DNA from: an uncultured Bacteroidales bacterium
GTDB taxonomy: Bacteria; Bacteroidota; Bacteroidia; Bacteroidales; F082
Assembly (NCBI GenBank): GCA_900318265.1
Contig: ONKA01000004.1
Span: forward strand, 62,001 to 126,000
Length of the DNA: 64,000 nucleotides
Direction of reading: 5' to 3'
Shown here: positions 1 through 64,000 of the stretch, piece after piece
Position numbering within the stretch: position 1 is the stretch's first letter
How the letters are laid out: each line of letters starts with the position of its first letter
Made by a program: the position numbers and the translations under genes
The notes under the pieces: model-generated
What the model was told of the DNA's origin: nothing
Seen by the model: only the letters and a program-made list of their open reading frames with translations
The model's database searches: none

Positions 1-91
1 ACACGCCCTTGAGGGCATGCACCTCCTCACTGCCTACGACGAACGTCCGCTTGAGGTTCTCAACCTTGATGATGGATTGCCGTTCGCTCAT
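1..91 (-). CDS. ABC transporter ATP-binding protein (N-terminal fragment, cut by window edge)
   Basis: Only the first 30 codons are present; the gene runs off the left edge. The visible start (MSERQSIIKVENLKRTF, then a VGSEEVHALKGV-type stretch) is the usual N-terminus of MacB/LolD-type ATPases, just before the Walker A motif. The ATG follows the stop of the periplasmic adaptor gene by 2 nt, so it belongs to the same operon (TolC, adaptor, ATPase). By family knowledge it would energise an FtsX-type permease in a tripartite efflux pump. The Walker motifs lie outside the window, so ATPase function is inferred from the N-terminus and context. Confidence 0.75.
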   Translation of the reverse strand, partial: MSERQSIIKVENLKRTFVVGSEEVHALKGV

Positions 92-93
92 GA

Positions 94-1365
94 TTATTTC
101 TGGCCACCTGAGTTGCCACCTTTATTGTTGTTATTGTTCCTATTTCTATCGGGAGGTCCGGGCATGAAAGGATTCTCTCCCTTCTTCACGGTCTTCTCCT
201 TGGCAACAAATTGTGCCGACAACACGACGGAGTCGCCAACCTGAACGCCTTGCTCGATGATCTTGTAGGCGCCATCACTCATGCCCACTTTCACGGGATA
301 CGGCATCATATCGGCTCCCTTCTTCAACCAAACTACCGAATGACTTGTTGCCGATGACTTGTCCATCTGCGGACGTTCACCTTGCGGTGGCTCAGGACGT
401 TGACCTTCGGGTTTGTCAGCTTTGCGGATGGCCTTCAGCACCGCCTCATCGGGCGTGAAGTTGAAAGCCTCTGCAGGCACGGCTAAACCCGTTTGCTCTT
501 CTGTGACAATGGTCACGCTGGCAGTCATGCCAGGGAAGAGTTTTTGATCGGGGTTAGGTGCCTCGATGATGACAGTATAGGTCACCACATTGCTCGTGGT
601 GGTAGGTTTCATGCGGATTTGGTTCACGGTGCCTTCAAACACATCGTCCATGTAGGCGTCGACGGTGAAGGTCACCCTCTGTCCCACTTTCACCTGCCCG
701 ATGTCGGCCTCGTCGACATCGGCTTCTACCTGCATCTTGGTCAAGTCATTGGCCAAGGTAAACAATGTAGGCGTACTGAACGAGGCAGCCACCGTCTGAC
801 CCACCTCTACGGCACGGTCGAGCACGATGCCATCGATAGGCGAATAGATTTCGGCATAGGCCAAGTCAACACGCGCCTGGTCGTATGAAGCTTGAGCGTT
901 TCGCTTGCTCATCTGCGCCTGCGTGTAGGAGTTCTGTGCCTCTTGGTAGGCAGCCAAGGTGGCAGCATTCGCTTCATAGAGCTGTTTGGTACGCTCGTAT
1001 GTCAGCTTGGCGTAGTTGAGCTGACTCTCGGCCGAAGTAAGGCTCGCCTTGGCACGGCTAAGGCTCTGGTTAAGGGTCTGCTTGTCCAATTCGGCCATCA
1101 ATTGACCTTTCTTTACCACGTCGTTGAAGTCGACATAGATTTTTTCCACCTTACCCGACACCTGGGTACCAACTTCAACGGTCTCCACCGGCTCAATGGT
1201 ACCTGTCGCAGTGACGGTATTCTCAACGGTATACTCCCCCACCACATGGGTTCGGATCACCAATTCCTTGTTTGCTGATTTCGTCAACTTGACGATGACT
1301 ATCGCGGCAATGGCCAAAACGATGATGCCCAAGATAATCAGCCATATTTTTCTTTTTTTCTTCAT
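94..1365 (-). CDS. MacA/HlyD-family periplasmic adaptor subunit
   Basis: 423 aa. One N-terminal membrane anchor (residues about 7-27), a lipoyl half-motif around 65-92, a long alpha-hairpin coiled coil (about 95-172, rich in A/Q/E), the second lipoyl half from about 172 and beta-barrel/MP domains after it. This is the architecture of MacA-like adaptors that link an inner-membrane ABC transporter to TolC. It lies downstream of the TolC gene and immediately upstream of an ABC ATPase, as expected for a tripartite pump. The last about 20 residues are an unusual low-complexity tail rich in Asn and Gly. Substrate cannot be told from sequence; macrolide, peptide or lipid export are all possible. Confidence 0.9.
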   Translation of the reverse strand: MKKKRKIWLIILGIIVLAIAAIVIVKLTKSANKELVIRTHVVGEYTVENTVTATGTIEPVETVEVGTQVSGKVEKIYVDFNDVVKKGQLMAELDKQTLNQSLSRAKASLTSAESQLNYAKLTYERTKQLYEANAATLAAYQEAQNSYTQAQMSKRNAQASYDQARVDLAYAEIYSPIDGIVLDRAVEVGQTVAASFSTPTLFTLANDLTKMQVEADVDEADIGQVKVGQRVTFTVDAYMDDVFEGTVNQIRMKPTTTSNVVTYTVIIEAPNPDQKLFPGMTASVTIVTEEQTGLAVPAEAFNFTPDEAVLKAIRKADKPEGQRPEPPQGERPQMDKSSATSHSVVWLKKGADMMPYPVKVGMSDGAYKIIEQGVQVGDSVVLSAQFVAKEKTVKKGENPFMPGPPDRNRNNNNNKGGNSGGQK

Positions 1366-1382
1366 AGTTGTTGTTCATTGTC

Positions 1383-1450
1383 GGGCCTTCGACAAGCTCA
1401 GGCACCTTAGACCATCGTATAATTCAGGTCCCTGAGCCCGTCGAAGGGCC
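1383..1450. repeat. Inverted pair of dispersed palindromic repeat (family 1)
   Basis: Two copies of the dispersed element face each other: a minus copy at about 1383-1410 (GGGCCTTCGACAAGCTCAGG) and a plus copy at 1427-1450 (GGTCCCTGAGCCCGTCGAAG), separated by about 16 nt. Together they can form a long hairpin, resembling REP/REPIN units. The pair fills the gap between the TolC gene and the adaptor gene of one operon, so it would be transcribed. Other copies are at 6632, 7707, 26595, 36245, 56751 and 60898. Confidence 0.85.
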
Positions 1451-1455
1451 GTTTG

Positions 1456-2760
1456 TCATAGAGTAATGTTTTTGCCCATATAGACATCCAAAATCTTCCG
1501 TTTCATCAACAAGGAATACTTGTTCTGTATATAAGAATTAAGGGCGTTCAGATAATTGTTTTGCTGTTGCAACAGCTCCACGGTGGTGATATTACCGTAT
1601 TGATACTGCATGTTGTATGCATTGAAGCTTTTGCTGTAGGCGTTTTCCTTGACTTGCGAAACCTGGTAGGCATTGTAAGCCGACACCACGTTTCTGTATG
1701 CCTGAACTGCCGCTTGGCGCACCGCGAGAGTCGATTGTTCGTAGTCCAACTGGGCTTGTTCCAAGGCGATGCGGCTCTTCTTCACATTGGCTTTGGTTTG
1801 TCCACGGCTATAAATCGGGATACTCATCGAAACGCCTACTGACTCGGTCGGTGTGCCATACCATTTCGAATTGCCATCGCTGTCGTACGACAAAATGCCC
1901 ATGCCCACGTTGGCATTGGCCGAGATGGAAGGGAAGTAATTGCCCCGCGCCAAGTCGACGCTCTTCTCAGCCAAACGGATGTCATAATCGCTCATGCGCA
2001 GGTCGGGCATGGTTTCCATGGCAAGGCTGACAGCTTCCTCTTCGGTAGGCAAGGTCTCTTTCAACATCTCAAGGTTATCGGTGTTGGGAGCAACAATCTC
2101 CAAATCATCGGAAGGGTTCATCGACAGCAACACTTTAAGGTCAAGCAGGTTGTTCTCGATGTTGATGCGAGTGTCCGCGACATTGTTCGAGTCGCTATAG
2201 TATTGCGCCTCAAGCAGCAAAAGGTCGCTCTCGAGGATGGTGCCCAAGCGATGACGTGCCTGACCTTGCTTCAATTGCGCGCGACTGGTGTTGAGCACCT
2301 CTTGCTGGTAACTCACCAATTCCTGATTACCAAGAATGGTGAGGAAACTTTGCAGAATTTGCAAAGTGAGTTGGTTGTCGTAGCGTTGCAACTGCACCTC
2401 ATTACGCTCCACGTTAAGACGGTTCTGCTCAATGGTGTTGTTGATGTTGCCACCTTGGTAAATCGTCACTGAGGAACCCACACCTACGTTGCCTGAGGTG
2501 GACCAGCCTTTTTCGTTGTTTGAAAGATTTTGTCCCACCGAAGCACTCAAACTAGGCAATCTTTGCTGTTTCGATTGCTCGTAGGAGGTCTCCAACGACT
2601 TGCCCGTCAGTTCCATCGTCTTGCGCTCATAACTATTGGCCAAAGCAAAACGCAAGCAATCCTCCAACGTAAAGCGATAGGACTGATGCTCTTGTGCTAT
2701 ACCCGAAAACACAAGAGACACAAAAAAGACAGATAGAAATATCTTCTTATAAACCACCAT
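1456..2760 (-). CDS. TolC-family outer-membrane efflux protein
   Basis: 434 aa with a signal peptide (about 1-22, ending in GIAQ). Two long amphipathic helical repeats, the first from the SLETSYEQSKQQRLPSLSAS region, and short beta-strand segments match the OEP fold. The 'LPSLSAS' and 'YFPSISANANVGMG' segments are the repeated strand starts typical of the family. It is the first gene of a minus-strand operon with the adaptor and ABC ATPase and would supply the outer-membrane channel. The start is the ATG with the signal peptide directly behind it; a TATTTTTG -7 box lies upstream. Confidence 0.92.
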   Translation of the reverse strand: MVVYKKIFLSVFFVSLVFSGIAQEHQSYRFTLEDCLRFALANSYERKTMELTGKSLETSYEQSKQQRLPSLSASVGQNLSNNEKGWSTSGNVGVGSSVTIYQGGNINNTIEQNRLNVERNEVQLQRYDNQLTLQILQSFLTILGNQELVSYQQEVLNTSRAQLKQGQARHRLGTILESDLLLLEAQYYSDSNNVADTRINIENNLLDLKVLLSMNPSDDLEIVAPNTDNLEMLKETLPTEEEAVSLAMETMPDLRMSDYDIRLAEKSVDLARGNYFPSISANANVGMGILSYDSDGNSKWYGTPTESVGVSMSIPIYSRGQTKANVKKSRIALEQAQLDYEQSTLAVRQAAVQAYRNVVSAYNAYQVSQVKENAYSKSFNAYNMQYQYGNITTVELLQQQNNYLNALNSYIQNKYSLLMKRKILDVYMGKNITL

Positions 2761-2780
2761 AATACATTAGTTATCAAACG

Positions 2781-2788
2781 CAAAAATA
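2781..2788 (-). promoter_or_regulatory. Bacteroidetes -7 box for the TolC operon
   Basis: On the minus strand this reads TATTTTTG, fitting TAnnTTTG, 21 nt upstream of the TolC start codon. No convincing -33 TTG is seen at the usual spacing, so it rests on the -7 match and position alone. Confidence 0.4.
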
Positions 2789-2825
2789 GAAAAAAAAACA
2801 CCAAAATGATAAAAATCAAGAAAAA

Positions 2826-2855
2826 TTGTCTTCTGATTAGTTTTTTGTATATTTG
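2826..2855 (+). promoter_or_regulatory. Bacteroidetes sigma-ABfr-type promoter of aqpZ
   Basis: A -33 TTG (2826-2828) and a -7 TATATTTG (2848-2855) are separated by 19 nt, which fits the Bacteroidetes housekeeping promoter. The aqpZ ATG lies about 85 nt downstream. Confidence 0.7.
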
Positions 2856-2940
2856 CAGTATCATAAAAGTCTTTTCTAAAAGAAAATATATCGGAAAACA
2901 AACCATTTCATTAAAATAACTAATTAAAATTCAAAACGTT

Positions 2941-3651
2941 ATGAAAACAGGTAACAAATTCTTCGCCGAATTGCTCGGCACATTCGTTTTGGTGTTTGGC
3001 GGTTGCGGTACCGCCGTTTTCGCCGGTAGAGCCTTTGGATTCCTTGGTGTTTCCATCGCCTTCGGTTTGACCGTTGTAGCCATGGCATACGGTGTCGGCC
3101 ACATCTCAGGCGCTCACCTCAATCCCGCCGTCAGCTTCGGCGTTTGGGCCAATGGCCGCATGAGTTTCAAAGACATGCTCATCTACTGGGTGGCCCAAAT
3201 CATCGGTGCCATCTGCGCCGCTGCTCTCATCTATGGTATTGTGAAATGCGGTAACATCGAACCTGGCAACTTTGCTGCCAACGACTTTGGTGCCGACCTC
3301 GCCAAGTGCGGTCCTAACTATTGGGACATCAACATGTGGGGCGCCCTGATCATTGAGGCCGTCCTGACCTTCGTGTTCTTGATTGTGATCCTCGGCGTCA
3401 CCGACGACCGTCACGCCAACGGCAAGTTTGGTGGTCTGGCCATCGGTCTCACCCTGGTACTCATCCACCTCATCAGCATCCCGCTGACCAACACTTCGGT
3501 CAACCCCGCCCGTTCTATCTCACAGGCCATCTTCGCTGGTGGTTCGGCTCTCAGCCACTTGTGGGTGTTCATCGTGGCTCCGCTGGTTGGCGCTGGCCTC
3601 GCTGGTCTGGCATACAAATGCCTCGGCGGCTGCAAGAAGTGCGAGAAATAA
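2941..3651 (+). CDS. aqpZ: Aquaporin Z-type water channel
   Basis: 236 aa MIP-family protein with six membrane segments and both NPA loops: SGAHLNPAVSFG and NTSVNPARS. The stretch LIHLISIPLTNTSVNPARS contains the His and Arg of a water-selective aromatic/Arg filter, close to E. coli AqpZ and unlike glycerol facilitators. It should give rapid osmotic water flux across the inner membrane. The gene is monocistronic, with its own consensus promoter upstream and a strong hairpin-T terminator about 35 nt after the stop. The C-terminus ends in a short Cys/Lys tail (GGCKKCEK), a small oddity. Confidence 0.95.
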   Translation: MKTGNKFFAELLGTFVLVFGGCGTAVFAGRAFGFLGVSIAFGLTVVAMAYGVGHISGAHLNPAVSFGVWANGRMSFKDMLIYWVAQIIGAICAAALIYGIVKCGNIEPGNFAANDFGADLAKCGPNYWDINMWGALIIEAVLTFVFLIVILGVTDDRHANGKFGGLAIGLTLVLIHLISIPLTNTSVNPARSISQAIFAGGSALSHLWVFIVAPLVGAGLAGLAYKCLGGCKKCEK

Positions 3652-3685
3652 TCTCTGCCGAATAAGCTAATATCAAAAACTTACT

Positions 3686-3731
3686 GGCCGTTTCATTCGC
3701 TGGTGATTCCGGCAAATGAAACGGCCTTTTT
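3686..3731 (+). terminator. Rho-independent terminator of aqpZ
   Basis: A perfect 12-bp stem (GGCCGTTTCATT at 3686-3697 pairing with 3715-3726) with a 17-nt loop is followed by a T run. It ends 21 nt before the next plus-strand start. Confidence 0.88.
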
Positions 3732-3752
3732 CATCGACTAAAACAAACGACT

Positions 3753-5720
3753 ATGAAAAAGACACTACTATTGCTTGCCCTCTTCTCCCTTTCATTAGGT
3801 TTGGTTGCACAGCAACCTGCCACGCGGGCTTTCATCGACACAGACGGTATCATCAAAACCGAAAGCGTACTTACCCAACTGCCGCCAGCAAGCCGCGACG
3901 GCTTGACACCCATGCCTGGCTTCCCGCTGAGCTTCAGTTCCAACACCACCTACAAACCCATGCGAGGCTTGGCTTTAGCAGACCTCAACAACGACGGTGC
4001 CGATGAGATTATCCTATGCCACAACGATGAAATCAACGTCATCGACGGGCAAGGCAATGTGCTTTGGACCCAACCTTTGGTGGGAGGCATGGCCCAGTAT
4101 CCTGCTGCTGTCGGCGACATCAACAAAGATGGAATACTTGAAATCGTATCCCTTACCGCCTATGGCAACGCCCGTGGCGGTATCAACGTTTTCGATGCTT
4201 CTGGCAACGTCTTGATGGCAACGGTCACCAACAACAACCCACTCATCTGCGCTCCCGTTTTGGCCGACCTCAACAACGACAGCGAATTGGAGATCATCTT
4301 CTGCGGTCGAGGAAAGGCCTCGGCCAGTATCTCAGCTGGCATCCATGCATGGAACCTGCAAGGCGAAGAAATCGAAGGCTTCCCCTTTGAGCTGCCTTCT
4401 ACACCTGCTTTCACTCCTACCTTGGCCGACATCGACGGTGACGGTTCACTTGAGATGTTCGTTTCAACAACCACTGCTTTGTATTGCGTCAGCCATACGG
4501 GCGAAGAGATATATAGGGTGGACAGCGAAGAAGCCTACAAATACTCCTATCAATCGCCGCTCGTTGTTGACTTCGAAGGCGATGGCAACTGGAGCATCGT
4601 TGGAGCCTGTCATGGCGACAACCCCAACCATTATGTGCGCGATGCCCACACGGGAGAGTACAGAACGGGATGGCCTAAACCTGTCCCCTATTGGACCTAC
4701 TCCACTCCGACAGTGGCCAAAAACGATGACGAATATGCCATCTTTATGGGTGTCTCTGGCGAAGGCAACGTATTCTACCAATACGATATGAGCGGCAATA
4801 TAGCTCCTGGATTTCCGCTTAACTTGACTTCGGGAGTTGAAGGCTTCATTTCAGTAGCCGACATCGATGGCGACGGCGAGAACGAAATCATCACCGACTT
4901 CAACCTGATGGATGGTGAGCAAGGCTACATTCGTGCTTGGGAGATGGACGGCACCGAGGTGACCGAGGGTTTCCCTCTCCGTCCGCAAGGTCTATCCTAT
5001 ATGAACGGTGCCAATTTCGGCGACATCGACGGCGACGGCAACTTAGAAATCGTCACCTTGACCTACGTACAGAATTTCTCACCTGACGACCCCGTGTATG
5101 TGACTGCCTATGCCTTGAACCAACCTGTTGAAAACCTGGCCTTTGGCACTTACAAAGGCGGTAACGACCGCATGGGATGGATTCGCGAAGAAGAGGTGGT
5201 CGTCAGTTGCAATCCCGTCCGTGACTTGGAGGCAGAAACCGGCGGTGACATATCACAAGTGTATCTGCACTGGTCCGAACCCGAATCTGGCTCAACGGGA
5301 AACCTGTTAGGCTACCTCATCCAGAAGAATGGCGAGTTCCTGGAGGAATTATTGGAAATGCCCGAATATGTGGATAACGAGGTTGAGTTCTTCCAAACAT
5401 ACGAATACGTTGTCATCGCCGTGTTCGACGACAACTGCGAGTCGGCCTGCGCCCCACTTTCGATAGAGTTAATTCCTGATGCCGTCCCAGAATACAGCAA
5501 GGAAGCCAAGGTCTATCCGAACCCTGCCCAGAACATGCTTCACATTGAAGGTACTGGTCTCACCGAAGTAGAGGTGTTCAACATCATGGGCCAAAGTGTA
5601 CTGAACATCAACGATAATATTGAGACAGTCGACATCAGCCATCTGCAAAACGGAATCTATTTCGTGCGTCTCAAAACCAATGACGGAGAAAAGACCGTGA
5701 AAATGGTTATCAAGAAGTAA
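3753..5720 (+). CDS. Secreted VCBS/FG-GAP repeat protein with T9SS sorting domain
   Basis: 655 aa. A signal peptide ends near AQQPA. The body is a beta-propeller of repeats carrying calcium-loop motifs such as DINKDGILEI, DIDGDGSLEM, DIDGDGENEI and DIDGDGNLEI. A fibronectin-III-like segment (about 480-575) follows, then a C-terminal sorting domain starting at KVYPNPAQNMLHIEG and ending in a KMVIKK tail. By family knowledge such proteins cross the outer membrane by the T9SS and are anchored at the surface or released; the propeller probably binds a ligand or partner. No catalytic motif is visible. The stop is 2 nt before hemW, so the two may be co-transcribed although functionally unrelated. 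Confidence 0.88.
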   Translation: MKKTLLLLALFSLSLGLVAQQPATRAFIDTDGIIKTESVLTQLPPASRDGLTPMPGFPLSFSSNTTYKPMRGLALADLNNDGADEIILCHNDEINVIDGQGNVLWTQPLVGGMAQYPAAVGDINKDGILEIVSLTAYGNARGGINVFDASGNVLMATVTNNNPLICAPVLADLNNDSELEIIFCGRGKASASISAGIHAWNLQGEEIEGFPFELPSTPAFTPTLADIDGDGSLEMFVSTTTALYCVSHTGEEIYRVDSEEAYKYSYQSPLVVDFEGDGNWSIVGACHGDNPNHYVRDAHTGEYRTGWPKPVPYWTYSTPTVAKNDDEYAIFMGVSGEGNVFYQYDMSGNIAPGFPLNLTSGVEGFISVADIDGDGENEIITDFNLMDGEQGYIRAWEMDGTEVTEGFPLRPQGLSYMNGANFGDIDGDGNLEIVTLTYVQNFSPDDPVYVTAYALNQPVENLAFGTYKGGNDRMGWIREEEVVVSCNPVRDLEAETGGDISQVYLHWSEPESGSTGNLLGYLIQKNGEFLEELLEMPEYVDNEVEFFQTYEYVVIAVFDDNCESACAPLSIELIPDAVPEYSKEAKVYPNPAQNMLHIEGTGLTEVEVFNIMGQSVLNINDNIETVDISHLQNGIYFVRLKTNDGEKTVKMVIKK

Positions 5721-5722
5721 AG

Positions 5723-6916
5723 ATGGCCGGCATCTACATCCATATTCCTTTCTGCAATTCGAAATGTGCCTATTGTGGGTTCTATTCACTGCCTTCCTTG
5801 AAGCTGAAAGAGCAGTTTTGGGAGGCTTTGAAAGCGGAGATTGTGGAAAGAAAGGATTACCTTCAGCGCGGGGGATTGCGGGTCAAGCCCGCAATGAGGC
5901 CCGCGCTGAAGGGCAATCACGATATGCCACCCATCAACACCATCTATTTCGGCGGCGGCACGCCTTCCTTACTATCCATAAACGAAATCGGCGAGCTATT
6001 GCACCTTATTAAGGAGACGTATCCCGTCGCCGAAAACGCTGAAATCACCCTTGAGGCCAATCCAGACACGCTTTCGTTAGAATACCTTGAAGGTTTGCGA
6101 CAACGTGGAGTCAACAGGCTCAGCATCGGCATTCAAAGCTTTTTTGACAATGACTTACAGTATCTAAGTCGTCGCCATGACTCACAACACGCCCGGCAAT
6201 GCATCGATTGGGCCAAACAAGAGGGCTTCAGCAACATCAGCATTGATTTGATTTATGGTCTGCCCACCTCAAACGCCGAGCAATGGAACCGCAACCTTGA
6301 CCTCTTTTTTGCATTGGACCTCCCCCACCTCTCGGCTTATGCACTCACCCTAGAGCCCAATGCCATTTTGACCAAACAAATCGAACTAGGAAAGGCGCAT
6401 CCCGTCAACGAAGAGGATGCCATACGTGATTATGACATCCTCTGCCAACGCGCCAATGAAAACAGTTATCTGCATTATGAGATCTCCAATTTCTGCCGCC
6501 GTGGGATGCATTCGAAGCACAATGCCAGTTATTGGTTCGGAACACCATACATAGGCTTCGGACCTTCTGCACATTCCTTCGATGGGGTCTCACGACAATG
6601 GAATGTTTCCAGCGTTGAACGTTATTGCGTCAGGGTCCCTGAGCCTGTCGAAGGGCCCTTTTACGAAAAAGAAATCCTCTCTCTGGAGCAGCAATACGAC
6701 GAATACATCATGCTGCGCCTCCGCACCCATTGGGGCATCGATTTGAAATGGCTCAAACGCGAGATGGGCGAGCGCTTTTCCACCTATTGCGAAAAACGCG
6801 CCCAACCTTTGATTGCCCAAGGCCGCCTCTCACAAACACGGGAATTCCTCTACCTCACCGACGCGCAGATGCTCTTCGCCGATGGTGTGGCAGAGGAATT
6901 ATTCTGGGATAACTAG
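5723..6916 (+). CDS. hemW: HemW-like radical SAM heme chaperone, with two in-frame repeat insertions
   Basis: 397 aa. The radical-SAM cluster motif is at Cys11-Cys15-Cys18 (HIPFCNSKCAYCGF). The GGGTPS SAM-binding strand is near 78-82, and the HemW hallmark HNASYW comes later. Family members act as heme-binding chaperones for heme insertion, although they are often misannotated as coproporphyrinogen oxidases. Two stretches do not belong to the fold. Residues 47-63 are encoded by a 51-bp palindrome (5861-5911). Residues 304-313 (VPEPVEGP) are encoded by a copy of the dispersed repeat (6632-6660). Both keep the frame, and the rest of the protein is intact, so the gene looks functional. The gene converges on the next one with 3 nt between stops. 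Confidence 0.92.
   Translation: MAGIYIHIPFCNSKCAYCGFYSLPSLKLKEQFWEALKAEIVERKDYLQRGGLRVKPAMRPALKGNHDMPPINTIYFGGGTPSLLSINEIGELLHLIKETYPVAENAEITLEANPDTLSLEYLEGLRQRGVNRLSIGIQSFFDNDLQYLSRRHDSQHARQCIDWAKQEGFSNISIDLIYGLPTSNAEQWNRNLDLFFALDLPHLSAYALTLEPNAILTKQIELGKAHPVNEEDAIRDYDILCQRANENSYLHYEISNFCRRGMHSKHNASYWFGTPYIGFGPSAHSFDGVSRQWNVSSVERYCVRVPEPVEGPFYEKEILSLEQQYDEYIMLRLRTHWGIDLKWLKREMGERFSTYCEKRAQPLIAQGRLSQTREFLYLTDAQMLFADGVAEELFWDN
5861..5911. repeat. 51-bp nested palindrome inserted in frame in hemW (family 2)
   Basis: Outer arms CTTCAGCGCGGG (5861-5872) and its complement (5900-5911) enclose inner arms ATTGCGGG (5875-5882) and CCCGCAAT (5888-5895) around a TCAAG loop. The palindrome length is 17 codons, so the frame is kept. 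It lies between the Cys cluster and the GGGTPS strand of HemW, where homologues usually have a short linker (family knowledge). Confidence 0.8.
6632..6660 (+). repeat. Family-1 repeat copy inside hemW
   Basis: The core GGTCCCTGAGCCTGTCGAAG matches the intergenic copies and is translated here as RVPEPVEGP. It lies inside the C-terminal part of HemW and leaves the frame open on both sides. Confidence 0.88.
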
Positions 6917-6919
6917 TTT

Positions 6920-7561
6920 TCAAAAGTATATCTTCGCAGCGACTTCACAACTGTTGAAATCGAAATGCCACTGCTTTGTGGTCACAGTTGTACCTGACGT
7001 TCCAATATCCATTTTAGATTGCGACCTATTTAACTGTCCTACGGTGGCATCTATCGCAAAATGCTGACTGACACGATATTCCAAAGCGAAATAGTTCACA
7101 TAAAAGCCCAATGATTTATAAGGATATTTCTCTGTTAAATATTGCGTCTCATGATATTTTGAATTTCCCATTTCAAAAGCTACACCTACTTCAGGCTTAT
7201 AGTAAAACTTGTCCGCAAGTTTGACATAGTAGGACAAATATGGTTTAAGCCATATAGCAGACGTTTTAACAAAAAGCCATTCAGAATTCTCCTGCCTATC
7301 AGGCACTTTGCTATACCCAACACCTACACCCAGCCCCAAAAGGAACCGCTTTGCAACAAAATAGCCAAAACTCGTTTCTAAACCATAATAAATATTTGAA
7401 GGAACGTTAGAAGTGGCATATTGTTGACCATTTGAAGCTTTTGACTTCGTATTTCCAAACCATGAATAACCTGCAAAATCAACAAATTTTTCACCTCTGT
7501 CCTGAGCAATAGCCCCTAAAGAAAGAAGAACAACCAAAATAAGTAATGCTAACTTTTTCAT
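6920..7561 (-). CDS. Small outer-membrane beta-barrel protein
   Basis: 213 aa with a clear signal peptide (MKKLALLILVVLLSLGAIAQ). The mature part alternates hydrophobic and polar residues with many aromatic residues and closes on an aromatic (AAKIYF). This is the pattern of 8-stranded OmpA/OmpX-like or 'OMP_b-brl' barrels. No enzymatic motif is seen. It is convergent with hemW and has a TAAATTTG -7 box 30 nt upstream of its start. Specific function is unknown. Confidence 0.75.
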   Translation of the reverse strand: MKKLALLILVVLLSLGAIAQDRGEKFVDFAGYSWFGNTKSKASNGQQYATSNVPSNIYYGLETSFGYFVAKRFLLGLGVGVGYSKVPDRQENSEWLFVKTSAIWLKPYLSYYVKLADKFYYKPEVGVAFEMGNSKYHETQYLTEKYPYKSLGFYVNYFALEYRVSQHFAIDATVGQLNRSQSKMDIGTSGTTVTTKQWHFDFNSCEVAAKIYF

Positions 7562-7590
7562 AATGCTTGATTTTAAGTGAATACTGAGTG

Positions 7591-7598
7591 CAAATTTA
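7591..7598 (-). promoter_or_regulatory. Putative -7 box of the small beta-barrel gene
   Basis: Reads TAAATTTG on the minus strand, 30 nt upstream of the ATG. No clear -33 element is visible. Confidence 0.4.
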
Positions 7599-7706
7599 TA
7601 CTATTTTTCCATTAGTCTTACTATTCCACAAAAAAAATCCCAGTTTTATCCTTATCAACCATTTTCTTTCCTATTTTTGGACTCCCAAATCATTATGACG
7701 GACTAA

Positions 7707-7755
7707 GGTCCCTGAGCCTGCGATCCCTGAGGCCCCTCGAAGGGTCGAAGGGCCG
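7707..7755 (+). repeat. Degenerate or duplicated family-1 repeat
   Basis: A rearranged copy: the CCCTGAGCCTG half appears, then a second CCCTGAGG half, then two CGAAGGG halves. It looks like a partial internal duplication of the element. It ends about 33 nt before the ATG of the dipeptidase gene, so it would be in the leader or promoter region. Confidence 0.75.
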
Positions 7756-7787
7756 GTTTCTTGAATACAAACACAAACACATTCAAT

Positions 7788-9389
7788 ATGCTTAAAATCA
7801 AATCATTAATCTTATCCGCTCTTCTGCTCATCGGTCTGAACACGATGGCACAAGACGAAAACGAACAACGCGTCGGCGCCAACTGCACCAGCATCATGGT
7901 GGGCAAGAAAGCCTCCACAGACGGTTCAGTCATTACCTCCCATACCTGTGACGGCCGCTATCGCACCTGGATGCGCTGGGAAGCCGCCGCTGACCACGAA
8001 AAAGGTGAAATGCACAAGGTCTATAAAGGCACCATGCACACCGAAGACCCCTTCGACAACCGCAAAGTGGAACTCGCTGGCGAAATCCCCCAAGTGGAGC
8101 ACACCTATGCCTACCTCAACACCGCCTATCCCTGCCTCAACGAGAAACAACTGGCCATCGGCGAGACCACATTCTCCGGTCCCGACACCTTGGTCAACAA
8201 CAAAGGCATGTTCATGATCGAAGAACTGGAGCGCGTGGCCTTGATGCGCTGCGACAACGCCCGCGACGCCATCCAACTCATCGGTAAACTAGTGAAGGAA
8301 TACGGCTATGGCGACGGCGGCGAATGCATTACCATCGCCGACAAGAACGAAGTGTGGCAAATGGAAATCCTCGGCGAAGGTCCCGACAAAATCGGTGGCG
8401 TGTGGGCAGCCAAACGCATCCCCGACGATGAGGTGGGTGTTTCGGCCAATATCGCCCGCATAGGCAAGTTGGAGCGCAAGAGCAAAGACTTTTATTGCTC
8501 CGACAACTGCGAGGCCGTGGCGAAGAAATATGGCCTATGGGACGGCAAGGGCGACTTCGTCTTCTGGAAGGCTTTCCGCGCCTCATACGGCGGCGGAAAG
8601 AATTATAGCGACCGCGAGTTCTTTATTCTTAGCCAGCTGGCTCCCTCGCTGAACCTCAACCGCGACATGCCCGAACTGCCCTTCTCTGTAAAACCCGACG
8701 AAAACGTTGACGTGCGCAAGGTGATGGAACTCTTCCGCAGCACCTACGAAGGCACCGACATGGACATGACCCGCAACGTGAAGATGGTCGCCAAGAAACG
8801 CACCGACGACGGCATAGTTGAAGACACCATTATCAGCCCCATTGCCAATCCATGGGTGGGTAGCGCGATGATGAACACCATTAATTATCTCGCTCCTGGC
8901 ACCATCACCTTCCAACGCACCGTGGCCGTGGCATGGAGCAGTTATCACCACATCATCCAATGCCGCAGTTGGATGCCTGACGAAATCGGCGCCATTTGCT
9001 GGATGGCCTGCGACAACCCGGGTCAAAGCCCGCGCATCCCTATCTTCTCAGGCTCCACCGCCCTGCCTGAAGGTTTCGACAAATGCGGCCAACTGCGTTA
9101 CCGTGATGAGGCCTGGATTTGGCACTACCGCAAAGCTAACAAGTTGGCCACCGTTCAATGGGGCCGCACCAAACAAACTTTGCTAGGTACTGCCAACCGC
9201 TTCGAACAAAAGGCATTCGATGAAATCCCCGCCCTTGAAGCCCGCGCCAAAGCCTTGATCGCGGAAGGCAAAAACAAGGAAGCCACCGAGCTCCTCAACC
9301 AATACACCTCCGACTTCGCCGCTTCAACACGGCAAGCATGGAAGGAAATGGAAAACAAGTTCTGGTATTGGTTCGGGATGGGATTCTAA
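7788..9389 (+). CDS. C69-family dipeptidase, secreted
   Basis: 533 aa from the ATG at 7788; the same frame is open further upstream from a TTG, but the signal peptide starts at this ATG. A signal peptide precedes the Ntn-hydrolase N-terminus: Cys33 in GANCTSIMVGKKASTDGS is the expected catalytic nucleophile after processing. Later motifs such as ANPWVGSAMMN and the W-rich C-terminal part fit PepD/DipB-type peptidases. Known members cleave dipeptides, so the enzyme likely completes peptide breakdown in the periplasm, in keeping with an amino-acid-using gut anaerobe. It ends in a hairpin shared with the opposing gene. Confidence 0.92.
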   Translation: MLKIKSLILSALLLIGLNTMAQDENEQRVGANCTSIMVGKKASTDGSVITSHTCDGRYRTWMRWEAAADHEKGEMHKVYKGTMHTEDPFDNRKVELAGEIPQVEHTYAYLNTAYPCLNEKQLAIGETTFSGPDTLVNNKGMFMIEELERVALMRCDNARDAIQLIGKLVKEYGYGDGGECITIADKNEVWQMEILGEGPDKIGGVWAAKRIPDDEVGVSANIARIGKLERKSKDFYCSDNCEAVAKKYGLWDGKGDFVFWKAFRASYGGGKNYSDREFFILSQLAPSLNLNRDMPELPFSVKPDENVDVRKVMELFRSTYEGTDMDMTRNVKMVAKKRTDDGIVEDTIISPIANPWVGSAMMNTINYLAPGTITFQRTVAVAWSSYHHIIQCRSWMPDEIGAICWMACDNPGQSPRIPIFSGSTALPEGFDKCGQLRYRDEAWIWHYRKANKLATVQWGRTKQTLLGTANRFEQKAFDEIPALEARAKALIAEGKNKEATELLNQYTSDFAASTRQAWKEMENKFWYWFGMGF

Positions 9390-9393
9390 AAAG

Positions 9394-9424
9394 AAAGGAG
9401 AGCTTCAAAGCTCTCCTTTTCTTT
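9394..9424. terminator. Bidirectional terminator
   Basis: AAAGGAGAGCTT (9394-9405) pairs with 9408-9419. It is flanked by T runs on both strands and lies exactly between convergent stops, so it can end both the dipeptidase and the BACON lipoprotein transcripts. Confidence 0.8.
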
Positions 9425-11097
9425 TAGTGTTGGTCAACTGTGATGATGACTTCGGCATTCATCGAGCCACTCACCTTGATGTGTCCCGTTCGGGGCCTAG
9501 GTGATGGCAAGGGATCTACTGTGACAATGAAGCTCCCGTTGGCAAAACCGCTTGTGGGATTGCATTGCAACCACGGAACGTCAGTCATCACCGTCCATTC
9601 CTGATTGGAGATTACTTGTATCTCATACTCGCCACCCTCAGGACGAACATCGAGTTGGGTAATGTCGGTTTCCAAGAGGTTGGGTTTACCTTCTTGAACA
9701 ATGACCATGCTGCACAATACTTGTCCATTATGAACGACATTCAAAAAGCCCACCCTGTCACCAGGATCTGAATAGCTGTCGATGATGATATCAAAAGAAG
9801 CATCACCTTCGCCTGAAGTGACCGTCGTGAAACCAACCCAATCACTGGCTTGAAGTTGCCATGAGGTATTGGACGTCACCTGCACATGCTGAATACCACC
9901 AATATAGGACACAACCAAGCTATCGGGCTCAATACTAGCCTCAAGCGGATTGTCACCTGCCTCTTGAACGACAAAGAACGTATAAGAAAGGTCACCCGAC
10001 TTGATGTGGAACTCCATTTCGCGAGGATCTGTCAACTGATTCTGATCAGCCGTTAAAACCACACTGGCATTGCCCGTTCCCGACTGCTGCGAAAGCGATA
10101 GCCAGTTGCTGGTCAAATCAAACTCCCAATCGGTATCGCAACCGATGGTGATTGTCTTCTCGCCTCCTTCTTTCCCAAACTCAAACTCCAATGGTGAAGC
10201 TTCAAGGAAATGTGGGTCGATGGAAGCCTCCTGGCGGACAACAAGCATGGCTTGCATATTACCTGACGTAGTGAAAACGACCATGGTTTGACGCATTTCA
10301 TACAAGGGGTTTTCGCCCAAGGTCACATTGATTTCGGCATCGCCTTGACCTTCCGTTTGGCTTAAGGTCACCCATGCGTCTTCGACAGTGGCCGTCCAAC
10401 TATCTTCAGTGGTCAAAACCACGCTCTTCGTCTCACCTTCACTCACAAAATCAAGGTTGCTGGGAGTAATCTCAATGTTCAGGACAGGATCCTTCAATTG
10501 GACGACATGAACTTGGTCGGAAACTGAGCTGGCACCAACCAATCCAAAAGGATTTCCAAAGGTGACATCACCCGAACGTTCATCCGCATCTTCCATCAGT
10601 GGTTCGACAGTTAAAGTAACCATCGCGTCATTCGAGCCTTCAGCAACCGAGCTGGTAACCCATGAAGGCAAAGAAACCTTCCAATCCACATTCGACGACA
10701 CCATAATGGTAAATTCACCACCATCACTGCCGCATTGAATCTCTTTGGGAGTAACGGTAAGATAATACTCTAGCGCCTCCTGATTGACTGTCAAGGTGGC
10801 TGTATTGTCCTTTGTGGTAGCCGTAATCATGGCCGAGCGGAGTTCCTGGGTAGCATTCGCCTCTGCGGCAAGTGTCAATGTGGCATCGCCGTTGCCCGAC
10901 ATGGGCGAAATGGTAATCCAATCCTCACTGGAAGTAAGGGTCCATTCACCGTTCGACTTTAGCGCGACTTCGACCGTGCCGCCTTGAGCATCAATCTCTT
11001 GTGTGGCCTTATCAAACGACACTTCAACAGCTTTTTGGCAACCCACAAGGGAGAAAGCCATGGCTGCAACAAATAAAAAGCATTTAAGTTGTTTCAT
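9424..11097 (-). CDS. Lipoprotein made of six tandem BACON domains
   Basis: 557 aa. The lipoprotein signal ends in the lipobox SLVGC (Cys20). The rest is six repeats of about 85-95 residues, each with the GGxxxxxxxxSNxxWxx strand pair (for example SNGEWTLTSSEDWITIS, SNVDWKVSLPSWV, SNTSWQLQASDWV, SNQEWTVMTDVPWL) and a closing VxQE or similar. BACON domains are Bacteroidetes Ig-like modules found in glycan- or mucin-interacting proteins. There is no catalytic or sorting domain, so it is probably a surface-exposed spacer or binding protein. It is monocistronic, between two terminators. Confidence 0.9.
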   Translation of the reverse strand: MKQLKCFLFVAAMAFSLVGCQKAVEVSFDKATQEIDAQGGTVEVALKSNGEWTLTSSEDWITISPMSGNGDATLTLAAEANATQELRSAMITATTKDNTATLTVNQEALEYYLTVTPKEIQCGSDGGEFTIMVSSNVDWKVSLPSWVTSSVAEGSNDAMVTLTVEPLMEDADERSGDVTFGNPFGLVGASSVSDQVHVVQLKDPVLNIEITPSNLDFVSEGETKSVVLTTEDSWTATVEDAWVTLSQTEGQGDAEINVTLGENPLYEMRQTMVVFTTSGNMQAMLVVRQEASIDPHFLEASPLEFEFGKEGGEKTITIGCDTDWEFDLTSNWLSLSQQSGTGNASVVLTADQNQLTDPREMEFHIKSGDLSYTFFVVQEAGDNPLEASIEPDSLVVSYIGGIQHVQVTSNTSWQLQASDWVGFTTVTSGEGDASFDIIIDSYSDPGDRVGFLNVVHNGQVLCSMVIVQEGKPNLLETDITQLDVRPEGGEYEIQVISNQEWTVMTDVPWLQCNPTSGFANGSFIVTVDPLPSPRPRTGHIKVSGSMNAEVIITVDQH

Positions 11098-11170
11098 CTT
11101 TATTGGTATTAATGAAAAGAATCAGTTTATGTAATAAACGCAATTTAAGCGCGGTTAGTATGCTAGAGTG

Positions 11171-11207
11171 AAAAAGGTGCGCCGAATCACATTCGACGCA
11201 CCTTTTT
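11171..11207 (-). terminator. Terminator of the PpiD-like gene
   Basis: A stem of AAAAAGGTGCG with its complement, extended by CGAAT/ATTCG with one mismatch, loops at CAC. It lies 25 nt downstream of the isomerase stop on the minus strand and is followed by T-rich sequence in that direction. Confidence 0.82.
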
Positions 11208-11231
11208 AAACAGACAATCAAAATCTTAGAC

Positions 11232-13361
11232 TTAGAAAATCTCAGTTCTGTTGTCCTTGATCTTTACCTCTTTCCTCAACGAGTTGTAAACTCCGTTGTT
11301 AAGGACTCTGTTGGTGAATTGGCTAGTCTTTTCCCTAATGATGCTGCTGTAGTCATTAGTTTCCTCAGGTTGCGTAAACTTCACGTTCTTAATGATAAAG
11401 GCACTGGCGTTACCTGCCACGGGGCCAACCTCCTCGCCTTCCTTCATGCCGAGAATCTTGCCAACGATGTCGGCTTCAACACCGAAGTTGCTCAGCACAC
11501 GCGAATCAATATTGAGATCGGAAACCGTGGTGGACTCGGCACCCAATTCATTCACCATTCTGTTGACATCATTGCCACAAGCTTTCAGCTTATCGACGGC
11601 CATCTCACCTTTCTTCTTATTGAGGATCTGGTACTTCGAACGGTCGATAACGACATCCATAGGAGCATAGCCTTCAGGGATGATTCCTGTAAGAGCAGCT
11701 ACCACCAATTGGTTGTTGTCAAGTTCAAAAATCTTATCGGAAATGTCACCCTTCTTGGTATTCTTGTCAAAAGCCCAGCGAACAATTTCACGCGGATTTT
11801 CAAGACCAGTAATCTGATAGGTTGATTTTTCCATGGCAGGCATGGTACGCTTGGTAAGGCCTTGTTCTTCGATAGCCTTGTTGAATTGATCGTAGGTTCT
11901 GTTTTCGGCAAAGAACTTGTTAGCCTCGGCATACACATTCTGGTAAGTCTTCGTGCTCCAAGTGATCTTGTGCGTCAAATAGGCCAAACGGGCTTTGGGT
12001 TGAGGTTGGGTCTTGTCTGTGACCTTCACAATATGGTAACCAAACATGGTCTCCACGACACCCAGTGAACCCACGGGGCTGTTGATCACGTATTCGTTGA
12101 AGGCAGGAACCATAGTGCCATCAGTGAACCAATCGAGGTCGCCGCCTTTATCCTTGGTGGCGTCGGTATTGTACTCGGAAGCCAACTGAGAAAACAGTTC
12201 GTCGTTGTTTTTCGTAGCTTTCAACTGAGCCAGCAATTCGTTGGCCTTGGCTTCGGCTTGTTCCTTGGTGGTGATGGTGTCTTGGCTGCCATAGGCGCCC
12301 TTATAACCAATCAGGATATGGCTGGCGCGCAATGAATCGGGACGGTTTTGCATCTCAACGATACGCACCAAGTTGAAAGCGTCATCGTTTTCATAGGGAC
12401 CATACACATAGCCAACACCGTTGCCATTATCAAAAATGGCTTGTTCGATCATCTCGGGGACATCTTTACGGCCAAGCCAAGTGCTGTCGTAACGTTGGTC
12501 GGAGTTGTAGCTGTCGTTCACATAGGCAGCAGCATCTTCGGCGGCTTCAAACTCAGGCTTTCTATCTTGCACAAACTTTAAAGCATCCTGACGGTCTTCC
12601 AAAGAAGGTTTGATTTCAAACAACACATATTCAATGTCGCGTCTTTCGTCCGTCTCGTAGCGTGCCTTGTTTTCCTCATAGAAAGCCTTATTATCGGCAT
12701 CGGTCACAGTCACCGTCGAATCGGGGATGGTGGTGTAACGCAGAGCGATGACATCAGCCGAAGCCTTCAAGTTCTTGTTCTCATAGTATTTCTTTGCCAA
12801 AGGAGTGGGAAGGAAATAGGAAGCCTTCACCAAATTGTCGAACTTAGTCTCCAGACGGTTCTGCTTCACGGCTTTCTCGAAATCGAGCCAACGGTTGTAA
12901 TACTCAGCCGGAAGGTTATTGAGGTTCTGGAGGTACTCGGTCACACGCTGCTTGTCAACATTACCGTTACCATCGCCAAAGCTCTGAACCACCCAGGGGT
13001 GCGGGTTGTCACCCGTCATCTGGTCCATCAGTTCCTCTGAAGTGACACCGATACCAGCGGCTTCGTACTCCTTGGTCATAATGTTATCCTTGATCATCTC
13101 TTCCAAAGTGTTGTTGTAGATGCTGTAAGTTTCGGCGGAAGAGAGGTTGTTGTTTGAAGACCTTCTGTTTTCAAGATTCTTTTCCTTGAGCGCTTCATAG
13201 TCTCTCACCGAAATCTTGTCGCCATCAACGACGGCCACCGTGGGACCCGTGTTTCTTCCTTGACTCTGGAAAAGGTCTTGTAAGACAAACGCTAACAATG
13301 CGATACCAATGATTGCAATCAACAATCCTGAGCGTCTTCTAATTTTTTCAATTGCTGCCAT
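11232..13361 (-). CDS. PpiD/SurA-like peptidyl-prolyl isomerase, membrane anchored
   Basis: 709 aa. One N-terminal membrane anchor (about 12-30, GLLIAIIGIALLAFVLQ), a SurA_N-type helical chaperone region, and a parvulin (PPIC) domain around 340-450 with the hallmark RASHILIG, GGDLDWFTDGTMVPAFN and FGYHIVKV. Family members assist folding of outer-membrane and secreted proteins at the periplasmic face of the inner membrane. It follows the CNNM-like, LptC, TPR and barrel genes on the same strand, fitting an envelope-biogenesis cluster. It has its own -7 box and terminator, so it may also be transcribed alone. Confidence 0.93.
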   Translation of the reverse strand: MAAIEKIRRRSGLLIAIIGIALLAFVLQDLFQSQGRNTGPTVAVVDGDKISVRDYEALKEKNLENRRSSNNNLSSAETYSIYNNTLEEMIKDNIMTKEYEAAGIGVTSEELMDQMTGDNPHPWVVQSFGDGNGNVDKQRVTEYLQNLNNLPAEYYNRWLDFEKAVKQNRLETKFDNLVKASYFLPTPLAKKYYENKNLKASADVIALRYTTIPDSTVTVTDADNKAFYEENKARYETDERRDIEYVLFEIKPSLEDRQDALKFVQDRKPEFEAAEDAAAYVNDSYNSDQRYDSTWLGRKDVPEMIEQAIFDNGNGVGYVYGPYENDDAFNLVRIVEMQNRPDSLRASHILIGYKGAYGSQDTITTKEQAEAKANELLAQLKATKNNDELFSQLASEYNTDATKDKGGDLDWFTDGTMVPAFNEYVINSPVGSLGVVETMFGYHIVKVTDKTQPQPKARLAYLTHKITWSTKTYQNVYAEANKFFAENRTYDQFNKAIEEQGLTKRTMPAMEKSTYQITGLENPREIVRWAFDKNTKKGDISDKIFELDNNQLVVAALTGIIPEGYAPMDVVIDRSKYQILNKKKGEMAVDKLKACGNDVNRMVNELGAESTTVSDLNIDSRVLSNFGVEADIVGKILGMKEGEEVGPVAGNASAFIIKNVKFTQPEETNDYSSIIREKTSQFTNRVLNNGVYNSLRKEVKIKDNRTEIF

Positions 13362-13404
13362 AATACTATTTTTTCTTTGCTATTAAACTTCAAATTTGAG
13401 CGTG

Positions 13405-13412
13405 CAAATTTA
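13405..13412 (-). promoter_or_regulatory. Putative -7 box of the PpiD-like gene
   Basis: TAAATTTG on the minus strand, 44 nt upstream of the start, in the 145-nt AT-rich gap after the transporter gene. A -33 element is not clear. Confidence 0.4.
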
Positions 13413-13506
13413 GTAAAGATTTCCACTCAATGGGAATTTTGGTTGAATTTTATTTTTCAAAAGGGCTGATTTCCATATTACACTAATTGAACAATTTGAA
13501 TATCAA

Positions 13507-14793
13507 TTAGTTATTCTGTAATTGCAATTCCACTTCGTCCAATTTCATGTGGGATGCTTTCAGGATTTTCACCCTATAATTACCGATTTTAAGCACCTGA
13601 CCCTGCTCAGGAATGCTCTCACAGTAATGTAAAATCATGCCCGCCAAGGTCTCGTAGTCGTCAGAAACGGGCAAGTCGAGCTTGTAGGTGTCGTTAAGAT
13701 AGTCTATCTCGAGGCGGGCGGAAAAGACGAAGGTATTGTTATCCACCACTTTCTCCATCTCTTCTTCCACATCGTATTCATCGTCGATTTCACCGAAGAT
13801 CTCCTCCACCACGTCTTCCATGGTAACAATACCAGCCGTGCCACCAAACTCATCAACAACGGCCGCAACTCCTTGACGATGCTGAATGAAATGTTTCAAT
13901 AGCCGGTCGGCAGTATAGGTCTCGGGGAAAAAGTCAATCTTACGGATAAGATCTGACAAAGCCACCTCACGATGTTCGGCCACAGCCCTAACCACATCGT
14001 TCAAATGAACATAACCTACAATATCATCGATGCTTTCGCCAATCACGATCAGTTTCGAGTGCTTGGTCTCCTCAAAACGGGCCTTTACGGTTTCGATGTT
14101 GTCGGTCAGCTTCACAGACTCAATTTCGTTGCGTGGCCCCATACACTCGCGGAGTTTCACTGAGCGAAACTCCATCACGTTTTGGAATAGCTGTATCTCT
14201 TGTTGCATGTCCTCATCGGCCTCCTCAGGGTCGGCGTATTCGGCGATATAATCGTTGAGGTCAACCGTGGAAAAGCGGTATTCCTGCCTATCTACCTTTA
14301 AACGAAGTATGTAACGGATGATGAACTCCGAAATGCCCGTGTAAATGAGAATCAAAGGATAGAGCAAGCAATAAACGATGAAGGTAGGCAAGGCAAAGAA
14401 CGACAGAATGGCATTCGGATTGATTCGAAACAACATCTTGGGAAGGAACTCAGCCACCAGTAGCACAAGCAATGTGGCAAGGATGGTCTTCACCAGCAGT
14501 ATCATGAAGTCGTTGTCGAAAGAGATTAATTGCAGCCAATGGTTGACGGGGCCATCCAACAGCTGCGACATGCTCATGCCATAGATGATGAGTGCGATAT
14601 TGTTGCCCAAGAGCAAAGAGGTGAGAAAACGCGACTGGTCCTTCAAGAATAGCCGGATGATCTTGGCCGAGAAGGTGTTTTTGGTCAGTTCCACCTCCAA
14701 TTGCAGGCGATTAATGCTGTTGAAGGCAATCTCAAGCCCCGAACAAAGGGCGGAGAAAAACAGGGTAATGGCGACTACAATCCAGCTATTCAT
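13507..14793 (-). CDS. CNNM/CorC-family membrane transporter with CBS pair (GldE-like)
   Basis: 428 aa. A DUF21/CNNM membrane domain with several helices (about 1-160) is followed by two CBS domains (TKHSKLIVIGESIDDIVGYVHLNDVV; GVAAVVDEFGGTAGIVTMEDVVEEIFGEI) and a CorC_HlyC C-terminal domain (about 345-425). The GGTAGIVTxEDxxEEIxGEI signature is diagnostic. Such proteins are linked to Mg or Co efflux or, as GldE in Bacteroidetes, to gliding/secretion functions. It lies 3 nt after lptC, so it is translationally close. Which of the two roles applies cannot be told here. Confidence 0.9.
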   Translation of the reverse strand: MNSWIVVAITLFFSALCSGLEIAFNSINRLQLEVELTKNTFSAKIIRLFLKDQSRFLTSLLLGNNIALIIYGMSMSQLLDGPVNHWLQLISFDNDFMILLVKTILATLLVLLVAEFLPKMLFRINPNAILSFFALPTFIVYCLLYPLILIYTGISEFIIRYILRLKVDRQEYRFSTVDLNDYIAEYADPEEADEDMQQEIQLFQNVMEFRSVKLRECMGPRNEIESVKLTDNIETVKARFEETKHSKLIVIGESIDDIVGYVHLNDVVRAVAEHREVALSDLIRKIDFFPETYTADRLLKHFIQHRQGVAAVVDEFGGTAGIVTMEDVVEEIFGEIDDEYDVEEEMEKVVDNNTFVFSARLEIDYLNDTYKLDLPVSDDYETLAGMILHYCESIPEQGQVLKIGNYRVKILKASHMKLDEVELQLQNN

Positions 14794-14796
14794 GGC

Positions 14797-15357
14797 TTAT
14801 TCCTCCTCATCTACATCAAGCAGGGCACTACCCGAATACATGGTATATTCCGAAAAATCCTCAGCCGCCACAAGGCTGTCGGCCTCAATCTGTTTGTCGG
14901 GCGTGACAATCTTGACACGTGAACGGGTGTGAATCATTTTCAAGTCCTGATACCAAAACAGTTTATCGGAATACATCGTCTCATCACTACCGAAGTTTTG
15001 CACTATGACATTACCCCTCGCCTCGATGAGTCGCATCTTGCCATAGTTCTTCCCATAGTCGGCATGAAGTTCGGTGGTCTTCTTCCCTTTGTCATACATA
15101 TAAACATCGAAACCGAGAGGAAATTCCATGATGTCGTCTTCGGTTTCCATTCGTACCATACGAGGTGTATGAAGCTCGAGGCTGATATGTCCTGAGTCGC
15201 TGCGATAGAAAACCACGCTATCGGCAATGATGCCCGACAGCGTGTCGTCCGACCCCATGGCTTGCACAATGGCGTCAGGGTTTGAACACGAAAACAACAT
15301 CACAGCCACAAAGGCTGTGATGTTGAGTAGGATTCCTATTTTCAGGATGTGTTTCAA
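14797..15357 (-). CDS. lptC: LptC, LPS export periplasmic component (TTG start)
   Basis: 186 aa. The N-terminus is a signal anchor ending in a lipobox-like VMLFSC. The LptC beta-jellyroll follows, with ADSVVFYRSDSGH and later ADYGKNYGKMRLIEARGNVIVQN. It links the inner-membrane LptBFG complex to LptA during LPS transport. The frame opens directly after the TAA of the TPR gene and its first codon is TTG; no ATG precedes the signal anchor. A TTG start coupled to the upstream stop (TAATTG) is therefore the best reading. Confidence 0.88.
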   Translation of the reverse strand: MKHILKIGILLNITAFVAVMLFSCSNPDAIVQAMGSDDTLSGIIADSVVFYRSDSGHISLELHTPRMVRMETEDDIMEFPLGFDVYMYDKGKKTTELHADYGKNYGKMRLIEARGNVIVQNFGSDETMYSDKLFWYQDLKMIHTRSRVKIVTPDKQIEADSLVAAEDFSEYTMYSGSALLDVDEEE

Positions 15358-16809
15358 TTACTTTCTGGCTCTGATGGTGGTGGTTTCACCGATCCAGCCG
15401 CCGACGTGGAAGGTCTGACCCTCGTTGTAGTCGTTGAAGAAGATGGTCTCTGCCTTCGGGAAGCCAGCGGTGTAAGAGCCAATCATGCGGTTAGCTCTGT
15501 CGGCGATTGAAGCGTCGATGGACTTGGCCTTTTGGCACTTGTCGACAGCAGCCCAATAGACAGCACCCTTTTCAATTTCATCGCTGAACTGCGAAGCACT
15601 TGCGGCATAGAGTTGGGCGATGATAAGGTAAGGTTCGCCGGCCGTCGGGTCAACCTGAGCAGCTCTTCTTGCGATGTCGCGGGCTCTTCCGAGGCTACCC
15701 ATGTTCTGGTAGCACATGGCCAAGTTGCGGTAGGCACGATACTTACGGTCGTTGTTGTCGGTCTTCGTGGCTTGATCGAAGAAGGTAGCAGCTTCGCTAT
15801 ACTTCTTGTCCTTGAAGAACTTGATACCCAAGCTATACGAAGCCTCGGGGCTGGGCTCCAGCTCATTGAGTCTGACGGCAGCATCAAGGAAGAGCTTCGA
15901 GTCGGTGCAATCCTTCTTATCAAGGATGGTGGTGATACGCTTGAGCAGAATCACATCGTCAGGCGTCTCCTTCATCTTGGCGCTGAAGACCTTGATCAGG
16001 TCGTCGCAAGAAGCGAAGGGAGAGAACAGGTTGTCGAGGTTATTCTTCACACCCTTGTTGATGTTGATGTTCTTCTCGTTCTTCTCCAACTGCTTGTCGA
16101 AGCCGGCCACGGCATCGGCATCGCCGCTCGCCAAAGCTTCTTCCTTAGCAGTCTCAAGTTCTGTCTCGGTCGTAGCCAGAGCACCGATGTTGTTATCAAG
16201 GACTTCGGAAAGTTCCTGATAAACGTTGATGATGGTCATCTTCTCAGCCTTGTTGTTGTTCACCATGTCGATGGTAGCCTTGAAGTAGGCATCGATATAG
16301 GCGCCTTGCAGCTGCGAAGCATCGAGATCGACAGCGTCCTTCAGCACGTTGTAGGCCTCTTCGTAACGGTTCTTGTTGTAGGTGTAGATAAGTAAGCCCT
16401 TGCGGCCCATGATACCAGCCACTTGCGACTTGCCCGTCTTCGGGTCAACCGGGAAATACTTGGCTCTGTTGTCCATCATCATGCAGATGGTGTCGATATA
16501 GGCGTCCTTCTGGGCAGGATTGGTGCGGATGAAGTAGTCCATGATCTTCTCACCTCTCGTGTAGATGAGCTGGCTGGAACGGGGGCAGTTGAGGAAGACT
16601 GCTCTCCAAGCGTTGACCATTTCAGAACTGATGGCCTCCGGCGCAAATTTGGCCGCTTCCCACTGTTTGTAGGCCTCACCGTAGATGGACAGGTTGGTCA
16701 CGCACGCAACGCTATCGGCTCCGTACTTCGACTCTGACACCTCTTGGGCGGATACGCTCATTGCCATTCCAAAGATAACGGCAATCATCATTAATCTTTT
16801 CGTTTTCAT
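15358..16809 (-). CDS. Secreted tetratricopeptide-repeat protein
   Basis: 483 aa. A signal peptide (MKTKRLMMIAVIFGMAMSVSAQ) is followed by an all-helical protein with TPR motifs, clearest at about 310-420 (ASYSLGIKFFKDKKYSEAATFFDQATK; RAYRNLAMCYQNMGSLGRARDIARRAAQ). In known Bacteroides genomes a similar TPR gene sits between an outer-membrane barrel gene and lptC, and the same order is seen here. A periplasmic scaffold role in envelope assembly is plausible but not shown. The stop abuts the lptC start. Confidence 0.85.
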   Translation of the reverse strand: MKTKRLMMIAVIFGMAMSVSAQEVSESKYGADSVACVTNLSIYGEAYKQWEAAKFAPEAISSEMVNAWRAVFLNCPRSSQLIYTRGEKIMDYFIRTNPAQKDAYIDTICMMMDNRAKYFPVDPKTGKSQVAGIMGRKGLLIYTYNKNRYEEAYNVLKDAVDLDASQLQGAYIDAYFKATIDMVNNNKAEKMTIINVYQELSEVLDNNIGALATTETELETAKEEALASGDADAVAGFDKQLEKNEKNININKGVKNNLDNLFSPFASCDDLIKVFSAKMKETPDDVILLKRITTILDKKDCTDSKLFLDAAVRLNELEPSPEASYSLGIKFFKDKKYSEAATFFDQATKTDNNDRKYRAYRNLAMCYQNMGSLGRARDIARRAAQVDPTAGEPYLIIAQLYAASASQFSDEIEKGAVYWAAVDKCQKAKSIDASIADRANRMIGSYTAGFPKAETIFFNDYNEGQTFHVGGWIGETTTIRARK

Positions 16810-16884
16810 CTCTTCTTATTTTTAGTTGTTAGACTTGTTTGCTCTTATTCAAATATCATTCCAAAATGATTCAGCAAGGTTTTC

Positions 16885-18192
16885 TTATTTGTATTTGCGC
16901 TTCATGAACCAATGCTCAAACACCGAAATACCTACGTTTACCTTGGCATAGCGCTCTTGTATCAAACCACCCTCACGGGTACCATATTGACCAGCCTCAA
17001 GAGCTAGATTGACCTTCGACAGGGTTCGAGGCAGTGGCAGCGACAAACCCGCCGTGACACCCATTTTATTAATGGAGTGATCCGCACCGTCGTTACCCGG
17101 CAAGTTGATAAATCCATGCTCATAGAAGCCGCCAAAACGATAGGTGACGCGAGAGAAATAACCCGAAATGGATGTGTGCTTTGGCGTAAACTCGGCGCCA
17201 GCCGAAACCATCCACGAATTCTGCAGGCCTTCAGCCTTCCCTTGACGGGCAAACTTCGACCATTGCGTCCAGTTGAAGTCGGCACCCACGGCCCAATCGT
17301 TTCCCTTTTGAAGTGCGACCCCCACACCAAAGCCTTGCGGCATGGTAATCTTTGCATCACTAACACTATAGGCGATCGTATCAATCAAATACTCCACTTC
17401 GGTGTCAAGGTCTTCTTCAAACGAGCGAATGTACAGCGACTGCTCGCCTTTCAGGTTGATTTTCTGAGTATAGGTTAGACCCAAACTCAGTTGCATGTCG
17501 TCGCCAACATTCGTATTGAACAGCATGCCATAATCGAACATGAAAGAGCGTACCATCACGTCGACACTGCGTCGCGAGCCGATATAATATGCCGAATCAG
17601 GGAAATATAACGAAGTCTCGGCTTGGCTGTTGCCAAACACGTAATAGGCGTTGGCACCCAAAGCGACATGTTTGCCGATCTTAAATGCGTTGCCCCAGAA
17701 GACCTGGTTGAGTCCACCCTTGCCTTTGAAGCGTGTGGTAGTCTTTCCGATGCCAGGTTCGATATCGTCAACAAGCATATTGTAGCCCGAAGTGGTGAAA
17801 GGCTTCGCGCCGAGAGCCATCTTCCACCACGATGTCAAACCAAAGGCCATAGCCACATGGTCGAAAGAAGCATTATTAGCCTTTTCGGAGAGCGTTGACG
17901 TACTGAAAGTCGACGACTTAAAATAGAAACCTGCATCGAAAAGGAAAGCCAGAGAGTCGATCTTGGCATACGAAGCGGGATTCCCTATATTAATGAGGCC
18001 GTTGCCATACATGGCGTTAGCCACGCCGCCCATGCCTTCCAGCCTGACGTTAGTAGACTTATTGTTCATCTGCCCGAGGCCGAACAAGGAATAGGGCGAG
18101 TCGACATCGGCTTGAGCCTGTGCCGTAAGGCCGAAGACAACCAGCAGACAGGTCAGCAATATGCTTTTAAGAAAAGGAGTTCTCATAACCAT
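16885..18192 (-). CDS. Outer-membrane barrel protein (FadL/PorV-like fold)
   Basis: 435 aa. After the signal peptide the mature protein starts with SPYSLFGLGQ and 'LEGMGGVANAMYGNGLINIGNPASYA', a plug-like N-terminus of the FadL/PorV-type 14-stranded barrels in Bacteroidetes. The rest is strand-rich and ends in an aromatic and basic run (FMKRKYK). Two in-frame ATGs are 6 nt apart (18192 and 18186), and either may be used. It is the first gene of the barrel-TPR-lptC-CNNM cluster. Ligand and role are unknown; a lipid or hydrophobic ligand is the family precedent. Confidence 0.78.
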   Translation of the reverse strand: MVMRTPFLKSILLTCLLVVFGLTAQAQADVDSPYSLFGLGQMNNKSTNVRLEGMGGVANAMYGNGLINIGNPASYAKIDSLAFLFDAGFYFKSSTFSTSTLSEKANNASFDHVAMAFGLTSWWKMALGAKPFTTSGYNMLVDDIEPGIGKTTTRFKGKGGLNQVFWGNAFKIGKHVALGANAYYVFGNSQAETSLYFPDSAYYIGSRRSVDVMVRSFMFDYGMLFNTNVGDDMQLSLGLTYTQKINLKGEQSLYIRSFEEDLDTEVEYLIDTIAYSVSDAKITMPQGFGVGVALQKGNDWAVGADFNWTQWSKFARQGKAEGLQNSWMVSAGAEFTPKHTSISGYFSRVTYRFGGFYEHGFINLPGNDGADHSINKMGVTAGLSLPLPRTLSKVNLALEAGQYGTREGGLIQERYAKVNVGISVFEHWFMKRKYK

Positions 18193-18354
18193 AACAAATG
18201 GGCAAGCCCTTCATTGGGCGTGCAAATATCCGATTTTTTAACTCGTTGAGCAAGTTTTTATTGTCATAATTACGAGCAAGAAATGTTATCTATTTGATTA
18301 TCAATATAAAACAATTACAAAAATAAAAAAATCTCATTTTTTGAAGTTTTTTTC

Positions 18355-18384
18355 TTGCCGATTGTGAAAAATGTCGTATTTTTG
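18355..18384 (+). promoter_or_regulatory. Promoter of tRNA-Phe
   Basis: A -33 TTG (18355-18357) and -7 TATTTTTG (18377-18384) are 19 nt apart, and the tRNA begins 16 nt further on. This is a full match to the Bacteroidetes housekeeping promoter. Confidence 0.75.
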
Positions 18385-18399
18385 CAGCCGCAATACGGA

Positions 18400-18475
<76 letters not shown>

Positions 18476-18482
18476 CAAAGAC

Positions 18483-18507
18483 AGCCAGACGATGTCTGGC
18501 TTTTTTG
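18483..18507 (+). terminator. Terminator of tRNA-Phe
   Basis: GCCAGAC/GTCTGGC stem with a short loop, then six T residues. Confidence 0.88.
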
Positions 18508-18534
18508 TTTTATGTGTTTGGTGATGAAGGTAAA

Positions 18535-18566
18535 CAAAAAAAGCACCTCTTGCGAGGTGCTTTTTT
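18535..18566 (-). terminator. Terminator of the fimbrillin-like lipoprotein gene
   Basis: A GCACCTC/GAGGTGC stem around a TTGC loop, with A/T runs on both sides, lies 20 nt past the lipoprotein stop. It can work in both directions and so also backs up the tRNA terminator. Confidence 0.85.
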
Positions 18567-18585
18567 ATTGGTTGCTCAAATATAA

Positions 18586-19560
18586 TTAGAGATTTTGGCC
18601 CAAAACCTTGGTAGGAGCGAAGCCCTTGATCACACCAGGCTTGATGCAATAGCTTTGCTTAAAGCTATTATATTGGTCAATGGCGTCATGAGTTCCATCG
18701 GTGAAGTAGACATTCACCTTGAAACCATTGACGAGTGCACCAGGACGCATGGAGATGTAGAATACTGTTTGTGTATTCTCGGACAGTTGAACGCCATTGG
18801 GGCAGTTCAAAACCATCGTCTTACCAGCGGGTTCGCTAGAATAACCCAACACTTGGAGATACTCAGCCAAATCAGCCTCGTGGCTACCATAATCAGCGGC
18901 ATAAGCATCCATAATGTCGCTGAAAGTAGTCATGTTAACCTCGTGAAGTTTCATGGTGACATTACCCGACAAGTTAAAAGAATTGTCAACCACTTCGAGA
19001 TGATCAACAGTCTTCACACCTTTCAGTTTCAGACGCATCACACCAAAAATGTGCTTCATCATGAATGACTGTACGTTTTCGGTCTCACAAGCAGCAGCCA
19101 AGCTAGCAGGATCAACGGTAGGATTACCATTGATAGTCGTATAGGTCTGCTCACCAGGCACATTGAAAGTCTCATAATTATCGGCATCAAGAGCAGCAGT
19201 GCCATTAACAATCTTGCTAACGGGATAGAAAACAAAATAATGATCTTTCTTAGCACCCAAGTCATCGCCAGTGAAAATAGCATTAGTTTGGCCTTCTGCA
19301 TTTCCATTAGTAGAATAGATGGTCTTAAAAGTATTAGTACCATCCTCGGCGTCAAGATTATAGAACATCACCTCATCATTGGCATTCCACTTATAGAGAT
19401 TGGTGGTAAAGTCAACATAAAGTCTTCCCTCGTCAACATCACCAAATTCCTCCCATTGGGGAAGGTTAATCGTGACTTCCTTTTCCTCGTTCTTTTTGCA
19501 AGAAGAGGCCAAGAGAGCCATTGAACCCGCTATACAAGCGATAAAAAATAGTTTTTTCAT
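18586..19560 (-). CDS. Fimbrillin-like lipoprotein
   Basis: 324 aa from the ATG at 19560, chosen because the signal peptide (MKKLFFIACIAGSMALLASSC) starts there. The lipobox LASSC gives a lipidated Cys followed by KKNEEKE. The body (NANDEVMFYN, YFVFYPVSKI, MMKHIFGVMRLKLKG) has the pattern of FimbA/Mfa-like fimbrillin-family N-terminal domains. It starts 51 nt after the small peptide gene and shares its likely promoter. It could be an independent fimbrial or surface protein, or the partner or carrier for the peptide locus upstream. The second idea is inference from gene order only. Confidence 0.72.
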   Translation of the reverse strand: MKKLFFIACIAGSMALLASSCKKNEEKEVTINLPQWEEFGDVDEGRLYVDFTTNLYKWNANDEVMFYNLDAEDGTNTFKTIYSTNGNAEGQTNAIFTGDDLGAKKDHYFVFYPVSKIVNGTAALDADNYETFNVPGEQTYTTINGNPTVDPASLAAACETENVQSFMMKHIFGVMRLKLKGVKTVDHLEVVDNSFNLSGNVTMKLHEVNMTTFSDIMDAYAADYGSHEADLAEYLQVLGYSSEPAGKTMVLNCPNGVQLSENTQTVFYISMRPGALVNGFKVNVYFTDGTHDAIDQYNSFKQSYCIKPGVIKGFAPTKVLGQNL

Positions 19561-19611
19561 TCTAATTAACTCCTTTTGGTTTTTCATTACTTAATTTTAT
19601 GAAATATTAGA

Positions 19612-19746
19612 TTATTCATCATCATCACCACCACCACCAATAGTGCCACCAGCATTACCATCCGTTGAGGCCATCAGGACGACGGGCATTTCCATTTCGA
19701 TCATTTCAGCCTTAGGGGCTTCGTAAATTTTGTTCATCTTTTTCAT
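19612..19746 (-). CDS. 44-residue peptide, candidate modified-peptide precursor
   Basis: A short gene starting at the ATG at 19746. The N-terminal half (MKKMNKIYEAPKAEMIEMEM) is charged and leader-like, followed by PVVLMAS. The C-terminal 18 residues (STDGNAGGTIGGGGDDDE) are Gly-rich, hold one Ser and two Thr, and end in an acidic tail. It has its own TACTTTTG box upstream. It follows directly a set of PqqD-like, nucleotidyltransferase, S24/S26 peptidase and HPr-kinase-like genes on the same strand. Small peptides with a similar YxAPxxE leader occur in other Bacteroidales as hypothetical proteins (general knowledge). Being a substrate of the neighbouring enzymes is inference. Confidence 0.7.
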   Translation of the reverse strand: MKKMNKIYEAPKAEMIEMEMPVVLMASTDGNAGGTIGGGGDDDE

Positions 19747-19822
19747 TTTGTTTAATTTTTAATGGTTTGACTTATTGTTGATTAATTGTTTTTGTGTTTC
19801 CTTTTTACACTTTTAGACGCTG

Positions 19823-19830
19823 CAAAAGTA
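19823..19830 (-). promoter_or_regulatory. -7 box for the small peptide gene
   Basis: TACTTTTG on the minus strand, in the 114-nt AT-rich gap after the nucleotidyltransferase stop and 76 nt before the peptide ATG. No clear -33 TTG is seen at standard spacing. It suggests the peptide is transcribed separately from, and perhaps more strongly than, the enzymes. Confidence 0.5.
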
Positions 19831-19860
19831 CATAATTAATTCATTCGCAGCGTAAAAAAT

Positions 19861-20967
19861 TCATTTTTTTTGAAAATTCTTTCTAAAACCCAACTGCAAT
19901 GAGGTTTTTAAATCATGGAAAGCGTACTTGGGGAACACCCCTACTAAATGGAAAAAATCGATAAAAGTACAGATGAAAGCATGAAGCTTTTGCCAAAGAC
20001 GTTTCTTGGGGCGGTTTATCCTAAAACCACGTTCACGCCTAAAATTGCCTTCTTTCATGACACGCTTATACACGATTCTTGCTCGCCTACGACATGAAGC
20101 ATCAAAAAACGGCAACTCGGTTTGCGGCAGTCCAAGACAATCCACTAATAAGAAACCAAATGTCTGCCAAGGTTGCATCAAATGCATAGTGATGAACCAT
20201 TCGCGAAGCTTTTCCAAATCAAGCTGACCACTGTAGGCATGCAATGCCATGGCCACATCACTGAGTTGGCGCCACCCCACACCCGTGGTTGTAAAATGGT
20301 GCCAAGCATGATAAAAAGTGAAAAACACCATGAACTCGCAAGAAGGAACACTGAGTTCAAAACCGTCGACAACAATTCGCTGAGGATACTCTTTCAAGCC
20401 TTCGTGTTCTATTGCTGCATAAACATGATGTTCACTAGCATCCACCACATCGGCACTGACACGATGGATTTCCATGATCACATCACCAAACTCAATATTG
20501 TAATGCCTGCCCGAGTCGACTTCCTCGCACCAATAGTAACAGTTAGGAATCGTCCGTAGCAATGCACAGGCTTCGTGGAAACTATCTAGTCCAACAAACA
20601 GGTCAATATCGCCAGACTGGCGCAAACAAGGGTTGGGATATAGCCCTGCAAGACCAAAACCCTTGAGTACCACCGGCTCGATGTCGTGCTCGCGAAGCAG
20701 CTTGACTGCCGAAAACAAGATGCGTTTCTGTCGCATCTGAAGCATCAGATTGCCTCGCATATAGTCCTGCATCTTTGCCATCATTTTGGGAGACGGCTTT
20801 TGGTCGTCAGTCAAATGGGCGGCAACATCCGACAACAAAACATTGTTGCCATGGTAAAAGGCCATCTGCATGACAGTTTTCCAGTCTATGGCACCTTCAA
20901 TGTCGACAGGCGTTCCCCACAAAGCAGCACGCAACAAGGCTAAATATTGGGTTTCGGCAACGGACAT
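19861..20967 (-). CDS. Nucleotidyltransferase-family protein (NTP_transf_5-like)
   Basis: 368 aa. The motif VLKGFGLAGLYPNP, then RQSGDIDLFV with Asp120 and Asp122, is the active-site signature of the uncharacterised nucleotidyltransferase family that accompanies PqqD-like proteins and lasso-type clusters. A helical N-terminus and a basic C-terminal tail flank it. It starts 14 nt after the PqqD-like gene. In the paeninodin lasso-peptide cluster a nucleotidyltransferase occurs with an HPr-kinase homologue, the same pairing as here (established knowledge). The reaction, perhaps nucleotidylation or a phosphate-linked modification, is not known for this gene. Confidence 0.85.
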   Translation of the reverse strand: MSVAETQYLALLRAALWGTPVDIEGAIDWKTVMQMAFYHGNNVLLSDVAAHLTDDQKPSPKMMAKMQDYMRGNLMLQMRQKRILFSAVKLLREHDIEPVVLKGFGLAGLYPNPCLRQSGDIDLFVGLDSFHEACALLRTIPNCYYWCEEVDSGRHYNIEFGDVIMEIHRVSADVVDASEHHVYAAIEHEGLKEYPQRIVVDGFELSVPSCEFMVFFTFYHAWHHFTTTGVGWRQLSDVAMALHAYSGQLDLEKLREWFITMHLMQPWQTFGFLLVDCLGLPQTELPFFDASCRRRARIVYKRVMKEGNFRRERGFRINRPKKRLWQKLHAFICTFIDFFHLVGVFPKYAFHDLKTSLQLGFRKNFQKK

Positions 20968-20981
20968 TCCTCTACACCTAA

Positions 20982-21248
20982 TTAATTAATGATTTCTGCC
21001 TTTTCCCAAGTTTCAAGCAACGAGGCAACATCTTTTTCAGCCACCTCGTGAGTAATGCCATACTCATCTATGAGGAGACTGATTAATGTGTCAGCATCAA
21101 ATTCCTTGTCTTCCACAGCTTTCCAGAGAAAAGCGGCCGATTCGTTCATCGAAATCAGTCGGTTGGCATCGGCGGCTTCAAGGCCTTCAGCCACCAAGAT
21201 GTATTCCCTACCCAACGAGCGTAATACAAAACCTTTCTTTGTTTTCAT
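20982..21248 (-). CDS. PqqD-like peptide-binding (RRE) protein
   Basis: 88 aa from the ATG at 21248 (MKTKKGFVLRSLGREYILV). It shows the PqqD winged-helix pattern: two N-terminal strands, then LISMNESAAFLWKAVEDKEFDADTLISLLIDEYG and a final helix with DVASLLETW. PqqD domains bind the leader of ribosomally made peptides and present it to modifying enzymes. It sits between an S24/S26 peptidase (26 nt away) and the nucleotidyltransferase (14 nt away). Its presence is the strongest reason to read the operon as peptide modification. Confidence 0.88.
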   Translation of the reverse strand: MKTKKGFVLRSLGREYILVAEGLEAADANRLISMNESAAFLWKAVEDKEFDADTLISLLIDEYGITHEVAEKDVASLLETWEKAEIIN

Positions 21249-21274
21249 ATTTATTTTGAATTTTAGTTGTTTAC

Positions 21275-21709
21275 TTATTCCGGATTTAAGCCTTTCATTT
21301 TGTACCATTTTCTACGCAACTTCAGCATTAATCTTCTGATAAACAATGTATGTCTCCAGAACCATGCCTTATGTGGTTTCCGGCATTGCCCGTTTGGCTT
21401 GATAATCTCCACAACCTTCCCCCACACCAATGACTTCTCAACCTCTTCGTTGCCCTTAAGGTTGCCGTCACCCATCAAGATGAGCCGCATCCCTTCGATG
21501 GCATAAACCCGATGCAGAATCAAGTGACCATCATAAGGAGCCAATACAATATCGCCAATGTCGATTCTCTCATCCATCTTGACAAGCACCTTATCACGAC
21601 CACCTTGAATGAACGGCAACATACTGATACCTTGAGGGGCAAGCTGGATCATCTTACCTTCTCGAAGCCTTTCCAGCAATTCAGCATTTGCTGCTTCTTT
21701 CAACTCCAT
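21275..21709 (-). CDS. S24/S26-family peptidase, signal-peptidase-like (Ser-His type)
   Basis: 144 aa from the ATG at 21709; the frame extends to a GTG one codon earlier. QGISMLP holds the nucleophile Ser29. The strand GDIVLAPYDGHLILHRVYAI places His66 where ER/SipW-type signal peptidases have a catalytic His rather than Lys. The C-terminal part is very basic, with a WFWRHTLFIRRLMLKLRRK stretch that may bind membrane or nucleic acid. There is no strong N-terminal membrane helix. In this operon it may cut the leader of the modified peptide, which is inference. Its ATG overlaps the TGA of the kinase-like gene by 1 nt. Confidence 0.82.
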   Translation of the reverse strand: MELKEAANAELLERLREGKMIQLAPQGISMLPFIQGGRDKVLVKMDERIDIGDIVLAPYDGHLILHRVYAIEGMRLILMGDGNLKGNEEVEKSLVWGKVVEIIKPNGQCRKPHKAWFWRHTLFIRRLMLKLRRKWYKMKGLNPE

Positions 21710-22578
21710 CACTGTGTCACGGTATTATAGCACATCCAAGCCGCATCGGCATTAGGCAAACAATCCAAAGAATAGCAAGGCACCGAACCCACAATCTTCT
21801 CAGTCGTAGCATGAAGTCCATCTGCCATCTCCTTGATGAAACGGTAACCCGAATATGACACATATAAGGAGACATATGCTTCCAACAACGTCTGCCTGCG
21901 AATGCGGTTTACCTTAGCCTGATGCAGGTCAACGATGGCGCCCACAGGGTAATCCAGGTTACGATAGCAAGGCGTCTTACCGCTCCAAGGCGAACCATAA
22001 ACGCGCACCACTCCGTTGTCTTCAACACGCAATACCGGATTGTCATCGTTGAGAAGCTCACATCCTTCTATATTATTGATCCACAATTGACTGTGAGTGC
22101 TCTTACCTGTACCGCTCTTACCCAAAAAGAGATAGGCCTTGCCATCTTTCACAGTCACCGAAGAATGCATTAAAAGTGTGTTCTTTTGGGCGGTAGAAAA
22201 TGCAAACATCAGCATCAGCACCGTACCTATCGAGAATCTCATACTACCTAGCACCCTAAATACACCTTTGGTGAAAGCCTTGTCGGTAATAAGGCTTACA
22301 CGAACGGGGGCTTCAAGTAGCGGAGCCATCTCCAACAGCCATTGGCCTTGCCATTCATAGAGCTCGACACGTGCAGCATCGGGAGCCTCGCAACTAACCG
22401 TAACTTTCTGCTTGTCAGATGTATCCGGCATCATATCAACCATTTCCACCGTAAATACAAGGTCGTCATCGTTTTCCACCATAAAAGGTTCATACGGCTT
22501 CATCTCATTCCATGCCAGATGATTGTCGGGCATGACGACGGCAAACCTGTGACCCGCGACTTGATATATGCTCTTCAT
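21709..22578 (-). CDS. HPr-kinase/PEPCK-like serine kinase homologue
   Basis: 289 aa from the ATG at 22578, which follows a -7 box closely. A non-conserved N-terminal half leads into a P-loop GKSGTGKST (153-161), then LLNDDNP (Asp178/179) and the GSPWSGK loop (195-201), the layout of HPr kinase C-terminal domains. It lacks the full HPrK N-terminal domain. In paeninodin-type lasso clusters such homologues phosphorylate a Ser of the precursor. Here it heads an operon with a peptidase, a PqqD-like protein and a nucleotidyltransferase, so phosphorylation of the small peptide is a fair hypothesis. Confidence 0.85.
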   Translation of the reverse strand: MKSIYQVAGHRFAVVMPDNHLAWNEMKPYEPFMVENDDDLVFTVEMVDMMPDTSDKQKVTVSCEAPDAARVELYEWQGQWLLEMAPLLEAPVRVSLITDKAFTKGVFRVLGSMRFSIGTVLMLMFAFSTAQKNTLLMHSSVTVKDGKAYLFLGKSGTGKSTHSQLWINNIEGCELLNDDNPVLRVEDNGVVRVYGSPWSGKTPCYRNLDYPVGAIVDLHQAKVNRIRRQTLLEAYVSLYVSYSGYRFIKEMADGLHATTEKIVGSVPCYSLDCLPNADAAWMCYNTVTQ

Positions 22579-22594
22579 CGGCCAAAATTTTGTG

Positions 22595-22623
22595 CAAAGA
22601 TAGGCCAAAATATTGTATCTTTG
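22595..22623. promoter_or_regulatory. Divergent -7 boxes between kinase-like gene and lnt
   Basis: TATCTTTG on the plus strand (22616-22623) lies 24 nt before lnt. The same octamer on the minus strand (22595-22602) lies 17 nt before the kinase-like gene, giving a very short leader. The two boxes are only 13 nt apart, so polymerases would compete. Confidence 0.6.
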
Positions 22624-22646
22624 CCCGATTTTTTTGGAAATTTGAC

Positions 22647-24317
22647 ATGAATAGAAAAAAAGAAAAGAAAACGAATGCGTCTCTCCGACAAGCTAAGGGA
22701 CCGCGGCTTCGCAATATACTATTGGCCATATTAAGTGGTGGATTGCTTACGGCTGCTTGGCCGACGTGGGGAATTGCACCCGCTGTATTTATTGGTTTTG
22801 TCCCTCTGTTGCTAATCGAAGGACGTGTGGCAAATGGCGAAAAAGGACATGTCTTTTGGCTTTCATTCCTTGCCTTCTTTGTCTGGAACGTAGCCACCAC
22901 CTGGTGGGTGTGGAACGCTACTCCTGCCGCAATATTGGCCTGGATCCTCAACGCACTCTTTATGGCCACCGTTTTCTACGTGTTTCACCTCACCAAGAAG
23001 AGGGTTTGCAACAACCCATGGGGCAATTTCTTTCTCATCCCCTATTGGATGGCCTTTGAATTGCTCACTTATTGGTGGGCCATCAAGTGGCCTTGGCTCA
23101 ACTTGGGAGGTGTTTTCTCCAGTAAAGTCAGTTGGATTCAATGGTACGAATACACAGGATTGGCCGGAGGAACACTATGGGTATTGATTGTCAATATACT
23201 AATTGCCAACATCATCCAATTCTTTAAGACAAAAGAGGCCAAACCCATCTTGGTCAATATCGGTCTTGAGGCCCTCATCCTCCTCGTGCCCATCATCGTA
23301 AGCAAGCAAGTCTACAAACACTATGAAGACCAAGGCGAGGACACAGAGGTCATCGTGGTGCAGCAGAACTGCGACCCTTGGAACGAGCAATTCAACAGCC
23401 AATTCTACGACCAAGTCATCCAAAACAACATCAATCTTTCACGACCGTTGGTGTCACCGAATACGCGCTTTATCGTCAGCAGCGAATCGGCTATACAGGA
23501 AGGCATCTGGTTGCATGAAACCAACAAGGCCAAGGCACTCAACACCTTGCATGACTACGTTGCCCAATTCCATGAGTTGGCTTTTGTCATCGGAGGCACC
23601 ACCTACGAATGGGTACCCGAAGGCATGGAAGACGACTTCCCTGCTCGCAAACTTGGCAACGGTGAAAAGTACTACTATTGCCACAACTCGGCCCTGCTCA
23701 TCGACAGCGTCGGCTTGCAGCACCGCAACAAGTCACAGCTCACGCCCGCGGTGGAAGCCATACCAGAGTGGATGGGCTTCTTGCGCAACTTCAGTCTTAC
23801 CATGGGCATAGCACGCGGCACCTTGAAAACCGACCCTGAATCTAAAGTCATGACTTTTGACGGACATAAGGTGGCTGTACCGATATGCTATGAGTCTGCT
23901 TTCGGTGAGTATGTCGGCTCGTTCTGTGCCAAAGGTGCCGACTTGATCTTCGTCATTACTAATGACGGCTGGTGGGGCGACACCCCTGGATATAAGCAAC
24001 ATTTTGAGTTCTCCAAGTTAAGAGCCATCGAAAATCGTCGATGCATCGCACGCTCGGCCAACACGGGTCGTTCAGGATTCTTCAACCAACGCGGCGACGT
24101 ACTGCAACAAACCAAATATTGGGAACCCGATGCCATCAAGGCCACTTTGAAAGCAAACCCAAAGGCTACTTTCTATGCCAAAAATGGCGACTACCTCAGC
24201 CGCATCGCGGTGTATGTCACCTTCGTACTGCTCATCACTTGGATAGCCAAATCGTTCCTTGACTTGGGCAAATCACGAAAAGCAGCTAAGGCCTCAGGTA
24301 CGAGAAAGAAAAAATGA
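22647..24317 (+). CDS. lnt: Apolipoprotein N-acyltransferase
   Basis: 556 aa from the ATG at 22647. An N-terminal set of membrane helices (for example ILLAILSGGLLTAAWPTWG) is followed by a nitrilase-like periplasmic domain with SSESAIQEG (Glu), an internal Lys region and PICYESAFGEYVG (Cys nucleophile), and closes on a C-terminal helix. It adds the third acyl chain to lipoproteins. The family is known in Bacteroidetes, and the window encodes several lipoproteins. It overlaps dus by 4 nt (ATGA). Confidence 0.95.
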   Translation: MNRKKEKKTNASLRQAKGPRLRNILLAILSGGLLTAAWPTWGIAPAVFIGFVPLLLIEGRVANGEKGHVFWLSFLAFFVWNVATTWWVWNATPAAILAWILNALFMATVFYVFHLTKKRVCNNPWGNFFLIPYWMAFELLTYWWAIKWPWLNLGGVFSSKVSWIQWYEYTGLAGGTLWVLIVNILIANIIQFFKTKEAKPILVNIGLEALILLVPIIVSKQVYKHYEDQGEDTEVIVVQQNCDPWNEQFNSQFYDQVIQNNINLSRPLVSPNTRFIVSSESAIQEGIWLHETNKAKALNTLHDYVAQFHELAFVIGGTTYEWVPEGMEDDFPARKLGNGEKYYYCHNSALLIDSVGLQHRNKSQLTPAVEAIPEWMGFLRNFSLTMGIARGTLKTDPESKVMTFDGHKVAVPICYESAFGEYVGSFCAKGADLIFVITNDGWWGDTPGYKQHFEFSKLRAIENRRCIARSANTGRSGFFNQRGDVLQQTKYWEPDAIKATLKANPKATFYAKNGDYLSRIAVYVTFVLLITWIAKSFLDLGKSRKAAKASGTRKKK

Positions 24318-25270
24318 ACAAACCCTTTCTATCGTTAGGCCCTTTCCAAGGCATCACTGACGCGCCCTTCCGCAATGTGTTCAAGCGGCATTTCGGAGGC
24401 ATTGACAAGTTCTACACGCCGTTCTTCACAGGCATCCACAAGGAGGAACACGCCAAAAACTTGCAAGGTGAGGAAATCGACCCGCTCTACAATGATGTTG
24501 AGACGCTGACACCACAAATCCTCAGCACTGATGCAGAAGAAATCCTGCGTTTCGCCAAACAATGCCAACAACTTGGCTACAAGGAAATCAACCTCAATAT
24601 GGGCTGTCCCTTCCCGAGGGTGGCCAACAAAAAACGTGGATGCGGTCTCCTACCCTATCCTGACAAGGTGGAAGCTATGCTGGAGCGCGTTTTTGAAGAA
24701 ATCGACATCAAGTTCAGTGTGAAATGTCGCTTGGGGTATTTCGATCCAAAAGAGATTGACGCCATTTTGCCAATTTTCAACAAGTTTCCTATAAGCGAAT
24801 TAATCATCCATCCGCGCATCGGCAAGCAGCTGTACAAAGGCGAGGCTGATGTGGAACGCTTTAAGGCATTAATTCCTTATATTAATGCACCACTAGTTTA
24901 CAATGGCGACATTGTTTCTGAGGAAAGTTTTAACCGCATCAGCAATGCCGTGCAACCAGTGAACCAGTTTATGTTGGGACGAGGCATTTTGGCAAATCCG
25001 TTCTTGGCCGAACAGATTAAAAACGATAAAGCGTCCACCCACGACAAAACGGAACGTCTTCACAATTACGTCATCGACCTGTATGAAGACCGTCTGCATC
25101 ATGCCGGTGGCAGCCCGAAGGTGCTGGGGCGCATGAAGGAACTATGGTCCTACCTGATGAATAGTTTCGAGGAGCCGCAAGTGGTTTGGCGGAAAATCAA
25201 GAAAATTAATGCGTTGAAGGAATACGAAGAGGCCGTTGAGACCATCTTCAAAGAGATAGCCATCAAATGA
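24314..25270 (+). CDS. dus: tRNA-dihydrouridine synthase
   Basis: 318 aa TIM-barrel flavoenzyme. The N-terminus LGPFQGITDAPFRNVF is the FMN-binding start. NLNMGCPFPRVANKKRGCGLL contains the catalytic-loop Cys of the NxGCPxxxV motif, and later the barrel has IIHPRIGKQLYKG and VYNGDI. It reduces uridines in the D-loop of tRNA. It overlaps lnt by 4 nt and ends at a shared bidirectional terminator. Which uridine it targets (DusB- or DusC-like) cannot be set from sequence alone. Confidence 0.93.
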   Translation: MNKPFLSLGPFQGITDAPFRNVFKRHFGGIDKFYTPFFTGIHKEEHAKNLQGEEIDPLYNDVETLTPQILSTDAEEILRFAKQCQQLGYKEINLNMGCPFPRVANKKRGCGLLPYPDKVEAMLERVFEEIDIKFSVKCRLGYFDPKEIDAILPIFNKFPISELIIHPRIGKQLYKGEADVERFKALIPYINAPLVYNGDIVSEESFNRISNAVQPVNQFMLGRGILANPFLAEQIKNDKASTHDKTERLHNYVIDLYEDRLHHAGGSPKVLGRMKELWSYLMNSFEEPQVVWRKIKKINALKEYEEAVETIFKEIAIK

Positions 25271-25298
25271 AAAAGCCCACCGATTGGTGGGCTTTTTC
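25269..25298. terminator. Bidirectional terminator between dus and rocD
   Basis: AAAAGCCCACC (25271-25281) pairs with 25286-25296 around GATT. The A and T runs on the two sides serve both strands. Confidence 0.88.
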
Positions 25299-25308
25299 AT
25301 TCGTTTCA

Positions 25309-26541
25309 TCATTCGAACGAGGCGATGGCCTTCTTGATGATTTCGATGGCTTCGCGGAGCTCAGCCTCGGTGATGACCAAGGGCGGAGCGAAGCGGATGA
25401 TGTGCTGATGGGTGGGCTTGGCCAGCAGGCCGAGGTCACGCATCTTGAGGCACACATCCCAAGCTTCCTTACCGTCTTTGGGCTTAATGATAACGGCGTT
25501 CAAGAGACCTTTACCACGCACCTTCTCAATCATCGGGCTCTTGATCTTACCGATTTCCTCACGGAAGATCTTACCAAGACGCTCGGCGTTTTCCATCAGG
25601 TGCTCTTCCTTGATAACTTCAAGGGCGGCAATGCTCACGCGGGCAGCAATCGGGTTGCCACCGAAGGTCGAACCGTGCTCACCGGGCTTGATGTTCAGCA
25701 TGATGTCGTCGTCGGCCAACACGCAGCTCACCGGCACCACACCGCCACCGAGGGCCTTACCCAGGATGAGGATGTCGGGGCGCACGCCTTCGTGGTCGCA
25801 AGCCAGCATCTTACCCGTACGGGCAATACCGCACTGCACCTCGTCGGCCATGAACAGCACATTGTACTTCTTACAGATGTCATAGCACTTCTTCAGGTAG
25901 CCATCATCCGGCACATAGACACCAGCCTCGCCTTGGATGGGTTCCAGCAGGAAACCAGCGATCTCCTTGCCTTCCTTGGCCAACACTTGCTCCAGAGCAT
26001 CGGGGTCGTTGTAAGGGATGCGGATGAAACCGGGAGTCATAGGACCATAATTGGCGTAGCTCTCGGGGTCGTTACTCATCGTGATGATGGTGATGGTACG
26101 GCCGTGGAAGTTGCCTTCGCAGCACACGATCTTCACCTTGTCGTTCGGAATACCCTTCTTGACGACACCCCAACGGCGGGCGAGCTTCAGACCCGTCTCG
26201 TCGGCTTCGGCGCCCGAGTTCATGGGCAGCACCTTATCGTAGCCAAAATATTCAGTCACATATTTCTCCCACACGCCGAGTGCGTCATTGTAGAAGGCGC
26301 GGCTGCTGAGGGTGAGGCGCTCGGCCTGGTCGGTCATAGCCTTGATGATTTTCGGGTGGCAGTGGCCTTGGTTGACGGCAGAATAGGCCGACAGGAAGTC
26401 GAAATACTCTTTGCCTTCGACGTCCCACACCTTGGCGCCCTTACCTTTGGCGAGGACGACCGGCAGCGGGTGATAGTTATGGGCACCGTACTTGGCTTCC
26501 AGGTCCATAGCTTGTTGCGATGATGTGATTTTTTCGATCAT
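25309..26541 (-). CDS. rocD: Ornithine aminotransferase
   Basis: 410 aa class-III PLP aminotransferase. [20 protein letters not shown] and [20 protein letters not shown] are ornithine aminotransferase hallmarks. [18 protein letters not shown] gives the PLP-ring Asp and [15 protein letters not shown] the Schiff-base Lys. It interconverts ornithine and glutamate semialdehyde, connecting arginine and proline metabolism. Monocistronic between a terminator and a TACCTTTG box. A family-1 repeat sits between the likely promoter and the ATG. Confidence 0.95.
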
Positions 26542-26594
26542 GATTGTTGTTTATTTAAAATTTAAAGAATTAAGATTTACTTACAATGAAAGGG

Positions 26595-26620
26595 CGGGCA
26601 CTTCGACAGGCTCAGTGACC
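26595..26620 (-). repeat. Diverged family-1 repeat in the rocD leader
   Basis: CTTCGACAGGCTCAGTGACC (26601-26620) is a minus-oriented copy with a few changes from the consensus. It lies downstream of the -7 box and upstream of the rocD ATG, so it should be in the mRNA leader. Confidence 0.7.
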
Positions 26621-26631
26621 GCTACGGCGTG

Positions 26632-26639
26632 CAAAGGTA
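26632..26639 (-). promoter_or_regulatory. -7 box of rocD
   Basis: TACCTTTG on the minus strand, 90 nt upstream of the ATG; a -33 element is not clear. Confidence 0.45.
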
Positions 26640-26658
26640 AGGTTTTATTCTCAAGGTT

Positions 26659-28083
26659 TTACACTTTTGACCGTTTTTTACGAACAATTTTGTAGGCGAT
26701 TAGCAGAGTCGTGACAAAAAGCACGATGGCCAAAAACCCGAAGAAAGCCAGACGGTATTGGTTACGTTGGGCATAAAGGGTCTCGATTTTATTATCTTGG
26801 GTATCATATTTGGAGCGAAGCCATTGTGCTTCATCTTGAAGCGAGCTGATTTGCTCGTACAGGTCATTGTTTTCACGAAGAAGACCCTCGTATTCCTCCT
26901 TGAAATCTTTTAATTCAGACTCCATCGCATCATATTTGCCAAGACGTGCATAATTCATAATTAGAGGCGCTTTAATGGTAGAATAAGCAATAGAGATTCC
27001 TGATTTTGTTTCCAATTCATCTATCAAATTCAAATAATAGAGAGATCTTGACGGTTGTGATAGATAGGAATAAACCAGCCCTAATCCGACAGAAGCCAGT
27101 ATTCTACCAGAAGCGTAGGATGATGATTCTGCTATTTCAAATGCATTAATATACTGGACTTCAGCTTCTGCATATTTACCATCATTGAATAATGCATTTC
27201 CCATTTCAACCAATAAATCAACTTTAATATTAGCAGGAACATCTATCCCGTTCACTTCCAAAAAATCAACAATAGAATATGCTTTCCCATAATAAAAGCT
27301 AGCAGAATCAAAGTTGTAATAGTCTTTTACAAATAGTTGACCATAGTTCTTATATGCCGTAATTAATAGTCCATAATCACCAATGGCTTCTATCCTTGGT
27401 ATGACATCCAAAAACAGTTTTCTCGCTTTTGAAGTATTACCCCATTCCATATATAGACACGCTAAATTGGCATCAATCTTTGCAATCATGAATGAATCTT
27501 GTAAAGGAACATAAATATCCCTGCTTTTCAGAAAACTAACTTCTGCTTGATCGAAATTCTGCAGCTGGTATTGTATAATAGCCATATTACTCAAAGCCTT
27601 TGCGGTCAATAAACTATCCTTGTTTCTATCAGCGATTTCCATGATTTCTTCATAGATAGTATATGCCGTGTCAATGTTTCCAATGATCTGTTCATAATAT
27701 GCCTGCAACCACAAATCATTTATTGCTTCTTTTTCTTCGCCAACTGAAAAATGTATTATGCGTGCTTTCCGCAAATAGTTTTGAGCGAGATCATTATCGG
27801 CATGTTCGCCGTAAAACTCACCTAAAGAAGAGGTCGCATCCCCCTCCAAATCAGTTAAGCCTAACCGACGTGCTTCTTCGATGGCTTTCTCGCCCCAATC
27901 GACACAGTCATCAAACGAGAAATCGAAAAAAGCCTTTGACAGTTCAATCATAGTCTCAACTTTTTCACGTCCTTCTTGTTGGGCCATCACGTTTTCCAAG
28001 CTGTCCACAACACGCATCTCTTCCTGCGCGGAAGCCGCCAAAGCAAGCACAAGGGAAGACAATATGGCTAGCCAACGTTTCAT
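26659..28083 (-). CDS. TPR protein with coiled coil and C-terminal membrane anchor
   Basis: 474 aa from the ATG at 28083. A signal peptide (ALAASAQ) is followed by about seven TPR units (for example ALSNMAIIQYQLQNFDQAEVSF; LLVEMGNALFNDGKYAEAEVQY). Then come a coiled coil (about 385-435, LKDFKEEYEGLLRENNDLYE) and one membrane helix (FFGFLAIVLFVTTLLIAYKIV) with a short basic end. This is the sensor half of the TPR histidine kinases or LuxR-type regulators common in Bacteroidetes, but no kinase or DNA-binding domain follows. It overlaps the MBL gene by 1 nt (TGATG), so the two are co-translated. Function unknown. Confidence 0.85.
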   Translation of the reverse strand: MKRWLAILSSLVLALAASAQEEMRVVDSLENVMAQQEGREKVETMIELSKAFFDFSFDDCVDWGEKAIEEARRLGLTDLEGDATSSLGEFYGEHADNDLAQNYLRKARIIHFSVGEEKEAINDLWLQAYYEQIIGNIDTAYTIYEEIMEIADRNKDSLLTAKALSNMAIIQYQLQNFDQAEVSFLKSRDIYVPLQDSFMIAKIDANLACLYMEWGNTSKARKLFLDVIPRIEAIGDYGLLITAYKNYGQLFVKDYYNFDSASFYYGKAYSIVDFLEVNGIDVPANIKVDLLVEMGNALFNDGKYAEAEVQYINAFEIAESSSYASGRILASVGLGLVYSYLSQPSRSLYYLNLIDELETKSGISIAYSTIKAPLIMNYARLGKYDAMESELKDFKEEYEGLLRENNDLYEQISSLQDEAQWLRSKYDTQDNKIETLYAQRNQYRLAFFGFLAIVLFVTTLLIAYKIVRKKRSKV

Positions 28084-28724
28084 CAAAGGAACATGTTATA
28101 TCTTTTTTCGTCAAAAATGGTCGTACTCTCACCATGGCCTGAATAGACATCTGTGTCGTCGGGCAGGCGGAACAAACGTTCGATGATATTCGTACGGAGC
28201 TGCTCATAGTTGCCACCAGGGAAATCGGTGCGACCGATGCTACGACAAAAGAGCGCATCGCCTGTGAAGACCCAACCCTCAATCTCGGCGTAGAGGCTGA
28301 TGCTGCCCATGGCATGGCCTGGCGTGCTGATGACCTCAAGGGTGCTCTCCCCTATCTTGATGATTTCACCATCTTCAAGGTCGCGGTCCGGCAACTCACT
28401 CTCGCCATCAAAAGGCAACCCAAACATCTGTGCCTGCTGATGCGACCGCTGGAAATCGCTTTTCACATTAGGATGCGCCGCCACCTCGATGCCGTAACGC
28501 TTTTTCACTGCTGCATTGCCTACAATATGGTCGATATGGCCATGTGTATTGATGGCCATTAGCGGCTTGAGGCGATGGCTGTCGATGAAGCCGAAGAGTT
28601 CGTTTTCCTCGCCCACATTGGAGCAGCCTGGGTCAATGATAACACATTCTTTGGTGTTATCATCGTAAACGACGTATGTGTTTTCCCCAAAGGGATTGAA
28701 GACAAAGGATTCGAATTTGAGCAT
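28083..28724 (-). CDS. MBL-fold metallo-hydrolase (glyoxalase II-like)
   Basis: 213 aa from the ATG at 28724 (MLKFESFVFNPFGENTYVV). The metal motif INTHGHIDHIVGNAAV (HxHxDH) is present, with later TPGHAMGSI and a terminal GHGESTTI providing the other ligands. The closest families are glyoxalase II-type thioesterases and general MBL hydrolases. It has a divergent TACCTTTG box upstream and is followed by the TPR gene with 1-nt overlap. The substrate is not known. Confidence 0.9.
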   Translation of the reverse strand: MLKFESFVFNPFGENTYVVYDDNTKECVIIDPGCSNVGEENELFGFIDSHRLKPLMAINTHGHIDHIVGNAAVKKRYGIEVAAHPNVKSDFQRSHQQAQMFGLPFDGESELPDRDLEDGEIIKIGESTLEVISTPGHAMGSISLYAEIEGWVFTGDALFCRSIGRTDFPGGNYEQLRTNIIERLFRLPDDTDVYSGHGESTTIFDEKRYNMFL

Positions 28725-28742
28725 GATTTCATTATTTCGGCG

Positions 28743-28790
28743 CAAAGGTAGGGTTTTTCCACCACATTCTAAAGAATTTGCCTATCTTTG
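28743..28790. promoter_or_regulatory. Divergent -7 boxes (MBL hydrolase / large surface protein)
   Basis: Minus TACCTTTG (28743-28750) lies 19 nt before the MBL start. Plus TATCTTTG (28783-28790) lies 18 nt before the ATG of the large protein. Standard -33 TTG elements are not obvious. Confidence 0.55.
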
Positions 28791-28808
28791 TCCGCTAATT
28801 TTAGATTA

Positions 28809-31800
28809 ATGTTGTCGACAAAAAGATACGCGATTCTATTATTACTGTTCCTGGCCATAACTCCATGGGGCCATGCCCAGTTCTACAATGGCATGAACAT
28901 GCCCTTCGGGAAGAACCGCGTACAGTGGGGTGACTTCCATTGGTCGTACTACATGAACAACAACTTTGACGTGTATTTCTACCAAGGTGGCGATGACCTC
29001 GCCCGATATGCGCAAGCCTATGCCAAAGACCAGATTCCACAGCTGGAGAGTCGCCTCAACAGCCGATTCGGCAAGAAAATCCAGTTCATTGTATTCAACA
29101 GCAAAGGTGATTTCAAACAAAGCAACATCGATTTAGAAGAAGAGGAGAACGGCAACACAGGTGGTATCACCAAGATCATTGGCTCGAAGGTCATCCTATA
29201 TTTTGACGGCGACTACACCCATTTTGAGGCCCAAATCCGTGAAGGTATTGCAAGGCTGCTGTTCAGTCAGGTGATGAACGGCACCTCGATAGGCTCGCAG
29301 CTGCGCAGCTCCTACCGCTACGACATCCCGCAATGGTTTCAAGATGGCTTGGTCGCCTTCATTGCAGGCAACTGGGACTGCCACAAGGAAGCCCAACTGC
29401 AACGTGGTATTACATCAGGCAACTACAAGAAAATCAACCATCTACGCAATGAAGACGCCTTGATTGCGGGCTACTCGTTCTGGAACTTCATCGACGAGAA
29501 ATATGGCAGCCAGTCGTTCAACGACATCCTGACCTTGGCCGAGAGCACACAAAACGTGAAAAAGTCGCTTCTCTATGTCACCGGCAAGGAATACAAAGCT
29601 TTGATTGAAGAATGGTATGACTACTATAAAGGTCGTTATGGGGCCCTCATGGCCAACCACCCCACCGACCAGATGAAACTGAAATACAAGAAGTACCGTA
29701 CCTTCACACAGCCTGCCATCAGCCCAAACGGAAGATATATCGCCTATGTCAGCAACGATGAGGGCAAAATCCGTCTGTGGCTCGAGGACCTACAAAGCGG
29801 CAAAAAGCAACAGCTATTCAAGGCCGGCTACCGCTCCGATGAGAACATCGACACCAGCTTCCCGCTTCTGGCCTGGCATCCCAACGGTGAGATCCTGTCG
29901 TTCATCTTAGAGGAAGAAGGCAAAATCCAACTTTACAACTTGGACATTAATACAGGCAAGAAAGCCAACCTCTACCTTTTCGATTTCCAAAAGGTCAGCT
30001 CGTTTTCCTACGCCCACAAAAGCCGCAAGATTGTGTTGGCAGCCACGCGCATGGGAAAGCCTGACATTTATGTCTACAACCTATTTTCCAATACTTTGGA
30101 ACAAATCACCAATGACTACCACACCGACCTGAATCCCGTCTTCACCTTCGACGACCGACAGATTGTCTTCAGCTCGAACCGCGATAATGACACGTTAAAA
30201 GTCGACGACAAAATCGGATTTCAAAGCAAACAATTCGACCTGTTCGCCTACAACTATATTAATAAAGGGGACGTGCTACAAAACCTAACACAACAACGCT
30301 ACTCCAACAGCATCCTCCCCGAGCCCCTCAAGGATGGCAGCCTGCTCTATCTGAACGACACAAGCGGCTTCTACAACCTCTATCAAATCCGCTTCGACAG
30401 CGCCATCAGCCACATCGACACTATTGTGCACTACCGCTATTTCGGCAAGAAAGAACAGTTGACAGACTATTCAGCCAATATCATCGACTATGCCTATCAA
30501 CCTCGCGACCACAAAGCCGCCCTACTGATGGCTGACCAAAATGGAGAGAAGTTTTTCATGTCGCCCATCCTTCGCGGCCACGAACAAAGCCTTAGCCAGA
30601 TGAGCCCTTACGCACAAAAGAGGCTGCTGACGGAAATAATACAGAAAGAGAAAGACACCATCGCCGAGCCCATCTCCAAACATCGCTTTTCGGCCAGTTA
30701 TCGCTTTGCACGGCGCAAACGACCCATCAACGGACCAATTGGAGGCGACTCCATTCAACAGGTGGTGCAGGGCAAAGAGCCGACACCCAAGCCACGGCAA
30801 AAGGACACCATACAACGTCCGAACAACTACTATGTGGAGCTCTTCGCCGACGAGCTGATGAGCCAAATCGACTTCACCAGCATGAACTATAGCTACCAGC
30901 CCTTCAGCGGCGGCGGCACGCCCATCTACCTCAATTCGGGCTTCAATATCTTCCTCGGCACCAAAATGAAAGACCTGATGGAAGACTACAAGATCGAACT
31001 CGGCGTGAAACTCAACACCAGCCTCACCAACAACGAATACTTGTTGCGTTTCAGCGACTACAGCAAACGCTTGGACAAGAGCATCACCCTGCACCGTTAC
31101 GTCACCGATGACTATTCCTACTTCTATTATCGCACCTTTACCAACGAGGCCTTCTACACGTTAAGTTATCCTTTCAGCGAAATCCTAAGCTTAAGAGGAA
31201 CAGCCATTTACCGCCTTGACCATAGGGTCAACCTCGCCATCGACGACTCCAGTCTTGGCGACAAGGACGTCTACGAAAACTGGGGCGGCCTGCGTGCCGA
31301 ACTTGTTTATGACAACTCTAAGAAATTGGGCACCAACCTGCTCGTCGGGGCAAGGGGTAAGATCTTTGCCGAATACTACCAGCGCATCGCACGCAACACC
31401 AACAACATGGTCGTTGTCGGCTTCGACTATAGGCATTACACCCGCATCAGCCGCAACTTCATTTGGGCCAACCGCATCGCAGGTAGCAGCTCGTTTGGGC
31501 AGCAAAAGCTCATCTATTACATGGGTGGCGTCGACAACTGGATCTTCGCCTCCTTCGACCAAGGCGCACCTGTCGACTACACTCAAAACTACGCTTATCA
31601 AACCTTGGCAACCAACATGCGTGGCTTCAGCCAAAACATACGCAATGGCAACAACTTTGTAGTCTTGAACAGCGAGTTGCGCTTCCCCGTGTTCAGCTAT
31701 TTCACCAACCGACCCATTAACATGAAGTTCATCAAAGACTTCCAAATTGTCGCTTTCGGCGACCTTGGCACCGCTTGGACGGGCTGGAATCCTTACGACC

Positions 31801-32012
31801 CAAGCAACTCGTTATACAACACCCACATCAGCGATGGCAATTTGGACATCACCGTCACCGAGATGAAAGAACCTCTGGTGGGCGGCATCGGCTTGGGCCT
31901 GCGCACCACCATCTTGGGCTACTTCATCAGAGGTGACGTGGCATGGGGAATACAAGACGGACAAATCTCTAAGAAACCGCGCTATTACCTGTCGTTCAAT
32001 CTGGATTTCTGA
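28809..32012 (+). CDS. Outer-membrane protein combining a TolB-like propeller and a C-terminal barrel
   Basis: 1067 aa from the ATG at 28809; a TTG in frame 21 nt earlier overlaps the -7 box and is unlikely. The order is: signal peptide (to GHAQ); a peptidase-MA-like region with QWFQDGLVAFIAG (about 175-190) that lacks a full HExxH; PD40/TolB-like blades (PAISPNGRYIAYVSNDEGKIRLW; FTFDDRQIVFSSNRD); and a strand-rich C-terminal part with LVGGIGLGLRTTILGYFIRGDVAWG ending in LSFNLDF. The last part looks like an Omp85/BamA-type barrel end. The protein is probably surface- or periplasm-facing. Its function is not known. Confidence 0.8.
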   Translation: MLSTKRYAILLLLFLAITPWGHAQFYNGMNMPFGKNRVQWGDFHWSYYMNNNFDVYFYQGGDDLARYAQAYAKDQIPQLESRLNSRFGKKIQFIVFNSKGDFKQSNIDLEEEENGNTGGITKIIGSKVILYFDGDYTHFEAQIREGIARLLFSQVMNGTSIGSQLRSSYRYDIPQWFQDGLVAFIAGNWDCHKEAQLQRGITSGNYKKINHLRNEDALIAGYSFWNFIDEKYGSQSFNDILTLAESTQNVKKSLLYVTGKEYKALIEEWYDYYKGRYGALMANHPTDQMKLKYKKYRTFTQPAISPNGRYIAYVSNDEGKIRLWLEDLQSGKKQQLFKAGYRSDENIDTSFPLLAWHPNGEILSFILEEEGKIQLYNLDINTGKKANLYLFDFQKVSSFSYAHKSRKIVLAATRMGKPDIYVYNLFSNTLEQITNDYHTDLNPVFTFDDRQIVFSSNRDNDTLKVDDKIGFQSKQFDLFAYNYINKGDVLQNLTQQRYSNSILPEPLKDGSLLYLNDTSGFYNLYQIRFDSAISHIDTIVHYRYFGKKEQLTDYSANIIDYAYQPRDHKAALLMADQNGEKFFMSPILRGHEQSLSQMSPYAQKRLLTEIIQKEKDTIAEPISKHRFSASYRFARRKRPINGPIGGDSIQQVVQGKEPTPKPRQKDTIQRPNNYYVELFADELMSQIDFTSMNYSYQPFSGGGTPIYLNSGFNIFLGTKMKDLMEDYKIELGVKLNTSLTNNEYLLRFSDYSKRLDKSITLHRYVTDDYSYFYYRTFTNEAFYTLSYPFSEILSLRGTAIYRLDHRVNLAIDDSSLGDKDVYENWGGLRAELVYDNSKKLGTNLLVGARGKIFAEYYQRIARNTNNMVVVGFDYRHYTRISRNFIWANRIAGSSSFGQQKLIYYMGGVDNWIFASFDQGAPVDYTQNYAYQTLATNMRGFSQNIRNGNNFVVLNSELRFPVFSYFTNRPINMKFIKDFQIVAFGDLGTAWTGWNPYDPSNSLYNTHISDGNLDITVTEMKEPLVGGIGLGLRTTILGYFIRGDVAWGIQDGQISKKPRYYLSFNLDF

Positions 32013-33235
32013 TTGTCAGCCTTACGCATGGCATGGCGGACGGTGAGCAAAGCGGAAGTGCAACCCACCACCAGAATCGTGGCGAAAATCAGCAACACAT
32101 CTTTGAGTTTCAAAAGCACCGGATAGGCATCCACGACATAGTTGCCTCCACCCGTGCCGAACTTGATAAATCCGAATTGCTGCTGCAAAAGCACCAAAAC
32201 AATACCGAGCAAAAGACCAATGATACCGCCTGCCACGGAAATGAGCAAGCCCTCGTTCAAGAAAATCCTTTGAATCAGGCTATTGTCGGCACCCATGGCT
32301 TTCAGGATTTCAGTGTCTTTGCGCTTGTCGATCATCAGCATGGAGAGTGAGCCGACCACATTGAAGGTAGCCAAAATCAGGATAAAAGTGAGGATGACGT
32401 AGACCGCCCACTTCTCGGAACGCATGATCTTGTAAAGCGTTTCCTGCTGCTCTTGCTGGTTCTTCACGGAATAGTTTGCACCGATGATGGCCGACACAGA
32501 TTTCTTCACCTTATTAATATCGGCATTTTGTGTGGTAAAAACCTCCACATTGGTCGCTTTATCCTTATATTCAAGCAGTTCCGAAAGCATATCAAAAGGA
32601 ACGAGCACCATTTTCTCGTCCAACTCCTGTTCTGTGGCAAACACGCTACGCACAGTGACGACATCGGAGTTGAAGCTGTTTTCGAGGCTCATCTGCGAAG
32701 CGTTGCCACGCTTGGGCACATAAATGCGCACCATGGCGTATGGACTGTATGCATTGATGCCGAGATACCAAGCCACGCCAGCACCAGGCACAGCGAAATA
32801 GTGTTCATCCTCATCGGCAAGCACCAAATCACTGCCACCGAAAACGACTTCGTTCAAGCGATCATTTTTCTGGTATTCCAATCCGACTCCTTTCACTTGA
32901 CCGATATGCTGCTTGTCGTTAGCTCGAAACAAAGCGTCTTCCGTGATTGTAGGAATCACATATTCAACACCTTGAATATCTTTGAGTTGACCTAAAGGAA
33001 AAGCCGTCAAGTCGATGGTCTTGCCTTTCACCGTTGAGATTTGCAGGTCGGGAGTAAGGCGGTTGTTCATCGAAGAAATCACCTTCTCCAGTCCATTGAA
33101 GGCAGACAATACCACGATAAGGGCAAACGAGCCCACGCTAATACCCAAAATGGAAATCCACGTGATGATATTAATGAGGTTGTGGCTCTTTTTGGCTAGC
33201 AGGTAACGGTTTGCTATGAACAGCGGCAGTCTCAC
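31985..33235 (-). CDS. LolC/E-type lipoprotein-releasing ABC permease (GTG start)
   Basis: 416 aa FtsX/MacB-type permease. It has an N-terminal membrane helix after RYLLAKKSHNLINIITWISILGISVG, a large periplasmic domain, and three C-terminal helices (from WAVYVILTFILILATFNVVGS). This fits LolC/LolE, which extract lipoproteins from the inner membrane for transfer to LolA. The start is GTG, overlapping the TGA of rbfA (GTGA). Its 3' end overlaps that of the convergent large surface protein gene by 28 nt. No ATPase gene is adjacent. Confidence 0.9.
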   Translation of the reverse strand: MRLPLFIANRYLLAKKSHNLINIITWISILGISVGSFALIVVLSAFNGLEKVISSMNNRLTPDLQISTVKGKTIDLTAFPLGQLKDIQGVEYVIPTITEDALFRANDKQHIGQVKGVGLEYQKNDRLNEVVFGGSDLVLADEDEHYFAVPGAGVAWYLGINAYSPYAMVRIYVPKRGNASQMSLENSFNSDVVTVRSVFATEQELDEKMVLVPFDMLSELLEYKDKATNVEVFTTQNADINKVKKSVSAIIGANYSVKNQQEQQETLYKIMRSEKWAVYVILTFILILATFNVVGSLSMLMIDKRKDTEILKAMGADNSLIQRIFLNEGLLISVAGGIIGLLLGIVLVLLQQQFGFIKFGTGGGNYVVDAYPVLLKLKDVLLIFATILVVGCTSALLTVRHAMRKADNQKSRLNDR

Positions 33236-33576
33236 TTTTCGGGATGCAGCAGGTTGTCGATGTTTTCGATATAATCCAGTGAGTCGTCCTCGATGAAACG
33301 TAACTCAGGTACCACGCGCATCTGGTGACGGATGCGGTTGCCAAGCAAGCCACGGATGGCCTTGGCGTTTTGGCCCACCTCCTCCACGACCTTCTTCTTC
33401 TCGTCCACGCCGAAAACGCTCAGATACACACGCGCATAAGAAAGGTCAGAAGTGACATTGACACGCGTCACGGTAATCATCAGCGAAGGGACTTTCGGTT
33501 TCAGCTCCTTCTGGAAAATATCGCCTAATTCTTTCAGTAACAACTTGTTTACTTTTTCTAATCGCTTTCCTTCCAT
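33232..33576 (-). CDS. rbfA: Ribosome-binding factor A
   Basis: 114 aa from the ATG at 33576 (MEGKRLEKVNKLLLKELGDIF). The frame is open further upstream but the conserved start is here. SLMITVTRVNVTSDLSYARVYLSVFG and later RHQMRVVPELRFIEDDSLDY are the RbfA KH-like core. It assists 16S processing and cold adaptation. It shares an overlapping stop/start with the permease gene. Confidence 0.95.
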   Translation of the reverse strand: MEGKRLEKVNKLLLKELGDIFQKELKPKVPSLMITVTRVNVTSDLSYARVYLSVFGVDEKKKVVEEVGQNAKAIRGLLGNRIRHQMRVVPELRFIEDDSLDYIENIDNLLHPEK

Positions 33577-33603
33577 AGTCTCAGTTGTCTGTTGTTTGAG
33601 GTG

Positions 33604-33611
33604 CAAAAATA
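33604..33611 (-). promoter_or_regulatory. -7 box of rbfA
   Basis: TATTTTTG on the minus strand, 28 nt upstream of the rbfA ATG; no clear -33. Confidence 0.45.
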
Positions 33612-33629
33612 GACAATTCTTTTGAAATC

Positions 33630-33660
33630 TTGCGTATTTCAATTCTATTGAATACTTTTG
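33630..33660 (+). promoter_or_regulatory. Promoter of the subtilase gene
   Basis: A -33 TTG (33630-33632) and -7 TACTTTTG (33653-33660) are separated by 20 nt. The ATG is about 39 nt downstream. Confidence 0.65.
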
Positions 33661-33698
33661 CTGCCGAATCATTATTACAATAATCCATTTTATCAAAC

Positions 33699-35771
33699 AT
33701 GAAACGCATTATCATTTTAGCCTTGATGCTTTTGCCTGTGTTTTCCTATTCGCAAGAGCCATTGCCACAAAAACCAACCACCTATGTGGAAAACGAATTC
33801 ATCATTTGGTTGGAACAAGATGTAGACGCCACAACTTTTGCGGCCAATTCCAATGTCGGTATTGTGCCCAAAAGACTGTTATCCAAACGACTGAATATCT
33901 GGCTTTTTGAAATCTCTGACAACAAAGGGTCAAGAGAGGACAAGATGCGCCGCCTAACCACAAACAACGATGTCCGAGTCGTTCAAAACAACCATACCAA
34001 CATTGTGATGCGCGAGGTAATCCCAGATGATCCATACTACTCATCACAATGGGCACCCAACATCATGAGCCTGCCGCAAGCCTGGGAGGAATTCACCACG
34101 GGTGGCGTCACGTCAACGGGCGACACCATCGTGGTTGCAGTCATTGACGGAGGCACCGATTGGACCCACGAAGACCTGAATTGCTGGGTGAACACCCATG
34201 AGATTCCCAACAATTACATCGATGACGATGGCAACGGTTATATCGACGACTATCACGGTTGGAACGCATACAACCATAACGGATACGTCGGCAGCAACAA
34301 CCATGGCACCCACGTCTCGGGCATCATCGGTGCTGTCGGTAACAATGGTAAAGGCGTTTGTGGCGTGAACTGGAATGTGAAAGTCTTGCCAATCGGCGGT
34401 AGTTCAGGTGAAGAGTCTATTGTCGTGGAAGCCTATGCATACGCTTTGGATATGCGGGCAAGATACAATGAGACCGATGGTGAGGAAGGCGCCTTCATCG
34501 TGGCCACCAATTCCTCCTTCGGCGTCGATTACGGCAATCCCGACGATTATCCCATCTGGTGCTCGATGTATGACGAGATGGGAGCTGTCGGCATTTTGAG
34601 TTGCGGTGCCGGCCCAAATTTGAACGTGAATGTCGATTTGGTAGGCGACGTTCCGTCCACCTGTCCTGGTGACTACCTCATCGGCATCACCAACACCACC
34701 TCGGACGACGTGAAGTACACCGGCGCGGGTTACGGAATCAACAATATTGACATTGGAGCACCCGGCACATCTATCTATTCTACACTTCCTAACAACAATT
34801 ACGGCAATATGACTGGAACCTCAATGGCCACCCCACAAGTCACAGGAACCATCGCTCTAATGTATGCAGCCTTGCCCGAGGAGATGATGCAGCTTTGCAA
34901 AAGCGATCCCGCCTATTTCGGCCAAATGATGAGATACCACCTTCTGAACGGTGCCGACCACCTGCCTTCGCTTGATGGTTTGGTCGCCTCGGGAAGAAGG
35001 CTGAACGCCTATGGTGCCATTGAAAGCGCAATACATGGTAGCATTACGCCCACCTTACTTGGCGAAGTCAACATAACGGGCGAGGCGTTCTTTGGAGAGA
35101 CCCTCACCGCACAAACGGAATTGAGTTGCACACCTCCCATCCCTGAGTTGGGCGAATTAAGTTACCAATGGAAGAGAGACACAACCGCCATCGAAGGTGC
35201 CATTTATTCCACCTACACCTTAACCGAAGATGATGTTTTCGAGAAAATTTGCGTGCAAGTCGCTGCCGCAAACTGCAACGGGACTATTACCTCACCCCTT
35301 TTCGGGCCTATCAAGAAAGCGGATCAACCCGCACCCGATGCCCCGCAGATGGAGAGCAGCACGGAGTCGAGCATCACATTGGTCACCCTGGAAGACGGCG
35401 AATACAATATAAATGGTGGCGAGTGGCAGATCTCTCCTGTTTTTGAAGGTTTGGAGCCAGAAACTTCATATACCTTCACTCAACGCAAGAGGGAAACACG
35501 GTCGCATTATGCTTCCCCAGCCAGCCCCGCAGCCGTGTTTGGCACAAGACCCGACCAACTTGAAGAAATCCAAAGGAATGCCTTCAAGGTTTATCCCAAC
35601 CCCGCCAATGGCTATATCATTGTTGAAGGCACTGGCGTTGTGACCCTCACGGATACCCTTGGCCATACCATTATGACCAAGGAAATCAATGGCAAGACAA
35701 AGATGGAACTGCCCCAAGGTTTGTATTTCGTGAAAATAGGTGACAAAACCCAAAAAATCGTGGTGGAATAA
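33699..35771 (+). CDS. Subtilisin-like (S8) peptidase with T9SS sorting domain
   Basis: 690 aa. Signal peptide, an S8 propeptide-like segment (about 25-105), and the catalytic triad Asp150 (VVAVIDGGTDW), His202 (NNHGTHVSGIIG) and Ser375 (MTGTSMATPQ), with oxyanion Asn271 (ATNSSFG). An Ig-like segment follows (about 455-550), then a C-terminal sorting domain beginning KVYPNPANGYIIVEG. It should be exported by the T9SS and act as an extracellular or surface endopeptidase. The loop SCGAGPN replaces the more common AAGN strand. It has its own promoter. Confidence 0.95.
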   Translation: MKRIIILALMLLPVFSYSQEPLPQKPTTYVENEFIIWLEQDVDATTFAANSNVGIVPKRLLSKRLNIWLFEISDNKGSREDKMRRLTTNNDVRVVQNNHTNIVMREVIPDDPYYSSQWAPNIMSLPQAWEEFTTGGVTSTGDTIVVAVIDGGTDWTHEDLNCWVNTHEIPNNYIDDDGNGYIDDYHGWNAYNHNGYVGSNNHGTHVSGIIGAVGNNGKGVCGVNWNVKVLPIGGSSGEESIVVEAYAYALDMRARYNETDGEEGAFIVATNSSFGVDYGNPDDYPIWCSMYDEMGAVGILSCGAGPNLNVNVDLVGDVPSTCPGDYLIGITNTTSDDVKYTGAGYGINNIDIGAPGTSIYSTLPNNNYGNMTGTSMATPQVTGTIALMYAALPEEMMQLCKSDPAYFGQMMRYHLLNGADHLPSLDGLVASGRRLNAYGAIESAIHGSITPTLLGEVNITGEAFFGETLTAQTELSCTPPIPELGELSYQWKRDTTAIEGAIYSTYTLTEDDVFEKICVQVAAANCNGTITSPLFGPIKKADQPAPDAPQMESSTESSITLVTLEDGEYNINGGEWQISPVFEGLEPETSYTFTQRKRETRSHYASPASPAAVFGTRPDQLEEIQRNAFKVYPNPANGYIIVEGTGVVTLTDTLGHTIMTKEINGKTKMELPQGLYFVKIGDKTQKIVVE

Positions 35772-35774
35772 TGG

Positions 35775-36227
35775 TTATTCCCGCCTTTTCGAGTCCATTA
35801 TTATCGTCACTGGACCGTCATTGAGCAACTCCACGGCCATCATCGCGCCGAACTCGCCGCTTTGCACCTCGCGACCTGAAACCTCTGCCAGACGTTTCAG
35901 AAACAGCTCATACAATGGCACAGCCTGCTCTGGTCGCGCGGCACGAATGAAACTCGGACGATTGCCTTTCTTGGTCAGGGCGTGGAGCGTGAACTGGCTC
36001 ACCACAAGGAACGAACCTTCCACTTGGTTGACATCCAAGTTCATCGAATCGTTCTCATCGCTGAAAATGCGCAGTTTCGTGAGTTTTTGGCAAAGCCACT
36101 CAATGTCCTCCTCATTGTCAGCCTCTTCGATGCCGAGTAAAATCAACATTCCCAAGCCGATTTCCGATTTCATTTTGCCGTCAATCGTGACGGAAGCGTG
36201 CGTTACTCGTTGTGCTACAATGCGCAT
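35775..36227 (-). CDS. dtd: D-aminoacyl-tRNA deacylase
   Basis: 150 aa, full length for DTD. It starts MRIVAQRVTHASV; the SQFTL motif and the C-terminal NDGPVTI (the Gly-cisPro region) are present. It hydrolyses D-amino acids from tRNA. The stop is 3 nt after the stop of the convergent subtilase gene. It is the last gene of the minus-strand run amn-holA-dtd, with a repeat copy between holA and dtd. Confidence 0.95.
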   Translation of the reverse strand: MRIVAQRVTHASVTIDGKMKSEIGLGMLILLGIEEADNEEDIEWLCQKLTKLRIFSDENDSMNLDVNQVEGSFLVVSQFTLHALTKKGNRPSFIRAARPEQAVPLYELFLKRLAEVSGREVQSGEFGAMMAVELLNDGPVTIIMDSKRRE

Positions 36228-36244
36228 AGTTGAATATTGAATAC

Positions 36245-36274
36245 GGGCCCTTCGACAGGCTCAGGGACCCTTAG
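36245..36274 (-). repeat. Family-1 repeat between holA and dtd
   Basis: Minus-oriented copy, GGGCCCTTCGACAGGCTCAG then GGACCCTTA. It fills almost the whole gap between the holA stop and the dtd start. Confidence 0.88.
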
Positions 36275-36275
36275 A

Positions 36276-37274
36276 TTAATGCATTAATTTAAAAATCATC
36301 TCCCTATACAAATCCTTCTCGCTCACCTCACCGCTTTCATAACCCTTCGACTTCATGTCGAACTCACGAAGGATGGAGATGCAACGGACGCATGACGCAG
36401 GCGGATAATTGCGAGCGGCCAGTTGGTAATCTTTGACAAAATACGGATTCACGCCCAATACACTGGCTAAGGCACCCTGCGATTTGTCGGTGGCATAGTG
36501 CAACTTGAGTATCTTTGTGAAATAGCCATACAACGTTATTGCTGTGACTAACAGTGGGTTGTCTTTCCCGTTGTCGCCAAAATAATTCACAATGCGACTG
36601 GCTTTCAGCACGTCACGGCTACCGATGGCATTCTGCAACTCGAAGACATTGTAATCCTTCGAGATACCGATGTTGCGCTCCACATCCGCATCATCGATGC
36701 TTTTGTTTTTGGGCAGCGCGATGGTGAGTTTCTTCAGCTCGTTGGCGATTTTGTGAAGGTCGGTGCCAAGAAAATCGGCCAACATCTGTGTGGCTTTAGG
36801 CGTGATGGAGTAACCATCAGCTTTCAGGTAGTTCTGAATCCAACTAGGTATATTGCTGTCGTACAGTTTCTTCGACTCAAACCAAACACCTTTCTTGTCA
36901 ATCTTCTTGGCCAAAGTCTTGCGCTTGTCGAACTTCTTGTATTTATAAGCGAAGACGAGAATAGTGGTTTCCGGGATAGTGTCAAGATATTTCTCAAACT
37001 CTTCCAAGTTTTTCACATCTTGAGCCTCTTTGACGATGACCACCATGCGCTCACCCATCATCGGGAAACTACGGGCATGGTTGGCAATGGTCTCCACATC
37101 CACGTCACGGCCATAGAGCACGATTTGGTTGAAGGCACGGTCAGCCTCATCCAAAGCCTCGTTTTCAATGGTGTCCGAAATCATGTCGATGAAATACGGT
37201 TCCTCGCCCGTCAGAAAATAGATGGGCGCGAAGTTTTTCTTATGGATGTCGGAAAGGATCTGGTCGTAGGTCAT
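36276..37274 (-). CDS. holA: DNA polymerase III delta subunit
   Basis: 332 aa. PIYFLTGEEPYFIDMISDTIE at the N-terminus and the central DFLGTDLHKIANELKKL are typical of the clamp-loader delta subunit AAA-like fold without a P-loop. It loads the sliding clamp in the replisome. It overlaps the AMP nucleosidase gene by 1 nt (TGATG). Confidence 0.93.
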   Translation of the reverse strand: MTYDQILSDIHKKNFAPIYFLTGEEPYFIDMISDTIENEALDEADRAFNQIVLYGRDVDVETIANHARSFPMMGERMVVIVKEAQDVKNLEEFEKYLDTIPETTILVFAYKYKKFDKRKTLAKKIDKKGVWFESKKLYDSNIPSWIQNYLKADGYSITPKATQMLADFLGTDLHKIANELKKLTIALPKNKSIDDADVERNIGISKDYNVFELQNAIGSRDVLKASRIVNYFGDNGKDNPLLVTAITLYGYFTKILKLHYATDKSQGALASVLGVNPYFVKDYQLAARNYPPASCVRCISILREFDMKSKGYESGEVSEKDLYREMIFKLMH

Positions 37275-38044
37275 CAGAACTTCAAGTGCTTGACGGTGAT
37301 ACCGTTATTAATCAGTTGTCGTAATGAGTCGATACCAATGCGCAGGTGCTCGCCAACGAAGTTCTTGCTGACCACTTTATCGCTCTCCTCAGTCTTAACA
37401 CCTTCGGGCACCATGGGGTTGTCAGACACCAATAGCAATGCGCCCGTCGGGATTTCGTTGTGGAAACCGACCGAGAAGATGGTCGCGGTTTCCATATCCA
37501 CGGCCATGCAACGGATTTTGCGCAGGTAATCCTTGAAATCCTCGTCGTGTTCCCACACACGACGGTTGGTGGTGTAAACGGTGCCTGTCCAATAGTCGCG
37601 GCCATAGTCGCGAATGGTGGTGGAAATAGCTTTTTCAAGGCTAAATGCCGGTAACGCAGGCACTTCGGGCGGGAAATAGTCGTTTGAGGTACCTTCGCCT
37701 CGGATGGCCGCAATAGGCAGAATGAGATCGCCTACCTTGTTGATTTTCTTCACACCGCCACATTTTCCCAAAAACAACACCGCTTTGGGCTGAATGGCAG
37801 TCAGCAGGTCCATGATGGTGGCAGCGTTGGCGCTACCCATGCTGAAATTAATGATGGTGATTTCGCCGTCGGTAGCGCAGGGCATCGAACGGTCGCGACC
37901 AATGACTTCCACGCCTTGCCATTCGGCAAAACGATCCACATAATTCTGGAAGTTGGTCAACAGGATATATTTCCCAAACTGATCCAGTGGCAGACCCGTA
38001 TAGCGAGGCAGCCAGTTTTCAACTATTTCTTGCTTGGTCTTCAT
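37274..38044 (-). CDS. amn: AMP nucleosidase (Bacteroidetes-type)
   Basis: 256 aa. It is a phosphorylase-fold protein with IINFSMGSANAATIMDLL, VLFLGKCGGVKK and CMAVDMETATIFSVG, which carry the ribose and purine contacts. Members of this short type are annotated as AMP nucleosidases, splitting AMP into adenine and ribose 5-phosphate. A uridine phosphorylase-like activity cannot be ruled out from the fold alone. It overlaps holA by 1 nt and has a TATTTTTG box upstream. Confidence 0.85.
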   Translation of the reverse strand: MKTKQEIVENWLPRYTGLPLDQFGKYILLTNFQNYVDRFAEWQGVEVIGRDRSMPCATDGEITIINFSMGSANAATIMDLLTAIQPKAVLFLGKCGGVKKINKVGDLILPIAAIRGEGTSNDYFPPEVPALPAFSLEKAISTTIRDYGRDYWTGTVYTTNRRVWEHDEDFKDYLRKIRCMAVDMETATIFSVGFHNEIPTGALLLVSDNPMVPEGVKTEESDKVVSKNFVGEHLRIGIDSLRQLINNGITVKHLKF

Positions 38045-38063
38045 TTGCTTTCGATTATTTGTG

Positions 38064-38101
38064 CAAAAATAGAAAAACTATTTGAATTGTGTGTATCTTT
38101 G
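38064..38101. promoter_or_regulatory. Divergent -7 boxes (amn / small repeat protein)
   Basis: Minus TATTTTTG (38064-38071) lies 20 nt before amn. Plus TATCTTTG (38094-38101) lies 43 nt before the small protein gene. Confidence 0.5.
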
Positions 38102-38143
38102 CCACGAAATCGAAAGATTGGAATTGCATTTCAACAACATAAA

Positions 38144-38545
38144 ATGACCCACTACCCCGTAAAAATATTGATGGCTTTCGGCTGTACCTTCGAACCTGGC
38201 GGAGAAGAGTTCTTCGAGTGGCTGATGCGCAACGGCTATCCCGAACTGGGTGCTTTGAGCAACACCATTCAAGGCGACCATGAGGCCAAAGACTGGCTTA
38301 TGGAACACGGATTTCCCCACTTGGCAGCCATTGACAGCGTCATCGACAAGGAAGCGAAAGCCGAAGAATGGCTCGCCAAAAACCATTTTACGGTCAACCT
38401 CGCCTTCGCAAAAGCCATTAATCGAGATGATGAAGCCAGAGAATGGCTCGAAAAAAACGAGCTACAGGTTTTCATCATCCTCGCCGATAAGATTCGCAAA
38501 TATTTGGATGACAAATATTTAGATTATCATAAAATCCATTTTTAA
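38144..38545 (+). CDS. Small helical repeat protein of unknown function
   Basis: 133 aa from the ATG at 38144, chosen because a -7 box lies 43 nt upstream; the open frame extends further back through the promoter. Residues about 20-125 hold three to four imperfect units of about 30 residues, each with an acidic-EWL or DWL core (EFFEWLMRNGYPEL; EAKDWLMEHGFPHLAAID; AEEWLAKNHFTVNLAFA; AREWLEKNELQVF). The units look like alpha-hairpin repeats. I do not recognise the family. It is monocistronic. Confidence 0.7.
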   Translation: MTHYPVKILMAFGCTFEPGGEEFFEWLMRNGYPELGALSNTIQGDHEAKDWLMEHGFPHLAAIDSVIDKEAKAEEWLAKNHFTVNLAFAKAINRDDEAREWLEKNELQVFIILADKIRKYLDDKYLDYHKIHF

Positions 38546-38560
38546 TTTCAAACGAAATTT

Positions 38561-38594
38561 TTTGAGCTACATAAGAGAAAAAATCCTAACTTTG
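38561..38594 (+). promoter_or_regulatory. Promoter of the 214-aa membrane-anchored protein gene
   Basis: TTTG (38561-38564) and -7 TAACTTTG (38587-38594), 22 nt apart, lie 42 nt before the ATG. Confidence 0.55.
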
Positions 38595-38635
38595 CCGCCA
38601 ATCAGAGAAAGAAATAATTAGAAAATCATACTACA

Positions 38636-39280
38636 ATGAAAAAAGGATTATCCATCGTCATCAACATCATTCTGTTTGCCATCATTGTGCTGTTAGCATG
38701 GCAAGTCGTCAAGAGCATCCAAGCTCCCATCAAGTTCAACACTGAGCAAAAAGCTCGTGAAGCCAAGGTGATTGAGCGCCTTATCGACATCCGTAACGCC
38801 GAGGTGCTTTACAAAAATGCCACCAGCAAGTACACCGACAATTTCGACACCTTGATCAATTTCTGCAAGAATGCCGAGATTCCCGTGGTGCAGATGATTT
38901 CAAAGCAAAACCCAGAGGACTCCACCTACTATACCGTTTACGACACCATCGGATTCGTGAAAGTGATGGACTCCCTCAAGAGTGGTCGTGAAGGCTTCAA
39001 CATCACCGACCTTAAGGTTGTGCCTTTCAGCGAACCTCAAAAGAATTTCGAACTTGAGGCCGGCGTAAAGGAAAGCAGTGGCGTCAAAGTTCCGATCTTC
39101 GAAGCCCGCACGCCTTACGAAATCTATTTAGGTACTCCTGGTGCCGCTTTCAGCGACAAGGAATGGAAACAGCGCGTCGACAACCTCAAGGCCGAAAAGG
39201 AAAGCATCCACCGTTACGCTGGCCTGAAAGTCGGTTCGATGGAAGAGGCTTCCACCGAGGGTAACTGGGAGAAACTCTAA
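38636..39280 (+). CDS. Membrane-anchored protein of unknown function
   Basis: 214 aa. One N-terminal membrane helix (about 5-25, IVINIILFAIIVLLAWQVV) is followed by a charged soluble part with a pilin-like helical start (EQKAREAKVIERLIDIRNAEVLYK). The layout is that of a single-pass periplasmic protein. The gene comes just before DUF3822 and rsmD and may be in one operon with them. No catalytic motif is visible, and the function is unknown. Confidence 0.75.
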   Translation: MKKGLSIVINIILFAIIVLLAWQVVKSIQAPIKFNTEQKAREAKVIERLIDIRNAEVLYKNATSKYTDNFDTLINFCKNAEIPVVQMISKQNPEDSTYYTVYDTIGFVKVMDSLKSGREGFNITDLKVVPFSEPQKNFELEAGVKESSGVKVPIFEARTPYEIYLGTPGAAFSDKEWKQRVDNLKAEKESIHRYAGLKVGSMEEASTEGNWEKL

Positions 39281-39293
39281 ACGTTTAGGATGA

Positions 39294-40145
39294 ATGACGG
39301 CATCGTTGAATCCTTATATCTGCCAATACGGCGAGGAGTTTGATGCCGAGAAGTCATCGCATTACAGAATGACCATCCAATGCTCGTTGGGTGGTCTTTC
39401 TTTTGCCCTTCTCGATGCCAAAACCCAAACTCTCGTTGCCTTGGAATGCTACCAGTCGGACCTGTTGGCCGACAGCAACGATCTCTTTCGCACCTTGGAA
39501 CGCGCTTTGGAAGACAAGAACTTGAACAACAAGGATTTCCAATCGGTGACTTTCATTGTCGATAACCGCTATTGCTCACTCGTCCCCCAACCTCTGTTCA
39601 ACGAAGCTGACCAAGCCAAATACCTTGACTTTGCCTTCCAAATCCCAGAGGGTTATACCATCGCTTCTGAGCCTATAGCATCGGCGCAATGCCACATAGT
39701 CCATGCGTTCCTAAAAACCATGCAAGACAAGGTTTTGAACAAATGGACAGACGCCCGCATCACGCATTCCAGCAGTGTTTTCATCGACAACGTCATGAAA
39801 GCCGAGGACGACAATGGCGTCTTCGTCAATGTTCGCAATCGCGACTTTGACATGCTCGTCAAAAAGGAAGGCAAGTTGCATTTCTTCAACAATTTCAAGT
39901 TCAACACGAAGGAAGACTTTGCCTATTTCCTTTTGTTCGCCATGGAGCAAAACGGCGTTTCGGGCCAAGACACGCCCGTCGTCTTCTCAGGTCTCATCCG
40001 TCCCGCCTCCGATATCATCGACCTCTGCGGACGCTATGTGAGAGACATCCGTTTCGTTGAAGACCCGCACACGCTCCACGTCAGCAAAGCCCTTGACGAA
40101 GTACCGTTCCAATACTACTACATCCATTATCAAGCACTAAGATGA
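39294..40145 (+). CDS. DUF3822 family protein
   Basis: 283 aa. It has the appearance of the Bacteroidetes-restricted DUF3822 family, with the two-lobed actin/ribonuclease-H-like repeats (LSFALLDAKTQTLVALECY; VFVNVRNRDFDMLVKKEGKLHFFNNF) seen in this family. It commonly precedes rsmD in Bacteroidetes, as here, where the ATG of rsmD overlaps its stop (ATGA). A start with TTAGGA upstream fits. The biochemical role is not known. Confidence 0.85.
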   Translation: MTASLNPYICQYGEEFDAEKSSHYRMTIQCSLGGLSFALLDAKTQTLVALECYQSDLLADSNDLFRTLERALEDKNLNNKDFQSVTFIVDNRYCSLVPQPLFNEADQAKYLDFAFQIPEGYTIASEPIASAQCHIVHAFLKTMQDKVLNKWTDARITHSSSVFIDNVMKAEDDNGVFVNVRNRDFDMLVKKEGKLHFFNNFKFNTKEDFAYFLLFAMEQNGVSGQDTPVVFSGLIRPASDIIDLCGRYVRDIRFVEDPHTLHVSKALDEVPFQYYYIHYQALR

Positions 40146-40708
40146 GAATCATTAGAGGAAGATACCAACGCCGACAGATTACCGCCCAAAACAATCTGCC
40201 TGTGCGCCCCACCACCGACATGGCCAAGGAAAGCCTGTTCAATATCATTGAGAACCATTTCGACTTTGAGGAAACCGAGGCCTTAGACCTCTTTGCCGGT
40301 ACGGGCAACATTTCATACGAACTGGTCTCAAGAGGCTGCCCGAAAGTGGTGGCAGTCGACCAAGACTTCGGCTGCGTAAGGTTCATCCGAGAGACGGCCA
40401 ACAAACTCAACATGAAGGAGTTGCTTGTTGTCCGTTCCGACGTATTCCGTTTCTTGGACAAACATCAGATGCAATACGATCTCATCTTCGCCGACCCGCC
40501 CTACGACTGCGAGCACTACAACGAGCTAGTCAACCTCATCTTTGAACGCAACCTGCTGCGCGAAGGCGGAATGTTTGTCTTGGAACACGACAAATACCAA
40601 AGCTTTGAAGAGCATCCCCATTTCATGGAACAGCGTCATTATGGCAAAGTGAATTTCACTTTCTTTGCGCAGACCATCGAAGAAGAATCAGAGGAAGAGG
40701 AAGAATAA
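40142..40708 (+). CDS. rsmD: 16S rRNA (guanine966-N2)-methyltransferase
   Basis: 188 aa Rossmann methyltransferase. It starts MRIIRGRYQRR with RPTTDMAKESLFNII. ALDLFAGTGNISYEL is the SAM-binding loop and FADPPYDCEHY the catalytic DPPY. It methylates G966 of 16S rRNA. The acidic tail (EEESEEEEE) is unusual in length. It overlaps DUF3822 by 4 nt. Confidence 0.95.
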   Translation: MRIIRGRYQRRQITAQNNLPVRPTTDMAKESLFNIIENHFDFEETEALDLFAGTGNISYELVSRGCPKVVAVDQDFGCVRFIRETANKLNMKELLVVRSDVFRFLDKHQMQYDLIFADPPYDCEHYNELVNLIFERNLLREGGMFVLEHDKYQSFEEHPHFMEQRHYGKVNFTFFAQTIEEESEEEEE

Positions 40709-40719
40709 CACCTTATTAA

Positions 40720-42507
40720 TTAAATATACCCGAAGCGTTTCCTGACGATTTCCTTCTCTTCGTCGCTGCTGTCGCGGAAGAGCGGCATCACCTCGTCCTC
40801 GGGGAAGTCGGTGAAGGTGAGGAAAAGCAACGAATCCAAGGTGTCGTTGAAGTCGGGGTCGACATTGAAGCACAAGAACTTGGCATTCAGTTTCAGATAT
40901 TTCTTGAACAAGGTGGGCAGGCGGTACTGGCCGTTGCTCAGGCGGAACATGAACTTGTCGAACTTGTCGATACTATCCATATTACCTTTCATCAGCACAT
41001 CAGCATCCACCTTAATGAAATCCTCATGGAAAGGCGTCATCGGCATAGCCATGTGGGCGAGTTCCTCACTCACGGGGTGCTTCTCGGTGACATACTTCAC
41101 AATCATGCTCATATAGAACTTGGGATACCATGAGCTGATGCTCACCGGGCCAATGAAATGGTTGATGTTGGGATAGCGCACCACCACATCCGACAAGCCA
41201 CGCAACAAGAGCACCAGGGGCAAAACCTCTTTCTGATAGTCGAGCGTGACGAACGAGCGTCCCAACTCAATAGTATGCTCCAAGTAGGGAACAAAAGCCT
41301 CTTTGAAATTGACCAATGTGCTGACATAAAAGCCTTTTATGCCATACTTTGGAACGATGTCGCTGCCAATTCCCAAACGATAGCAACCTGCGATCTTCTG
41401 CTTCACCTTGTCCCAAAGGATAAGATGCTTGAAATGGTTGTCGAATTCATCTTGGTCGAGACTCTTACCAGTACCTTCGCCGATGGCGCGGAACGTTTCC
41501 TCGCGCAAGCGTGCGATTTCGTGCATTAGGTTCGGTATATCCTCATAATCGGCCAGATAACAGTCATAGTCAGAGGCGGAATAGAGGAACGACTTCTCGC
41601 GGATGGCATCCAATTCGGCCAACATAAGCGACAAATCCGTAGGAACGTCTATTTCGCATTGATTGGCCTCTTTCTTCTCAGCTGTCTTTGCCGGTATGTT
41701 GGCCTCCAGAGCGTATGAACGGCTACGCAGATAAGCGGCTAAGTCGGCAGGCTTCTCGTAAGTGGCAATCTCGGCAGGAAGGATGGGTTTGCCAATCTGC
41801 AGGTTAAAACACTGATCGTGCTTGTTGGCCAACTCACGCGTCAGGCGTGCCGTGCCCAACATGGGGTGAATCTTGTCGACCGCATAAAACAGCTTCGAGT
41901 TGCGTCCATCCCAAAAAACAGGGATGACGGGTACACCAGCATTCTTGATGATACGGGCAATGGACGTGCTCCAAGCTAAATCCTCAGGGTAATCATGACC
42001 ATGGTAGCGCGACACTTCGCCTGCGGGAAATACGCCCAAACCATAACCCGATGCGATATGTTGTATGGCGCCCTTGATGCCACCCACGCTGCTCTTCCAT
42101 TCCGGATTATCGGTAAATGGGTTCACCGCAAAGAAGCATTCCTTAAGATTCGGAATGTGCGCCAAGATGAAGTTGGCCATCAGCTTGAAATCGGGACGCA
42201 CTTTGGCGATAGCGCTCAAAAGCATCACGCCCTCGATGCCACCGAAGGGATGGTTGCTCACCATGACAAAACCGCCCTCCTTAGGGATGCTCTCCAATTG
42301 TTCTGGATTAATATCAATTGTGATGCCCATGTTTTCGAGGAGATGGTCGGCAAACTCAGCACCTTGATAATCGGCTGCACCGTCAAAGAGGCGGTTGATT
42401 TTGCCCAGGCCCATTACACCATAGGCCAACCCTGCCACACAAGTGCCGAAGAAGCCTTTCATTCCAAAGGCCTTTTTCAAATCCGCATTGGTTACAACTT
42501 TTCGCAT
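40720..42507 (-). CDS. Fused acyltransferase (PlsC-like + GNAT-like), GlsF/OlsF-type lipid synthase
   Basis: 595 aa. The N-terminal half (about 1-280) is a PlsC-like acyltransferase with VMVSNHPFGGIEGV, where the last acidic residue of the usual HPFGGxD block is Glu, and FPAGEVSRYHG. The C-terminal half (about 300-590) is the GNAT-like 'hemolysin' domain with LREETFRAIGEGTGKSLDQDEFD and GCYRLGIG. Such fusions make ornithine or glycine lipids (OlsF, GlsF). Bacteroides species usually carry two separate genes glsB/glsA. It is monocistronic, with a TATCTTTG box upstream. Confidence 0.85.
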   Translation of the reverse strand: MRKVVTNADLKKAFGMKGFFGTCVAGLAYGVMGLGKINRLFDGAADYQGAEFADHLLENMGITIDINPEQLESIPKEGGFVMVSNHPFGGIEGVMLLSAIAKVRPDFKLMANFILAHIPNLKECFFAVNPFTDNPEWKSSVGGIKGAIQHIASGYGLGVFPAGEVSRYHGHDYPEDLAWSTSIARIIKNAGVPVIPVFWDGRNSKLFYAVDKIHPMLGTARLTRELANKHDQCFNLQIGKPILPAEIATYEKPADLAAYLRSRSYALEANIPAKTAEKKEANQCEIDVPTDLSLMLAELDAIREKSFLYSASDYDCYLADYEDIPNLMHEIARLREETFRAIGEGTGKSLDQDEFDNHFKHLILWDKVKQKIAGCYRLGIGSDIVPKYGIKGFYVSTLVNFKEAFVPYLEHTIELGRSFVTLDYQKEVLPLVLLLRGLSDVVVRYPNINHFIGPVSISSWYPKFYMSMIVKYVTEKHPVSEELAHMAMPMTPFHEDFIKVDADVLMKGNMDSIDKFDKFMFRLSNGQYRLPTLFKKYLKLNAKFLCFNVDPDFNDTLDSLLFLTFTDFPEDEVMPLFRDSSDEEKEIVRKRFGYI

Positions 42508-42542
42508 GGTCGATGAGCTAAATCACACATTATTTCAAACTG

Positions 42543-42550
42543 CAAAGATA
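42543..42550 (-). promoter_or_regulatory. -7 box of the acyltransferase fusion gene
   Basis: TATCTTTG on the minus strand, 36 nt upstream of the ATG. Confidence 0.5.
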
Positions 42551-42624
42551 AGGATTTTTCAATCGCAGTATCTTTTTTTCCTATAAAAACAGCTATTCCT
42601 CCGCCTATCCACACAAGAAAAGCG

Positions 42625-42632
42625 TATTTTTG
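42625..42632 (+). promoter_or_regulatory. -7 box of the pseudouridine synthase gene
   Basis: TATTTTTG, 29 nt upstream of the ATG; a -33 element is not obvious. Confidence 0.5.
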
Positions 42633-42660
42633 CCTTTGATTTAATCCGAAAGACAGCATT

Positions 42661-43206
42661 ATGGTGATATTGTTCAACAAGCCCTTTGGCGTCCTCAGCC
42701 AGTTCACTCCCGAAGCCGGGCACCAGGCGCTCGACGAATTCGGTTTCCCCGCTGGAGTGTATGCGGCAGGTCGCCTCGACCACGATAGTGAGGGTGCCTT
42801 GCTCCTCACCGACGAGGGAAGGCTCATCAAAAAGCTGTTGGATCCAAAATTCGAGCATCCACGCACCTATCTGGCTCAGGTGGACGGACAAATCACCCAA
42901 GAGGCAGTCGATCAATTGAAAAAAGGCGTCACCATCAAAGGTTACCACACCAAACCTTGCCAGGCTGAGATTGTCGATGCCCCAGAGAACCTTTGGGAAC
43001 GGGTGCCGCCCATCCGCTACCGTGCCAATATCCCTACCAGCTGGATTCGGCTCACCCTCATCGAAGGCAAGAACCGCCAGGTGCGCCACATGACCGCCGC
43101 GGTAGGGTTTCCCACATTGCGCTTAATTCGAGTAAAGATAGGAAACATTTCACTTGACGAACTGCAACCTGGCCAATGGAGAATTGTTAACGAGCGAGTG
43201 ATTTAA
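42661..43206 (+). CDS. RsuA/RluE-family rRNA pseudouridine synthase
   Basis: 181 aa. FNKPFGVLSQFT at the start, AAGRLDHDSEGALLLT with the catalytic Asp in GRLD, and GKNRQVRHMTAAVGFPTLRLIRVKIG near the end are family signatures. There is no N-terminal S4 domain, as in RluE. It should modify 23S rRNA; the exact site is inferred from the RluE-like length only. It is convergent with the next gene, with 12 nt between stops. Confidence 0.9.
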   Translation: MVILFNKPFGVLSQFTPEAGHQALDEFGFPAGVYAAGRLDHDSEGALLLTDEGRLIKKLLDPKFEHPRTYLAQVDGQITQEAVDQLKKGVTIKGYHTKPCQAEIVDAPENLWERVPPIRYRANIPTSWIRLTLIEGKNRQVRHMTAAVGFPTLRLIRVKIGNISLDELQPGQWRIVNERVI

Positions 43207-43218
43207 TAGCACTATGGC

Positions 43219-43773
43219 TTAGGCATGGTTTTCTGTCGGATAGCCCTTCTCGTTCCAAGCCATGCTATAATGCTTGGCAAAATACCGTTTTGCATGCCGA
43301 TTGGCACGGGTTTCGGTCCAAAAAACATCATGGTCGCCCTTGCCGAGCGTGTTCATCAGGCTGGGTAGCCCGATGAACAAGAGGTAGGCCCAGCCGAAAC
43401 GCTGGCTGTCGACGGTATGTCCAAATTCATGCATACAAATCTGGTTTCCCAAGATATACTGTTCGCCTTCGCCCCGCATCCAACTACCGGCCCACAGGCC
43501 GACAAAGGTACCCAACGAAACACCCACACTATATTTATAGTCTTTTTTCGTCACAAAGGTGATACCGCCCAACACATCCACACGGTCGGCCTTGCCTACC
43601 AGTGCACGCATAAGCGAATTAAGCCATCCAACCAACGTTTGCGGCAGCTCCCAAGTAAACCGCGAAAGCAGTTGGAAGACGCGTCCCATGGCCGACCGTT
43701 TATTGTCGGTCAAGAAGAGCCCGCGCGTGATTTGGGCAACAAGGCGAAGCCTATGCGACATAGATGGGGTCAT
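43219..43773 (-). CDS. HExxH-containing protein of unknown function
   Basis: 184 aa from the ATG at 43773; another ATG at 43761 is possible. CMHEFGHTVDSQRFGWAYLL carries an HExxH zinc-peptidase-like motif. A second conserved-looking stretch WTETRANRHAKRYF follows about 50 residues later. A short hydrophobic stretch (VGVSLGTFVGLWAGSW) precedes the motif. I do not recognise a named family. An intramembrane or cytosolic metallopeptidase or a degenerate relative are both possible. Confidence 0.65.
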   Translation of the reverse strand: MTPSMSHRLRLVAQITRGLFLTDNKRSAMGRVFQLLSRFTWELPQTLVGWLNSLMRALVGKADRVDVLGGITFVTKKDYKYSVGVSLGTFVGLWAGSWMRGEGEQYILGNQICMHEFGHTVDSQRFGWAYLLFIGLPSLMNTLGKGDHDVFWTETRANRHAKRYFAKHYSMAWNEKGYPTENHA

Positions 43774-43825
43774 CGGCAACTATAAGTTTTAATCTGTAAC
43801 GTAAAATCATCCATAAAAAGAGAAA

Positions 43826-43854
43826 GAGGACAAAGGAAACATTCCCCTGTCCTC
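43826..43854 (-). terminator. Possible terminator of the small secreted protein gene
   Basis: GAGGACA (43826-43832) and its complement (43848-43854) form a 7-bp stem, with a pyrimidine-rich TTTCTCTTTTT-like run after it on the minus strand. It is weaker than the other terminators. Confidence 0.5.
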
Positions 43855-43876
43855 AATCTAATTCAATGATCGGTTC

Positions 43877-44251
43877 TTAGCCTTTTCTCTTCAGAGCGTT
43901 GGCGAGCTTATCCTTAAGCTTCAAGAACTTTTCCATCTGAGCTTTGGTCAAACTCTCCTTGGCTTTTTCAAGCTTGGCTTGGAGTTCTTGAGCCTTCTTC
44001 AGAGGAGTAGCCCAATCGGGAGCCTTGGCGTTGGTTTCGCTAGCTTTCAGAGCCTTTTCGTAGTTCTCAATGTACTTGTTGATGTAGGACTCGTAATCCT
44101 TGATCATCTGATCGTAGTTTTCAGCCGGCTTAACTGCCTTTTGGGTTGAAGCAGTGGGCTTGGTGGCTTTTGAAGCACTTTGTGCATTGGCATTGAAGGC
44201 GAAACCTCCGACTAAGAGAGCCATGACAGCAAAAGCGATAATCTTCTTCAT
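43877..44251 (-). CDS. Small secreted helical protein
   Basis: 124 aa from the ATG at 44251 (MKKIIAFAVMALLVGGFAF), where the signal peptide starts. The mature part is Ala/Lys-rich and predicted coiled coil (YDQMIKDYESYINKYIENYE; KKAQELQAKLEKAKESLTK). No domain is recognised. The length and composition resemble small periplasmic chaperone or adhesin helices, but that is only a resemblance. A TATATTTG box (minus, 44342-44349) lies upstream. Confidence 0.75.
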   Translation of the reverse strand: MKKIIAFAVMALLVGGFAFNANAQSASKATKPTASTQKAVKPAENYDQMIKDYESYINKYIENYEKALKASETNAKAPDWATPLKKAQELQAKLEKAKESLTKAQMEKFLKLKDKLANALKRKG

Positions 44252-44563
44252 CTTGTAATCCCTATATGTGTGTCGGGCGCAACTTTTAATTGAGTGCCTA
44301 CTCGTGAGCTTTTCGGCTTCCGCTATACTATTATTCAGCTGCAAATATACACTTTATTTTGAAATCTCATCTAAAAGTGATTTTTTTAGCTCTGCCGTAA
44401 AACTTTCCAAAAAGCATGCCAAAAAAACAAGTCCAAATAAAAAAATTGAAAAGGAAAGGCGTTTTTGCGTAATTTTACTTACGCCGAACAAGGGGTTTGT
44501 CGTGCCAACCCTCATTTCAGTGCTGACAAACACATTGTTTTTGGCATAATATTGGACTTTTTT
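44252..44563. other. AT-rich 312-nt gap at the left edge of the accessory island
   Basis: No gene is seen. It holds a minus-strand -7 box TATATTTG (44342-44349) for the secreted protein, a short inverted repeat GCGTAA/TTACGC (44467-44484), and scattered A/T runs. Base composition drops sharply compared with the housekeeping side. No attachment-site-like direct repeat could be recognised. Confidence 0.5.
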
Positions 44564-46288
44564 TCACTCGCCCAACAAAGCAAGCTTTTTCCGCGCCGGC
44601 TTGTAACTTAGTTCCGCAGCCTTCTTAATCCGAGCAAGCGCCTCCTTTGTGTTTTGTTTCACGCCTTTCCCTTCGAGATAGAAAAGACCTGTTTTGTATT
44701 GTGCGTCGATTTCACCTCGACGTGCAAGTTGGGCATACCACTTATAGGCTTCTTTATAGTCCTGCTTTACAACCTCGCCTTGTTCATACAATTCAGCGAG
44801 TTGTCTTATCGCATAAAGATATCCAAATTGCGCTGCCTTCTTATACCATTTAATGGCTTGTTGATAATTTTGGCTAATCCCATCTCCGAAGAAATAACTC
44901 TCTGCAATATCGCACAATTCAGCACCTGTAGCTGGGAGGGTCAAAATGATGCGTCCTGCCTTCTCATACCATCGGGCTGCTATCACGTCGCTTTGCTTCA
45001 CTCCCTTGCCTTCATGATAACACAATCCCAATCTTTTACAGGCACGCCATGCGTCTTTAGGCATCATACGCCAAGAATCATTATCGGTATGCTGAGCCGA
45101 TTTCCGATACCATTTAACCGCTTCTTGATCGTTTTGCGCCACGCCCTCTCCGTTGCTGTAGAACTCACCCAGCATATACTGCGATAGGGCACGGCCTTGC
45201 TCTGCCGATTTCCTGTACCACTTGAATGCTTCCTCTTTGTTTTGTTCAACTTTATCACCTTGGTAATACAGCTCACCCAACTTGAATTGTGCTTCCTCAT
45301 GGCCTTGCTCAGCTGCCTTGGTAAACCATTTGACAGCTATGTCAAGATTCTTTCTAACGCATTCGCCATCAAAATAGAAGTACCCAAGGCAATACTGGGC
45401 ATAAGGATCTCCTTGCTCTGCATATTTCTTGAACAACCTGAATGCCTCTTTGGTGGTCCACTGCTTTCCGTCTTCGTATGTGTAGGGATAACCTATCATA
45501 TCCAAGTCGGATTTATCAAGATAATCAGTGGTTTCGATATAATGCATCCACCAGTAAAACGATTCTTCTTTGTCTTGCTTGACATGGTCCCCTCTATACA
45601 GAAAATCGGAAAGCAAATATTGAGCCTCCGTATCACCGCCTTGAGCGGCTTTTCTGTACCATTTGATTCCCTTTTGATCATCCACATCCCCTATCCCGAC
45701 GCCGACAATAGTGTCGTTAATATAGGCCTCGGCAATCCTGCATTGGGCCCACGCATCACCGTGATCAGCCAGGTTGTGGAGGTATCTCAACATGGTTTCG
45801 CCATCACCATCGGGGCAGCCATTTTCACCAATATGAAGCCAAATCGTACTTGCCACGTACTTTTGCGCCTCCAAGTCCCCTTGTTCGGCCAATGCCCACA
45901 TTTTCCTATACTCCTCCGTATCTTGTGGGCCGAATCCCGCACCCACCACAATCCAATCATCCAAATCGGTCCCAACGATACCAATGCCTTTGCCTGAATT
46001 GATGTCAGCAAGCCTTTCAAGACGAAGCTTAGCTTCTTCGCTGCGTTTTCCGCCTGCTTTGACTACGGCCGCAAAGCATTTTGCTGCTTCTACAAGGTCT
46101 TTCTCAATACCCTTCCCCTCATAATACAGAAGAGCCAAATAGTAGAGTGCCGTTGTATAACCCAATTCGGCCGCATCTTTGTAGCATTTGGCAGCAGATT
46201 CATATTTCCTGCAGCAATGAAAATGCCATCCTTGTTTGTACAATTCTTCCGCCTTTGTTTTTTGATTGTTTGTGTCGTTAGCTTCCAT
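44564..46288 (-). CDS. Sel1-like repeat protein (large)
   Basis: 574 aa from the ATG at 46288 (MEANDTNNQKTKAEELYKQG). About ten or more Sel1/TPR-like units of 36 residues follow one another with the pattern AxxWYxKAAxxGxxxAQYxLGxxYYxGxGVxQN (for example ALSQYMLGEFYSNGEGVAQN). No signal peptide is present, so it is probably cytosolic. Sel1 proteins act as scaffolds or adaptors in signalling and stress. It overlaps the second SLR gene by 11 nt on the same strand. Confidence 0.88.
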   Translation of the reverse strand: MEANDTNNQKTKAEELYKQGWHFHCCRKYESAAKCYKDAAELGYTTALYYLALLYYEGKGIEKDLVEAAKCFAAVVKAGGKRSEEAKLRLERLADINSGKGIGIVGTDLDDWIVVGAGFGPQDTEEYRKMWALAEQGDLEAQKYVASTIWLHIGENGCPDGDGETMLRYLHNLADHGDAWAQCRIAEAYINDTIVGVGIGDVDDQKGIKWYRKAAQGGDTEAQYLLSDFLYRGDHVKQDKEESFYWWMHYIETTDYLDKSDLDMIGYPYTYEDGKQWTTKEAFRLFKKYAEQGDPYAQYCLGYFYFDGECVRKNLDIAVKWFTKAAEQGHEEAQFKLGELYYQGDKVEQNKEEAFKWYRKSAEQGRALSQYMLGEFYSNGEGVAQNDQEAVKWYRKSAQHTDNDSWRMMPKDAWRACKRLGLCYHEGKGVKQSDVIAARWYEKAGRIILTLPATGAELCDIAESYFFGDGISQNYQQAIKWYKKAAQFGYLYAIRQLAELYEQGEVVKQDYKEAYKWYAQLARRGEIDAQYKTGLFYLEGKGVKQNTKEALARIKKAAELSYKPARKKLALLGE

Positions 46289-47081
46289 AATTGATAGTTT
46301 GTTGTATTGTTTTATTAATAAAGTCCAAATTGATTTCACCGCAGCTATGGTATGATGGCAAAAAGCCATCTGCATCCATCTGATACTCACCATTTCTTAA
46401 CCTTTCGGCTTCCTGATGCCATCCAGCTTTTTCAGCCCACTCCAAAGCTTTTTCATGGTCTTTCTTTGTGCCACATCCAATTTTATAGCACCCAGAAAGG
46501 GAATACATCGCCTCTTCGTGCCCCAATTCCGCAGCTCTTTTAAACCACACGAAAGCTCTCTTCTGGTAATGTCTAATGCCCCATCTGCATGAATTATATA
46601 TGGTGCCGAGCATATACATCGCATCGACGTTGCCTTGAACAGCTGCCTTTTTGAGCCAAAGTGCCGCCTCATGTTTGCGACTTCTCCATCCCTTTAATTG
46701 AAAATCATATTCGTGATAAAGGTATCCAAGTTCGTATTGCATATCAGGGTAACCATATTGCGCCAATACCTTCAAGTAATCCAAAGCCTTTTCTCCATCC
46801 ATTTCCACCCCAATTCCATGATCATAAGCGTAATACATCCAATAAATAGCATCTTGGTTGCCTTCCTCACACGCGGGTAGCAACACATTATTAATAATGT
46901 TCAACAAGCGCTTTTTCGTCTTGCGTGTCCAAGGGCGATACACCTCTTCATAGTTCCAGCAGTCAAACAAGTATTGGATTGCTTCCTCAAGTGGGGTATG
47001 AGGCTCAGCATCTTCTGCATAAGGAAAATAAGTGAGGGTGAAATCACCCTCGGGAGTGATGTTGGGGTTTGTTGTTTTCAT
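46278..47081 (-). CDS. Sel1-like repeat protein (small)
   Basis: 267 aa from the ATG at 47081 (MKTTNPNITPEGDFTLTYF). A non-repeat N-terminus of about 90 residues is followed by about four SLR units (AALWLKKAAVQGNVDAMYML; AFVWFKRAAELGHEEAMYSL). The C-terminus is a non-repeat tail. It lies directly upstream of the larger SLR gene. A 27-nt perfect hairpin lies between its ATG and the preceding gene. Function unknown. Confidence 0.85.
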   Translation of the reverse strand: MKTTNPNITPEGDFTLTYFPYAEDAEPHTPLEEAIQYLFDCWNYEEVYRPWTRKTKKRLLNIINNVLLPACEEGNQDAIYWMYYAYDHGIGVEMDGEKALDYLKVLAQYGYPDMQYELGYLYHEYDFQLKGWRSRKHEAALWLKKAAVQGNVDAMYMLGTIYNSCRWGIRHYQKRAFVWFKRAAELGHEEAMYSLSGCYKIGCGTKKDHEKALEWAEKAGWHQEAERLRNGEYQMDADGFLPSYHSCGEINLDFINKTIQQTINYGS

Positions 47082-47106
47082 AGGATTTTCAGTTTTCAAA
47101 GGTTTC

Positions 47107-47133
47107 CTGGGTGTCTGCCTAGCAGACACCCAG
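47107..47133 (-). promoter_or_regulatory. Perfect 12-bp hairpin in the leader of the Sel1-repeat genes
   Basis: CTGGGTGTCTGC (47107-47118), loop CTA, then the exact complement (47122-47133). It starts 9 nt past the stop of the upstream small gene and lies 25 nt before the SLR ATG. No T run follows on the minus strand, so a terminator is less likely than an RNA-processing or attenuation hairpin. Confidence 0.6.
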
Positions 47134-47142
47134 TGTGAACAT

Positions 47143-47541
47143 TTAGGCAGCCTGTTTGTTCTCATTCGATAGATGGGGTAACTGTGTCGCTCTCTTTGAC
47201 GCCACACATCGAGCATACGACCTCACCTGACGATCAGCGTAGGTCTTCCCCCTTCTAGTCACAGGGACCAAACAGTAGTAAACAAACGAGTTGCTTTCAT
47301 AGATGAAGGCACAGATGTTTCCCAACGAGTCCTTCAAGCGGGAAGGTTCATTATGAGCTTTCTCAAGCAAGGCATTAACCGTCATTTTCTGGAGGGTCAG
47401 CAGCTTGTGCTGATACACCGCATCGCCGTCTGTCAGTTGCTCGAACCAGAAGTTGCCATTGCTGACGATTTGATAGGTTACAGTACCGATGGCTTTAGCC
47501 ACCTCAACAAACTCAGTTTTGTTTACCTTTTTAGTTTCCAT
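47143..47541 (-). CDS. Island protein A, paralogue of the 55.0-kb gene
   Basis: 132 aa. The core VTYQIVSNGNFWFEQLTDGD then AVYQHKLLTLQ matches the 128-aa product at 55.0 kb (YEIVLEGLNWYEQLTDGE then TVYQYKLMSLQ). Both end in a basic tail and start with K/Q-rich residues. I do not recognise the family. The pair lies near the two ends of the accessory island. No membrane or signal segment is visible. Confidence 0.7.
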   Translation of the reverse strand: METKKVNKTEFVEVAKAIGTVTYQIVSNGNFWFEQLTDGDAVYQHKLLTLQKMTVNALLEKAHNEPSRLKDSLGNICAFIYESNSFVYYCLVPVTRRGKTYADRQVRSYARCVASKRATQLPHLSNENKQAA

Positions 47542-47598
47542 GTTTATAAAGTTTTAGTTAATAATAGTGTTTGTGATTTTATTTTCTATCTGATTGGC

Positions 47599-47814
47599 TT
47601 AATTATTAATAATGTATATGATGGCGATGATGAACACTACGACACCCACAACGGTGATGATGCCATAGATACCCGCTCCAGCAAAGAGGGCACCGACTTG
47701 TTGGAAAAAACCGCAAAGCAGTTCGAACAGTCCTTTGAGGATGCTTCCGACAAGGGCGATGATGAAGGCAACCACGAACATGATGACGAGTAAGATAATG
47801 AAGAAATCTTCCAT
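47599..47814 (-). CDS. Small two-helix membrane protein
   Basis: 71 aa, almost wholly hydrophobic, with two predicted membrane helices (FFIILLVIMFVVAFIIALVG and IITVVGVVVFIIAIIYIINN) and a central Cys. It is followed on the same strand by gene A. Small membrane proteins of this kind occur in toxin-antitoxin or defence loci, but no link can be shown here. A leader or decoy ORF cannot be excluded. Confidence 0.5.
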   Translation of the reverse strand: MEDFFIILLVIMFVVAFIIALVGSILKGLFELLCGFFQQVGALFAGAGIYGIITVVGVVVFIIAIIYIINN

Positions 47815-48065
47815 TGGCGTTTGATTTTTTAGTTGTTGAAGTATATAGTGATCCCACCCATATTATTATTTATAATAATATTACATTTTTTCATTTCTAC
47901 TATTTATTTCGGACTGCAAAATAACAACAAAGGTGTGCAATTAAAATACACAGGATAAAATTATAATAATCCCAATGAAACTTTTTAATTTTTCAGGTGC
48001 GAAAAATAATTGCACATGTCTTTGCTTTCTTTGCGGCATCGTTCAACCGCCAAATCTTTATCATC

Positions 48066-49775
48066 ATGCAAGATTCACAAAAAAGACTCAGACCTGTTGT
48101 CAAAGACCCTTATCTGCTTCCATTGGAAACGGAACCCACCAACATCATCGATGCCATGAACACCATTGTTTCTCACTCTGAGAACACCGGCTTCACCGAC
48201 AACCTCCTCTTCTATTTGCAGAAACCCATCCAATATCTTTGCAAACGACTCAAAATCAACGAAAATCAAGCCGTGCTGTTGTCAGTCGTCTGTGAGTTTG
48301 GCATCGAAGAAGCCGTTACCACTAATAGACTCAGCATCTTTTTTGGTTGCTCCAACCTCAACGCCGTCACTTTCATTAAAGAACTGGATGATTTGGTAGC
48401 CAAAAGACTGTTAACCAAAGAAAAGACCTTTGACAACCAAGCAAAAGCGTACACGGCTCAATGGGATATGTTGACCGCGTATAGCAACAATGAAGTATAT
48501 GAACCTCAGGTCTATTACAACACATGCGAGGAGTTGCTCTACGCCATTGAATCGCTTTCAAACGAGTCAGACAACAGGTTCTCGTACCGTGAACTCCATA
48601 ATCAAATCCAATTTTTGCTCAGCGACAACACCCATCTTGCTTTCACAAAAACACTTCTAGGCCAAAAATTCATACGCAACGACCAAGCCTTACTCATCAA
48701 CGCATGTATTCTGCTTTGCTGCCACAGCCAATGTAGCTTCGATTATAATGACTGTTCGCGTTTTATTGACCGTCGATATCTGTCCACTTGCTGGCCTGAA
48801 TTCTTGAGCGGTGACCATCTCCTCATCAAGGAAGGATGGATTGAACCTTGTTGTGACGACGGTTTGGAGGACATGGAGACCTACCAACTGACAGAGAAAG
48901 CTAAAAACGAGTTACTATCCGAAGTGAAACTAAAGCCAAGTGGTTCGCGTATCAAATACACGAAAGACATCATACAGCCTCAAGACATCATTGCCAAATC
49001 GCTCCACTACAATAAAAGAGAAAGCGAGCAAGTGCATAGATTAAGCGATCTTCTTGAACAACAGCATTTCACCGAAATCCGCGAACGGTTGACCAGCAAC
49101 GGGATGCGCACGGGTTTCGCCTGCCTCTTCTACGGTGCACCTGGCACGGGCAAGACGGAAACCGTTATGCAGCTGGCACGCGCCACGGGCAGAGGCGTCT
49201 ACCAGGTCAACATGGCCAACATCCGCAGTAAATGGGTGGGTGAAAGCGAAAAGAATGTGAAGGCTATTTTTAACCAATACCAATACATGGTCAACCACTC
49301 CGAGGTGGCTCCCATCCTGCTCCTCAACGAAGCCGACGCCCTGTTAGGCAACCGCTTCACCAACGTCAACCGCTCGGTTGAGAAGATGGAGAACACCATG
49401 CAGAACATCATCCTTGAAGCGATGGAGAAGCTCGACGGCATCCTCATCGCCACCACCAACCTCACCGAGAACCTCGACCCTGCCTTCGAGCGCCGATTCC
49501 TGTTCAAAATCAAGTTTGACAACCCCGAGGCCAACGCCCGAATGCACATCTGGCAAGACATGATTCCTGAAATCAAGGATATTGAGAACCACGACCAGAT
49601 AGTGGAAAGCTATGCGTTCAGCGGTGGCCAGATCGAGAACATCGCCCGCAAATGCAAGATTGAGAGCATCCTCAATGGTAAAGCTCCCGATTTCGACATG
49701 CTTAAGACCTTCTGCGACGAGGAAATCCTGGTCAAAGAAAGATCGCATGTGGCTGGTTTTAGAAACGCAAGTTGA
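48066..49775 (+). CDS. AAA-family ATPase
   Basis: 569 aa from the ATG at 48066; the frame is open for 69 nt before it but the preceding residues look non-coding. The N-terminal 340 residues are helical and unassigned, with a winged-helix-like stretch (RLSIFFGCSNLNAVTFIKEL). The AAA core follows: Walker A GAPGTGKTE (357-365), Walker B PILLLNEADALLG, whose NEAD in place of DEAD is seen in other members of this Bacteroidetes family, and sensor region ATTNLTENLDPAFERRF. It belongs with ATPases of unknown partner. It is divergent from the minus-strand island genes and heads a plus-strand run with the WYL regulator and the nuclease. Confidence 0.88.
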   Translation: MQDSQKRLRPVVKDPYLLPLETEPTNIIDAMNTIVSHSENTGFTDNLLFYLQKPIQYLCKRLKINENQAVLLSVVCEFGIEEAVTTNRLSIFFGCSNLNAVTFIKELDDLVAKRLLTKEKTFDNQAKAYTAQWDMLTAYSNNEVYEPQVYYNTCEELLYAIESLSNESDNRFSYRELHNQIQFLLSDNTHLAFTKTLLGQKFIRNDQALLINACILLCCHSQCSFDYNDCSRFIDRRYLSTCWPEFLSGDHLLIKEGWIEPCCDDGLEDMETYQLTEKAKNELLSEVKLKPSGSRIKYTKDIIQPQDIIAKSLHYNKRESEQVHRLSDLLEQQHFTEIRERLTSNGMRTGFACLFYGAPGTGKTETVMQLARATGRGVYQVNMANIRSKWVGESEKNVKAIFNQYQYMVNHSEVAPILLLNEADALLGNRFTNVNRSVEKMENTMQNIILEAMEKLDGILIATTNLTENLDPAFERRFLFKIKFDNPEANARMHIWQDMIPEIKDIENHDQIVESYAFSGGQIENIARKCKIESILNGKAPDFDMLKTFCDEEILVKERSHVAGFRNAS

Positions 49776-49784
49776 ATCTTGACT

Positions 49785-49818
49785 TTAGGTAGAACTATGC
49801 TAGCATAGTTCTACCTAA
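49785..49818. promoter_or_regulatory. Perfect 34-bp palindrome upstream of the WYL gene
   Basis: AGGTAGAACTATGC followed by its complement, extended by TT/AA, is self-complementary over 34 nt. It begins 9 nt after the ATPase stop. T-rich sequence after it would also make it a good terminator. It lies 6 nt before the -7 box, where an operator for the WYL protein could sit. Both roles are compatible. Confidence 0.85.
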
Positions 49819-49824
49819 TTTTAT

Positions 49825-49832
49825 TATTTTTG
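49825..49832 (+). promoter_or_regulatory. -7 box of the WYL regulator gene
   Basis: TATTTTTG, 33 nt before the ATG, immediately after the palindrome. The -33 position falls inside the palindrome, so binding there would occlude the promoter. Confidence 0.5.
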
Positions 49833-49865
49833 CACTTTCATGTCACTAATCCAACACTGACCACC

Positions 49866-50804
49866 ATGTCGAAACCCGCAGATTACAAATACCGATGGCT
49901 ATTGAACCAGCTGATGCGCGCTAGGCTTACTCGCGAAGAAATTACCGACCGTTGGTACGATTATTCAGGCCAAACGCTTACAAGGGAAACGTTCAAAAAC
50001 TGGAAAGACGCAGTAGAAAAATACTTCGATACCATCATCGAATGTGACACAAAAGACGGTTACCGCTACTACATTGAAGACGAGGACAAGGAGGACATCA
50101 AGAGGAACACCATCAACAGATGGATACTCAAGACAATGGAAGTGAGCGACACGGTGACCAAACACAAACAGCTCAAAGACCGAATTCTGGTGGAAGAAGT
50201 CCCATCGGGGAACGAAACGCTTGAAGCCATTCTGGATGCCATGGAAAGCAACCATGTTGTTTCTTTTGAATACACCAAGTATTTCAACAATCCTGAAGAA
50301 AAACCTGAATTCTACGAATTATGTCCTTATTGCGTCAAGCAGTTTGAGCGGCGGTGGTATGTCGTTGGCTTCTGCATCACTCGAGACCAGATGCGCACCT
50401 TCTCCATCGACAAAATCCAAAAGCTAGAGAAATCGGAGAAGACTTTCAAGATTCCTAAAGACTTTGACAGCGAGGCTTATTTCAAACCGTTCTTCGGCAT
50501 CATCACTGGAATAGAAGACAAAAGGATGGGGGAAATCAATCTTGAACACATAGAAATCAAAGTCGAGAAAGACCGGGCCAAGTATTTCCGTTCGCTACCG
50601 CTGCACCACACTCAACAGGAGAAAGAGCGCACCAAAAAATATACCATCTTCACCTACGACCTTTACCCCACCAACGACTTCTACCAAGCCCTTCTGCATG
50701 AGGCCGAACACATTGAAGTGCTTGCGCCAGCCAATGTTAGGGAAACGATGAAAGAGAAGATTGGGGAGATGGCGGAGAGGTATAAAAACAAGCAAATAAA
50801 ATAG
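49866..50804 (+). CDS. WYL-domain transcriptional regulator
   Basis: 312 aa from the ATG at 49866. A winged-helix N-terminus (about 10-85, LTREEITDRWYDYSGQTLTR and GYRYYIED) is followed by a WYL domain (FYELCPYCVKQFERRWYVVG with the RRWY variant, then DQMRTFSIDKIQ) and a C-terminal WCX-like part. Known WYL proteins (BrxR, CapW, DriD) control defence and DNA-damage genes, often by binding nucleotides or ssDNA. The gene sits between the ATPase and the nuclease and follows a 34-bp palindrome. Autoregulation is likely but not shown. Confidence 0.92.
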   Translation: MSKPADYKYRWLLNQLMRARLTREEITDRWYDYSGQTLTRETFKNWKDAVEKYFDTIIECDTKDGYRYYIEDEDKEDIKRNTINRWILKTMEVSDTVTKHKQLKDRILVEEVPSGNETLEAILDAMESNHVVSFEYTKYFNNPEEKPEFYELCPYCVKQFERRWYVVGFCITRDQMRTFSIDKIQKLEKSEKTFKIPKDFDSEAYFKPFFGIITGIEDKRMGEINLEHIEIKVEKDRAKYFRSLPLHHTQQEKERTKKYTIFTYDLYPTNDFYQALLHEAEHIEVLAPANVRETMKEKIGEMAERYKNKQIK

Positions 50805-50813
50805 AAATAGAAT

Positions 50814-52325
50814 ATGAGAGGATTATCCAAATCAAAATACACGACCTTTTGCCAATGCCCAAAGGCTTTATGGTTGAAAACCTATAAGCCTGAAGCTGAA
50901 GTGATTGACGAAAACCGTCAAGCCATTCTTGAACGAGGCAATGAAGTGGGCGACCTGGCCATGGGTCTCTTTGGTGACTATGTGGAAGTCACCACACTCC
51001 TTCCTAATGGCAAACTTGACCTTTCCACTATGATAGATAAGACCGAGCGGGAGATGATAAAAGGCACGAATGTCATCTGCGAAGCATCGTTTAGCTATCA
51101 AGGCAATTATTGTGCGGTTGACCTTCTTAAGAAAACTGACACGGGTTGGAGCATTTACGAAGTGAAAAGCATTAGCTCAAATGACAGAAAAAAGGTCGAA
51201 AAGTATTATCCAGACATCGCATACCAAAAATGGGTATTGACGCAATGCGGAGTCAACGTCACTGGCGCTTTTCTCGTCTGTCTCAATAGTAGTTACATTC
51301 GCGAGGAAACCCTTGATTTGACTGGGCTTTTTGCAGTAATCGACGTGAGCAGTGGTATTGAAAACGAGTATTATCTTGTGCCTGAACGCGTCGAAAAGGC
51401 ACGAAAGGTTCTCGACAGAGAGGCAGAGCCCGACATAGACCTATCAGAAAACTGCAAAAAGCCTTTTGATTGCGGTTTCTGGAATTATTGTACACGCAAC
51501 TTACCTCAACCTAATGTGTTCGACCTCTACGGAACAGGCTTTTCTTTCGGCAAGAAGCTCGACTGCTATCGCAATGGAAACATTTCATTCGACAATCTGC
51601 AGGAAATGTCGTTTGACGGAATACGTGAAATGCAGATCGAAGCCGCTCTTACTGGAGGGGCTTTTATCAACCGCGAACGCATTCAACAGTTTCTCAACAC
51701 ACTATCTTATCCGCTCTATTTCCTCGATTTCGAAACCATGGAACCAGTAGTGCCCGAATTTAAGGGAACAAAGCCTTTCCAGCAGATTCCTTTCCAATAT
51801 TCGCTGCATATCAAAGAGAGCGAGACGGCTTCATGTCAGCACAAGGAATTCCTCGCCGCAAGTGACGGCAGCGATCCACGGCGTTCGCTGGCGGAGCAGC
51901 TCTGCAAGGACATTCCCAAGGATGTCTGCACGCTGGCATATCACAAAAGCACCGAATTCAATATCATCAATAAACTGGCAGAAGACTTCCCGGACCTGGC
52001 CAGTCATCTTTTGAATATCAGCAATAACATCAAAGATCTACGCGACCCATTTAAGGATGGTCATTATTATGTGTCTGCCATGGGAAAGTCTTTCAGCATC
52101 AAAAGTGTGCTGCCGGCCATGTTCCCTAACGATCCGTCATTAAACTACCATAACCTTGACGAACGCGTGCAGAACGGCACCGAAGCGATGGATATATTCC
52201 CGAAGATCAAAGATATGCAACCGGAAGAAGCCGCCGCTACCCGCGAAGCATTGTTACGCTATTGCGAACTCGATACCTTGGCGCTGGTGAAGGTGCTGGA
52301 GAGGCTGGAGGAGGTGGCAGGGTAA
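50814..52325 (+). CDS. DUF2779 nuclease: Cas4-like domain fused to DEDD exonuclease
   Basis: 503 aa. N-terminal half: Cys13/Cys15 (TFCQCPKALW), PD-(D/E)xK residues Asp103 and Glu116-x-Lys118 (YEVKSI), and Cys214, Cys220, Cys226 (ENCKKPFDCGFWNYC). This is the Cas4/AddB pattern of a nuclease with an Fe-S cluster. C-terminal half: DEDD-type exonuclease with FLDFETMEP (Asp305, Glu307), AYHKSTEFNI and YCELDTLALV (Asp487). The order matches DUF2779 proteins. The stop of the WYL gene is 9 nt upstream, so the two form an operon. A DNA- or RNA-degrading role in defence or repair is plausible. Confidence 0.9.
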   Translation: MRGLSKSKYTTFCQCPKALWLKTYKPEAEVIDENRQAILERGNEVGDLAMGLFGDYVEVTTLLPNGKLDLSTMIDKTEREMIKGTNVICEASFSYQGNYCAVDLLKKTDTGWSIYEVKSISSNDRKKVEKYYPDIAYQKWVLTQCGVNVTGAFLVCLNSSYIREETLDLTGLFAVIDVSSGIENEYYLVPERVEKARKVLDREAEPDIDLSENCKKPFDCGFWNYCTRNLPQPNVFDLYGTGFSFGKKLDCYRNGNISFDNLQEMSFDGIREMQIEAALTGGAFINRERIQQFLNTLSYPLYFLDFETMEPVVPEFKGTKPFQQIPFQYSLHIKESETASCQHKEFLAASDGSDPRRSLAEQLCKDIPKDVCTLAYHKSTEFNIINKLAEDFPDLASHLLNISNNIKDLRDPFKDGHYYVSAMGKSFSIKSVLPAMFPNDPSLNYHNLDERVQNGTEAMDIFPKIKDMQPEEAAATREALLRYCELDTLALVKVLERLEEVAG

Positions 52326-52358
52326 TCAAATACCGATAGAGTTTTGGCGTGCCTTAAA

Positions 52359-52757
52359 TCAGATGGTAATTCTATTCTGATCAAGCAAGAACTCTATGAA
52401 ATAACGGAATGCAGAAACAGTATTTCCCTTACCATAATCATTGGCATCTTTAGCAGCGGCTGTAATATCATTAACCACGTCTTCAAATGCTCTTTTGATA
52501 GCATTCAAATCTGTACATACATAAATTCCGGTTGGTATCCCACATGACAAGAGAAGTGCATCAAATTCATTGCGATTAAGTGCATTCAAATAGATATTAC
52601 CCGACCTCTTTGTTCTACCATTTGTTACCAATTCATTTATCAGCCATGTCTCGAAGGCAGTTCTCCCTGGATTTGTTACAGTTGTTGGACCATGTGCTAT
52701 TAGATAAGCATCTAATCTTGTTAAAAGATCATTTTTGTTAATTGTTTGCAAAGGCAT
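52359..52757 (-). CDS. Hypothetical helical protein (SAM-like segment)
   Basis: 132 aa. The C-terminal half (YLNALNRNEFDALLLSCG; AFRYFIEFLLDQ) resembles the N-terminal segment of the 366-aa protein at 53.8 kb (AFRKFVEFMLGH), both like SAM-like core-binding domains of integrases. No catalytic integrase domain is attached. The function is unknown. It is transcribed toward the nuclease gene, with 33 nt between stops. A gene remnant follows upstream. Confidence 0.55.
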   Translation of the reverse strand: MPLQTINKNDLLTRLDAYLIAHGPTTVTNPGRTAFETWLINELVTNGRTKRSGNIYLNALNRNEFDALLLSCGIPTGIYVCTDLNAIKRAFEDVVNDITAAAKDANDYGKGNTVSAFRYFIEFLLDQNRITI

Positions 52758-52784
52758 ACTTATAAGAATTGAATTGTTATAGTA

Positions 52785-52961
52785 TTATTTATGTGTATTG
52801 ATCCAGTCTTCCAAAGCTTGTCTATGGCGGTCATACCATTGTGAGCACAAAAAGTAGTCTTTTCCTTTTATCGTGACTGGTTTTTCATAATATCGTTTTT
52901 TATCAGCGGGGGCTACGTCTAAAACAGGGAAAACAATCCCGAATTGAACTTTGCTTTGGGC
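52785..52961 (-). pseudogene. Remnant of a gene (58 codons, no start)
   Basis: An open stretch read on the minus strand without any ATG, GTG or TTG start and preceded by an in-frame TAG. It encodes a protein-like sequence (FGIVFPVLDVAPADKKRYYE; VTIKGKDYFLCSQWYDRHR) with good codon use and ends on TAA. The surrounding 286 nt show no other gene. It looks like the 3' end of a lost gene. The stretch CSQWYDRHRQALEDWI may be recognisable in a homologue. Confidence 0.6.
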
Positions 52962-53043
52962 CTAATCTTGCAAATCAGTAATTATCTTTTGATGTTACTT
53001 TTGGACTGGTTTGCAAAACCCGCCTAAGATATTGAATGGCTAA

Positions 53044-53499
53044 TTACCCCATTGGCTTACCGAATGCTTTGAAATAACAATCACACAACCGTTTGACACA
53101 TCCAGCTATATCGGCCAAACTCCATGTTTTATGCCAACTGTAGTAAGCAAAACCAGTGCCACCGCCCGTTGATAGAAAAAGCCCAGTCCCATTAAAAAAA
53201 TCTATCATCATAGATTCTATTTCTACTAGAGTAACATCATGGTATTTTAGTTTCATGATGCCCTCAATAGCAGAAACATGCCGATATTGGGGGTTTTCAG
53301 ACATCTTTTCTACAATCATCTTTAGCCAAAACAAATACATTGACTGGATTCTGTTCTTCATCTTTGGTTCTCCTTCTTGAATAACATCCTGGAATACAAT
53401 ACTACCACCGAACAATTCCTCCAAAGTAAACCAAGAATGTGAGGAAAACTCATTCTCTAACTCTTTTTCAAAAGCTCTTAACCTTTCTTGTATATACAT
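53044..53499 (-). CDS. Hypothetical protein
   Basis: 151 aa, soluble, with an acidic N-terminal helix (RLRAFEKELENEF), a hydrophobic middle (MYLFWLKMIVEKM) and a Gly-rich loop (LFLSTGGGTGFAYYSW). No catalytic motif or membrane segment is recognised, and I cannot name the family. It follows the zinc-ribbon gene on the same strand with 15 nt between, so the two may be one operon. Confidence 0.65.
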   Translation of the reverse strand: MYIQERLRAFEKELENEFSSHSWFTLEELFGGSIVFQDVIQEGEPKMKNRIQSMYLFWLKMIVEKMSENPQYRHVSAIEGIMKLKYHDVTLVEIESMMIDFFNGTGLFLSTGGGTGFAYYSWHKTWSLADIAGCVKRLCDCYFKAFGKPMG

Positions 53500-53514
53500 A
53501 GTAAATAAAGTTAA

Positions 53515-53733
53515 TTATGATATCCAAATTGTTCCGTCGTCATCCATAAATTTCGGCTTCTCTTTCTTGATGCTTCCGTTGCCACACCAATCACATTTTG
53601 GAGGGTTGAAGATGCAATTGTCGCATAATTCGATAGATTTACCGCATTTTGCACAAACAATTCGTCCTGCGGAAGACCACCTTTCAAATGGACGACCGCA
53701 ACCCTTACAAACATATTTCATTCTTACTAACAT
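53515..53733 (-). CDS. Small zinc-ribbon protein
   Basis: 72 aa (start at 53733 or 53721; both are ATG). Four CxxC-like pairs (YVCKGCGRPF, RIVCAKCGKS, ELCDNCIF, PPKCDWCGNG) can make two zinc ribbons. The tail is acidic with a final FMDDDGTIWIS. Such proteins bind nucleic acid or other proteins. It is next to the hypothetical gene downstream and to the SAM-like-domain protein upstream. Confidence 0.72.
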   Translation of the reverse strand: MLVRMKYVCKGCGRPFERWSSAGRIVCAKCGKSIELCDNCIFNPPKCDWCGNGSIKKEKPKFMDDDGTIWIS

Positions 53734-53780
53734 AACAAAGTCTTTGTATTGTCACATTACTATTAATTTCTACTATTATT

Positions 53781-54881
53781 TTATGAGTTTTTCCCTTTCA
53801 CATCATTATTTGAGCCATTCATCAATTCATAATCAGTATCGTCTTTAATAATATCCATCTCTTTTCTAAGCTCGTCCAAGTTAATAACAACTGAGATTTT
53901 AGGGTTATCGCTGCTTATTTGGTTTTTATCTGTTGATATATTACTCTTTATCTTTGCTCCATTATGACTATTTATCGTCTGGCTAACCTGTTTAATTAAA
54001 TCTGAGATCTTAGATAGTTCTGGCAGTTTGTTTTTTCCACCCCAATTATTAAGCGTCTGATGAATGGACTTGACATGGTCCAATGTAACATCTTTCATTC
54101 CGTCCACAAACATAGGCTCAATAGTAATGATCATTCCCTTACTAGTCCTAATATAATAATGAGTATACACTCGATATTCTTGCCCACAAACAACAACCCA
54201 TACACTATATTTGCCATCTGAATCCGGCTTCAATATCAATTCATCAACTTGATCAAGCATTACAAACCCACCACGATTATCAATTAGCACCTTAGTTTTA
54301 GATATAATGCTTTTACACCAGTTATCAAACCATTCAGAGCCAAGCAATCCTTTTACAACACGTGGAGAAAGCCATACCTTATCTCCAGAAAGGCGATCTT
54401 GGGTACCTAACCTACTTTTAATAATCCTAACAATATCATTCCGTGTATAGATTTTCCACCCCATCATGTTCTGATAGGCCTTAGCGGGTTTGATGTATTT
54501 TGGAACTGACTTAGAGGCTGGTTGAATGATGTTTTGCATATTATTATGTATACCACTGGCATGACCTAACATGAATTCCACAAACTTCCTGAAAGCGCTT
54601 CTGCCGTTGTTCAATTGTTTTTCGGTTATAGAGCCATTGTTATTTTCAAAAGCCGAGTTGATAGCAATGTCGAAGTACTCCAATAAGCCTTTGATCAAAG
54701 TGGGACAAATAACGGCATTGTTTAAGAGTTCCTCAGCATTAGGAATTGCCGAGTATCCACCAGAATACAGTTTACGAAATAATGTGCGTAGATAAGAAGC
54801 ATAGGAGCTGGAAACAGTTGGCTTATAACCTTTTCCTTCCAGCCAGCTTTTAAAGTCATCCAACAAAGTAAGCTTGCTCAT
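53781..54881 (-). CDS. Protein with SAM-like N-terminal domain, C-terminus unassigned
   Basis: 366 aa. The first 120 residues (TLLDDFKSWLEGKGYKPTVS, YASYLRTLFRKL, SAFRKFVEFMLGHA) resemble the SAM-like core-binding domain of tyrosine recombinases. The rest has no R-HxxR-Y catalytic residues that I can recognise. It has a middle with RVVKGLLGSEWFDNW and an Asn/Lys-rich end (NGAKIKSNISTDKNQISSDN). It is probably a DNA-binding protein of a mobile or defence element, not an active integrase. Confidence 0.6.
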   Translation of the reverse strand: MSKLTLLDDFKSWLEGKGYKPTVSSSYASYLRTLFRKLYSGGYSAIPNAEELLNNAVICPTLIKGLLEYFDIAINSAFENNNGSITEKQLNNGRSAFRKFVEFMLGHASGIHNNMQNIIQPASKSVPKYIKPAKAYQNMMGWKIYTRNDIVRIIKSRLGTQDRLSGDKVWLSPRVVKGLLGSEWFDNWCKSIISKTKVLIDNRGGFVMLDQVDELILKPDSDGKYSVWVVVCGQEYRVYTHYYIRTSKGMIITIEPMFVDGMKDVTLDHVKSIHQTLNNWGGKNKLPELSKISDLIKQVSQTINSHNGAKIKSNISTDKNQISSDNPKISVVINLDELRKEMDIIKDDTDYELMNGSNNDVKGKNS

Positions 54882-55018
54882 ATTTATATCTGTTTATTTG
54901 TGTCTATATACCTACTCTATCCGCTTTTCGGCTTCCGCGTTCTTTTTCGTTACAAAACTAATAATCTTTTCCATACGATAAACCGCTCGAACTCATTTTT
55001 TCATTTCGAAGCTTCTTC

Positions 55019-55405
55019 TCAAACCGTTCTCGTGATACGAGGCGGCCTCGAAGATTTCATTCTAACCAACCATCTGGTGTAGTTCATCACCATCTCTCTT
55101 GCCTTTCTGATTTCACTTTCCAATACCTTTTCAGGGACAAGATAATACTTGATGGTGTTCCCATCAATATAGGCATAGGCATACACCTTACCCTCCGAAA
55201 ACAACTTGTCTGGAAACTTTGCTTTGTCCCAAAAGTCAGAAAATTTCTGTTCCTGCAACGACATCAATTTATATTGGTATACCGTCTCGCCATCGGTGAG
55301 CTGTTCGTACCAATTAAGTCCTTCAAGAACAATTTCGTAGGTTTCGTCACCGATGGAACGCAGCAGCTTTTGGAATTTAGCCTTTGTAATGGTTTGCTTT
55401 TCCAT
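55019..55405 (-). CDS. Island protein B, paralogue of the 47.1-kb gene
   Basis: 128 aa. YEIVLEGLNWYEQLTDGE then TVYQYKLMSLQEQKFSDF aligns with the 47.1-kb product over the same block. The N-terminus (MEKQTITKAKFQKLLRSIGD) also matches. The C-terminus is basic (RWLVRMKSSRPPRITRTV). I do not know the family. The two copies lie near the ends of the accessory region, which points to duplication or a shared mobile history. Confidence 0.7.
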   Translation of the reverse strand: MEKQTITKAKFQKLLRSIGDETYEIVLEGLNWYEQLTDGETVYQYKLMSLQEQKFSDFWDKAKFPDKLFSEGKVYAYAYIDGNTIKYYLVPEKVLESEIRKAREMVMNYTRWLVRMKSSRPPRITRTV

Positions 55406-55468
55406 AATAATGTTTTATGTATGGTTGCCTTAAGGCAGAGGAGTAATGCTATTGCAAAAAAATCATAC

Positions 55469-55696
55469 TTACAATTCTATCTCATCCGCCTTCTCACGCA
55501 GGCGATGGGCAATAATGGGCGAACTCATTCCATAGTCGTTGGCCTCCATCCAATGGCCGATGACTGCTTCCAATGGAACACCTTTCAAGTAAGATCGTAT
55601 TAAGGACTCTACCTCTTCTTGGGTGAACTCGCGGTTGCGCTTGCCGAAGCCGTAACCCACAACTCCGCATAACAAATCTTCCAATAACCGGGACAT
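55469..55696 (-). CDS. Small hypothetical protein
   Basis: 75 aa from the ATG at 55696 (MSRLLEDLLCGVVGYGFGKR). It has a helical middle with RSYLKGVPLEAVIGHWMEAN and an acidic end. No motif is recognised. The gene is short but its codon use resembles its neighbours, so it is likely real. It marks the right part of the accessory island. Confidence 0.55.
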   Translation of the reverse strand: MSRLLEDLLCGVVGYGFGKRNREFTQEEVESLIRSYLKGVPLEAVIGHWMEANDYGMSSPIIAHRLREKADEIEL

Positions 55697-55800
55697 CTTT
55701 TTTATTTTTAGTTTCACATAGTTTTTTCTACTGCAAAGTAACGAGAAAAAGGAATACGCACGACGCCAAAAGGAAAATAGTTTGCGACTCTATATGTCAC

Positions 55801-55838
55801 AAAAATAAGACCCTCGGTCACCCAAGGGTCTTATTTTA
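55801..55838 (-). terminator. Terminator of the DUF2795 gene
   Basis: AAATAAGACCCT (55803-55814) pairs with 55825-55836, with A/T runs on both sides, 17 nt past the stop on the minus strand. Confidence 0.82.
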
Positions 55839-55854
55839 CTGTTTACTAACTTAT

Positions 55855-56076
55855 TTAGTACTCGTCCTCGTTAAAAAAGAAATCGTCCTTCGATGGATAA
55901 TCGGGCCAGAGGTCTTCGATGCGTTCGTAGATCTCACCCTCGTCTTCGATTTCCTGAAGGTTCTCGATGATCTCTTCCTGAGCACCCGTACGCAAAGCCC
56001 AATCCAACAGCTCGTCACGGGTTGCCGGCCACGGGGCGTCTTCCAATTTTGAGGCTAATTCTAATGTCCAATACAT
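55855..56076 (-). CDS. DUF2795 domain protein
   Basis: 73 aa, full length. MYWTLELASKLEDAPWPATR, then DELLDWALRTGA, and the end DDFFFNEDEY match the short DUF2795 family common in Bacteroidales. The protein is highly acidic. Its function is unknown. It is monocistronic with a strong terminator and marks the return to conserved chromosome after the island. Confidence 0.9.
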   Translation of the reverse strand: MYWTLELASKLEDAPWPATRDELLDWALRTGAQEEIIENLQEIEDEGEIYERIEDLWPDYPSKDDFFFNEDEY

Positions 56077-56172
56077 TGTATTTCCTGTTTTTGTGTTACT
56101 CTATTTTGAGGGCGCAAAAGTACAAGTATTTTCTCAACTGGCAAGGGGTTTTGATTCTAAAATATAGTTGAA

Positions 56173-56733
56173 TTATTTATTTGATTCCCAGTTATTTTCA
56201 TCAATTTTGTCTAAAAAGCCAAAAAATCTTGCCAAAACAAAGAAGTAATCCGACAAGCGATTCAGGTACTTCAAATCGAGCGCATCGATGGGATGCTGCG
56301 ACGCCAAACGCCAACCCTGACGCTCGGCACGACGGCACACCGTGCGGCACACATGGGCATGACTCGCCTTGATATTGCCACCAGGGATGACAAAGCTCCT
56401 CAATTCGGGCAACTGCTCGTTCATCACGTCGATTTCGTGCTCCAAATAGGCCACATCATCAGGAGCCAACACAGGGATCATCTTCTTGACCTCGGAGTTT
56501 TCGTCCAAGGCGAAATGCGACTCAATGGTGAACAACTTGTTCTGTACAGTGTCCAAGACGGTCTTCATCTCAGCTGTAACGCCTTCCTGGTCGTAAAGCA
56601 CCCCGATGAAAGCACTCAGCTCATCGACCGTGCCGTATGCTTCCACCCTGTCGTCAAATTTTGCGACGCGCAATCCTCCAATCAACGAGGTCTTGCCTTC
56701 GTCACCAGTTTTAGTGTAGGTAATATTCTTCAT
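56173..56733 (-). CDS. PduO-type cob(I)alamin adenosyltransferase
   Basis: 186 aa. YTKTGDEGKTSLIGGLRV is the N-terminal ATP-binding loop. VEAYGTVDELSAFIGVL and CRRAERQGW give the Arg and Glu of the corrinoid pocket, and LKYLNRLSDYFFVLARF ends the helical bundle. It makes adenosylcobalamin from cob(I)alamin and ATP. No B12-dependent enzyme is next to it in this window. An inverted repeat pair lies just upstream of its ATG. Confidence 0.93.
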   Translation of the reverse strand: MKNITYTKTGDEGKTSLIGGLRVAKFDDRVEAYGTVDELSAFIGVLYDQEGVTAEMKTVLDTVQNKLFTIESHFALDENSEVKKMIPVLAPDDVAYLEHEIDVMNEQLPELRSFVIPGGNIKASHAHVCRTVCRRAERQGWRLASQHPIDALDLKYLNRLSDYFFVLARFFGFLDKIDENNWESNK

Positions 56734-56750
56734 ATTTGTCGTTTTCTGTC

Positions 56751-56821
56751 GGGCCTTTCGACAGGCTCAAGGACCCTTAACTTCACTATTAAAACAAGGT
56801 CCCTGAGCTCGTCGAAGGGCC
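56751..56821. repeat. Inverted pair of family-1 repeats
   Basis: A minus copy (GGGCCTTTCGACAGGCTCAA, 56751-56779) and a plus copy (GGTCCCTGAGCTCGTCGAAG, 56798-56821) form a head-to-head hairpin-forming pair, just upstream of the adenosyltransferase and past the stop of the methyltransferase-like gene. Confidence 0.88.
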
Positions 56822-56830
56822 GTTTTATCA

Positions 56831-57499
56831 TTAATATTTCAATACAAAATCCTGTTTTTCAATGCCTTCACGGAAGAAAACAATGCCAACTGAATACAAG
56901 TCCATGCTCAAGGTGACGTCTTCGTCGGCGATAATGGCTTCCCAAGCTTCCTCAGTGCGACCCGAATGATGGATTCCCTCAAAAATGAGCACCGTCTCCT
57001 CGTTGGCTTGAGCGTATGCTTCCTCAAGTTTGTTCCATGTGTCCTCGCCAAAGTCATTTAACCCAAAAAACACATAATCGAGACTCAGCCGCTCCAATTG
57101 TTCCTGCTCAGGTTTGTCACGACGCAACAGGTTGACGTTGACCACACCCATTGAGTACATGGTTTCAAGGAAATCGGCCGAGTGGTCGAGATAGACCTTG
57201 GTTTGCAAGTTACCCAAAGCCAGTGCCGTAGTATTGAGTGCCGAGAGTGTGCCAAACGACACCACAGCCTCGGGCTCAAGATAGTTAACCAAACGATAGA
57301 GCAATCGCGCTTCTTTCCGTCGCGAACGAGTGGCATATCTCTTTCCGTCCAACAAGCGACTGATTCTCAGCATGGTGTCATAATCAATATTGGGGCCTTT
57401 GTCGTACAAGACTTTGGTCATAAAGTCGTACACAAAGGGCGAATGCACCTTATATTTGCTCTTGCGTCGGAACAAGTATTTAAGATAACTCGTCAACAT
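56831..57499 (-). CDS. Class I SAM-methyltransferase-like protein
   Basis: 222 aa. The N-terminus (LKYLFRRKSKYKVHSPFVYD) and the middle (LLYRLVNYLEPEAVVSFGTL, then LNTTALAL) resemble Bacteroidetes class-I methyltransferase-fold proteins close to catechol O-methyltransferase-like families. The usual GxGxG loop is degenerate (SFGTLSALN), so SAM binding is uncertain. It begins 3 nt after the stop of the secreted protein gene upstream on the same strand. Confidence 0.65.
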   Translation of the reverse strand: MLTSYLKYLFRRKSKYKVHSPFVYDFMTKVLYDKGPNIDYDTMLRISRLLDGKRYATRSRRKEARLLYRLVNYLEPEAVVSFGTLSALNTTALALGNLQTKVYLDHSADFLETMYSMGVVNVNLLRRDKPEQEQLERLSLDYVFFGLNDFGEDTWNKLEEAYAQANEETVLIFEGIHHSGRTEEAWEAIIADEDVTLSMDLYSVGIVFFREGIEKQDFVLKY

Positions 57500-57502
57500 A
57501 AC

Positions 57503-59059
57503 TCAATCGTATTGGACTTTTTGAAGATAAAACACCGAGCGCTTGGCTTGGGGCTGGGTGCTGTTCTGGATAATCTGCGAACCATAGATGAGAAAACGGT
57601 TACCGTACCATTTCGTCATTTGCGCGAAATACTCATCCTCCACATAGTCGCCGCCATGAGTTGGAGCCAACTTTTCGCTCTGTTGGTTCATCAAGACTTG
57701 GGCGTCTTTGTCGAAAGCAGTATATCTCAAGTTGTTATGGTATGGCGAGGCCACCACCAACTCGTCGTAGCAAACACCCTCAGAGGCATGGGGAAAGAGC
57801 TCGTAGGTAAGCTCGTTGTCAAACTTCACTGACTGCTGCCACTTCAGGTGTCCCTCATGGTCGAAGGCCAACAGCACCTCACTGAAGAAGTCGTAGCCAT
57901 CGAAAATGGTATAGGTGTATGGATAGCCACCATAATAGCCGTAATATCCATAGCTCATGCGAGTCTCGGTGTGGTAATACGGCATGAAGGCCTCAACTGC
58001 AAACACGGTCAGGTCACCGAAATCGGTCAGTCGTGGCGTCAGGAACTGGAATGCGATCTCGGCTTTTGTGGCTTTTTGGTTTTTGCTGAGTTTCAGCTTC
58101 TCTTCACGCAAGCGCACTCGGTCGGAGGAGGTCAAGGCGTGTTCGATCTCGGGCATGTCCTTGAAGAGGTACACATGGCTATCGGGCGTTCCCCCTACAA
58201 AACGCATCCACACCACGCCAACGCTCTCCTTATCGAAGTTCTCGGTCACACCCTCAAGGTTAACCTTACGGCCAGTCTCACGCTCCAAAGTGCCTATGAC
58301 TACAAGGTTTCGGCTCTCGTCAAAACGAAACACCATACGACCCAAGGCCGCATTAGTGATATTGTCGTAGCGATAGCTCCCTTGAAGATTTCCCGTGGGC
58401 GAATACACCTTAAACGAAGTGCTGACATAGTGCTTGTTTTCAAACTCTTTGGCCGCCACCACAAAACAATGTTCCTTTGGGAAAGCCTCGGTTTGGAACA
58501 AAACGAAGCTACCTGAGGAAGGCGTCACGGTGCGGAATGAGTTGTTGCCCAAGTCATAAAAATACAAGACGCCATTGCCGCTTTTGTTGTTGAGTGTCAT
58601 CATCATCGTGCCGTCAACCACATCCACCGACAATGGCACCGACTTCTCAGGCCACTTGTTCCAAAAGGTCTGGTAACTCTTTTCCTCCCGATTGAAGCTC
58701 ACGACAAGGAAATCAAGGGTGTCAGCTGCTTTTTTGTTACCGTCGTTGGCAAAGAGAAAGGCGGCATGATGGCCGTCGCTGTCAGCATCGATGAACTTGA
58801 GCTTATCAGGCAAAGGAATCAAGTCGCTGCGGGTCTCGTAGAGGCTGCTGTCGAGGCAAGCGAAGTTCCACAGGCGGTGCTTCTGCTTGTCGGTCTTGTC
58901 GGTCTCATAGACCATGATGCCCTCAGCGTCGCCAAGGGTTTGGAAATGGCAACCTTGCTCCTTGTTCCAACGGTTCACCTCATAGCGCACAGGTTCCACC
59001 TGCTGGGCCGAGACCCAAGTGGTAAGAAACAGAAGTGCTATGAGGAGGAGTTTTTTCAT
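57503..59059 (-). CDS. Secreted protein of unknown function
   Basis: 518 aa from the ATG at 59059 (MKKLLLIALLFLTTWVSAQQ). The mature part is strand-rich with many Asp-, Gly- and aromatic-rich segments and a Tyr/Gly-rich stretch (SYGYYGYYGGYPYTYTIFDG). A six- or seven-bladed propeller is possible but no repeat is firm. There is no T9SS tail. I do not recognise the family. A 100-bp palindromic element lies just upstream of the start. Confidence 0.72.
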   Translation of the reverse strand: MKKLLLIALLFLTTWVSAQQVEPVRYEVNRWNKEQGCHFQTLGDAEGIMVYETDKTDKQKHRLWNFACLDSSLYETRSDLIPLPDKLKFIDADSDGHHAAFLFANDGNKKAADTLDFLVVSFNREEKSYQTFWNKWPEKSVPLSVDVVDGTMMMTLNNKSGNGVLYFYDLGNNSFRTVTPSSGSFVLFQTEAFPKEHCFVVAAKEFENKHYVSTSFKVYSPTGNLQGSYRYDNITNAALGRMVFRFDESRNLVVIGTLERETGRKVNLEGVTENFDKESVGVVWMRFVGGTPDSHVYLFKDMPEIEHALTSSDRVRLREEKLKLSKNQKATKAEIAFQFLTPRLTDFGDLTVFAVEAFMPYYHTETRMSYGYYGYYGGYPYTYTIFDGYDFFSEVLLAFDHEGHLKWQQSVKFDNELTYELFPHASEGVCYDELVVASPYHNNLRYTAFDKDAQVLMNQQSEKLAPTHGGDYVEDEYFAQMTKWYGNRFLIYGSQIIQNSTQPQAKRSVFYLQKVQYD

Positions 59060-59074
59060 TTTGTTGTCACTACC

Positions 59075-59174
59075 CGTCATTGCGAGGAGGAACGACGAAG
59101 CAATCCAGGAGGTAAGCTTGTTGTCTGGATTGACTTCGTCGAATCTGCGATTTGCTTCGTTCCTCGCAATGACG
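59075..59174. repeat. 100-bp palindromic element (family 3)
   Basis: Outer arms CGTCATTGCGAGG (59075-59087) and its complement (59162-59174) enclose further imperfect complementarity: GAACGACGAAG against CTTCGTTC-like sequence and CAATCCAG against CTGGATTG. It fills the gap between two secreted-protein genes and resembles the dispersed CGTCATTGCGAGG units known from many bacterial genomes (general knowledge). A MITE/REP-like element is the best reading. Confidence 0.82.
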
Positions 59175-59188
59175 CTATCGCGTCTGTA

Positions 59189-60847
59189 TTAGAACTTCAC
59201 GAACTTCGAAACTGCCGTGCTGCCATTGGCATAGCGGAAGTTGACGAAATAGACACCGCTCTCAAGTTCGCTCACGTTGAGTTGGGCGTTGCCAGCTGCA
59301 ACATTCACCATGCTCACCTTGCGGCCAGTCATGTCGAAGACACTGACTTGAGCATCGCTGTCAAGCACAAACGACACCTGTTCGTTGGCGGGATTGGGAT
59401 AGAGGCTAACCATCGTTGCCTCGTTCTCATTGACACCGACCATGTCTTGGCCAATCACTCTAACATAGTCGATTTCCCATGAAGCGGCGGCCTCATCGTT
59501 GCTAGTGTAGATGAAAGCAATGTAGAAGCTATGACTGGCAACGATATCAGCAACATCGAATACGCCAGACTCAACCCATTCATAGTTGCCTGTCGAATAA
59601 TCGAAAGCATCGGTGATGTCTTCCCATTCAAAATCGCTGGGGTCGCTAATGCCGTCGTAATCAGTAGAGATGGCCACGCGCAGCGGGTCGCCGTCGAACT
59701 TCATGGCTGTGCTGAAATCAACCCAAATCTCGTTAAAGCTTATTCCATTCGGGATCTCAGCAAAGCCAATCAGCCAGTCTTCATTTTGATGGGCAGCACC
59801 CTCAGCATAGCCGTTCATGTTGGCATAAGTCGTGCCTTGATGTGTGCCTTGATGCCATTCCTGATCGCCGTATGCATTGTAAGCCGTGAACACGCCGAGA
59901 CCATCATCGAAGTCTTCATAAAGCAGAACGTAGACTTCTTCTGTCGTGGCAGTTGCCGTAGGATAGCTACCATCAGTTTTGTAGTCGATGTTGGCGCCGC
60001 TGTTGGTATAGGGGAAGATGGCAAAATGATAGGTGGTGTTGGGCTGTAAGCCTTCGAAAACGATGCCATTGATGCCATAAGGCACATTCTTGGCGAGGTC
60101 GCTATCGGGAACAGGAGTGCCGTCGACAGGAACTGTAATGCTACCCGTGGAGGCCAAAACCAAATACTTGGAAGGCAATTGAGCACCAATGGCATCCTCC
60201 CACACGACATAGGCGTCAACACCATCTGCCAGAGCCGTGAATTGGGTCGGATAGTTGCTCGGCTCAGGATCGGGCGTAGTGCCACCTCCGGCTTTGTAGA
60301 AGCTGACACGCGTGTCAATGTTGGAAGCCTCGGCATAGCAGCTGAACAAAGGAGCATTGTTTTGGGTATTCGGGTTGAAACGCATGTTATTGCGCTCGTT
60401 TTCACCTTGTGCGACGACCTCAGCCGTGCCATCGGCATTGAAGGCGATGTCCCATTGACCGTTGGCATCAAGCGTGGTCTGCGTCTTCAGGTTGTTGCTA
60501 CTGCTGCTTGCGGCATACAGATAACCACCTTTGACTTCATCGAAGAGGGTCCATGCACCAGCATTGCCGCCGAGGGTGATTTGGAACACGTCAGTTTCGC
60601 TTGTGGGATCTGTTCCAGGAGTAACGGTAATGGCATCACCATTTTCGCTCACAACCACAGCGTGACGATTGTTTGTCTTCTGGTAACCCATAGCAAGAAC
60701 GCCCAGGTCGTCGTGATGGGCCACGATAAGATAGTTGGCTCCTGCCTCAAGCCCTGAGGCGGAAGTGACCTTTGTGTAGGTCGTCTGGGCAAAGCCGCTC
60801 ACCGAAAGGAGCAGCATAGCCACTAATGAGAATAAAACTTTTTTCAT
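59189..60847 (-). CDS. Secreted multidomain protein with T9SS sorting domain
   Basis: 552 aa. Signal peptide (LLSVSGFAQ), an N-terminal beta-sandwich-like region (SGLEAGANYLIVAHHDDLGV), a fibronectin-III-like part (about 200-300), and a cleaved-adhesin/choice-of-anchor-like jelly-roll (YEDFDDGLGVFTAYNAYGDQ, EDWLIGFAEI). The sorting domain starts at VSLYPNPANEQVSFVLD and ends SKFVKF. It is likely displayed or released by the T9SS and may bind glycan or protein. No catalytic residues are visible. Confidence 0.86.
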   Translation of the reverse strand: MKKVLFSLVAMLLLSVSGFAQTTYTKVTSASGLEAGANYLIVAHHDDLGVLAMGYQKTNNRHAVVVSENGDAITVTPGTDPTSETDVFQITLGGNAGAWTLFDEVKGGYLYAASSSSNNLKTQTTLDANGQWDIAFNADGTAEVVAQGENERNNMRFNPNTQNNAPLFSCYAEASNIDTRVSFYKAGGGTTPDPEPSNYPTQFTALADGVDAYVVWEDAIGAQLPSKYLVLASTGSITVPVDGTPVPDSDLAKNVPYGINGIVFEGLQPNTTYHFAIFPYTNSGANIDYKTDGSYPTATATTEEVYVLLYEDFDDGLGVFTAYNAYGDQEWHQGTHQGTTYANMNGYAEGAAHQNEDWLIGFAEIPNGISFNEIWVDFSTAMKFDGDPLRVAISTDYDGISDPSDFEWEDITDAFDYSTGNYEWVESGVFDVADIVASHSFYIAFIYTSNDEAAASWEIDYVRVIGQDMVGVNENEATMVSLYPNPANEQVSFVLDSDAQVSVFDMTGRKVSMVNVAAGNAQLNVSELESGVYFVNFRYANGSTAVSKFVKF

Positions 60848-60897
60848 TTTCGTTCGTTTTTATGTTAGACAATTAGTTGAATTTCAAGATTTAGGTC

Positions 60898-60965
60898 GGG
60901 CCTTCGACGGGCTCAGGCACCTTCAAGGCCATAAAAGCCAAGGTCCCTGAGCCCGTCGAAGGGCC
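60898..60965. repeat. Inverted pair of family-1 repeats
   Basis: A minus copy (GGGCCTTCGACGGGCTCAGG, from 60898) and a plus copy (GGTCCCTGAGCCCGTCGAAG, 60942-60965), 17-20 nt apart, fill the gap between the NifU-like gene and the T9SS protein gene. Confidence 0.88.
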
Positions 60966-60969
60966 GGTT

Positions 60970-61227
60970 TTATAAGTCAAGTGTCTCTACCTGCTCCACA
61001 GATTTGATCTCGGGGATGACTTTTTTCATCACAGATTCGATGCCGTTTTTGAGGGTCATTTTGCTATGCGGACAGTTGCCACAAGCACCTGTGAGTTCCA
61101 CGATGACGGTGTTGTCGTCGGTAAGTTCCACGAAATTGACATCACCCCCATCCTGTTGGAGGTAGGGACGCACCTGCTCGAGGACATTCTTGACTTTTCT
61201 GAGGATGGTTTCCTTATCCATATCCAT
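60970..61227 (-). CDS. NifU-like Fe-S scaffold (NFU domain)
   Basis: 85 aa, the NFU domain alone: VRPYLQQDGGDVNFVELTDD, then the cluster-binding GACGNCPHSKMTL (CxxC) and IPEIKSVEQV. It carries and delivers 4Fe-4S clusters. Mrp lies upstream on the same strand with 79 nt between, so the two can form an Fe-S maturation unit. The repeat pair just downstream would be in the mRNA tail. Confidence 0.95.
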   Translation of the reverse strand: MDMDKETILRKVKNVLEQVRPYLQQDGGDVNFVELTDDNTVIVELTGACGNCPHSKMTLKNGIESVMKKVIPEIKSVEQVETLDL

Positions 61228-61306
61228 ATCTATGTCTGTTTCTTTTTATTGCGCAGGGACTTACGTCGCATGCTTATTAGCTATCGCCCCTATGGGGCTA
61301 AATTCA

Positions 61307-62326
61307 TCATCCTTTTTTGATAATTTCTTGTGCAATCTTGTCGAAAGCCTTGGTGACCGGTGAGTCGGCATCAAGGGCGAGCGGCGTACCGGCGTCGCCA
61401 CATTCGGCAATCTTCTCCGTAATCGGGATTTGACCCAGAAGCGGAACACCAAGTTGCTCGGCAAATTCCTTGCCTGTCTCCTTGCCGAAGATGTAGTATT
61501 TCTTATCGGGCATGTCGGAAGGCGTGAAATAGGCCATGTTTTCCACCAAACCATAGATCGGTATCTGCAGGGCTTCTTCCTTAAACATCATCGCGGCACG
61601 CAGCACATCGGCAAAGGCAACCTTTTGCGGAGTGGTAACGATGAGGGCACCCGACACGTTGTATTGTTGAGCCAAGGTCAGCTGAATGTCGCCCGTCCCA
61701 GGAGGCATGTCGACGACCATCCAATCCAATTCACCCCAAAGGGTGTCGTTCATCAGCTGGTTCAAGGCACTGTTGGCCATGGGACCACGCCAGATGAGTG
61801 GACGGTCGGCATCAACAAAACTTCCAATACTCATCAACTTGATGCTGTATCGCTCGATGGGTACCATCACGGTCTTGCCATCTTTCTCGAAGGCGGCGGG
61901 CTGCTCATCGCCAAGGCCGAACATCATCGGGACAGAAGGGCCATAGATATCGGCATCAATCAAACCCACGCGTTGGTTGGCGCGTGCCAAGGCAATGGCG
62001 AGATTAGCCGCCACCGTCGACTTGCCGACACCACCCTTACCTGAAGCCACAGCGATGATATGCTTCACCTTCGAAAGGGCCGTCTTCTCCTCCACCACCT
62101 TGATTTCAATCTCGACATCGCCAAACACCTCAGTCAACGTGCGCTTTGCACCATTCACCAAGATTTCGTTTTTCGGGTCGTTGGCATGTTCCATGACAAG
62201 GTCGAAACGGATGGAATTGTCTCTAACCATCAGGTTTTCAACCATATTCAATGCGATGATATTATCCCCCTTGGGGAAGTAGATGACGTCTTTCAGGACT
62301 TCTATAACGTTTTCTTTATTTAGCAT
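61307..62326 (-). CDS. Mrp/NBP35-type Fe-S cluster carrier ATPase
   Basis: 339 aa. A MIP18-like (DUF59) N-terminal domain (about 1-85) is followed by a ParA-type ATPase with the deviant P-loop ASGKGGVGKST (94-104) and switch regions WMVVDMPPGTGDIQL and VTTPQKVAF. Mrp/ApbC proteins load Fe-S clusters onto targets. The usual CxxC is not seen near the C-terminus, which reads SDMPDKKYYIFGKETG where that motif would be expected; this may be a genuine loss. It lies directly upstream of the NifU-like gene. Confidence 0.94.
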   Translation of the reverse strand: MLNKENVIEVLKDVIYFPKGDNIIALNMVENLMVRDNSIRFDLVMEHANDPKNEILVNGAKRTLTEVFGDVEIEIKVVEEKTALSKVKHIIAVASGKGGVGKSTVAANLAIALARANQRVGLIDADIYGPSVPMMFGLGDEQPAAFEKDGKTVMVPIERYSIKLMSIGSFVDADRPLIWRGPMANSALNQLMNDTLWGELDWMVVDMPPGTGDIQLTLAQQYNVSGALIVTTPQKVAFADVLRAAMMFKEEALQIPIYGLVENMAYFTPSDMPDKKYYIFGKETGKEFAEQLGVPLLGQIPITEKIAECGDAGTPLALDADSPVTKAFDKIAQEIIKKG

Positions 62327-62399
62327 GATTTTAAATAATTAACGCTGCAAAGTTAATAAATAGTTTAGAGTTTAAGGGGGTGGAGTGAGAGTTTTTTTG

Positions 62400-64000
62400 T
62401 TAGTGGGCAATAGTGATACGCTTTGAGACGATTCCGCTCTCCGTTTTTACGCGCAGCAGATAGAGGCCTTCGGGCCTATCCAGCAAATCGACCGTCGTTT
62501 GATGGCCATTGACTTCTTGTTGCAAAACACACTGTCCCAAAGTATTATATACCGACACGGACAACATGTTTTCGCATTCGATAGTCACCGACCCTGAAGT
62601 GGGATTGGGATAGATATTGGCCTGAATGGCGTTCTCATCCATGCCAGTGGGCGAGTAATAGACGTGCAACTCGAAGACATTAGACTGATAATGGCGATTG
62701 GCCGGCGCAGAGGTGCAGTCCAAATCGCGGTAATAGGCATAAAGTCGATAATAATAGTCACCTTCCTGAATCAAGGAATTGTCGGTATAATTGGTGGCGG
62801 AAGAACCCATTAATTTGATCCGATGGTATTCCCCATCCTCACCTTCTTTTCTAAAGAGATAATAACCAGCAAGGCCATCGTTGGGTTGTGGCGTTTTCCA
62901 AAGCAGTTTGATTTTTTGATTGGAAGCGATTTCGAAATCCAAGTCGCGAGGCGGGTAGCAAGGACCTGCGGTGGCGCATGATTCGTTGGAATATTCACCG
63001 CTATCGCCGCCTTCGCAAAGCACGCCAACGCGATAGCAGTGACCGCCCTGCTCGACGGTCTCGTCCAGTAAGGTGGTGCCTGATGGCACAAGACGATAGA
63101 GCATGTCGTCACGATAGAGTGTGTATCCATAGCCCAGATGTTCTACCGCATCCCAAGTAAGCAGGATGGCATCGCCTTGGGCAGTGGCAACCAAGTTTTG
63201 AGGAACTTCGCAAGTCATCTCGTTGCCGCAGCTGTTGTTGGTTTCGAAGAAAACGCCCGCAGCCAAGTCGTCAGATGAGCCTGAATAGGAATACACGGTC
63301 TGTCCGTTCGCGTCCTTGATGACAAAAGCCATCTGGCTGACCGTTTCCTCAGGTGCCGTCCAGCCAAAGCTGATACGTCCCAAAGGCAAAGCAGGCTCGA
63401 CCTGCATCGCCGACGCGTTGGTGGTGGTCATGCTGGTGATTTCGCGACCCGTGGGCGAATACACCGTGATGATGCCGCCCTTCCAGCCCTGATTCTCGTT
63501 GGAAGTCATGATGACCCGCCAGTCGCAAGAAGGCCCAACCGCGACTTTCATGATGTTGGCATGTTTGCCGACGCGACCATTGGCGACGACATACACGGCA
63601 TAGTGGAACACATCATAACGAGGCACGCCTGCATCTTCAAATTCAAGCGTCGCACCTGGCGCAACATCGGTCATAGTTGCAATGACTTCATTGTCGCGTA
63701 GCACAACGACCTGTTCGATGGTTTCCAAGGCCGTGCCGTCCAAAGTCGTTGTGGGGTTGGTCCAAGTGAGCTGCACTTTAAGGTCGGTGTCGGAAATGGG
63801 AACCGCCGTGAAATCGACAGGGAGAGAGGGAGTCTGGTTGTAGACTTCGGCGGGTACGAAATTGAACATGGCGTCGGCAGGGTTGGTGTAAGGCGCATCA
63901 TCGATGAGGTACCAACCGTCACTGCCACCGCCCCAACCCAAGTTAAAGTGGAACATGTCGTTGTCATCGTAACCGTCGCACACAAAGGCATGGCAGCCGC
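62400..64000 (-). CDS. C10-family (streptopain-type) peptidase, C-terminal part, with T9SS domain
   Basis: The gene enters from the right edge. The first visible residues CHAFVCDGYDDNDMFHFNLG contain the catalytic His of C10 peptidases, and the following GWGGGSDGWY is their usual C-terminal motif, so the Cys half lies outside. Then come several fibronectin-III-like segments (for example QNLVATAQGDAILLTWDAV; SNQKIKLLWKTPQPNDGLAG). The sorting domain starts IQANIYPNPTSGSVTIECEN and ends SKRITIAH. It is likely an extracellular cysteine peptidase exported by the T9SS. Typical NWGWGG reads NLGWGG here. Confidence 0.88.
   Translation of the reverse strand, partial: GCHAFVCDGYDDNDMFHFNLGWGGGSDGWYLIDDAPYTNPADAMFNFVPAEVYNQTPSLPVDFTAVPISDTDLKVQLTWTNPTTTLDGTALETIEQVVVLRDNEVIATMTDVAPGATLEFEDAGVPRYDVFHYAVYVVANGRVGKHANIMKVAVGPSCDWRVIMTSNENQGWKGGIITVYSPTGREITSMTTTNASAMQVEPALPLGRISFGWTAPEETVSQMAFVIKDANGQTVYSYSGSSDDLAAGVFFETNNSCGNEMTCEVPQNLVATAQGDAILLTWDAVEHLGYGYTLYRDDMLYRLVPSGTTLLDETVEQGGHCYRVGVLCEGGDSGEYSNESCATAGPCYPPRDLDFEIASNQKIKLLWKTPQPNDGLAGYYLFRKEGEDGEYHRIKLMGSSATNYTDNSLIQEGDYYYRLYAYYRDLDCTSAPANRHYQSNVFELHVYYSPTGMDENAIQANIYPNPTSGSVTIECENMLSVSVYNTLGQCVLQQEVNGHQTTVDLLDRPEGLYLLRVKTESGIVSKRITIAH

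Follow-up and report, generated by a model that had tools for sequence, protein, structure and literature searches.

A compact locus in a Bacteroidales genome encodes, with a probability that we put at about three in four, an LPP-like RiPP system whose product would act at the cell surface jointly with a lipoprotein encoded beside it. The locus lies in the 64,000-nucleotide stretch of DNA analysed here (the window), and the likely task of its gene set is to phosphorylate a short peptide and cut it to its mature length. The Linear Polyphosphorylated Peptides (LPP) of Popov et al. 2026 are, in the accessible part of that paper, stated to be restricted to Bacillota; their set consists of an SpI-like peptidase, a discrete RRE, an HprK-like kinase, an NTP transferase, an MsbA-like exporter and a YxxP precursor, and the Paenibacillus proteins gave a multiply phosphorylated, trimmed peptide in Bacillus subtilis (PMC13381572). 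The same part of the paper describes enzymes that act on the short peptide itself, cutting and phosphorylating it, with the phosphorylated Ser at Y+18 by the paper's numbering (LppA S3) and an NTP transferase that was inactive in the heterologous host. The first-pass annotation of the window had read the locus as a peptide-modification operon. That reading is supported in outline by the published Bacillota system of like enzymes, but it missed both the peptides encoded elsewhere and the ABC exporter of relatives.

Gene content of the locus

The six genes of the locus all lie on the minus strand (Table 1). Five had been proposed before and are confirmed; the sixth, a conserved gene for a 333-residue lipoprotein behind the peptide gene, falls within the same interval (18586..22578) and had not been listed. 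The tight packing described for the first four genes holds (an overlap of 1 nt with the ATG start at 21709, then gaps of 26 and 14 nt), and the P-loop, the GDID motif, Ser30 and His67 of the peptidase and the -7 box of the peptide gene, which follows the nucleotidyltransferase gene after 114 nt, are present as described. The sequence TAnnTTTG stands upstream of both the peptide gene and the kinase gene in all 18 six-gene loci (the window and L026-L042), against an expectation of 0.07 per 150 nt in shuffled peptide upstream regions. The annotation had suggested looking for the same gene order in relatives. With the sixth gene included, 17 of 19 additional orthologous loci from the genus (window not counted) show the order kinase, S24, PqqD, nucleotidyltransferase, peptide, lipoprotein, which is therefore not due to chance; the two rearranged loci (L043 and L044) have no local peptide, and their peptides are located elsewhere.

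Table 1. Features of the locus in window coordinates
Feature	Position	Strand	Remarks
Fimbrillin-like (modelled type V pilin fold) lipoprotein, 333 aa, lipobox ...LASSC	18586..19587	-	possible second start 19560
Precursor peptide (putative), 44 aa, leader with YEAP...E, variable tail	19612..19746	-	
Codon of Ser27 (Y+19), predicted phosphoacceptor	19666..19668	-	predicted from LppA S3
-7 box TACTTTTG of peptide-lipoprotein unit	19823..19830	-	such box in 18/18 six-gene loci
NTP_transf_5 nucleotidyltransferase, GDID (LppN-like)	19861..20967	-	PF14907 5.3e-31, above cut-off
Discrete PqqD-type RRE, 88 aa (LppB-like)	20982..21248	-	PF05402 6.6e-14, above cut-off
S24/S26-like (SpI-type) Ser-His peptidase, 145 aa (LppS-like)	21275..21712	-	GTG start; alternative ATG at 21709
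HPrK-like kinase (LppK-like), P-loop GKSGTGKST, LLNDDNP motif	21709..22578	-	weak family matches, invariant motifs
-7 box TATCTTTG of kinase-S24-PqqD-NTase unit	22595..22602	-	such box in 18/18 six-gene loci

The kinase matches PEPCK_ATP just below the cut-off (1.3e-5) and HprK_rel_A (TIGR04352) at 4.1e-6, with 26.1 bits where the cut-off is 200. Its SGTGKST and LLNDD motifs and H138 are invariant in the alignment (20/20), and on these motifs and weak profile matches it would correspond to the HprK-like kinase of LPP. It has at least 588 relatives in Bacteroidota, and among the matches listed, the nearest named records are Bacteroidales. The peptidase likewise falls just below the cut-off for S24 (PF00717, 1.7e-4) and gives profile matches to LexA (E 0.0045) and SEC11A (E 0.03). 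S30, H67, D82 and E89 are invariant in its alignment (50/50), and a Butyrivibrio homologue keeps S30 and H67 but not D82 and E89. The spacing of D82 and E89 to the His differs from that of the catalytic D93 of LppS, in a comparison made without the LppS sequence. With its conserved Ser and His, the protein appears to be an SpI-like leader peptidase of the LPP kind. Two further members of the LPP set, a discrete PqqD-type RRE and an NTP transferase, are found in the window with matches above the family cut-offs (Table 1). The closest solved relative of the PqqD protein is TfuB1 (6jx3, E 0.001), and 31 of 49 of its relatives match the lasso-type model NF033530. G119-D120 and D122 of the nucleotidyltransferase are invariant (20/20), and a sequence search found no solved structural relative for it.

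Of 65 relatives whose loci extend far enough to show one (window-type loci apart), 48 have an ABC exporter next to the core genes; of 10 window-type loci, none does. No dedicated exporter was found in the window genome, which is 89% complete; the best ABC match there is 25% identical.

The putative precursor peptide and its distribution

The peptide divides into a conserved leader (YxxPxxE; consensus YxxPxxExIE...(V/I)L(C/M)AS) and a hypervariable tail: between the members of four close species pairs, identity is 88-100% in the leader and 42-61% in the tail, with kinases 90-99% identical. All 110 unique peptides have a Ser or Thr at or behind Y+14. Position Y+19 is Ser in 78% of them, a count on peptides that were picked by a profile containing that column; a leader-only profile applied to the same loci, which the full profile had first found, gives Ser there in 77 of 99. 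Among the local peptides of the genus, only 10 of 18 have it.

We suggest that the 44-residue peptide is the precursor and that the PqqD-type protein would bind its YxxP leader; RREs bind YxxP-type motifs and lasso RREs use YxxP leaders, according to the accessible part of PMC13381572. The kinase would phosphorylate a Ser past the leader (Ser27 in the window), the Ser-His peptidase would cut the leader off near the phosphorylated Ser, and the NTP_transf_5 protein probably attaches a further group. The linear phosphopeptide would then exit the cell, in many relatives through a dedicated MsbA/HlyB-like ABC exporter, and act at the surface jointly with the fimbrillin-like lipoprotein whose gene directly follows that of the peptide. 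We infer every chemical step in this scheme, phosphorylation and nucleotidylation included, as well as export and the joint action.

Peptides and kinase occur together. In the family sample, peptides are found in 20 of 23 kinase genomes and in 0 of 126 others (p 6e-22), a comparison that is partly circular because the profile includes the local peptides of that genus. Two other tests are less circular. Of the genomes sampled across the order, 11 of 32 with the kinase carry peptides, as opposed to 1 of 263 without it (p 5e-11; G183 is included in the 32 because of a weak kinase match, 6e-12), and the peptide genomes are spread over nine families. Many peptide copies lie far from the operon. The first-pass annotation had held that homologous operons lacking a small peptide gene would speak against its reading; such operons are common, yet among 50 more kinase genomes, traced from other loci, 44 encode peptides elsewhere. 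These 50 come from a pool of 80 loci, from which 10 with the six-gene order and another 20 were excluded (row donors, among them the five A8 row-donor loci outside the window's genus; short contigs; a maximum of 50), and since they are a non-random sample, 44/50 and 1/263 come from differently drawn sets.

The association has exceptions on both sides. At E 0.01, peptides are absent from 21 of the 32 kinase genomes of the order sample (7 of the 17 with strong kinase matches) and from 6 of the 50 further genomes. When the threshold is relaxed to E 0.3, 5 of 16 peptide-less kinase genomes still have none, and the matches gained include likely chance ones, for example inside frames longer than 1400 aa. 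One genome (G438, 89% complete) has peptides, and neither kinase nor PqqD was found in it. A profile search of the window genome returned exactly one peptide, the window's own. The single match of a motif pattern in that genome, TACGAGGCCTTGGAAGAAATCATCGAG (reading YEALEEIIE), looked unrelated and was dropped.

The lipoprotein and the competing readings

Since the lipoprotein matched no Pfam family above the cut-off, a structure model was made. The model predicts a fimbrillin fold, which together with the lipobox would place the protein among type V pilins/fimbrillins; Pfam Mfa_like_1 is matched by 1 of 20 members of its family, at E 0.014. A lipoprotein gene lies directly behind 56 of 88 testable peptides as against 66 of 1067 control genes, a count that uses a lipobox rule loosened post hoc and then applied equally to peptides and controls. 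The original rule, which overlooked evident lipoproteins (L271 and L282, for example), gave 45 of 88 against 54 of 1104. Both counts exclude the remaining 22 of the 110 unique peptides, for which the locus copy used ends within 400 nt; 17 of these belong to the window genus. The median gap between the two genes is 15 nt (45 pairs, first count), and peptide and lipoprotein presumably share a transcript.

This pairing has other possible meanings. The short frame might be a leader or coupling ORF that regulates translation of the lipoprotein downstream and is not a substrate, with the kinase operon acting elsewhere. Its frequent position just upstream of a lipoprotein gene and the short median gap suit such a role, which leaves unexplained both the near-restriction of the peptides to kinase genomes in several families and the conservation, at the amino acid level, of an RRE-type YxxP motif; we regard it as improbable. 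Slightly less improbable, though still unlikely, is that the machinery has the lipoprotein as its substrate, to which the peptide, as an adaptor, would recruit the enzymes. The pairing itself fits, as does the variability of the lipoprotein, which exceeds that of the other four larger proteins in three of four close pairs, and genome G391 has a single reading frame that joins the peptide to a lipoprotein-like protein (L215, 369 aa), a fusion that may be an assembly error. However, the lipoprotein has a lipobox, whereas the starts of the kinase, PqqD and S24 proteins carry no export signal (judged by eye); in the genus g126, a lipoprotein follows 1 of 18 peptides and 17 lack one; and the published LPP enzymes, in the accessible part of PMC13381572, modify the short peptide itself.

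A paeninodin-type lasso system with its cyclase and B2 protease encoded elsewhere would account for the kinase, the nucleotidyltransferase and the lasso-type PqqD models, and lasso RREs use YxxP leaders. We consider it very unlikely: neither a lasso cyclase nor a transglutaminase-like protease is found among the seven flanking genes of the window locus, in agreement with the first-pass annotation, none was noticed by eye among recurrent neighbours at other loci, and the locus shares an SpI-like peptidase with LPP. Returning to the LPP-like system that we favour, it is conceivable, although we hold it doubtful, that in Bacteroidales one central kinase-peptidase-RRE set serves dispersed precursors, most with their own variable pilin-like lipoprotein, and that linear phosphopeptides of hypervariable sequence are carried or displayed on type V-pilus-like surface structures, which would make these RiPP-decorated fibres.

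Relation to known systems

The locus has in common with LPP the apparent SpI-like Ser-His leader peptidase, the discrete RRE, the HprK-like kinase and the NTP transferase, together with a YxxP leader, a variable C terminus and a Ser 18-19 residues past the Tyr. The MsbA-like exporter is matched in many relatives, but no such gene is found in the window clade, and only YxxP of the LPP leader motif (YxxPxVLxHQxIxFETxxS) recurs in the peptides; because of these two absences, we set the window clade apart from LPP proper. Unlike LPP, whose host is Bacillota, the system belongs to Bacteroidales, has many precursors in trans and is paired with a fimbrillin-like lipoprotein, and no polysaccharide genes are found among the seven flanking genes of the window locus. 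If our reading is right, a RiPP family published as Bacillota-restricted reaches a second phylum, and its recurrent genetic partner with a predicted pilin fold, a surface lipoprotein missing from published LPP, suggests where the product acts. RiPP precursors scattered so far from their enzymes would be overlooked by gene-cluster mining.

Paeninodin-type lasso clusters also combine an HprK-like kinase, a nucleotidyltransferase, a discrete PqqD and a YxxP/WxxP leader, but have the cyclase and B2 protease that the window locus does not show. The type V pilins/fimbrillins of Bacteroidales (FimA, Mfa1-4) resemble the sixth gene product in lipobox and modelled fold and differ in that the sixth gene is coupled to a RiPP-like peptide gene. 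TIGR04352 of NCBIfam, which we take to define the HPr-rel-A system, likewise joins an HprK-related kinase to a PqqD-type protein, but the window kinase scores far under its cut-off.

We recognised no description of this system in Bacteroidota in the accessible literature (bioRxiv preprints outside its scope). The accessible part of a Bacteroidales RiPP survey mentions neither a nucleotidyltransferase nor S24 (PMC10352776), and that of PMC12636315 treats a different RiPP, MNIO-made and lipidated. Outside the phylum, plasmid pNP243 of Butyrivibrio fibrisolvens (NZ_CP146964.1) carries an LPP-like row of kinase, 57-residue YxxP peptide, PqqD and S24/S26 peptidase. Unlike the window locus, it is surrounded by polysaccharide genes and genes for two ABC proteins; the cluster has no annotated lipoprotein, and the lipoprotein profile gives nothing there below E 0.07. 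HPr kinase, PqqD and nucleotidyltransferase occur around lasso clusters in rumen Firmicutes such as Butyrivibrio, and B. fibrisolvens lasso clusters with HPr kinase and nucleotidyltransferase were reported earlier (accessible part of PMC7533575), so a lasso context is possible for the plasmid cluster. In comparison with the system described here, its S24 protein is 39% identical over 74 aa.

Gene order and transcription units

The comparisons confirm the gene set and point to a probable dispersed RiPP system in many Bacteroidales that is coupled to pilin-like lipoproteins and, in its putative chemistry, is like the Linear Polyphosphorylated Peptides (LPPs) of Bacillota. In the window, six genes lie between lnt and tRNA-Phe, all on the minus strand, and encode an HPrK-like kinase, an S24/S26-like peptidase, a PqqD protein (RRE), an NTP_transf_5 nucleotidyltransferase (NTase), a 44-residue peptide and a 333-residue lipoprotein. 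The operon recognised in the first-pass annotation is borne out and is larger than described; its coordinates already spanned the lipoprotein gene, which was missing from its list. The −7 box claimed there for the peptide gene also holds. TAnnTTTG occurs twice at the locus, and both boxes are present in 18/18 loci with the six-gene order (the window and L026–L042), the chance level in shuffled peptide upstream regions being 0.07 per 150 nt. The locus is thus probably transcribed as two units, one running from the kinase through S24 and PqqD to the NTase and the other comprising peptide and lipoprotein. Because the peptide-to-lipoprotein gap is 24 or 51 nt, depending on the lipoprotein start chosen, and no box is found in the 60 nt upstream of the lipoprotein in the window, we infer a common transcript for this pair. 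An inverted repeat, a possible terminator or operator, is located at the peptide's −7 box, between the NTase and peptide genes.

Features in and around the six-gene set
Feature	Position	Remark
lnt	22641-24317	LNT_N; bounds the set on one side
tRNA-Phe	18400-18475	bounds the set on the other side
Lipoprotein	18586-19587	
Ser27 codon	19666-19668	Y+19 residue of the window peptide
Inverted repeat, first arm	19817-19823	ACGCTGC
Inverted repeat, second arm	19847-19853	GCAGCGT

The kinase search found the kinase in 23 of 149 family genomes (own included), all of one genus, and the PqqD profile matches the same 23. The kinase is orthologous in 20 and of a distant type in three (loci L045–L047). SGTGKST and LLNDD of the kinase and GD.D of the NTase are invariant (20/20 each), as are Ser30, His67, Asp82 and Glu89 of the peptidase (50/50); a Butyrivibrio peptidase homologue keeps only Ser30 and His67 of these four. 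Comparison of gene order in relatives, proposed in the first-pass annotation, shows the order from kinase to lipoprotein unbroken in 17/19 orthologous loci besides the window. The other two (L043, L044) have the order lipoprotein-NTase-kinase-S24-PqqD and no local peptide. Operons of this kind had been named as evidence against a peptide-modifying role, yet these two genomes carry 3 and 5 peptide copies elsewhere, and those inspected (L205, L208–L210) lie upstream of lipoproteins. The distant PqqD-kinase-S24 sets adjoin, by eye, rlmN- and leuS-like genes. The motif (Arg/Lys)-x-Tyr-(Ile/Val/Leu)-(Asp/Gly/His) is kept in 17/20 local lipoproteins, 23–28 residues after the lipobox Cys where measured. 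Type V pilins are cleaved by Arg proteases near the N terminus.

Peptide and enzymes across Bacteroidales

In the family sample (149 genomes), the peptide profile matches 20/23 kinase genomes and 0/126 others (Fisher 6e-22). The three exceptions are those with the distant kinase (G116, G093 and G120), where this search gave no peptide match at E<=0.01; a later search gave one match in G093 at 0.009, with an internal stop. Among 295 genomes of the order, the kinase is found in 32 (E<=1e-10), peptides in 12 and both in 11 (Fisher 5e-11), the 12 peptide genomes being spread over nine families; in the twelfth, G438, the kinase and PqqD searches were without match. At a stricter kinase cut-off (E<=5e-30), peptides occur in 10/17 vs 2/278. 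Peptides (E<=0.01) were also found in 44/50 kinase genomes reached via other loci (50 of the 80 loci used). Relaxing the threshold to E<=0.3 gave a match in 11/16 kinase genomes so far peptide-less vs 1/16 kinase-less controls, some of these surely chance.

A scan of named genomes found at least 588 kinase relatives among the matches listed, of which the best 80, by title Bacteroidales or subgroups with a few vaguer titles and many from rumen, were kept for locus comparison. S24 is present in 73 of these loci, PqqD in 74, both in 68 and the NTase in 19, some loci being short. An ABC half-transporter of MsbA/HlyB type (~540 aa) follows the core in 48/65 non-window-type loci with room but is beside it in 0/10 window-type loci; the peptide-lipoprotein pair of the window clade therefore occupies the place held by an exporter in many relatives. 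The best ABC match in the window genome is 25% identical.

We note several variants. The human oral Prevotella sp. oral taxon 299 (NC_022111.1, L337) has the kinase-S24-PqqD triad, and no YxxP peptide was found within the 10.6 kb fetched. In G471 (L302) and G482 (L304), the reading frames that contain the PqqD match are long, at 807 and 315 aa, so that the RRE may be fused to another protein there. In genus g126 (L213, L217, L222, L227, L228, L231, L233), peptides with tails ending ...WGDDE or the like lie 15–35 nt downstream of large genes, secreted proteins by eye, and not before lipoproteins. At L199 and L207, ~100-aa genes, membrane proteins by eye, are immediately downstream of some peptides.

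The putative precursor and its relation to LPPs

All 18 local peptides have Y, A-P and A-E at fixed positions and diverge afterwards. In four close species pairs (kinases 90–99% identical), the peptide is 88–100% identical up to Y+18 (counted from the leader Tyr of YxxP), the aligned tail only 42–61%. When 110 unique peptides, drawn from 166 profile hits, are aligned on this Tyr, 78% have Ser at Y+19, and every one has Ser/Thr at or behind Y+14. A leader-only profile likewise gives Ser at Y+19 in 77/99 (E<1) and 48/66 (E<0.01); however, among the genus's own 18 local peptides, Ser occupies precisely this position in only 10. At L215:1501-2610 (G391), a single reading frame of 369 aa joins a YxxP peptide to a lipoprotein-like protein; this may be a genuine fusion or may come from misassembly.

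The main text on LPPs (Popov et al. 2026, PMC13381572) describes an SpI-like peptidase (LppS), a discrete RRE (LppB), an HprK-like kinase (LppK), an NTP transferase (LppN), and an MsbA-like LppD; the precursors carry YxxP and vary at the C terminus. A single Ser (Y+18 in that numbering) is phosphorylated several times by LppK, and LppS with LppB removes the leader, leaving two residues before the phosphorylated Ser; LppN showed no activity, and the final product and role are unknown according to the authors. LPPs are stated there to be restricted to Bacillota, and the main text has no word beginning "Bacteroid". In the window, the enzyme types and the design of the precursor correspond to those of LPPs. 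We call it LPP-like and not LPP because three tested features fail: the exporter is not in the cluster, the full LPP leader motif is absent, and the phylum is Bacteroidota, not Bacillota.

The following scheme is the most likely one. Homology and co-occurrence suggest that the RRE would bind the YxxP leader; the kinase would phosphorylate Ser27, and the peptidase would trim near it. The NTase might perhaps add a group; since PsmN of pseudomycoidin was associated with glycosylation according to PMC7533575, this group could equally well be a sugar or a nucleotide. The product would be exported and act with the lipoprotein at the surface, to which only the gene pairing points.

The Bacillota plasmid pNP243 of Butyrivibrio fibrisolvens (NZ_CP146964.1, L336) encodes a kinase, a YxxP peptide, a PqqD protein and a peptidase consecutively, with matches to the window-family profiles at 7e-32 (kinase), 2e-16 (PqqD) and 2e-18 (S24); homologous sets are therefore present in both phyla. 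On this rumen plasmid, the LPP-like cluster adjoins polysaccharide genes, and the 57-aa YxxP peptide, annotated as a hypothetical protein, contains Cys.
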